A program made the position numbers and the translations under genes. DNA of 25,887 nucleotides from IMG/VR virus record IMGVR_UViG_3300046557_000219, positions 1 to 25,887 of that record; one strand, written 5' to 3'. Under the pieces are notes generated by a model. The model did not search any database. It saw nothing but the letters and a program-made list of their open reading frames with translations, and was not told the origin of the DNA. This DNA is from a virus. Shown in pieces: positions 1 through 25,887 of this stretch (the first letter of the stretch is position 1; each line of letters starts with the position of its first letter).

Positions 1-15
1 AACCAGGAGAACCAA

Positions 16-252
16 ATGTTCATCACCGTCAGCGCCATCCTTTGCCACCTCATTGCCGGACAGCCGGTCTGCGTTGACGAGATCGTCACCGACAGCAATA
101 TGACGGAAGGCCTGACGTGGCAGGGTTGCCTGCTGGCGCCACCGCCGCTCTCCAAGTGGAAGAGCGAGCACCCCATCTACAACAAGCCGGAATGGTACAT
201 CCAGAAGTGGCGCTGCACCCCCGGACACTATGAACCGGCCGGGAGGGCCTGA
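16..252 (+). CDS. Small cysteine-containing phage protein, unknown function
   Basis: A 78-residue protein. Its ATG is preceded by a GGAGA ribosome-binding site at about positions 6-10. The N-terminus (MFITVSAILCHLIAG) is hydrophobic and could be a weak signal or anchor sequence. Cysteines lie near residues 10, 19, 38 and 66, and the C-terminal half is rich in Trp and Pro. The spaced cysteines would suit an exported, disulfide-bonded protein, but that is inference. The stop overlaps the start of the next gene in a TGATG arrangement, so the two are probably translationally coupled. I do not recognise a named family. Confidence 0.7.
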   Translation: MFITVSAILCHLIAGQPVCVDEIVTDSNMTEGLTWQGCLLAPPPLSKWKSEHPIYNKPEWYIQKWRCTPGHYEPAGRA

Positions 253-1241
253 TGTACACGATCCGCGTACGAAACGTTCACTCCGCTCTGCCCACTGGCA
301 TCGCCTATCTGGAGACCGAAGGCATCGAGCGCGAGAGCCGCAACGGCCCAGTGCGGATGTTTCCGGAGCCGGTAGCCACCCGGTACGAGAAGCCCACAGA
401 GCGGGTCATCTTCTGGCCGGAGCGCGACGCCAACCCATTCTTCCACCTGTACGAGAGCCTGTGGATGCTTGCTGGCAAGCGTGACGTCGCCTCAGTGGCG
501 CACTACGTCAAGCGCATGGAAACTTTCTCCGACGACGGCAAGACGTTCCACGGCGCCTACGGCTACCGCTGGCGTCGCTGGTTCAAGCTGGACCAGATCG
601 AGGTGATCATCCACCAGCTGGCAGTCAACAGCGACGACCGCCGCTGTGTCATGCAGATGTGGGACACGCGAGCCGACCTCGGCAAGGAAGGCAAGGACTT
701 CCCCTGCAACATCAGCGTGGTGTTCGCGGTCAACCATCGGCGCGAGCTCGACATGACCGTCTTCAACCGCTCCAACGACATGATCTGGGGTGCCTACGGC
801 GCCAACGCGGTGCACTTCAGCGTGCTGCAGGAGTACATCGCCCTCTCCCTGGGCTTGCTCGTCGGCGCCTATGAGCAGGTCTCCACCAATTTCCACGCCT
901 ACCACAGCACGCTTGACCCGCTCAAGCCGCTGGCGTGCCGCATCGAGGGGAACCCCTACGGCAATGGGTCAGTGTCTCCCTACGCCCTCTGGAACAACCT
1001 AGACGAGAGCAAGGCCATGTTCGACCTGGACCTCGCGGTCTACATGGACAAGGGGCCGATCACCGGGTTCCAGACCCGCTTCTTCCGTCGGGTGGTCAAC
1101 CCGATGCACGCGGCACATGCCTCGTACAAGAAGAAAGACTATGACGCGGCGCGCGACAACCTGCTGCAATGCAGCGCGACGGACTGGCGGAAAGCAGCGA
1201 TCGAATGGATCAATCGGAGAGAACAAAATGCACGGCGTTGA
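252..1241 (+). CDS. Thymidylate synthase family protein (phage type)
   Basis: Predicted to methylate dUMP to dTMP with methylenetetrahydrofolate. The 329-residue protein has the family's active-site landmarks: the phosphate-binding pair R130-R131 (DDRRCVMQMWD), the nucleophile C152 in FPCNIS, the RS-x-D block (R173, S174, D176), N185 at the position that reads the pyrimidine in dUMP-specific enzymes, and H215-x-Y217. The usual PCH is PCN here, and one extra residue lies between the RSxD block and N185. Asparagine rather than aspartate at that position argues for dUMP over dCMP. The alternative is a dUMP hydroxymethylase from the same fold, which cannot be excluded by reading. It is coupled to the upstream gene by TGATG and overlaps the downstream HD gene by 14 nt. 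Confidence 0.9.
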   Translation: MYTIRVRNVHSALPTGIAYLETEGIERESRNGPVRMFPEPVATRYEKPTERVIFWPERDANPFFHLYESLWMLAGKRDVASVAHYVKRMETFSDDGKTFHGAYGYRWRRWFKLDQIEVIIHQLAVNSDDRRCVMQMWDTRADLGKEGKDFPCNISVVFAVNHRRELDMTVFNRSNDMIWGAYGANAVHFSVLQEYIALSLGLLVGAYEQVSTNFHAYHSTLDPLKPLACRIEGNPYGNGSVSPYALWNNLDESKAMFDLDLAVYMDKGPITGFQTRFFRRVVNPMHAAHASYKKKDYDAARDNLLQCSATDWRKAAIEWINRREQNARR

Positions 1242-1785
1242 CGTCAAGACGGTCGCCCACGCGCTCATTCAAAGCCGTTCCGGCGGACGGGTGGAGCGCT
1301 GTCATGGCCTCCCTCACCACGGCACCTACAGCAACGCAACCCATCAGTGGGGTGTCGCCATGCTGATGCACTACCTCTGGCCGCTGGACTTCCCCCGGCT
1401 GGCGCTGGCCTGTCTCACCCACGACGTGCCCGAGGCCTGGGTTGGCGACATCCCGGCACCGACCTGCCGCTACACCCCTGGGCTCAAGGACACCCTGGGC
1501 GTCGTGGAGGGCCGGATCAACAAGTCCATGCTGCTGCCGGCAGAGGACGAGCTCGACCCGCTCGACTACGCCAAGCTGAAGTGTTGCGACCGGCTGGAGT
1601 TCTGGCTCTGGTGCGTCGAGCAGGAGCTCTACGGCAACCTGTTCGCCAAGGAGGGCCGCAAGGAGATCGAGCGCTACTTCACTGAGGTTCCGCTGCTGCC
1701 TGAAGCCCAGGCGCTGTGGTTCGAGCTGCGCTCGCAGGATTGTCTGCCGATCCAGGCAGGCGTTATGAAGGCCGCTTTCGGGTGA
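1228..1785 (+). CDS. HD-domain nucleotide hydrolase, YfbR-like
   Basis: A 185-residue HD-superfamily phosphohydrolase. Metal-binding residues are visible: H39, the H65-D66 pair in LTHDVPEAWVGDIP, and a late D121 in KLKCCDRLE. The block HD-x2-E-x4-GDIP-x-P is characteristic of the YfbR/5'-deoxynucleotidase branch, which removes phosphate from deoxynucleoside monophosphates. The start is the ATG after CGGAGAGAACAAA. A longer open frame upstream lies inside the thymidylate synthase gene and is rejected. Lying between TS and dCMP deaminase genes, it most likely shapes the dNMP pool during infection. Its exact substrate cannot be read from sequence. Confidence 0.85.
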   Translation: MHGVDVKTVAHALIQSRSGGRVERCHGLPHHGTYSNATHQWGVAMLMHYLWPLDFPRLALACLTHDVPEAWVGDIPAPTCRYTPGLKDTLGVVEGRINKSMLLPAEDELDPLDYAKLKCCDRLEFWLWCVEQELYGNLFAKEGRKEIERYFTEVPLLPEAQALWFELRSQDCLPIQAGVMKAAFG

Positions 1786-1916
1786 GAACGCTGGCTGAAG
1801 ACCTTCGTGAGGAGGAAGCGGCTTTGCGGCGTCGCTTCCTCTTCCACACTCGTCCAAAGGGGCCGCTGAGCTTGGACGATGCCATCAAACTGTCCGCTGC
1901 TATGGAGACTGAGACT

Positions 1917-2381
1917 ATGAATGCGAACGACATGCAGGTCGGTGGCGACCACTACCGCTCTGACCTGCAGCACTGGGACATCGTGTCAGCGTTCAACATC
2001 CCGTACCTCGAAGGCTGTGCCTCGAAGTATGTGAGCCGCTGGCGCAAGAAGAACGGGCTCCAGGACCTGGAGAAGGCACTGCACTTCGCTACCAAGCTCA
2101 AGGAGGCGGTGCAGGACCGGCGCACGCTGATGGACCGCATCGAGGCGGCGATCAATGGCGGCATCTTCTGGATTGGCTCCTACCGCAAGGGCGATCGTGT
2201 CCCGCTGGAGGTCATCGAGCGTTTCGTGATTGCAAACGACTTGGAGATGCAGGAACGTCGCGTCCTGCAACTGCTGTGGCGCTGGGATGAAATGCGCGAG
2301 ATCGAGCTCGCCATCGACGGCATCCAGGCCCTGATCCGGGAGGCGAAACGTGGCGCGGAAACTAGTACCGGAGCAGGTTGA
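1917..2381 (+). CDS. DUF3310 domain protein
   Basis: The first 60 residues carry the DUF3310 signature common in tailed phages: VGGDHY, then HWDIVSAF, then a C-A-x-KYVSRWRKKNG block and a helix ending in FATKLKE. The function of the family is unsettled; it is often found beside nucleotide-metabolism genes, as here. The C-terminal 90 residues are helical and unrecognised. The ATG at 1917 has a GGAGA site about 9 nt upstream. An alternative GTG at 1782 would form a GTGA overlap with the HD gene and add 45 residues that read as plausible protein, so the start is uncertain. The 3' end overlaps the next gene by 32 nt. Confidence 0.8.
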   Translation: MNANDMQVGGDHYRSDLQHWDIVSAFNIPYLEGCASKYVSRWRKKNGLQDLEKALHFATKLKEAVQDRRTLMDRIEAAINGGIFWIGSYRKGDRVPLEVIERFVIANDLEMQERRVLQLLWRWDEMREIELAIDGIQALIREAKRGAETSTGAG

Positions 2382-2808
2382 GCTCCACTACGTCGTGTTC
2401 AAGTTTACGACCCGTAGCGCGGCCGACAGCTTTCGAGAGATGGTTGCGGCCGACTACGACGGTCTCTGCGGCGAACACGAGGTGCGCTCAGGCTACTCGG
2501 TGCTGCCCAAGCACCAGACCCGGTGTGGCAAGCTGATGCTCGAAGCGATGCTTCCCGGCCGGGTCTATCACTACGAAGACGTGGCGGCGATGGTTGAAGC
2601 CTACTCGCCAGCCACGATCAAGGGCTACCTCTCCGCCATGGTGCTCGAAGGCACCCTCAAAAACATCGGCCCCGGAACATACAGCAAGCCACATGACACA
2701 ACTCCCCCTGTTTGCCCCGACCACGACGTGGAGACCGCCGTCGATGGAGACCTTGCCCGACTGGAGCAGGGCCAAGCGTGTGGCTGTGGATGTGGAGACG
2801 AGGGATGA
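2350..2808 (+). CDS. Hypothetical protein with winged-helix-like middle region
   Basis: It starts at a GTG preceded by GGGAGG six bases upstream and encodes 152 residues. Residues 60-115 (LMLEAMLPGRVYHYEDVAAM onward, then PATIKGYLSAMVLEGTL) look like a small winged-helix module. The C-terminal 38 residues end in a Cys-Gly run (CGCGCGDEG) and overlap the first 116 nt of the polymerase gene in another frame. That is unusually long for this genome, so the tail may be unconserved read-through rather than a functional segment. No function is assigned. Confidence 0.6.
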   Translation: MARKLVPEQVELHYVVFKFTTRSAADSFREMVAADYDGLCGEHEVRSGYSVLPKHQTRCGKLMLEAMLPGRVYHYEDVAAMVEAYSPATIKGYLSAMVLEGTLKNIGPGTYSKPHDTTPPVCPDHDVETAVDGDLARLEQGQACGCGCGDEG

Positions 2809-4666
2809 TAGCCTTACGACCCTGGGCATTGGCACTCGTCGCGGCGCTCACATTGTGGGTTATGCATTCGCAATTGAAGACGGACCTAAGCATTACCTGC
2901 CGGTTCGGCACCAAGGCGGAGACAATCTCGACGTTGACCAGTGTCGGCGTTACATGCAGGATCAGGCCAAGAGATTTCGAGGAGACTTGGTCGGGGCTCA
3001 CCTCTCGTATGATATGGAGCATCTAGCCTGCGAGGGCGTCGAGTACAGCCGTGACGTGAAGTGGCGCGACGTGCAGGTGGCCGAGCCGCTGATTGACGAG
3101 CTCCAGGACCGCTACAGCCTCAAGGAAATTCTCAGCCGCTACAACCTGCCGGGTAAGGACGAGAGCGAGCTCGTTGCCGCCGCGCGCGAGTACGGGGTCG
3201 ATCCGAAGAAGGGCCTGTGGAAGCTGCCCGGCCGCTTCGTTGGGCGTTACGGCGAGGCCGACGTGGAGCGCCCGCTCCAGCTGCTCCGCAAGCAAGAGCG
3301 GAAGATTGACGATGAAGACCTGTGGGACATTTGGAACCTCGAGACTGATGTGCTCCCTGTGCTCGTACGGATGCGGATGCGTGGCGTGCGCATCGACTTC
3401 GACAAGCTCGAACAAATTGAGACGTGGTCACTCGCCCAGGAAAAGGAAGCGCTGGACAAGGTTCGGCACGAGACCGGCATCCGCATCGCTGTTGGCGACG
3501 TTTGGAAGGCTGAGGCCCTAGCACCAGCCATCGAGCACCTCGGGGTCGAGCTCCAGTACACCTCCAAGGGCAAGGTGTCCGTCAAGAAGGACATCCTGGC
3601 CGACATCAAGCACCCGGTGGCCGACGCCATCGCCTGGGCGCGCAAGGTCAACAAGCTGCGCACCACCTTCGCTGCCTCGATCCGCCGCTACGCGGTCAAC
3701 GGCCGCATCCACTGCACCTTCAACCAGATCGCGCGCGAGGACGACGACCTGAACCAAGGCGCCGCTGGCGACGTGCGTGGCGCTCGTTACGGTCGGCTCT
3801 CGTGCGTCGACCCCAACATGCAACAACAGCCCAGCCGTGACGAGTTTGCCAAGGAGTGGCGCTCGATCTACATCCCCGAGGAGGACACGGAGTGGTGCTC
3901 GAACGACTACAGCCAGCAGGAGCCGCGCTGGACGACCCATTTCGCAGCCGTCAAGGGCTGTAACTTCGAGGGCGCCGCTGCGGCCTGTGCTGAGTACCAC
4001 GCCAACCCGCTGCTGGACAACCATGACTTCATGGCCAAGCTGACCGGCCTGAAGCGGAAGTACGCCAAGAACATCTTCCTCGGCCTGTGCTACGGTGAAG
4101 GTGGTGCCAAGCTTGCACGCGACCTGGGCTTGGCCACCCGTTGGTGCTTGAAGACCGGCCGGGGACGCGACCGCATCACCGAGTACTACTCGGAACACGC
4201 TGCAGCGATCGCCAAGCGCCAGGAGCGCGGTGACGGCTTCATCTTCGAGACCGCTGGCGAAGAAGCGCAGAGCATCATCGACGCCTTCGACGATCGTGCG
4301 CCCTACATTCGGCAGCTGGCCTCGTTCGCCTCGGAGCGCGCTCAGAAGAACGGCTTCATCCGGACGGCCGGTGGTCGGGTGCTCCACTTCCCGCTGAAGC
4401 ATGACGGCACGTACGACTGGACCCACAAGGCGCTCAACCGCCTCATCCAGGGCACCTCGGCCGATCAGGTCAAGAAGTCGCTGGTGGAGCTCGACAAGCG
4501 TGGGCATTTCCTGCAGCTGCAAGTTCACGATGAAATCGCGGCCTCGGTTCGGGATAAAGAAGAAGGGTACGCAATCGCGGAAGTCATGCGAAACATTATG
4601 CCAGCGCTCGTCCCCTTCCGCGTGGACAGCGAGTTTGGCAAGAGCTGGGGAGACAGCATGTCATGA
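2693..4666 (+). CDS. Family A DNA polymerase with 3'-5' exonuclease domain
   Basis: The phage replicative polymerase, 657 residues. The N-terminal proofreading domain shows Exo I (D33, E35 in VAVDVETRDD), Exo II (D107 in GAHLSYDMEH) and Exo III (YGEAD, ending D190). The polymerase domain has motif A (NDYSQQEPR, D405), the O-helix or motif B (RKYAKNIFLGLCYG, residues 455-468) and motif C (VHDEI, H612-D613). There is no 5'-3' exonuclease domain. Aligned to E. coli Pol I, R754 and K758 are kept, but Phe762 is Leu463. No clear ribosome-binding site precedes the ATG. It is preferred over the internal ATG at 2744 because a QLPLF-x-P...W-x-PP...LPDW...AKRV opening is, from memory, usual for homologues. 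Confidence 0.95.
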   Translation: MTQLPLFAPTTTWRPPSMETLPDWSRAKRVAVDVETRDDSLTTLGIGTRRGAHIVGYAFAIEDGPKHYLPVRHQGGDNLDVDQCRRYMQDQAKRFRGDLVGAHLSYDMEHLACEGVEYSRDVKWRDVQVAEPLIDELQDRYSLKEILSRYNLPGKDESELVAAAREYGVDPKKGLWKLPGRFVGRYGEADVERPLQLLRKQERKIDDEDLWDIWNLETDVLPVLVRMRMRGVRIDFDKLEQIETWSLAQEKEALDKVRHETGIRIAVGDVWKAEALAPAIEHLGVELQYTSKGKVSVKKDILADIKHPVADAIAWARKVNKLRTTFAASIRRYAVNGRIHCTFNQIAREDDDLNQGAAGDVRGARYGRLSCVDPNMQQQPSRDEFAKEWRSIYIPEEDTEWCSNDYSQQEPRWTTHFAAVKGCNFEGAAAACAEYHANPLLDNHDFMAKLTGLKRKYAKNIFLGLCYGEGGAKLARDLGLATRWCLKTGRGRDRITEYYSEHAAAIAKRQERGDGFIFETAGEEAQSIIDAFDDRAPYIRQLASFASERAQKNGFIRTAGGRVLHFPLKHDGTYDWTHKALNRLIQGTSADQVKKSLVELDKRGHFLQLQVHDEIAASVRDKEEGYAIAEVMRNIMPALVPFRVDSEFGKSWGDSMS

Positions 4667-5184
4667 GATTTCATTCGCAGAACCAGGAGGCCCGCGAGCG
4701 TGATGCGCGAGCGGAGGACGAGGCTTGGGAGCGCCTGCAGAAGTGGGACCGCCGCTTCCTCCGGCTCGCCAAGGAGGTTGCCTCCTGGTCCAAGGACCCG
4801 AGCACGCAGACCGGCGCCGTCATCGTCCGGCCGGACAACACGGTCGCCTCCCTGGGCTATAACGGCTTCCCTCGCCTCCTGGCCGATCTGCCGGAGGACT
4901 ACGACAGCGCTAACCGGGACGTGAAGCTCAGCAAGATAGTGCACTGCGAAATGAACGCGGTGCTGTCCGCCCGCGAGCCGGTGCGCGGCTACACGCTCTA
5001 CACGTGGCCGTTCATGTCCTGCGACCGCTGTGCCGTGCACATGATCCAGGCTGGCATCAAGCGCATCGTGGCGCCGATCATTCCGGAGGACAAGGCCGCC
5101 CGCTGGGCTGACATCATGGAGAAGTCCATGTCCTACTTCAAGGAGGCGGGTGTGGAGATGCTCTTCTACCCGAACCTGGATTGA
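4663..5184 (+). CDS. dCMP deaminase (cytidine/deoxycytidylate deaminase family)
   Basis: Converts dCMP to dUMP and so feeds the thymidylate synthase encoded upstream. The 173-residue protein has the zinc-binding and catalytic set: HCE (H94, E96) and the second motif SCDRC (C120, C123), which replaces the usual PCxxC. DPSTQTGAVIV and the following GYNGFP are typical of the dCMP deaminase branch. An unusual charged leader of about 25 residues precedes the domain. Its ATG overlaps the polymerase stop as ATGA, so the two genes are translationally coupled. Confidence 0.95.
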   Translation: MRFHSQNQEARERDARAEDEAWERLQKWDRRFLRLAKEVASWSKDPSTQTGAVIVRPDNTVASLGYNGFPRLLADLPEDYDSANRDVKLSKIVHCEMNAVLSAREPVRGYTLYTWPFMSCDRCAVHMIQAGIKRIVAPIIPEDKAARWADIMEKSMSYFKEAGVEMLFYPNLD

Positions 5185-5666
5185 GCGAGCGTGACCAGCG
5201 CGGCCGCATCGTTCGGGCACTGAAGCACCTGGACGCCATTGCGGTGGAGAACCGGGTGCTGCCGGGTACTCCTGACGTGGAGTACATCGGTGGCTGGGTC
5301 GAGCTCAAATGGGTTCGCAGCTGGCCCAAGAACAGCGACGTGAGCGAGGTTCACGTCGACCACTTCACACCGCAGCAGCGTGTGTGGCTGAAACGCAGGT
5401 GGAGGCGCGGTGGTCGTGCCTTCGTCCTGCTCCAGGCCGGAGGGCAGGATTGGCTCCTGTTCGACGGTGAAACCGCAGCTCAGTGCCTTGGCCGTGCCAC
5501 GCGCAAGGAGCTGTTCATCCGTGCCCTCATAACATGGAAGGGCCTCAACGAGAAGGAACTAGCGACTTGGCTCACGATGGATTTGAACCGCCTTCAACAG
5601 CGGAGACTTACTACATTGACCGCACTCGACGCGGCGAAACGCAACGGGGAGCTGCCAAGCGGCTGA
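5181..5666 (+). CDS. VRR-NUC domain nuclease
   Basis: A 161-residue PD-(D/E)xK nuclease of the VRR-NUC type found in phage replication modules. The catalytic core is visible as PGTPDVEYIGGWVELKW: D32, E41 and K43. It is followed by HFTPQQRVWLKRRW and a region ending LLFDG, also typical of these proteins. Family members are implicated in branched-DNA or flap cleavage during replication and recombination. The start is TTG in a TTGA overlap with the deaminase stop. About 100 nt of its 3' end also encodes the start of the next HTH gene in another frame. Confidence 0.88.
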   Translation: MSERDQRGRIVRALKHLDAIAVENRVLPGTPDVEYIGGWVELKWVRSWPKNSDVSEVHVDHFTPQQRVWLKRRWRRGGRAFVLLQAGGQDWLLFDGETAAQCLGRATRKELFIRALITWKGLNEKELATWLTMDLNRLQQRRLTTLTALDAAKRNGELPSG

Positions 5667-5893
5667 AGGTTTCCCTGGGGGCCTATTCCCAGATCGAGCT
5701 GGGCAAGGTTCCCGCCAAACGGGTCGCAATCGGGCGTCTCAAGCCCCACGAGCGTTGCGTCTTGCAGCGCAAGCGGGCAGGTTACACGCAAGTCCAGATC
5801 GCGGGTGACCTTGGGCTGTGCCGCTGGTGGGTCAACCAGATGGAGAGCGGCAAGCAGGACTGCACGCGACTGACCAGCTATTGGGACGCATAA
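5567..5893 (+). CDS. Helix-turn-helix (XRE-like) DNA-binding protein
   Basis: Two HTH-like segments can be read: TRRGETQRGAAKRLKVSLGA followed by SQIELGK, and KRAGYTQVQIAGDLGLCRWW followed by NQMESGK, separated by RLKPHERCVLQR. The pattern is of two tandem XRE-type units. A TTG at 5567 is preceded by AGAAGGAA at a good distance and gives 108 residues. The ATG at 5534 has no ribosome-binding site. The gene lies between the nuclease and primase-helicase genes, so it could regulate the replication operon, but its target is unknown. Confidence 0.7.
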   Translation: MAHDGFEPPSTAETYYIDRTRRGETQRGAAKRLKVSLGAYSQIELGKVPAKRVAIGRLKPHERCVLQRKRAGYTQVQIAGDLGLCRWWVNQMESGKQDCTRLTSYWDA

Positions 5894-8290
5894 GTGACAC
5901 CTACGCCAGATAACGCAGCAGCGGTTGACTTTCTCCGGAAGATGTACCCCGAGGGACCTTGGGTCCTGACGGCGATCCGCACCGACCGCAAGGCCATTGA
6001 GACGAGGACGTTTCGTCCGAAGGATGAGGAGGCCCTCGTCTCATGGCTGAAGCAGTACAACGGTGAGCGGAACATCTACTGGTCCGTCAATCCGCCGCTG
6101 CGTGATCTGTCCAAGAAGGCCGAACGCGAGGACATCAAGGAGGTCGCGTACCTCCATGTGGACGTGGACCCCCGTGCAGGTGAAGACCTCGGGGAAGAAC
6201 GGGTGCGCCTTGAGGCCCTGTTCAGCTCCAAGCTGCCACCGTCCGTCCCCGCACCGACAGCTGTGCTCTTCTCCGGAGGCGGCTATCAGGCCTTCTGGCG
6301 GCTGGAGGTTCCCATCGCTGTCAATGGGGACCTCCAGCTGGCGGAGGACGCCAAGCGCTACAACCAGCAGCTGGAGCTGACCTTCGGTGGCGACAACTGC
6401 CACAACATTGACCGCATCATGCGGCTCCCCGGCACCATCAACGTTCCGGACGAGAAGAAGCGCAAGAAGGGTCGGACGGCGCAGCTCGCCACCCTCGTGT
6501 CGTTCACCGACGTCACCTACCCCCTTGGCAAGTTCACCGCTGCACCGGCCGTCCAGACCCCCGACGTCAAGGGCTTCACGGGTGGGCAGACTTCCACCGT
6601 CAAGGTGAGCGGCAACATCGCGCGCATCGAGGACATCAACGAGCTCGACAAGTGGGGCGTGCCCGACCGGGTGAAGGTCATCCTGGTCCAGGGCACCCAT
6701 CCGGACGAGCCCAAGGAGGGCGACAACAGCCGCTCGATGTGGGTGTTCGACGTGTGCTGCCAGCTGACGCGCTGCGGCGTTCCGGATGACGTCATCTTCT
6801 CGATCCTCACCGACCCTGACTACGGCATCAGCGAGAGCATCCTTGAGAAGGGCGGCTCGGCCGACAAGTATGCCATCCGGCAGATCGAGCGTGCCAAGGA
6901 AGAGGTGGTTGAGCCCTGGCTGCGCAAGCTGAACGAAGAGTATGCGGTCATCATGAACATCGGTGGCAAATGCCGCGTGGTGGAAGAGGTGATGGACTAC
7001 GCGCTCAACCGCTCGCGCCTCACCCGCATGTCGTTCGACGACTTCCGGAACGCCTACATGAATGAGCAGGTGGAGATCGGCAAGGACGACAAGGGCGTGC
7101 CGAAGTACACCGAGGTGGGCAAGTGGTGGCTGAAGCAGAAGCAGCGCCGCCAGTACCGCTCCATCGTGTTCGCCCCCAACAAAGAGACCCCAGGATCATA
7201 CAACATGTGGAAGGGCTTTGCAGTGCCCAGCAGGCCGGGCGATTGCTCGCTGTTCCTCGACCACGTCAAGCGCAACGTCTGCAACAACGACGACGCGATC
7301 TACACCTACCTGATCGGCTGGATGGCTCGCTGCGTGCAGGACCCCGGCTCCCCTGGGCAGGTGGCCGTCGTGCTGAGAGGAGGCAAGGGTGTCGGCAAAT
7401 CATTCTTCGCAAAGGTATTTGGAAGTCTTTTCGGGCGCCACTTCCTCCAAATTTCCAATCCCAGCCACTTGGTCGGCAACTTCAACAGTCATCTCAGAGA
7501 CGTCGTTGTGCTGTTCGCCGACGAAGCCTTCTACGCAGGTGACAAGAAGCACGCCTCCATCCTCAAGACCCTCATCACCGAGGAGACCATCCAGATCGAA
7601 GCCAAGGGCGTCGACGTCGAAAGCTGTCCAAATTATGTGCATCTTATTATGGCTTCCAATGACGATCACGTTGTGCCTGCTTCCGGTGATGAGCGTCGCT
7701 TTCTGGTGCTTGACGTCTCCGCTGAGAAGCAGCAGCAGGCGCCGTACTTCAGGGCTATTATGGACCAGCTCGACGCAGGAGGCCGCGAGGCCCTGCTTCA
7801 CATGCTCAATTCGTATGACCTCAGCGGCTACGAGGTGCGTCATGTGCCCCAGACGGACGCGCTGAAGGACCAGAAGAAGCTGTCCATGACCCCAGAGCAA
7901 GACTGGTGGTTCAACAAGCTGTGGGACGGCCACGTGTTTGCCGAGGACACCATCTGGACGCCGCAGGCGCGCAAGCAGGCGATCATTGATGACTACGTGG
8001 AGCACTCGAAGCGCTGGGGCATCATGCGGCGCGGCTCTGAGACCTCGCTAGGCATGTTCCTCGCCGCCGTGGCTCCTGGGCTTGACACCATTCAGCGCAT
8101 GGCCTCGTTCACTGAGATCGACAACATGGGCATGAGCCATCAGGTGCGGAAGCGCGCTTACTTCTGGCTCATTCCGTCGCTGGACATTTGCCGACGGACC
8201 TGGGAAGAGAAGTACGGCCGGGTGGTGTGGCCGAACCCGGTGCAGCTTGAAGCTGAGGGAACCCAACATCAGGATAAGCCCCCCTTCTAA
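5894..8290 (+). CDS. Primase-helicase (RepB/AEP-like primase fused to SF3-like ATPase)
   Basis: A 798-residue protein starting at GTG just after the HTH gene. The N-terminal third resembles archaeo-eukaryotic/RepB-type primases: the acidic pair D90/D92 in LHVDVDPR, a GGGYQAFWRLE block (residues 128-138) and DRIMRLPGTIN (173-183). The C-terminal half is a helicase ATPase with Walker A GGKGVGKS (496-503), Walker B VVVLFADEA (537-545), an ASND sensor (588-591) and DERRFLVLDV (599-608) holding a possible arginine finger. This resembles the DUF5906/NrS-1-type phage proteins. It probably unwinds and primes the phage genome for the separate family A polymerase. Whether it can also synthesise long DNA cannot be told from sequence. 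Confidence 0.9.
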   Translation: MTPTPDNAAAVDFLRKMYPEGPWVLTAIRTDRKAIETRTFRPKDEEALVSWLKQYNGERNIYWSVNPPLRDLSKKAEREDIKEVAYLHVDVDPRAGEDLGEERVRLEALFSSKLPPSVPAPTAVLFSGGGYQAFWRLEVPIAVNGDLQLAEDAKRYNQQLELTFGGDNCHNIDRIMRLPGTINVPDEKKRKKGRTAQLATLVSFTDVTYPLGKFTAAPAVQTPDVKGFTGGQTSTVKVSGNIARIEDINELDKWGVPDRVKVILVQGTHPDEPKEGDNSRSMWVFDVCCQLTRCGVPDDVIFSILTDPDYGISESILEKGGSADKYAIRQIERAKEEVVEPWLRKLNEEYAVIMNIGGKCRVVEEVMDYALNRSRLTRMSFDDFRNAYMNEQVEIGKDDKGVPKYTEVGKWWLKQKQRRQYRSIVFAPNKETPGSYNMWKGFAVPSRPGDCSLFLDHVKRNVCNNDDAIYTYLIGWMARCVQDPGSPGQVAVVLRGGKGVGKSFFAKVFGSLFGRHFLQISNPSHLVGNFNSHLRDVVVLFADEAFYAGDKKHASILKTLITEETIQIEAKGVDVESCPNYVHLIMASNDDHVVPASGDERRFLVLDVSAEKQQQAPYFRAIMDQLDAGGREALLHMLNSYDLSGYEVRHVPQTDALKDQKKLSMTPEQDWWFNKLWDGHVFAEDTIWTPQARKQAIIDDYVEHSKRWGIMRRGSETSLGMFLAAVAPGLDTIQRMASFTEIDNMGMSHQVRKRAYFWLIPSLDICRRTWEEKYGRVVWPNPVQLEAEGTQHQDKPPF

Positions 8291-8308
8291 AGTCGCGGTT
8301 TTAGTCCA

Positions 8309-8318
8309 CTTGTCTTTT
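8309..8318 (+). promoter_or_regulatory. CTTGTCTTTT box, possible -35 element
   Basis: The ten bases CTTGTCTTTT lie just after the primase-helicase gene. The identical ten bases recur at 14401-14410, and TTGTCTTT recurs at 9530-9537, each time in a gap between genes. At a 17-bp spacing the -10 here would be CAGGCT, which is weak. The repeat of the box in gaps is the main support. Confidence 0.35.
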
Positions 8319-8332
8319 AACCTCTGCGGGTG

Positions 8333-8365
8333 CAGGCTCCTCGGACCCAACAGCCTAGGAGCCTG
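8333..8365 (+). promoter_or_regulatory. Hairpin sequestering the ribosome-binding site of the 8368 gene
   Basis: CAGGCTCCT (8333-8341) and AGGAGCCTG (8357-8365) form a perfect 9-bp stem with a 15-nt loop. The right arm contains the AGGAG ribosome-binding site of the ATG at 8368. Folded RNA would block translation, so this could be a translational switch. No T-run follows, so it is not an intrinsic terminator. Confidence 0.55.
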
Positions 8366-8367
8366 TT

Positions 8368-8598
8368 ATGCACTGTGAACAATGCCCAGAGCGGCGCGCG
8401 ATGTATTGTGCCGACGCCGACCAAACCCTCTGCCAGCTCTGCTATGAGACGTGGGCGGACGAGCACGCCGAGGAACTCGACACCAAGGTTCCCAAAAAGA
8501 AACCCCTGGACGCCCACCGCCTCCAGCTGCTGCTCGCCGTGGCGCTCGAAAGCCCCCTGACGACGGACCTTAACGGTCTGTTAACCATCTTCAACTGA
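8368..8598 (+). CDS. B-box-like zinc-finger protein
   Basis: A 76-residue protein. The first 35 residues show C3-x2-C6, C14, D17 or D19, C22-x2-C25, then DEH and acidic residues. The run MYCADADQTLCQLCYETWAD resembles B-box zinc fingers (YC-x2-D-x4-C-x2-C-x4-H type). The rest is helical with no recognised domain. B-boxes usually mediate protein-protein contacts, so a partner-binding role is plausible but unproven. The ribosome-binding site AGGAG is inside a hairpin stem immediately upstream. Confidence 0.7.
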   Translation: MHCEQCPERRAMYCADADQTLCQLCYETWADEHAEELDTKVPKKKPLDAHRLQLLLAVALESPLTTDLNGLLTIFN

Positions 8599-8603
8599 CG
8601 CGG

Positions 8604-8632
8604 TTGTCGATTGCTTCGGACGGCTCTAAGCT
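8604..8632 (+). promoter_or_regulatory. Candidate sigma70-type promoter
   Basis: TTGTCG (8604-8609), a 17-bp spacer and TAAGCT (8627-8632) lie in the gap upstream of the gene at 8665. The palindrome TCGTACGA (8635-8642) sits just after the -10, and CGGACGG (8617-8623) lies in the spacer. Both words recur at the next candidate promoter (9521-9558). GACGCGGT (8597-8604) and ACCGCGTC (8656-8663) flank the region as an inverted repeat. Confidence 0.45.
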
Positions 8633-8664
8633 GTTCGTACGATCCAGAAACAAGGACCGCGTCA

Positions 8665-9510
8665 ATGACCGACCAACCCGTCCATTGCTTTGAGAAGAGC
8701 AACCTCGGCAAAGCGCCGTTCCGCTGCGTCGCCGTGCACTCCATCCCCTCGCCCTCGCTGGCCGAGCACAACCCGACGGCCTACAACAACGCGCTGGCGG
8801 CTCTGCCGCGCGGCCTGGGCCTGGGCTCGTGCCATTATTGTGGCATGGCGATCATGCACAACTACGAGATCGTGAGCGCCGACCACAAGCATTTCGTGGT
8901 GGGTTCCGAGTGCGTCAATCGCACCGGGGACGTTGGCCTCATCAAGCAGGTCCGCCGTGAGCGGCTCAAGATGGCCCAGGAGAAGCGGGCGGCAAAGAGC
9001 CGGATGAAGCGCGAGGAGCGCGAGGCGGCTTGGAAGGTGGAACGCGACGAGCGCGCTGCTGCCTTCAAGGTCGAGCACGCCGACCTGATCGCCAAGGCCG
9101 CAACCTACGCCGACCTAGGCGGCTTCATCGCCGACGTTATCAAGCGCGGCCTGGAGGGTGGTCGGGTGTCCGACCGTGCGCTGGAGGCCGTGGCCAACAC
9201 GATGGCCGACCTGGACGAACGGGCTCGCCTCCGAGCCGCCTCGCAGCACGTCGGCACCGCTGGCGAGCGCCGTACCTTCAAGGTCCGGGTGCAGCGGGTC
9301 AGCTACTACGTCCGCCCCTCGTTCTCCGGCTACGGCTCGGAGACGGTGTGGATCGTGACGATGCGCGAGGGTGACAACGCCATCGTGTCAAAGTCCACTG
9401 CCTTCTGCCCTGAGAAGGGCCAGGAGCTGACGATCAAGGCCACCATCAAGGCGCACGACAGCTATCAAGGCGAGGCGCAGACCCTGGTTCAGAGAGTAAA
9501 GGTTTGTTAA
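8665..9510 (+). CDS. Zinc-finger, coiled-coil and OB-like phage protein
   Basis: A 281-residue protein with three readable parts. Residues 50-85 hold a zinc-binding motif, CHYCG followed later by FVVGSECV. Residues 90-140 are a highly charged, Arg/Lys/Glu-rich probable coiled coil. The last 80 residues (TFKVRVQRVSYYV to VQRVKVC) alternate like a small beta-barrel and contain STAFCPEKGQELTIKATIKA, reminiscent of OB-type nucleic-acid-binding folds in phage proteins. ssDNA binding is a reasonable guess, not a demonstrated function. The ATG at 8665 is chosen because AAGGA lies 8 nt upstream. Confidence 0.75.
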   Translation: MTDQPVHCFEKSNLGKAPFRCVAVHSIPSPSLAEHNPTAYNNALAALPRGLGLGSCHYCGMAIMHNYEIVSADHKHFVVGSECVNRTGDVGLIKQVRRERLKMAQEKRAAKSRMKREEREAAWKVERDERAAAFKVEHADLIAKAATYADLGGFIADVIKRGLEGGRVSDRALEAVANTMADLDERARLRAASQHVGTAGERRTFKVRVQRVSYYVRPSFSGYGSETVWIVTMREGDNAIVSKSTAFCPEKGQELTIKATIKAHDSYQGEAQTLVQRVKVC

Positions 9511-9520
9511 CCAACCGAGA

Positions 9521-9558
9521 CGGACGGTGTTGTCTTTCGTACGATGCCGTCCGATACT
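9521..9558 (+). promoter_or_regulatory. Candidate promoter with embedded operator-like repeats
   Basis: TTGTCT (9530-9535), a 17-bp spacer and GATACT (9553-9558) precede the small gene at 9583. CGGACGG (9521-9527) and CCGTCCG (9547-9553) form an inverted repeat that brackets the -35 and touches the -10. TCGTACGA (9537-9544) sits inside the spacer. The arrangement suits repressor or activator control. Confidence 0.5.
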
Positions 9559-9582
9559 GCTCTCATAGAAACGGAGACCGCC

Positions 9583-9753
9583 ATGACCCGCCGCACCGCC
9601 TACCTTGGAGCCCTCAAGTATTATTTTCAGAACGGCCTCTGCATGGAGGGCTGGGACCGCCGCAAGGCCTGGAGCGTCGCCAAGCGCTACGCGGCCGAGT
9701 ACGCCTTCAACGTTTCGACCGCCTCCCTCACCACCGTCTCAGTCGAGGTTTGA
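9583..9753 (+). CDS. Hypothetical small protein
   Basis: A 56-residue basic and aromatic protein (MTRRTAYLGALKYYFQNGL start). The ATG at 9583 has GGAG six bases upstream and lies 24 nt beyond the -10 of the candidate promoter at 9530-9558. An upstream ATG at 9544 falls inside that promoter and is rejected. It is probably a single helical unit. No family is recognised. Confidence 0.6.
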   Translation: MTRRTAYLGALKYYFQNGLCMEGWDRRKAWSVAKRYAAEYAFNVSTASLTTVSVEV

Positions 9754-9757
9754 TAAC

Positions 9758-10003
9758 ATGAAACGCCGCGACCGCCCGACCGCCAACCTGTTCCACTACC
9801 TGGCACACAGCCAGGACCCCTACTTCGTCGCCACCGTGGCCAACTTCCTCAAGGGGAAGAAGTTCACCTCGTTCAACTTCGCGCTCTCAGTCGAGCCGGA
9901 CGGCCGGGTGTACGGCGCCGCCAACAAACGCCTGGACAGCTTCGCTGACGGGTTCCACGTCAACCCCGTGAACAAACAACTGGTGCCCTATGTTGAAGCG
10001 TAA
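9758..10003 (+). CDS. Hypothetical small protein
   Basis: An 81-residue protein starting at the ATG at 9758, five bases after the preceding gene, with GAGG upstream. It contains HYLAHSQDPYFVATVANFLK, then a predicted beta-rich segment (FTSFNFALSVEPDGRVYGA). The 3' end overlaps the SprT-like gene by 14 nt, implying coupled translation. No known domain was recognised. Confidence 0.65.
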   Translation: MKRRDRPTANLFHYLAHSQDPYFVATVANFLKGKKFTSFNFALSVEPDGRVYGAANKRLDSFADGFHVNPVNKQLVPYVEA

Positions 10004-10646
10004 CGAACACACCACCCGCGAGGGCTGGCTCCTCGCCGCGATCGAGTGCCTGGACAAGGCCTTCTTCGACGGCAACGGCTACAAGCTGCCGGAGAAACGG
10101 AGCTGCTCGTGCGGCTTCCCCAAGGGCGGACGCGGCCACGTTATTGGGCAGTGCTGGTCTCCTGAGACGAGCTCGGACGGCACGGTGAACATGTTCATCT
10201 GCCCGACCCAGGACGAGCCGATCCGGGTGCTTGACATCCTGCTGCACGAGCTGATCCACGCCCAGGTTGGCACCGCTGCTGGGCACAAGGGGCCGTTCAA
10301 GAAGCTGATGAAGGAGTTCGGCCTCGTGGGCAAGGCGACCGCCACCTACGCCGAGGAGGGCTCCGAGCTCTGGCTCAAGCTGAGCCGGATCGCCACCGAG
10401 CTGGGGCCGTACCCGCACAAGAAGATGACGCCCATCAAGAAGGAGACCGGCCGGGGCTCCATGGGCGGCTGGATCAGGCTGAAGTCCACCCAGGACCCCG
10501 AGTTCAAGGTGCTGTGCTCGCCGAAGATGATCGCCGAAGTCGGCTGGCCGCGCGACCCCTGGGGCGAGAAAATGGAATGCGTCAACAGCGAAGATGCGTG
10601 GAAGGTTGGCGGTGGCGACGAGCCGGAAGAGGAGGGTGAGGAGTGA
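9990..10646 (+). CDS. SprT-like zinc metalloprotease
   Basis: A 218-residue protein with the metalloprotease motif HELIH (H86, E87, H90), followed by GTAAGHKGPFKKLMKEFGL with a third zinc ligand at H99. This is the SprT-like arrangement. Cellular relatives (SPRTN, Wss1) cleave proteins crosslinked to DNA; the roles of bacterial and phage members are less clear. A pair of cysteines (C185 and C197 region) may form a partial zinc site, and the last 15 residues are strongly acidic. In a phage it could clear DNA-bound proteins, but that is inference. Confidence 0.85.
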   Translation: MLKRNEHTTREGWLLAAIECLDKAFFDGNGYKLPEKRSCSCGFPKGGRGHVIGQCWSPETSSDGTVNMFICPTQDEPIRVLDILLHELIHAQVGTAAGHKGPFKKLMKEFGLVGKATATYAEEGSELWLKLSRIATELGPYPHKKMTPIKKETGRGSMGGWIRLKSTQDPEFKVLCSPKMIAEVGWPRDPWGEKMECVNSEDAWKVGGGDEPEEEGEE

Positions 10647-10798
10647 CACCGGCAGACGCAGCGCGGCGTATCAAAGAGCTCGGCGACCTCATAGCGAGGC
10701 GCCAGCTCACCCAACCGAGGAAGGTCGGCAACGAGCTGATCCGACTGGCACAGCTAATCCAAGAAGTGGAGGCGAAACGTGCGAATGACAAGCGCTGA
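10643..10798 (+). CDS. Hypothetical small helical protein
   Basis: A 51-residue protein starting at GTG in a GTGA overlap with the SprT-like stop and preceded by GAGG. It reads TPADAARRIKELGDLIARRQ and then a second amphipathic helix (ELIRLAQLIQEVEAKR). It looks like a helical hairpin. It overlaps the next small gene by 20 nt. No function can be assigned. Confidence 0.6.
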   Translation: MTPADAARRIKELGDLIARRQLTQPRKVGNELIRLAQLIQEVEAKRANDKR

Positions 10799-10949
10799 AC
10801 AACTGATCCTGCGCAACCAGAAGGCCATCATGCTGGCGCTGGCGCTCCTCTTGCCGGAGGAGAAGCGGCTGATGGGTGTCATGCTCACTCAGGCCATCAG
10901 CGCGACCCAGCGCGCGGTGGACGAGGCCAAGACTTGGCCGGAGGCCTGA
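10779..10949 (+). CDS. Hypothetical small protein with hydrophobic helix
   Basis: A 56-residue product from GTG at 10779, six bases after GGAGG. The ATG at 10785 is an alternative with poorer spacing. The segment KAIMLALALLLPEEKRLMGV is hydrophobic enough for membrane association, though the charged residues in it make a true transmembrane helix uncertain. It sits in a tight chain of small genes of unknown role. Confidence 0.55.
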   Translation: MRMTSAEQLILRNQKAIMLALALLLPEEKRLMGVMLTQAISATQRAVDEAKTWPEA

Positions 10950-10950
10950 C

Positions 10951-11166
10951 ATGGCTAGCACCGCAGAGGAAGACATCCAGCAGCTGCCTGGAGAGGTGCG
11001 CGCGGCTAAGAAGCGGCTCGAAGGTTGCGGCTGGGTGTTCCGCCGGAGGCCGGACGGCCTGTGGTACCTCGGTACCGAGCGACATCAATATCTGGCGGCC
11101 ATGACGCTGTGGGAGCAGGTTGCTCGCGCCGCGCGCTGGCAAGCCGAACGGGAGGGTTTGAGATGA
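10951..11166 (+). CDS. Hypothetical small protein
   Basis: A 71-residue protein from ATG at 10951 with GGAGG six bases upstream, starting one base after the previous stop. The middle GWVFRRRPDGLWYLGT looks like a small beta-hairpin and the C-terminus is helical (AAMTLWEQVARAARWQAERE). It overlaps the next gene as ATGA. No domain is recognised. Confidence 0.6.
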   Translation: MASTAEEDIQQLPGEVRAAKKRLEGCGWVFRRRPDGLWYLGTERHQYLAAMTLWEQVARAARWQAEREGLR

Positions 11167-11318
11167 CAATGACAATAACGAGCGTCGTGGGCGGCTTCGC
11201 GTGGTGGCTTGTGCTGCCGGACGGCACCCAGTTCAACGGTCGAGCTGCCACCATGCCGCAGGCGTGGTTTGAAATCTGGGCCATCAAACTGGCCCATGTC
11301 AAGGACGATAAGCAATGA
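11163..11318 (+). CDS. Hypothetical small protein
   Basis: A 51-residue, Trp-rich protein whose ATG overlaps the previous stop (ATGA), with GGAGG upstream. The sequence FAWWLVLPDGTQFNG suggests a short beta-hairpin followed by a helix (MPQAWFEIWAIKLAHV). Its stop again overlaps the next start as ATGA. Function unknown. Confidence 0.6.
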   Translation: MTMTITSVVGGFAWWLVLPDGTQFNGRAATMPQAWFEIWAIKLAHVKDDKQ

Positions 11319-11509
11319 CAAGCCTTGAAGAAGGCACCTACCAAGAGCTCTGCGCCATCTGGCAGAAGGCGTTTCGGCAGGCACCCCCTGCTGCAGCCCG
11401 CTCCTTCCAGCTGCGCTCCTACCTTCTGACCGCGATGACCCGCCTCCGGTTGGACTTTGAAGTCATGATGCTGCGCGGGAAAGCAGTGAACGGAGAAACG
11501 GTACGATGA
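11315..11509 (+). CDS. Hypothetical small helical protein
   Basis: A 64-residue, mostly helical product in an unbroken chain of ATGA-coupled genes from 11163 to 11820. It reads TYQELCAIWQKAFRQAPPAA, then SYLLTAMTRLRLDFEVMMLR. No conserved domain is recognised. Confidence 0.6.
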   Translation: MTSLEEGTYQELCAIWQKAFRQAPPAAARSFQLRSYLLTAMTRLRLDFEVMMLRGKAVNGETVR

Positions 11510-11820
11510 AAACGATCCAGCTCAAGGGGGCAGCGCTGGAGGCTGCTCTGAATTGTCGACGCATCAGCGACGACCACGACAAGGAGCGCAAGGCCATGCT
11601 GGTGCGCTACCAGGACGAGGCCGAGCGCCACTCCGAGGTGACACAGGCTCAATTGGCAGCTGAGCTCGCCATCATCGAGCGTGAGACCGGGGTTGGCCTC
11701 ACCGACGGGTGCGACGCGCGCCAGCTTGACCTGCGTTACGTCGACCTGGGCTTTGCCTTTGTCAATGTGGACGACAAGGCCGAGGCACACACGCTCACAC
11801 TGAGTCAGCTTCAAGGCTGA
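11506..11820 (+). CDS. Hypothetical protein
   Basis: A 104-residue protein coupled to the previous gene by ATGA. The N-terminal half is a charged helix rich in Arg, Glu and Asp (DDHDKERKAMLVRYQDEAE) that may form a coiled coil. The C-terminal part is more beta-like (LRYVDLGFAFVNV). It is the last gene of the small-gene chain before a large stem-loop. Function unknown. Confidence 0.6.
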   Translation: MKTIQLKGAALEAALNCRRISDDHDKERKAMLVRYQDEAERHSEVTQAQLAAELAIIERETGVGLTDGCDARQLDLRYVDLGFAFVNVDDKAEAHTLTLSQLQG

Positions 11821-11824
11821 CGGG

Positions 11825-11893
11825 TTCCGTTCATTTTCAGGACTGGGCCACCAGAAAGGAGTGCGGCCGGTGGCCCGGCACCTGAAAACGGAA
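11825..11893 (+). promoter_or_regulatory. Extended stem-loop in the intergenic region
   Basis: Three nested arms pair: TTCCG (11825-11829) with CGGAA (11889-11893), TTTTCAGG (11834-11841) with CCTGAAAA (11881-11888), and GGGCCACC (11845-11852) with GGTGGCCC (11869-11876). That is 21 bp around a 16-nt loop. The loop carries AAGGAG, and a GTG at 11870 falls within the right stem, so it may control translation. No T-run follows. Confidence 0.6.
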
Positions 11894-11926
11894 ATGGAAA
11901 TGGGAATGCTGAAAGGACGCGGTACC

Positions 11927-12190
11927 ATGACTGAGGAATACAAGGGGGTGGTCGTACTCAACAACCACCGAAAGACAAGGGATGACGCGGCCGGTTGGTC
12001 GCCCAGGGAGGCCCTCCTCGATCTGTTACGTGAGATCGACGAAGGGCTGGAAGTCAAGGAGCTGATCATCGCGTACGATTGCGGGTTGCGCGGCTCGGGG
12101 TTTAAGAATTGCACTGACAGCGTGAAGAACGCGGTGGGCCTGCTGGTCGTGACCCAGATGGAGCTCTACGCAGAAGGGCGAGGGGAATAA
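11927..12190 (+). CDS. Hypothetical protein
   Basis: An 87-residue protein from the ATG at 11927, with AAGGA about 10 nt upstream. A GTG at 11870 lies in the same frame 8 nt after AAGGAG and would add 19 residues, so the start is open. The body reads SPREALLDLLREIDEGLEVK then ELIIAYDCG and a helix (DSVKNAVGLLVVTQMELYAE). Proteins of this general form occur in phages, but I cannot assign a role. The stop overlaps the exonuclease start as TAATG. Confidence 0.6.
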   Translation: MTEEYKGVVVLNNHRKTRDDAAGWSPREALLDLLREIDEGLEVKELIIAYDCGLRGSGFKNCTDSVKNAVGLLVVTQMELYAEGRGE

Positions 12191-12756
12191 TGTTTAAGTT
12201 TGATGTAATGCTGGACCTTGAGACGATGGGCAAAGGTCCCACGGCAGCGATCATCCAGATCGGCGCCTGCCAGTTCAACGAGCGCGAGATCACCCATCGG
12301 TTCTGCTGCAACGTGGCGTTGCAGTCCAGCGTGGCCTATGGCATGACCACGGACGAGGACACGGTGGATTGGTGGCGCGGCCGACAGGGCACCGCCTCTG
12401 CGTTCAAGGGTGCTTCCCATCCGCTGCCCAAGGCGATGCTGGCTTTCACCTCCTGGCTCGCTGGGCTTCCCGGCTTCCACGAGGAGGGCACGCTCTGGTC
12501 CAAGGGGCCTGCCTTCGACGCGGCCATCCTGGAGCACGCCAACCGGCTGCTCGGCCACGACGCGGCGCCCTGGCACTACCGCAAGGCTCGGGACCAGCGC
12601 ACCCTGGAGCAGACGGCCGAGGCCTTGGGCTACGTCAAGCCTAACTGGCCTGAGCCGAGCCACGACGCGCTGCTGGACGCGATGGACCAGTCGATCCAGT
12701 GTCAGGATGCGTGGAAGTTCATCAAGGCCCAGGTCAAGCCGGTGGTGTCCTCGTGA
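12190..12756 (+). CDS. DnaQ-like 3'-5' exonuclease
   Basis: A 188-residue exonuclease of the DEDD superfamily. Exo I is MLDLET (D9, E11), Exo II is around D110 in KGPAFDAAILEHA, and Exo III is SHDALLDAMDQ with H158 and D163, making it the DEDDh type. The layout (LDLETMGKGPTAAIIQIGA, then a long linker and WSKGPAFD) resembles the stand-alone phage exonucleases related to the Rv2179c family rather than a polymerase subunit. It may degrade RNA or single-stranded DNA; the substrate cannot be read. It is coupled to the next gene by GTGA. Confidence 0.88.
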   Translation: MFKFDVMLDLETMGKGPTAAIIQIGACQFNEREITHRFCCNVALQSSVAYGMTTDEDTVDWWRGRQGTASAFKGASHPLPKAMLAFTSWLAGLPGFHEEGTLWSKGPAFDAAILEHANRLLGHDAAPWHYRKARDQRTLEQTAEALGYVKPNWPEPSHDALLDAMDQSIQCQDAWKFIKAQVKPVVSS

Positions 12757-13193
12757 AGCTGTATCTTGCAGGGCCGCTGTTCACCTTCGGCGACATTGAA
12801 CAGAACCTCCAGCTGGCCGAGGAGCTCCGGGAGTTCGGGTACGAGTGCTTCCTGCCCCAGGAGCAGGAGACCAACGTCCGGCCGGTCTCAGCTGAGGCCA
12901 TCTTCAACACTGACGTTGCAGGCGTCGACTGGTGCGACGTGATTGTCGCCTGCATGGACGGCCCCGACCCGGACAGCGGCACCTGCTGGGAGCTCGGCTA
13001 CGGTCACGCCAAGGGCAAGCCCTCGGTGCTGTACCGCACTGACTTCCGCTCGGCCTGTGGTGACTTCGACGGCACGCCCTTCAACCTGATGATGGCCGTT
13101 CCCGCCAAGTCATACGTCCAGTATCGCGGCAAGCGGATGCGCGAGCTGGCGGTGCTGTTGCACGACGCGCTGCGGAGGCTCGCGCCATGCTGA
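12753..13193 (+). CDS. Nucleoside 2-deoxyribosyltransferase family protein
   Basis: A 146-residue protein from GTG in a GTGA overlap with the exonuclease. It opens with KLYLAGPLF, has ADVIVA-like CDVIVACMDGPDPDSGTCWE with D69, D74 and the probable nucleophile E80, then LGYGHAKGKPSVLYRTDFR. This is the nucleoside 2-deoxyribosyltransferase pattern (base exchange or hydrolysis of deoxyribonucleosides or nucleotides). It fits a salvage or dNTP-remodelling role alongside TS and dCMP deaminase. A hydrolase specialised on a nucleotide or modified nucleotide is an alternative. Confidence 0.85.
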   Translation: MKLYLAGPLFTFGDIEQNLQLAEELREFGYECFLPQEQETNVRPVSAEAIFNTDVAGVDWCDVIVACMDGPDPDSGTCWELGYGHAKGKPSVLYRTDFRSACGDFDGTPFNLMMAVPAKSYVQYRGKRMRELAVLLHDALRRLAPC

Positions 13194-13294
13194 TGCTGTA
13201 CGTCTGGCTGGGCATGACCGCGACCGCAGCAGACCACATGTGGGAATACTTCCATGACGTGGAGCGCCACTTCATGGAAGTGGCAGGCCTTTGA
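13187..13294 (+). CDS. Hypothetical miniprotein
   Basis: A 35-residue reading frame with GGAGG eight bases before its ATG. It overlaps the previous stop and ends in a TTGA overlap with the next frame. It starts LMLYVWLGMTATAADHMWEY and is moderately hydrophobic. The good ribosome-binding site and phasing with neighbours are the main support. Confidence 0.45.
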   Translation: MLMLYVWLGMTATAADHMWEYFHDVERHFMEVAGL

Positions 13295-13449
13295 AGAAGG
13301 TCTCGAAGAAACAGCGCAGGGCGCTACGGCGCCTTGGCAAACTCCCCGGCCGGGTCAAGCTGATCGAGCACAGGACCCGCATCTCAAGCGTGCTTGGAGA
13401 AGATCATGCGAGGGCGAGACCTCGACGACGTTGGTCGCGCTACTGGTGA
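13291..13449 (+). CDS. Hypothetical basic miniprotein
   Basis: A 52-residue frame from TTG in a TTGA overlap with the previous gene. It is extremely basic (KKVSKKQRRALRRLGKLPGR start, RPRRRWSRYW end), as expected for a nucleic-acid-binding peptide or for a chance frame. Its last 44 nt overlap the next gene. Support is weak. Confidence 0.35.
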   Translation: MKKVSKKQRRALRRLGKLPGRVKLIEHRTRISSVLGEDHARARPRRRWSRYW

Positions 13450-13588
13450 CTGGGAGAAGGTGGCAACGAGCGCCTTCCCAGCGCCTGCAGTTTGGCGCCT
13501 GCCTGTGGAGGGTGGCTGGCTGTACTACCTGCTGCCGGACCACCGTGAGCCGTCGGCTGTCTTCGTGCCTGAAGGGCAGGGCAAATGA
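13406..13588 (+). CDS. Hypothetical small protein
   Basis: A 60-residue protein. GGAG lies six bases before the ATG at 13406; a TTG at 13394 is in frame but would place the ribosome-binding site inside the gene. The central part PAVWRLPVEGGWLYYLLPDH is beta-like and aromatic. It ends in ATGA with the next gene. No family is recognised. Confidence 0.6.
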   Translation: MRGRDLDDVGRATGDWEKVATSAFPAPAVWRLPVEGGWLYYLLPDHREPSAVFVPEGQGK

Positions 13589-13836
13589 CGAACGAGGAAG
13601 CAACCAAGGTGCACATGGTGGCCTTGGCGGATCGTGCTGCAGAGCTGCTTCTGGGCACGTGCAAGACCCTGGTGGAGCTCGGACCTGAGTTCGAGGCCGC
13701 TTCACATTACGCTGCGTTTGCGGAACGACTGGACGAGCAGCTCTTTGAGTGCTCGCAGTGTGGCTGGTGGTGCGGTCACGACGAGCACCACGAAGACGAG
13801 GCAGACGAATTTGTCTGTGACGAGTGTGAACCCTGA
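13585..13836 (+). CDS. Small zinc-ribbon protein
   Basis: An 83-residue protein with a helical first half and a C-terminal zinc ribbon: CSQCGWWC, a His/Asp/Glu-rich linker and CDEC. Two CxxC knuckles about 20 residues apart are the standard four-cysteine zinc site. It may bind nucleic acid or protein. It is coupled to the preceding gene by ATGA. Confidence 0.7.
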   Translation: MTNEEATKVHMVALADRAAELLLGTCKTLVELGPEFEAASHYAAFAERLDEQLFECSQCGWWCGHDEHHEDEADEFVCDECEP

Positions 13837-13848
13837 AAGAGGAATGCA

Positions 13849-14166
13849 ATGACTAACCGACTGAACCCGGACATCATCCGGAGAACCAACGATCAGCGCC
13901 GACGCTTGGGCCGACCGCTTCTCAGCCGGAAAGGTTTCGAGGCAGCTATCGCGCTGCTCCACCAGTCTTACAACGCCGACGCAACGATCATCACCCACCT
14001 CGTCAACCACGTGGTGGAACCCGAACACATCGAGACGCACACGTCCGCCTGGGAGGTGCCTGCAGGCACGTTTCCGAGCAGTGCAGAAAGCCCAGGGGAG
14101 GCTGCGCAGAGCGGCGCTGCTGATACGGCTGCGCCAGACGCTGGAGTGAGCAGTGACGGGGGCTGA
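13849..14166 (+). CDS. Hypothetical protein with disordered tail
   Basis: A 105-residue protein, 12 nt after the zinc-ribbon gene, with AGAGGAA before its ATG. The first 55 residues are basic and partly helical (RLGRPLLSRKGFEAAIALLH). The last 40 are low-complexity Ala, Gly, Ser and Glu and probably disordered. It overlaps the next gene by 14 nt. No function assigned. Confidence 0.6.
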   Translation: MTNRLNPDIIRRTNDQRRRLGRPLLSRKGFEAAIALLHQSYNADATIITHLVNHVVEPEHIETHTSAWEVPAGTFPSSAESPGEAAQSGAADTAAPDAGVSSDGG

Positions 14167-14383
14167 GCTCCACCCTCTCGTGTTCAAGACCCTCGGGGGC
14201 AGGCCTGCTATTCCAGCACGCGAAGCCTGTCTCCCGTTGCTGCGTGGGGCCACCTCGGTGGCCCTTCGCTATGAGTGGGTTGTCGATTGGGGACTGATGG
14301 ACGAAGTGATCCGGCGCCCCGAAATCGCCCTAAGCGACGGCCAAGAGTGGATTACATTAACCATAAATGGAGGAGCATCCTAG
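14153..14383 (+). CDS. Hypothetical protein
   Basis: A 76-residue product from GTG at 14153 with GGAG upstream, overlapping the end of the previous gene. It contains GGRPAIPAREACLPLLRGAT and a C-terminal strand-like segment (GQEWITLTINGG). It is the last gene before a 135-nt gap that appears to start a new transcription unit. Not recognised. Confidence 0.55.
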   Translation: MTGAELHPLVFKTLGGRPAIPAREACLPLLRGATSVALRYEWVVDWGLMDEVIRRPEIALSDGQEWITLTINGGAS

Positions 14384-14518
14384 AAGGACATCGACCGGCG
14401 CTTGTCTTTTGCTTCCGTAAGTGACAGAAGAGAGGCACGAAGCTGACTGAACCCTAACCGGGGACGGAGCTTAGATTAGAGGGCTCGAAAGGCCCTAGAA
14501 ACCAGGAGTATCAGTATC
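14384..14518 (+). promoter_or_regulatory. Intergenic region with promoter-like box and small hairpin
   Basis: This gap holds CTTGTCTTTT (14401-14410), identical to the box at 8309, and a short hairpin (AGGGC...GCCCT, about 14480-14500). TAGATT (14472-14477) could be a -10, but no good -35 lies 17 bp upstream. A new transcription unit probably starts here, but I cannot place the promoter confidently. Confidence 0.35.
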
Positions 14519-14773
14519 ATGGCACGTTCTAGCGCTCACGCCAAGGTCCTCAAGCTGATGCAGCGACCGACCGGCGTCACCGTCGAAGAGATCGTTCAGA
14601 AGTTCGATCTGGAGAACGAGAAGCAGGCGCGCGGTCTGGTTGACCGGGTCCGCTTCAAACTGTCTCACGACAAGAAGGGCCACTATGATGCCAACCGTGG
14701 CACCAAGGTGATCAAGAACGTCGCGAGCCACACCTTCAAGGCTCACAAGAACCTGCGCCTGAGCGGCTCCTAG
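14519..14773 (+). CDS. Winged-helix-like DNA-binding protein
   Basis: An 84-residue basic protein with AGGAG upstream. It reads LKLMQRPTGVTVEEIVQKFD, then helices and LSHDKKGHYDANRGTK, a pattern like a small winged-helix module with a beta wing. Its basic charge (about 20 Lys/Arg) favours DNA binding. It is a single gene between a candidate promoter gap and a terminator-like hairpin, so it may be a separately controlled regulator. Confidence 0.55.
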   Translation: MARSSAHAKVLKLMQRPTGVTVEEIVQKFDLENEKQARGLVDRVRFKLSHDKKGHYDANRGTKVIKNVASHTFKAHKNLRLSGS

Positions 14774-14795
14774 GCTCATGCAGGCGCAAGTGGGC

Positions 14796-14846
14796 GGGGT
14801 CAGCTCTCGATGCCCCCATCCCAGGCTGACCCCGTTACCCCTTTTT
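14796..14846 (+). terminator. Candidate intrinsic terminator
   Basis: GGGGTCAGC (14796-14804) pairs perfectly with GCTGACCCC (14825-14833). Five T residues (14842-14846) follow eight bases after the stem. The 20-nt loop and the gap before the T-run make it imperfect, but its place directly after the 14519 gene supports termination. Confidence 0.5.
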
Positions 14847-14875
14847 CAGTAACCAACCATTTTCGGAGGACTGAC

Positions 14876-15193
14876 ATGAAACGCATTGCACTCATGGCCG
14901 CCTTGGCGGTTTGCCTAGCCTCCCCGGCCCATGCGGGCCATTATCATCGCTATCAATTCGACAACACGTTCATTCCGCCTCACTGGCTGCTCGACCGTGG
15001 GCCTCGGGTGATTGACGTCCCCGAGTACACCCCGGCCCCAGAGCAGAGCTCGCCCTCGCTGGCCATTCCGTTCCATGCGGAGACCAACGAGGAGGCTGCA
15101 GCCAAGGCGCGGACCCAGGCGCGGCTTTGCGCCCCGGTTCGGCTCTACACTGACGACGGCCTCATCCTGCACCGACCCACACAGTGTAGGTAG
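14876..15193 (+). CDS. Exported small protein with signal peptide
   Basis: A 105-residue protein with a classic Sec signal peptide: KR, a hydrophobic core (IALMAALAVCLASPA) and an AHA|G cleavage site near residue 20. The mature part starts GHYHRYQFDNTF and has two cysteines (near residues 84 and 104) that could form a disulfide. CGGAGGA precedes the ATG. It is flanked by terminator-like hairpins on both sides, suggesting an independent unit. Periplasmic or envelope function is inferred, and the family is unknown. Confidence 0.7.
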   Translation: MKRIALMAALAVCLASPAHAGHYHRYQFDNTFIPPHWLLDRGPRVIDVPEYTPAPEQSSPSLAIPFHAETNEEAAAKARTQARLCAPVRLYTDDGLILHRPTQCR

Positions 15194-15238
15194 AGCTCGC
15201 CCCTCCTGGCCGCCCCAGGAGCACGGTGAGGCAACCTT

Positions 15239-15272
15239 GGCCGCTGGGGCTCCCCGTCCCAGCGGCCCTTTT
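15239..15272 (+). terminator. Intrinsic terminator
   Basis: GGCCGCTGGG (15239-15248) pairs perfectly over 10 bp with CCCAGCGGCC (15258-15267), with a 9-nt loop and a TTTT run at 15269-15272. It lies after the exported-protein gene and is the strongest plus-strand terminator in the window. Confidence 0.75.
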
Positions 15273-15295
15273 CATGTCCAGAGGAGACCGGTACG

Positions 15296-15457
15296 ATGCA
15301 CAAGCTTGATTGGAGGGGGCTGGTGGCCTATTACGGCAGCGCGGCCCTTATGCTCACCCTGGGCGCCTGGGCTTGCCAGCTGGTCCCCGGTCGGGTGCTA
15401 GCCCTCGCCGCGCTGCTGTGGGTCGCCGCCTTCCTGGGCGTGCTCACCGAGGGCTAG
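15296..15457 (+). CDS. Small two-helix membrane protein
   Basis: A 53-residue protein from ATG at 15296 with GAGGAG upstream. It reads as two transmembrane helices, about residues 9-29 (LVAYYGSAALMLTLGAWAC onward) and 33-50 (GRVLALAALLWVAAFLGV), joined by a short polar turn. Third codon positions are almost all G or C, which supports coding. Its size and topology would suit a small holin-like or envelope protein, but no lysis gene is visible beside it. Its 3' end overlaps a minus-strand frame. Confidence 0.6.
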   Translation: MHKLDWRGLVAYYGSAALMLTLGAWACQLVPGRVLALAALLWVAAFLGVLTEG

Positions 15458-15562
15458 GCCCTCAAAGGCCAACCCGAGCTGGCCTGAGCGCACCTTGGCC
15501 TCTGCACGAGCGGTGAGCTCGCGCAAGGTCCGGTGCAGCTCAATGTTGATGTCGTCAAACAC
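15398..15562 (-). CDS. Hypothetical helical protein, possible frameshifted continuation of the 15665 frame
   Basis: A 54-residue frame from GTG at 15562. The first 38 residues (FDDINIELHRTLRELTARAE onward) look like a real amphipathic helical protein, and third positions are GC-rich. The GTG overlaps the stop of the preceding 36-residue frame. Together they read as one protein with a +1 shift at the GTTTGAC junction, so this may be a programmed frameshift, a mutation, or two coupled genes. The last 20 residues overlap the membrane protein gene antisense. Confidence 0.4.
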   Translation of the reverse strand: MFDDINIELHRTLRELTARAEAKVRSGQLGLAFEGLALGEHAQEGGDPQQRGEG

Positions 15563-15665
15563 CCCGGATTGCCTTGACGATATCATTGCCGCTCTGCGGC
15601 TGGCGCACTGGCGGTTTGGGCTTCGCGCTGAAGCCAAGGGAGATTGAGAAAGGCAGCTTAGACAT
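15555..15665 (-). CDS. Hypothetical 36-residue protein
   Basis: A short frame with GGAGA seven bases before its ATG on the minus strand, 43 nt downstream of the fatty acid hydroxylase gene and probably in its operon. It reads SKLPFSISLGFSAKPKPPVR and ends NDIVKAIRGV. It stops at a TGA preceded by GTT and overlaps the next frame by 8 nt. It may be the N-terminal part of a longer protein. Confidence 0.45.
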   Translation of the reverse strand: MSKLPFSISLGFSAKPKPPVRQPQSGNDIVKAIRGV

Positions 15666-15707
15666 GGGTGGGTCTCCGGTGTTGGCCAGAGTATGCCTGC
15701 CCGTCCG

Positions 15708-16220
15708 TTAACGTTTCGTTACTTCCTTGTAGGTGCCGAACAGCAGGTCCCCGAGCGGGCACATCAGGTTGTAGTTGAAGGCCCAGCCCTTGTGGTGGAG
15801 CTCGTGTCGCAGGGCTATGGGACCAGTGAGCGTGCCGTTGTGGATCAGGTGGTGGGTGACGATGTAGGTCATGTAGCCACCCAGGAAGCCGACCGCCCAG
15901 GAGGAGCCGAAGTGGGCGCCTAGGAGCAGGCAGGAGGCCGAGCCGACCGCGAACAGCGCCACTGGAGCGAGACCGGGGGTTGGCATGCCGGTCGGATCGA
16001 ACGGGTGATGGTGATGCTTGACATGCGGCCACCAGTAAGGCGAGCCCTTGGTGTGGAACACCCACCGGTGCAGCACGTACTCGAAGAACACCCAGCTGAG
16101 ATAGCCAGCGAACACGAAGCTGAGCACGGTGCCGTCCGAGAGCGGCCACGCATAGCAGGCGTACAGCGCCATGAGCGCGGGAACCACGAAGAAGTCTAGC
16201 CAGTAAAGGATTGCGGGCAC
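15708..16220 (-). CDS. Fatty acid hydroxylase / sterol desaturase family membrane enzyme
   Basis: An integral membrane di-iron oxygenase of the fatty-acid-hydroxylase family, 170 residues. The histidine boxes are clear: HRWVFH (H51-H56), HVKHHHH (H66, H69-H72), HHLIH (H123-H127) and HELHH (H139-H143). They are interleaved with hydrophobic helices, about 7-25, 30-50 and 85-122. Family members hydroxylate or desaturate lipids, sterols or carotenoids, so this protein could modify host membrane or lipid A acyl chains. The GTG at 16220 has AAGGA at ideal spacing and is preferred to the ATG at 16271. It runs opposite to the flanking phage genes, as expected of a moron. The substrate is not readable. 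Confidence 0.9.
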   Translation of the reverse strand: MPAILYWLDFFVVPALMALYACYAWPLSDGTVLSFVFAGYLSWVFFEYVLHRWVFHTKGSPYWWPHVKHHHHPFDPTGMPTPGLAPVALFAVGSASCLLLGAHFGSSWAVGFLGGYMTYIVTHHLIHNGTLTGPIALRHELHHKGWAFNYNLMCPLGDLLFGTYKEVTKR

Positions 16221-16285
16221 GGGAAAATTCCTTGTTCGGTTTCGGGAGAAAGTGTTCCCGTACACATACAAGGAATTTGCCCGTG
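16218..16285. repeat. 18-bp inverted repeat at divergent translation starts
   Basis: CACGGGAAAATTCCTTGT (16218-16235) and ACAAGGAATTTGCCCGTG (16268-16285) match as inverted repeats at 17 of 18 positions, 32 bp apart. Each arm contains the AAGGA ribosome-binding site and the GTG start of one divergent gene (16220 minus, 16283 plus). A smaller nested pair, CGGGA and TCCCG, sits in the spacer. Confidence 0.85.
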
Positions 16286-17932
16286 GCTAAATCGATCCCG
16301 AGTGACGACGTGCTTGCTGAACGCCTCCAGGCCTTTCACGCGGCCGGTGACAATATGACCGCTGCTGCTCGAACGTTGGGCATCCACCGTGACACGCTGC
16401 GCAAGTCGATCGAGGACGCCAAGAAGCTGGGGCTCATTCGCGAGCGCAACGGCAAGCTGGAGGCACTGGAGACCACGCCGTGGGAGCAACCCGCCAAGGG
16501 CAAGGTCAAGCGCTACCTCTGCACCTCTGCACAGAACGACACCGTCGTCAACGAGGCATGGTGGAACAACCTGCAGGCGATCGCCATCCACTACGACGCC
16601 ACGCTGCTGGTTGCAGGCCTGATGTACAACAAGGACGCCTTCGCCAACAAGGCGATGCAGAAGCGGCCGAAGGATGACGCGGTGCTCGGCGCTGGCGAAG
16701 CGTGGGAGCGCATGTTCGACCCCAAGGTGCGTGAGTACCTCGTGGAGGACCGCATGGACCTCGCACCGCGCCTCACCTTCTGTGCCGAGCTGAACATCAT
16801 GCCGACCGCGCGTCGCCCGCTCTCTGGGCTTGAGAGCTACACCTACCGCAAGAGCACCATCGTACCGCACACGACCATCGCGCTGAAGAGCGTCCCCGGC
16901 ATGAAGAGCGAGGGTGTGAAGCTGCTGTACACCACCGGCGCTTGTACCCAGCGCAACTACATTCAGCGCAAGGAAGGCTTCCGAGCAGAGCACTTCCACG
17001 CCTACTCCGCCCTGCTCGTTGAGGTAGACCACGATGGCCACTGGTGGTGTCGGCATATTGAGCAGGGAAGCGATGGCACGGCTTGTGACCTCGCCCTCGT
17101 TTTCAAAGGAGGAAAGCTGGTTAAAGACAATGGCCGCGTTGCCAACATCTGTTGGGGTGACGTCCACGCCACCAAGCTCGATGCAGCCACCGCTGAAGCC
17201 GGATGGCTCGGAGACGGTAATATGCTTGACACGCTCCGTCCGTATTCCCAGCACGTCCACGACCTGCTCGACGCCAGCCCCTTTGGGCACCATACACGAA
17301 AAGATCCGTTCGAGAGCTATCGAGCGTATCACCGCAATGATCGACGAAGCATGTCTGGGGAGCTCCGGGGCACTGCCCAGGTGGCAGCAGCGATGCAACG
17401 AGACTGGTGCAGAACCGTCGCCGTCAACAGCAATCACGACCGCCACCTTGGACGAGCTCTATGCGAAATTGACTGGCGGGAGGACCCGGAAAACGCTGAA
17501 GTCATCCTGGCTCTCACAAGCCGGGTACTCAAGGCGCTGCGAACCGATGACGCTACTTACAACCTGATCGAGGACGCCATACGAGAATTCGCTCCGGTCG
17601 CGTTGGACAAGATGGAGTTCCTGCGTGAAGACGCCAGCGACGTCATCTTGCGCCACCTGGACGGGGGAATTGAATGCGGTCTGCACGGGGATAGAGGAGC
17701 TAATGGAGCTCGCGGTACCCCGATGGGCATCGCGAAAGCCGCTCGGAAGATCAACATGGCAGACAAGCACACGGCCGAGATTGTCGATCACGTCTACGTC
17801 GCAGGCGTCTCTGGCAAACTGGACATGCGCTACAACAAGGGCCTCAGCTCATGGACGCACGCGCACATCGTGACCTACAACAACGGGTGCCGGACGATAG
17901 TGTCGGTGTACGACGGCCGGTGGAGAGCCTGA
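16283..17932 (+). CDS. T5 A1-like protein: HTH plus calcineurin-like phosphoesterase
   Basis: A 549-residue protein from GTG with AAGGA upstream. Residues 8-50 are a helix-turn-helix (MTAAARTLGIHRDTLRKSIE). The rest has the metal-ligand blocks of a calcineurin-like phosphoesterase: GDVHATKLD (D293, H295), NSNHDRHL (N384, H385, D386), and a glycine-rich GLHGDRGANGARG (H468, D470), followed by DKHTAEI (H496) and VYVAG. The combination resembles phage T5 A1, implicated in host DNA breakdown and early DNA transfer; this resemblance is from recall. The likely role is a nuclease or phosphodiesterase acting early in infection. It diverges from the lipid hydroxylase gene. Confidence 0.75.
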   Translation: MAKSIPSDDVLAERLQAFHAAGDNMTAAARTLGIHRDTLRKSIEDAKKLGLIRERNGKLEALETTPWEQPAKGKVKRYLCTSAQNDTVVNEAWWNNLQAIAIHYDATLLVAGLMYNKDAFANKAMQKRPKDDAVLGAGEAWERMFDPKVREYLVEDRMDLAPRLTFCAELNIMPTARRPLSGLESYTYRKSTIVPHTTIALKSVPGMKSEGVKLLYTTGACTQRNYIQRKEGFRAEHFHAYSALLVEVDHDGHWWCRHIEQGSDGTACDLALVFKGGKLVKDNGRVANICWGDVHATKLDAATAEAGWLGDGNMLDTLRPYSQHVHDLLDASPFGHHTRKDPFESYRAYHRNDRRSMSGELRGTAQVAAAMQRDWCRTVAVNSNHDRHLGRALCEIDWREDPENAEVILALTSRVLKALRTDDATYNLIEDAIREFAPVALDKMEFLREDASDVILRHLDGGIECGLHGDRGANGARGTPMGIAKAARKINMADKHTAEIVDHVYVAGVSGKLDMRYNKGLSSWTHAHIVTYNNGCRTIVSVYDGRWRA

Positions 17933-18033
17933 CCTGCTCGACCTGCACCAACCCTAAGTGGCGGGTGTGGCGCGGCAAGTGGCTCTGCGAAACCTGTTGG
18001 GACAAGGCGGCTTGGGAGTGCCTCGATGCCTAA
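17920..18033 (+). CDS. Zinc-ribbon miniprotein
   Basis: A 37-residue protein from GTG at 17920, overlapping the end of the phosphoesterase gene by 13 nt. Two CxxC knuckles (CSTC and CETC) about 20 residues apart, separated by KWRVWRGKW, form a compact four-cysteine zinc site. The ribosome-binding site is weak. The conserved-looking zinc spacing is the main support. Confidence 0.5.
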   Translation: MESLTCSTCTNPKWRVWRGKWLCETCWDKAAWECLDA

Positions 18034-18088
18034 TTGCCCACACAACTGTCACCCTGCATGCCGCAAGTGTGACTAGAAGGAGAAACCT

Positions 18089-18637
18089 ATGGACAACCTC
18101 TACGCTAAAGACTCACTTGCACGAGAGGCGCCGAACTACAACAAGGCCGACGGGGCGCCCAAGGCGGGTGACCTGCGCATCAACGACAAGGGTGAGTTCG
18201 AGGCCTGGGTGCAGACCCTGGGCTGGATACCTGCCAACGAGAGCCAGTGGTCCATCTCGATGTGGGCTGAGAAAACGTTCGGCCAGCTGCGCAACTTCAA
18301 CACGGTGGCGATCCGCACCAACCTGGAGATGGGCGAGCTGCTGCGTGCCTGCGACGCGCTGGACAACGCGGTGCGCGACGGCAAGCACGAGGCCTTCAGC
18401 AAGCTGAAGGCCGCTGTGGCCGAGGAAGGCGTCGACGTCATCATCACGCTGATGCGCATCTTCACGACCTTGGGCGTGGACTACCGCCAGGAGATCAACA
18501 AGAAGATGATGGTCAACCGGCAGCGCAAGTGGACGCTGGATGGGAACGGCACCGGTCAGCACGTGCGTGAAAGCCCTGGCACCGGCAAAGGCGCCACGGC
18601 TTCTGTTGACAACACCCTCGAAGGACCAGAGGGCTAG
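18089..18637 (+). CDS. MazG-like nucleotide pyrophosphohydrolase
   Basis: A 182-residue all-alpha NTP pyrophosphohydrolase candidate. The metal-binding pattern NLEMGELL (E80, E83) is followed by AEEGVDVIITLMR (E112, E113, D116), the MazG-fold EExxE/ExxD layout. The ending KKMMVNRQRKW then DGNGTGQH is, from recall, typical of phage MazG-like proteins. Such enzymes hydrolyse dNTPs or other NTPs, and MazG itself has been linked to (p)ppGpp control. AGAAGGAG precedes the ATG. Its stop codon overlaps that of the convergent minus-strand gene in CTAG. Confidence 0.8.
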   Translation: MDNLYAKDSLAREAPNYNKADGAPKAGDLRINDKGEFEAWVQTLGWIPANESQWSISMWAEKTFGQLRNFNTVAIRTNLEMGELLRACDALDNAVRDGKHEAFSKLKAAVAEEGVDVIITLMRIFTTLGVDYRQEINKKMMVNRQRKWTLDGNGTGQHVRESPGTGKGATASVDNTLEGPEG

Positions 18638-19008
18638 TAGCTCAGTACCAGAGCGCCAGCGGCGATGGCAACCTTTTCGCCGCTGGTGACACCGGCCGAG
18701 GCGATCGCCTTCTTCGAGAGCCGATTGGATGCCGAGGCCGCGTCCTCCAGCGTGACGAAGGTCACTGTGGCGCCTGCGTTGGCAGTGCCGAAGTTCACTT
18801 CCGCCGTGTTGGTCAGCGCTCGGCTGGAAACGGAGCCCCACGTGACAGCCTGTCGCGTCAGGTTGACCGTGCCGGTGACCTCGGTGCCACCAGCGTCCGG
18901 GTCACCGTTCCACAGCGCTGCATAGGCGCTGGCTGGTGCAGTGCCGAACGCGGTGCCCTTGATCCAGTTGAGGAGCTTATCCCCCAGGTAAGCCGACATG
19001 TCAGACAT
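18634..19008 (-). CDS. Phage virion/tail-fibre-type structural protein
   Basis: A 124-residue protein with AGAGGAG before its ATG on the minus strand. It reads MSDMSAYLGDKLLNWIKGT, then ALWNGDPDAGGTEVTG, VNLTRQAVTWG, and a beta-rich Ala/Val-rich half ending in AAGALVLSY. This pattern matches short phage tail-associated proteins that start with a helix and continue as a beta-sandwich. It is third in a minus-strand tail operon (20777 to 18634), 15 nt after the propeller gene. Its exact place in the particle is unknown. Confidence 0.75.
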   Translation of the reverse strand: MSDMSAYLGDKLLNWIKGTAFGTAPASAYAALWNGDPDAGGTEVTGTVNLTRQAVTWGSVSSRALTNTAEVNFGTANAGATVTFVTLEDAASASNRLSKKAIASAGVTSGEKVAIAAGALVLSY

Positions 19009-19023
19009 GAGATACTCCTCTGG

Positions 19024-20550
19024 TTAAAGTGTGCTGGCGAGTGCGAATGGGTTGGTACCCGGCTGAGTGACCGGGTCGGTGTTCTTGGCCCACGTCGACG
19101 TGTTGTACGAGTACAGACGCGGCGAGACCGTGTTTTGGAAGCCAACGAACAGCGCCGAGCCATCCGCTTTGAAGGCCAGCGCTCGCACCTGGGCGGTCGG
19201 CAGGGTTGCAGGCGCCGCGATATAGGTGAGCGTGTGGGCAGCAGCGTTGAGTGAGTAGACCCAGAGGAACGGGGTGCCGTTGGTTCCGAGCGCAATCTTG
19301 CTGCTGTCAGGCGAAATGGCAAGCACATTCCCGAGCGACGAGACTGAACCGCTGGGCATGGTGGCTGGATCAGCCAGCTTGGCCCACGTGTCAGTGCGGT
19401 AAACGATGAAGGCGTTGGAAGCGTCCGCCATCGCTAGGTGGTTGCCGTCCGGGCTCCAGGCCAAGCCACGCACCGTGGCCACTGGCTGAGTGGCAGGCGA
19501 GGTGATCAGAGCTCCGGTGGAAGCATTGTAGATGCTCAGGAAGGAGCTGCTCATACAGCCCAGGGCAATCTTGCTGCCGTCGGGGCTCCAGACAGCCTGC
19601 TGCACTGCACGCCCAGGGTTGGGGGCTGTGACCGTGGTCCAGGTGGAGGTGTTGTACACCCAAACGAAAGGCGAGACGGTGTTGTCAATCACCATCAGCT
19701 TGCTGCCGTCGGGCGAGAATTGCAGCTTGACGATGTTGCTCCAGGCCGGGGGCGAGGCCGGGCCTGTCACCTTGACCGGAGCACCGGACGTCATGTCATA
19801 GATCAGCAGCGTGCTCGGCGTGGCCACTGCCGTGAAGCTGCTGCTGATGTCAGCGGCCTGCACCAGCGTGGTCGGGATGGTGGCCGGGTCGCTGATCTTG
19901 GTGAGCGAGCTGTCAAGCCAGCGTACGAACGGGCTGGCGTTGTCGCTCTCCACCAGGAATTTGGGAGCAGCAGCGTGGTTCAAGGTGTTGGACTGCGAGC
20001 TGCCGAGCGCCATGGAGGCAGTGAGGAAGCGGATGCGCTGAATGGCAGCGGCCTCGCTGAACCCGAGCCCCATATTGACGGACAGCTGCCGAATGCGCTG
20101 AATGGCTGCGGCCTCGCTGAACCCGAGCTGCATGTTGACGCTGAGGTCGACACCTGCCGTGAGGTGGACCGCTGCGGCCTCGTTGAAGCCGAGTGCCATC
20201 ATGACGTTGAGCGCAACCACGCGGTCGACGATCGGTGGTGGGGACATACCCAGGCCGAAGTCGAAGGCAGCGGTGAGCAGACGGATGCGCTGCAGCTCCA
20301 GCACGTCCATGCCGAAACCTGCGCTGTGGAAGGTCGGATCAAGATAGCGGATGCGCTGGAGCGTCAGCCCCATGTTGAAGCCTTGCGACAAGATCGGCTG
20401 GATGCCGACCAAGCCGCTGGTGCCCTCGTCACGGATGTTGCCCTTGCGCACCCACTGCGGGATGCCATTGACACGCTCGTACAGCCAGAGGTCTTGGTTC
20501 TCATTCTGGATGTAGAATTGACCGAGGTAGGGCCGACCGCTAAACGGCAT
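19024..20550 (-). CDS. Tail protein with 20-residue repeats and WD40-like beta-propeller
   Basis: A 508-residue protein. Residues 1-45 (GQFYIQNENQDLWLYERV onward) look like a virion anchoring segment. Residues 55-190 hold degenerate repeats, the clearest being LSVNMQLGFSEAAAIQRIRQ followed directly by LSVNMGLGFSEAAAIQRIRF. Residues 205-508 are a WD40/YVTN-like propeller of about six or seven blades, each with a form of WSPDGSKIALG and a strand ending in VYNTSTW. It is probably a host-contact or decoration tail protein, but the receptor target is unknown. The ATG overlaps the preceding stop as TGATG. Such propellers are uncommon in phage particles. Confidence 0.85.
   Translation of the reverse strand: MPFSGRPYLGQFYIQNENQDLWLYERVNGIPQWVRKGNIRDEGTSGLVGIQPILSQGFNMGLTLQRIRYLDPTFHSAGFGMDVLELQRIRLLTAAFDFGLGMSPPPIVDRVVALNVMMALGFNEAAAVHLTAGVDLSVNMQLGFSEAAAIQRIRQLSVNMGLGFSEAAAIQRIRFLTASMALGSSQSNTLNHAAAPKFLVESDNASPFVRWLDSSLTKISDPATIPTTLVQAADISSSFTAVATPSTLLIYDMTSGAPVKVTGPASPPAWSNIVKLQFSPDGSKLMVIDNTVSPFVWVYNTSTWTTVTAPNPGRAVQQAVWSPDGSKIALGCMSSSFLSIYNASTGALITSPATQPVATVRGLAWSPDGNHLAMADASNAFIVYRTDTWAKLADPATMPSGSVSSLGNVLAISPDSSKIALGTNGTPFLWVYSLNAAAHTLTYIAAPATLPTAQVRALAFKADGSALFVGFQNTVSPRLYSYNTSTWAKNTDPVTQPGTNPFALASTL
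20026..20145 (-). repeat. Tandem 60-bp coding repeat
   Basis: Two adjacent 60-bp units (20086-20145 and 20026-20085) encode 20-residue copies differing at only two residues. The DNA is also close to identical through GCGGCCTCGCTGAACCCGAG on the plus strand. More divergent copies flank both sides. This indicates recent unit duplication. Confidence 0.8.
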
Positions 20551-20777
20551 CAGACAGGCGGTCCCGAGCCGCTCTGACCACCTTCAATACGCTGGATGAT
20601 GCGCTTCTGGATGACAGTGATCTTGACGTTGGTGCCATGGGGAGGCGGCGGACGCGGACCACCGAGGGTCGTGCCTGCCTGGGCAGCTGCTGCCTCGGCC
20701 TTGGCCATGCCATACTGAAGCACGTACTGCCCCTGAGCAGTGAGGTTCCAGTTCGCGAAGGTCCAGGGGTTGTCCAT
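20550..20777 (-). CDS. Small virion-associated protein, likely first gene of the minus-strand tail operon
   Basis: A 75-residue protein from the ATG at 20777, which begins DNPWTFANWNLTAQGQYVLQ. A longer frame from 20864 runs through the divergent plus-strand gene and is rejected. An Ala-rich helix (MAKAEAAAAQAGTTLGG) and a PRPPPPHG turn precede a short beta segment and QKRIIQRIEGG. It is coupled to the propeller gene by TGATG. It is probably a small structural or tail-assembly protein, inferred mainly from its operon. Confidence 0.65.
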   Translation of the reverse strand: MDNPWTFANWNLTAQGQYVLQYGMAKAEAAAAQAGTTLGGPRPPPPHGTNVKITVIQKRIIQRIEGGQSGSGPPV

Positions 20778-20780
20778 GAG

Positions 20781-20809
20781 TTGTGTGGTTCCAAAGGGCG
20801 AGGGATAAT
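20781..20809 (+). promoter_or_regulatory. Candidate promoter for a possibly leaderless transcript
   Basis: TTGTGT (20781-20786), a 17-bp spacer and GATAAT (20804-20809) form the best sigma70-like promoter I see. The ATG of the next gene begins at 20816, about where transcription would start, so the mRNA may have little or no leader. No good ribosome-binding site lies before that ATG. Confidence 0.55.
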
Positions 20810-20815
20810 GGCAGG

Positions 20816-21121
20816 ATGAAACAAGTCGCTCCGAGCTTCGAGCAATACATCTTCCATCACGCACGTCCTGGCAAGAACGCTAGGCGGGTGAAGGTGTTAC
20901 AATGGTTATCAGAGCGGGTGTTGATGGGCGTTTTGCCTCGTTTAACGCTGCAAACTGGCTTTGACACATGGCATCAGTTTTATCTCACGATGCCAGCGGA
21001 GCACCGGCATGCGGCCGGGTTGCTGTGGCGAGAATATTTGTCGTACCGCTACAACCACCGGAAGCGCAAGGCGCGACCGAAGCGGCGCTATGACCTGATC
21101 CGCACTCAGCGCTTGGGCTGA
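20816..21121 (+). CDS. Hypothetical basic protein, compositionally distinct
   Basis: A 101-residue basic protein (MKQVAPSFEQYIFHHARPGK start, HRKRKARPKRRYDLIRTQRL end). The middle is more AT-rich than flanking genes and uses codons such as TTA and ATC less typical of the window, consistent with recent acquisition. It diverges from the minus-strand tail operon across a 38-bp gap. The Lys/Arg-rich C-terminus suggests nucleic-acid binding. No family is recognised. Confidence 0.55.
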   Translation: MKQVAPSFEQYIFHHARPGKNARRVKVLQWLSERVLMGVLPRLTLQTGFDTWHQFYLTMPAEHRHAAGLLWREYLSYRYNHRKRKARPKRRYDLIRTQRLG

Positions 21122-21122
21122 T

Positions 21123-21405
21123 CGCTCACCCCTACTCGACCTTGTTACGAAGGTCGAGCTAGAGATTGCGTTGGCCGATGAACCTCTTGCAGGCGATCGC
21201 TCAACCTCCTCGACCTACTCACCCGTTTTGTTGCCCGAGAAATTAGGCCCAGGCGCACGCCCCTCCCCTACCTTTCTCTCTTTCTCTAGAGAAGAAGAGT
21301 AGAGGTAGAGTAGGGGTGAGCGTCGCTGAGTAGCCTCCTGGGCCTGCACGCCTTTTGGGCACTCGACCTCCCAGGAACCCGTTGAGTAGGGTCGAGGAGG
21401 CTGAG
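21123..21405. repeat. Complex inverted-repeat array; candidate packaging or replication site
   Basis: Non-coding. CGCTCACCCCTACTC (21123-21137) has a perfect 15-bp inverse at 21308-21322. A 21-bp arm at 21200-21220 has an inverse at 21384-21405 with one insertion and one mismatch. AGGCCCAGG (21245-21253) pairs with CCTGGGCCT (21337-21345). CTCGACCTT and AAGGTCGAG form a hairpin at 21135-21158. CTACTC occurs twice on the left and GAGTAG four times on the right of a central TTCTCTAGAGAA palindrome (21282-21293). Terminase genes follow directly, which favours a cos/pac or replication site. Confidence 0.7.
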
Positions 21406-21586
21406 TCACTGCCCAGCGAAAACTTTCGCCCAGCTGAATACCTTGACACGGCTACGCGCGCGAGCGCGAGACCGCTTGCCCTTCCCGCCTCGTTCCCGCA
21501 TATCTGTCAGCGGCGCCTCGGCATGGGTCGTTGCGCCAACGTTGACATGGGTCAGCGCATCATTTACATCATAGGAGCGATCCCAC
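21406..21586 (+). promoter_or_regulatory. Terminase leader region with promoter-like and repeated words
   Basis: This is the rest of the 465-bp gap. TTGACA occurs at 21443-21448 without a good -10. TTGACA at 21542-21547 has TACATC 17 bp later (21565-21570), but transcription would then start at the ribosome-binding site, so it is uncertain. CATGGGT recurs at 21522, 21546 and 21586, and CGTTG-CGC-CAACG forms a small hairpin near 21529. No coding frame is convincing. Confidence 0.4.
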
Positions 21587-22180
21587 ATGGGTGAGGATAC
21601 GCCTGACACGCCCTCCGACGAGAAGGGCTACAAGGGCTACAAGCTGACCGCTGCCGAGAAGCGCGCACAGACGCGCAATGACCTACAAGGCTGGCGGAAG
21701 AAGCTGCAACTCTCCAAAGTGAAATTCGACGACGTTCAGAAGGGCATCTACCTGAACGTGCTGCGCAAGACCGGCCGCAAGGGCACGGCAGCGCAGGCCG
21801 CTGGCGTTTGCGTCCAGACCGTGGCCGACCACTGCGAGAACGATCCGGACTTTGCGGCCGCGCGCGACGACGCGCTCCAGGAGTTTGCCGACTTCATCCA
21901 TGCGCACGCCATCAAGCTGTCTGTGAACGGGGTAAAGAAGCCGATCGTGGGTGGCAAGGACAAAGACGAGATCATCGCGCACGAAACCATCTACGCCACC
22001 AACATCCTGGCGATGGAAATGCGGCGCACCAACCCCGAGTACAAGGAGCGCCAGGAGATCGACGTCAACCAGACCGGCTCGGTGCTCATTGCCCCTGCTG
22101 AGATGTCGCCTGCTGAGTGGATCAAGCAGCAGGCTGAGAAGAACAAGGCGAAGAAAGAGCCTGGAGCTGGCGAGAAGTGA
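21587..22180 (+). CDS. terS: Terminase small subunit
   Basis: A 197-residue protein that recognises phage DNA and recruits the large subunit for packaging. Residues 55-80 are a helix-turn-helix (TGRKGTAAQAAGVCVQTVAD), followed by a helical central domain (DPDFAAARDDALQEFADFI) and a block IIAHETIYATNILAMEMRRT. The tail is charged. This order is typical of small terminases. AGGAG lies about 10 nt before the ATG. It sits directly after the inverted-repeat array and overlaps the large subunit by GTGA. Confidence 0.88.
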   Translation: MGEDTPDTPSDEKGYKGYKLTAAEKRAQTRNDLQGWRKKLQLSKVKFDDVQKGIYLNVLRKTGRKGTAAQAAGVCVQTVADHCENDPDFAAARDDALQEFADFIHAHAIKLSVNGVKKPIVGGKDKDEIIAHETIYATNILAMEMRRTNPEYKERQEIDVNQTGSVLIAPAEMSPAEWIKQQAEKNKAKKEPGAGEK

Positions 22181-23754
22181 GCGAGCCCGGCACATACACA
22201 CCGACGGCCGACGAGGAGCGCGAGTTCCTCCAGGCCCTCGAACAGTCACGCATCGAGGCCGCGAAGGTCCCCGTCAAGGTCGTCAACGGCAAGATCGTTG
22301 CGTGGTGTCCACAGGACGGTTCGCAGGTCGACTTCCTTGCCTGCCGTCTGCTCGAATGCCTGTTCCATGGCACGCGCGGTCCTGGTAAGACGGACAGCCT
22401 GCTGATGGCCTTCGCCATGCACGTTGGCAAAGGCTACGGCGCCGCATGGCGTGGTATCATTTTCCGTCAGACCTATCCCCAGCTGGCCGACGTTCAGGCC
22501 AAGTCGGAGAAGTGGTTCAGGCAAATCTTCCCTGCTGCCAAGTTCAACAAGACCAAGATGCAGTGGGAGTGGCCGACGGGTGAGGTGCTGATGTTCCGGC
22601 ACATGAACTCGCCCTCGGACTATTGGAACTACCACGGCCATGAGTATCCGTTCATCGGCTGGGAGGAGCTCACCAACTGGCCGACCGACGAGTGCTACAA
22701 GTCAATGTTCTCGTGCTGCCGGTGCTCGACCCCTGGCGTGCCGCGCATGATCCGCTCGACCACCAACCCCTATGGCGTTGGCCACAACTGGGTCAAGGCA
22801 CGTTGGCGTCTGCATGGTCGCTGGTGGGAGACGATCGTCATCACCGACGCCAAGGACAGCGAAGGCCGAGCTGAGCCGGGTCGCGCTGCCATCCATGGAC
22901 ACATTGACGAGAACAAGATACTTCTCGAGGCCGACCCCAACTACAAGCAGACCATCATCGCCTCGGCCGCCAACCCTGCGATGGCGAAGGCGTGGCTGCA
23001 CGGCAGCTGGAACATCGTCGCTGGCGGCATGTTCGGTGACGTGTGGAACCCGACCATCCACCTCGTGCGGCCGTTCATCATCCCGTCCTCCTGGGCTTTG
23101 GACCGGGCGTTCGACTGGGGTTCGAGCAAGCCCTTCAGCGTGGGCTGGTACGCTGAGAGTGATGGCAGTGACTTCAAGGACGGGCTCGGCCGCTGGCGCA
23201 GCTCCGTACGAGGCGACCTGTACCGCATCAGGGAATGGTATGGCTGCACGCAGAAGCCGAACGAGGGTCTGCAGATGCTGGCCACCGAGATCGCACGCGG
23301 CATCGTCGAGCGCGAGATACAGTGGGGCATCCACGGCCGGGTGAAGGCGGGACCAGCTGACAACAGCATCTTCGACGTGCAGAACGGCATGTGCATCGCC
23401 GACGACATGGCGCGCAAGGTGCGCCTCGACGACGGCCAGGAGTACAAGGGCATCGAATGGGAGCGCGCCAACAAGACCCCAGGCTCACGCAAGACGGGCT
23501 GGGAGCAGATGCGCAAGATGTTCAAGGACGCGCTGCCCAACAAGGATGCGAGGCCCAGGGAGAACCCTGGCCTGTTCGTGTTTGACGACTACAACCCGCA
23601 CTGGGTGCGCTGCGTGCCTGTCCTTCCACGTGACGAGAAGGACATGGACGACGTCGACACCAAGGCCGAAGACCACAACGGTGACGAGACGCGCTACCGT
23701 GTGCGGGAAGCGGGAACCAGAGCGCGCTCGGCCAGCCACGTCGGCCTATACTGA
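22177..23754 (+). CDS. terL: Terminase large subunit
   Basis: The packaging motor ATPase and headful or cos nuclease, 525 residues from GTG in a GTGA overlap with terS. The ATPase has Walker A GTRGPGKT (65-72) and Walker B FIGWEEL (159-165). The C-terminal RNase H-like nuclease shows acidic positions D313 in AFDWGSSKPF, D395 in GPADNSIFD and D503 in EDHNGDETRY. It pairs with TerS and docks on the portal encoded 49 nt downstream. The order terS-terL-portal is standard. Confidence 0.95.
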   Translation: MSEPGTYTPTADEEREFLQALEQSRIEAAKVPVKVVNGKIVAWCPQDGSQVDFLACRLLECLFHGTRGPGKTDSLLMAFAMHVGKGYGAAWRGIIFRQTYPQLADVQAKSEKWFRQIFPAAKFNKTKMQWEWPTGEVLMFRHMNSPSDYWNYHGHEYPFIGWEELTNWPTDECYKSMFSCCRCSTPGVPRMIRSTTNPYGVGHNWVKARWRLHGRWWETIVITDAKDSEGRAEPGRAAIHGHIDENKILLEADPNYKQTIIASAANPAMAKAWLHGSWNIVAGGMFGDVWNPTIHLVRPFIIPSSWALDRAFDWGSSKPFSVGWYAESDGSDFKDGLGRWRSSVRGDLYRIREWYGCTQKPNEGLQMLATEIARGIVEREIQWGIHGRVKAGPADNSIFDVQNGMCIADDMARKVRLDDGQEYKGIEWERANKTPGSRKTGWEQMRKMFKDALPNKDARPRENPGLFVFDDYNPHWVRCVPVLPRDEKDMDDVDTKAEDHNGDETRYRVREAGTRARSASHVGLY

Positions 23755-23802
23755 TTTGCCACCAACGAGAGTTGATCAACAGTCGCCATAAAGGACACGA
23801 TC

Positions 23803-25443
23803 ATGACCGCAGCATTGACCTCACAGCACCCGCTCTACAAGCTGTTCACGCACCGTTGGGAGACGATGCGGGACACGTATGCTGGTGAGGAAGCGGTGAA
23901 GGAGCGCGGGGAGAAATACCTCAAGCCCACCTCCGGCATGGTCGTCGACGGCATGAACCCTGGTCAGCGCGGCTACGCTGCCTATCAGGCGTACCGGTCG
24001 CGTGCGGTGTTCCACGACTTCGTCAAGGACGGTGTCGAGTACTACATCGGCATGATGTACCAGAAGCCGCCCTCCATCAATCTTCCCGCGAAGCTGGAGC
24101 CGATGCGCAAGTGCGCGACGCTGCAGCACGAGGGGCTCGAACAGCTCCTCCGCAAGATCAACGAACAGCAGCTGGTCACCGGGCGCTTCGGCCTGATGTT
24201 GGACCTTCCTGAAAACCCGATCGTGACCCCTGAGCGACCGCTGCTGCCCTACATCGCGACCTACAACGGTGAGGCCATCACCAACTGGGACAGCGGCACG
24301 CGCGACGAGATCGACGTGCCCAAGCTCAACCTCGTGGTGCTGAACGAGAGCGGCTACAAGCGCGTCAGCCAGTTCGAGTGGAAGTGGATGCAGGCCTACC
24401 GCGTGCTCGTGCTCGGCGACGTCGAGAAGGACGAGGCCCAGGGCACCTACCTCCAAGCGCTGTACAGCGGTGACAGCGACCTGACCTTTGACCCTGGGCG
24501 TCTGATGGCACCCAACATGATGGGCAAGACCCTGGACGAAATCCCGTTCGTGTTCGTGAACGCCCAGGACAACCTGCCGACCCCAGACTATCCGCCGCTC
24601 CAGGGCTTGGCCAACATCGCGCTGGCCATCTACCGGGGCGAGGCCGACTACCGGCAGAACCTGTTCATGCAGGGTCAGGACACGCTGGTGGTTATTGGAG
24701 GCAAGGAAGATGACACTTTCCGGACTGGTGCAGGGTCTGTTATCAACCTGCGTCCTGGACAGGGCGTTGACGCCAAGTTCGTTGGCGTTTCTTCAACTGG
24801 CCTCGCAGAGCAGCGTCAAGCTCTCGAGAACGACAAGGTGGCCGCGCGCAACCGCTCCGGCTCCCTCATCGACACCCGCTCCAAGGATAAGGAAAGCGGC
24901 GAGGCGCTCGCCACGCGAGTTGCGGCTCAGGCCGCTACCCTGAACCAGATCGGCTACGCAGGAGCGCAGGCCCTGGAGCAGCTGCTGAAGTGGGCAGCGA
25001 AGTGGGCAGGCGCCAACCCCGAGGAAGTCGAGGTCAAGGCCAACAACGAGTACAGCGAGGAGCAGTTCCTTGCGGCCGACCTGCAGGCGCTGGTTGCTGC
25101 GAAGAACCAGGGTGCGCCGCTGGCCTGGGAGACCATTCACGAGATCATGCTGGAGCGCGGCATGACCCAGCTGTCCTACGAAGAGGAGATGGCGAAGATC
25201 GAAGCCGAAGGGCCGTCCATCGTTGGCACCGACGCGGGTGGCAACCCGGTCGACGACCTGGGCCGCTCGCTCGACCCGCTCACCATGCAGCCGACCGATG
25301 GTCCGGCGCCGAAGAAGCCGGTCAGCGAGAACAACGCACCTCCGGAGGACGGCACCGCCGCGAAACCGAAGGGCTCGAAGGTCAGTAAGGGATTGGCAGC
25401 GCAGAAGAGCAGGATTAAGCCAAAGCCCGCTGCGAAGAAGTAA
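23803..25443 (+). CDS. Portal protein (DUF4055 family)
   Basis: A 546-residue protein beginning after AAAGGA. The opening WETMRDTYAGEEAVKERGEK and YL, then VFHDFVKDGVEYYIGMMYQK, a middle IPFVFVNAQDN and ANIALAIYRGEADYRQNLFM, and the helical region DKESGEALATRVAAQAATLN are typical of the DUF4055 group, which occupies the portal position in many phages. The last 90 residues are Pro/Lys/Ala-rich and probably disordered. The portal would form the dodecameric vertex through which DNA is pumped. Placement after terL supports the call. Confidence 0.88.
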   Translation: MTAALTSQHPLYKLFTHRWETMRDTYAGEEAVKERGEKYLKPTSGMVVDGMNPGQRGYAAYQAYRSRAVFHDFVKDGVEYYIGMMYQKPPSINLPAKLEPMRKCATLQHEGLEQLLRKINEQQLVTGRFGLMLDLPENPIVTPERPLLPYIATYNGEAITNWDSGTRDEIDVPKLNLVVLNESGYKRVSQFEWKWMQAYRVLVLGDVEKDEAQGTYLQALYSGDSDLTFDPGRLMAPNMMGKTLDEIPFVFVNAQDNLPTPDYPPLQGLANIALAIYRGEADYRQNLFMQGQDTLVVIGGKEDDTFRTGAGSVINLRPGQGVDAKFVGVSSTGLAEQRQALENDKVAARNRSGSLIDTRSKDKESGEALATRVAAQAATLNQIGYAGAQALEQLLKWAAKWAGANPEEVEVKANNEYSEEQFLAADLQALVAAKNQGAPLAWETIHEIMLERGMTQLSYEEEMAKIEAEGPSIVGTDAGGNPVDDLGRSLDPLTMQPTDGPAPKKPVSENNAPPEDGTAAKPKGSKVSKGLAAQKSRIKPKPAAKK

Positions 25444-25457
25444 CAGGAAGGAACCAC

Positions 25458-25646
25458 ATGAAGTATCGACTGGTAATGGACGTCACGTTCGACACCGACA
25501 AGCCGGTGACCTTGATGGAAGTCAAGGGCACCGTCGGTCAGGTGCTCGAGACGCTTGACGGCATGGACAACCCGCTGGGGCACCTGGACGACGAAAGCGA
25601 TGCCACGTCCAAGGCGCTGTTCAGCATCACGCAGGTGGAGGGCTGA
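25458..25646 (+). CDS. Small structural-module protein, first tandem paralogue
   Basis: A 62-residue protein with AGGAAGGA before its ATG, 14 nt after the portal gene. It reads MKYRLVMDVTFDTDKPVTLM, a helix (GQVLETLDGMDN), then PLGHLDDESD and a final strand (ALFSITQVEG), a probable beta-alpha-beta fold. The next gene shares the same start, DV-x2-DT opening and NPL/DPL-x3-DD pattern, so they are likely tandem duplicates. Function unknown. Confidence 0.65.
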   Translation: MKYRLVMDVTFDTDKPVTLMEVKGTVGQVLETLDGMDNPLGHLDDESDATSKALFSITQVEG

Positions 25647-25649
25647 GCC

Positions 25650-25887
25650 TTGAAGTATCGCATGACCCTCGTGGTCGACGTCGAGACCGACAACACCATC
25701 CAGCCCTTCACCGCCAGTGGCGGCTTCGATGCCGTCATGGAAGCGATGGGCTCGCTCCAGGACCCGCTGAACGATGCCAAGGACCATCAGGTCGTCGCCT
25801 CGGTGACCTTCGGCCCCGTCGGTGGCATCAACCCGCCACAGGCGCTCCACGGCGAGCGCGTCGCGGCGCGCGGTCGCCACAACGGCA
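25650..25887 (+). CDS. Paralogue of the preceding small protein, cut by the window end
   Basis: Partial gene starting at TTG with GGAGG eight bases upstream. It reads KYRMTLVVDVETDNTIQPFT, then FDAVMEAMGSLQDPLNDAKD and VVASVTFG, matching the preceding gene in order. It continues with GPVGGINPPQALHG, which the shorter copy lacks. No stop occurs before position 25887, so the protein is longer than 78 residues. Confidence 0.6.
   Translation, partial: MKYRMTLVVDVETDNTIQPFTASGGFDAVMEAMGSLQDPLNDAKDHQVVASVTFGPVGGINPPQALHGERVAARGRHNG

Follow-up and report, generated by a model that had tools for sequence, protein, structure and literature searches.

An apparently intact FA2H/Scs7-like member of the fatty acid hydroxylase family encoded at a conserved locus in two related phages

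Results

A phage gene for a fatty acid hydroxylase family member

The window, that is, the whole stretch of DNA analyzed here, is a linear 25,887-bp fragment from an IMG/VR virus record and encodes what appears to be an intact protein of the fatty acid hydroxylase family. We assign a probability of roughly 0.6 to the reading that this protein is a membrane di-iron monooxygenase of the FA2H/Scs7-like type that would hydroxylate an acyl lipid of the host membrane with electrons from the host, and that its gene is a long-resident accessory gene whose product would alter the envelope.

The open reading frame runs on the minus strand from a GTG start at 16220 to a TAA stop at 15708 (15708–16220, 170 residues), and the sequence AAGGA lies about 10 nt ahead of the start. 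The encoded protein matches the Pfam model FA_hydroxylase (PF04116) with an E value of 6.1e-10 and 40.1 bits (gathering cut-off 31), residues 37–163 aligning with positions 2–132 of the 132-position profile. An ortholog in a related phage contig, L002 (IMGVR_UViG_3300044691_000465), also passes this model (58.6 bits), so that both phage proteins lie above the curated cut-off of the family to which the initial annotation had assigned the gene. Neither the PHROGs nor the NCBIfam profiles match the window protein at an E value of 0.1. The AlphaFold2 model, calculated from an alignment only two sequences deep, is poor (pLDDT 55.5), and a Foldseek search with it returned a single, meaningless match (4bpm, E 7.6); a helical membrane protein would fit both the hydropathy peaks and this low-confidence model.

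The protein contains four histidine boxes: HX4H (H51 and H56), HX2HH (H66, H69, and H70), HX3H (H123 and H127), and a second HX2HH (H139, H142, and H143). All 10 histidines are in register with His244, 249, 268, 271, 272, 326, 330, 345, 348, and 349 of yeast Scs7, which we take to be the metal ligands of that enzyme. The boxes are thus intact, as first proposed from the window alone; the same 10 residues are kept in the 44%-identical ortholog and are invariant across both phage proteins and six aligned bacterial relatives. Four such motifs form the two-metal center in the FA2H family (reviewed in PMC10002949).

The pattern of substitution between the two phage genes is the one expected of a gene under protein-level constraint. 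Histidines are conserved at 11 of 14 positions, versus 44% of all positions (hypergeometric P = 0.007), and nucleotide identity falls from the second codon position (0.62) to the first (0.53) to the third (0.44, a value raised by high GC). The curated-profile match, the codon-position pattern, and the syntenic conservation described below together place the match, at the level of sequence, beyond chance.

Relationship to Scs7 and CrtZ

Of the two subgroups compared, FA2H-type and CrtZ-type, profile comparisons indicate that the phage enzyme belongs with the former and is FA2H/Scs7-like. Built from only the two phage proteins, a profile matches Scs7 in the PDB (4zr1 and 4zr0, E values of 7.6e-7 and 1.5e-6), and this match is independent of the choice of bacterial proteins because it was obtained from the phage pair alone; with the bacterial relatives added, the E value for Scs7 is 3.4e-28. 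Against an FA2H-like bacterial profile, the phage proteins reach 79 and 69 bits, whereas a CrtZ profile gives 9.2 bits for the window protein and leaves the other unlisted, although the FA2H-like set was picked by similarity to the phage protein and the comparison with CrtZ is therefore not blind. The CrtZ proteins were gathered from plasmids with a Pantoea CrtZ query, which matched one record at 100%, and the profile was built from the records' own sequences. In the reverse direction, the phage profile scores CrtZ at about 4 bits and six of the seven proteins of the FA2H-like set at 52–73 bits; hhalign gives 99.6% for FA2H-like and 42.8% for CrtZ. The protein also follows Scs7, not CrtZ, in the P-x-D that comes behind its second box and in how its third and fourth boxes are laid out.

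These scores bear directly on the alternative that the enzyme is a carotenoid hydroxylase like CrtZ, or one of the hopanoid/sterol type, and would alter host pigments or polyterpenoids in place of acyl chains. PF04116 includes enzymes of these types, among them the β-carotene hydroxylase CrtZ (PMC10598087), which at about 175 residues is similar in length to the phage protein; however, the near-background scores in both directions rule out CrtZ as the nearest type and, with the Scs7-like motif and box layout, make this alternative unlikely. Of the initial description, the assignment to the fatty acid hydroxylase family stands and is narrowed here to the FA2H/Scs7-like type, and a carotenoid role becomes less likely.

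The domain shared with Scs7 and eukaryotic FA2H, which 2-hydroxylate ceramide fatty acids, spans nearly the whole phage protein, with the 10 aligned metal-site histidines in the same box order. In contrast to those enzymes, the phage protein belongs to a bacterial virus, is only 170 residues long, and has a different C-terminal motif (NxNLxxPLGDLxFGTY versus the common GVTSxxWDxxFGT), so its substrate could differ. It also lacks the fused N-terminal cytochrome b5 domain that is typical of eukaryotic FA2H members, and we therefore refer to it as FA2H-like, not as an FA2H ortholog; the fusion is not typical of the bacterial FA2H-like members seen here either.

The closest cellular relatives found are plasmid genes annotated as "sterol desaturase family" (Novosphingobium, Methylophaga, Acidisoma, and pKLC102), whose FA2H-like products are about 30–35% identical to the phage protein over most of its length and, as in the phage pair, retain all 10 histidines. 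In a small tree with these bacterial relatives, an analysis foreseen in the initial annotation, the two phage proteins group together with support values of 98/97 and no donor lineage was placed; two scans of cellular genome contigs for a donor returned nothing.

A conserved locus in related phages

The L002 contig (62,874 bp) comes from a separate metagenome and carries its hydroxylase gene on the same strand and at the same locus, adjoining the same A1-like gene. The gene order common to the two records comprises an exonuclease, a nucleoside deoxyribosyltransferase-like gene, small genes, a signal-peptide protein, the hydroxylase (minus strand), the A1-like gene, the terminase, and the portal. 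This independent recurrence rules out a chimeric contig at the hydroxylase, an artifact that the initial annotation had named as a concern. Its description of the setting is also borne out: the hydroxylase and a small cassette lie on the minus strand, and the replication, A1, and packaging genes lie on the plus strand.

GC content and synonymous codon use of the hydroxylase gene match those of the phage, which, together with the ortholog at the same locus, indicates that the gene belongs to the phage. The same codon usage and an ortholog of only 44% identity rule out a recent capture from a host. By its strand, its position, and its absence from other relatives the gene is a candidate moron, as had been suggested, but it is kept at the same place in L002. 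In a third relative, L005 (terminase 71% identical), the interval that runs from the equivalent small gene to the terminase lacks both the hydroxylase and the A1-like gene. Phage Simon shows no match to either gene in the stretches compared, and both are absent from the stretch of PaMx11 that was read.

The hydroxylase is separated by a divergent intergenic region of 62 bp (16221–16282, measured between start positions; 55 bp in L002) from the gene for an A1-like DNA transfer protein (phrog_1745; 16283–17932, plus strand). The A1-like proteins of the two records are 67% identical, so the hydroxylase, at 44%, evolves faster than its neighbor while keeping its ligands. An N-terminal helix-turn-helix-like extension, common to L002, precedes the phrog_1745 match, and the nearest relatives of the A1-like protein are from roseophages. 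Downstream of the hydroxylase on the minus strand lie a 36-residue open reading frame (MSKLPFSIS...; 15555–15665), for which neither a Pfam match nor a counterpart in L002 was identified and whose end overlaps with the beginning of the frame that follows, and a conserved frame of 54 residues (VFDDINIELHR...; 15398–15562) similar to L002 5194–5409 (minus strand; BLOSUM62 local score 58, reached by 0 of 5000 shuffles). A consensus scan found no sigma-70-like promoter near the hydroxylase gene, and no promoter or terminator of its own was demonstrated.

Farther along, the plus strand encodes a protein with a signal-peptide-like N terminus (14810–15193), syntenic in L002 (37% identity), followed by a terminator-like hairpin (15239–15267) and a possible hydrophobic frame of 53 residues (15296–15457) weakly similar to a frame of the relative (score reached by 179 of 5000 shuffles). 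The nucleoside 2-deoxyribosyltransferase-like protein (12699–13193, plus strand) matches PF05014 at 90.7 bits and is syntenic in L002 at 57% identity. On the minus strand, a 508-residue protein (19024–20550) with N-terminal repeats (GFSEAAAIQRIR) and a WD40/β-propeller-like C-terminal half is possibly a virion or tail protein.

By its DNA polymerase (62% identical to phage Simon and 54% to PaMx11) and its terminase (55–58% identical to Simon, PaMx28, RDJL3, and Sphaerotilus phage SN1), the phage is placed near Mesyanzhinovviridae-like siphophages; the hosts of the isolate relatives are Pseudomonas, Roseobacter, and Sphaerotilus. The nearest NCBIfam model of the polymerase (2735–4666, plus strand) is the aminoadenine-incorporating DpoZ (281 bits; cut-off 500), and a Z-genome is not supported, since neither the window nor the L002 record has a gene resembling adenylosuccinate synthetase. 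A thymidylate-synthase-like gene and a YfbR-like HD nucleotidase adjoin at 252–1241 and 1117–1785 (plus strand), as in PaMx11, and this pair may belong to base modification. Positions 1–2825 of a contig from another metagenome, L029, match window positions 23062–25887 at about 95–100% in translated comparisons, and that contig reaches about 6 kb past the window on that side. Scanning the window with Rfam and for tRNAs yielded no match.

Rarity among bacterial viruses

The hydroxylase was described at the outset as rare phage cargo, and the searches agree. With two phage and two bacterial seeds, tblastn found no homolog in 50,697 phage records, the PHROGs search gave none, and two motif scans of IMG/VR with the phage form and the common FA2H form returned L002 as the sole further PF04116 carrier, although these three kinds of search are blind to very distant family members. 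The motif matches in IMG/VR contigs L060, L061, L063, L064, and L077–L083 are due to chance, since none holds PF04116. A search of 47 records, many of them short fragments, with the family model found PF04116 only in L002, and other viral scans gave no further ortholog. In the open-licence papers searched, PF04116 is reported in giant viruses, not in phages.

Discussion

The acyl chains of host membrane lipids are the most likely target of the phage enzyme during infection. In the mechanism that we infer, the 10 histidines would hold two metal ions, which would activate O2 so that a hydroxyl group is inserted into an acyl chain. The lipid so modified would belong to the host membrane and would most likely be a ceramide or an amino-acyl lipid. 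A carrier of the host would supply the electrons, as no cytochrome b5 (Cyt-b5) or 2Fe-2S ferredoxin (Fer2) domain was detected in either phage record; since the window is a fragment and L002 is not certified complete, a phage-encoded donor could lie elsewhere. The hydroxylase would be an accessory gene that the phage has kept for a long time, and envelope properties would be altered during infection by the hydroxylated lipid. We regard as tentative a more specific version, in which a tailed-phage lineage has an FA2H-type hydroxylase of its own whose expression diverges from that of an A1-like host-takeover gene. Early in infection, such phages would hydroxylate ceramide or other acyl lipids of a host that is aerobic.

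The surroundings of the bacterial relatives are suggestive with regard to substrate. The Acidisoma gene adjoins glycosyltransferases, an SDR, and an enzyme of the class I/II aminotransferase fold, and the pKLC102 relative occurs as a fusion with a class I SAM methyltransferase and has a fatty acid desaturase in its vicinity; these contexts hint at sphingolipid or modified-acyl pathways and do not determine what the phage enzyme acts on. In myxobacteria, homologs of FA2H function as 2-hydroxylases (PMC10002949).

Two other readings concern what the protein does at the membrane. An enzyme that acts on head groups or on lipid A or ornithine lipids, and thereby blocks adsorption of competing phages, is improbable in our estimation. 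OlsE, a member of the FA_hydroxylase family, acts on ornithine lipids, which favors this reading, whereas 2-hydroxylation of lipid A is known from LpxO, which belongs to a different family. Lipid A as substrate and superinfection exclusion as benefit are possibilities that the present evidence does not support. That envelope lipids can affect adsorption is seen in Caulobacter, in which glycosphingolipids reduce adsorption of phage PhiCr30 (PMC6445935). Still less probable is a loss of catalysis, with the protein a membrane partner or the gene a neutral passenger, as the divergent C-terminal motif and the absence of the gene from L005 and two isolate relatives might suggest, because all 10 ligands are kept while 56% of aligned positions have changed, the frame is open in both phages, and the codon positions show constraint.

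For the favored reading, an acyl-lipid hydroxylase, the nearest viral precedent is provided by the fatty acid desaturases of cyanophages and of sea-ice and cryopeg viruses, for which a role in changing the host membrane has been proposed (PMC7300359). These are likewise membrane di-iron lipid-modifying enzymes of bacterial viruses and share Pfam clan CL0713 with PF04116 (PMC10598087), but they are stearoyl-CoA desaturase-like proteins of PF00487, not PF04116 hydroxylases. PF04116 genes themselves occur in giant viruses of the Mimiviridae and Phycodnaviridae (PMC10598087), but these are large DNA viruses that infect eukaryotes and not tailed phages. Phage lipid desaturases are therefore already known, whereas a phage PF04116 hydroxylase has no counterpart in the literature and collections searched; this cargo was found in the present virus and one relative, and in no other bacterial virus searched.

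The virus may thus chemically change the membrane of its host. A compact FA2H-type enzyme of 170 residues, at one locus in two phages, would offer a simple way to ask whether, and why, phages alter host membrane chemistry through oxygen-dependent hydroxylation, and, if the more specific version above is correct, membrane lipid hydroxylation would be a phage-controlled trait.
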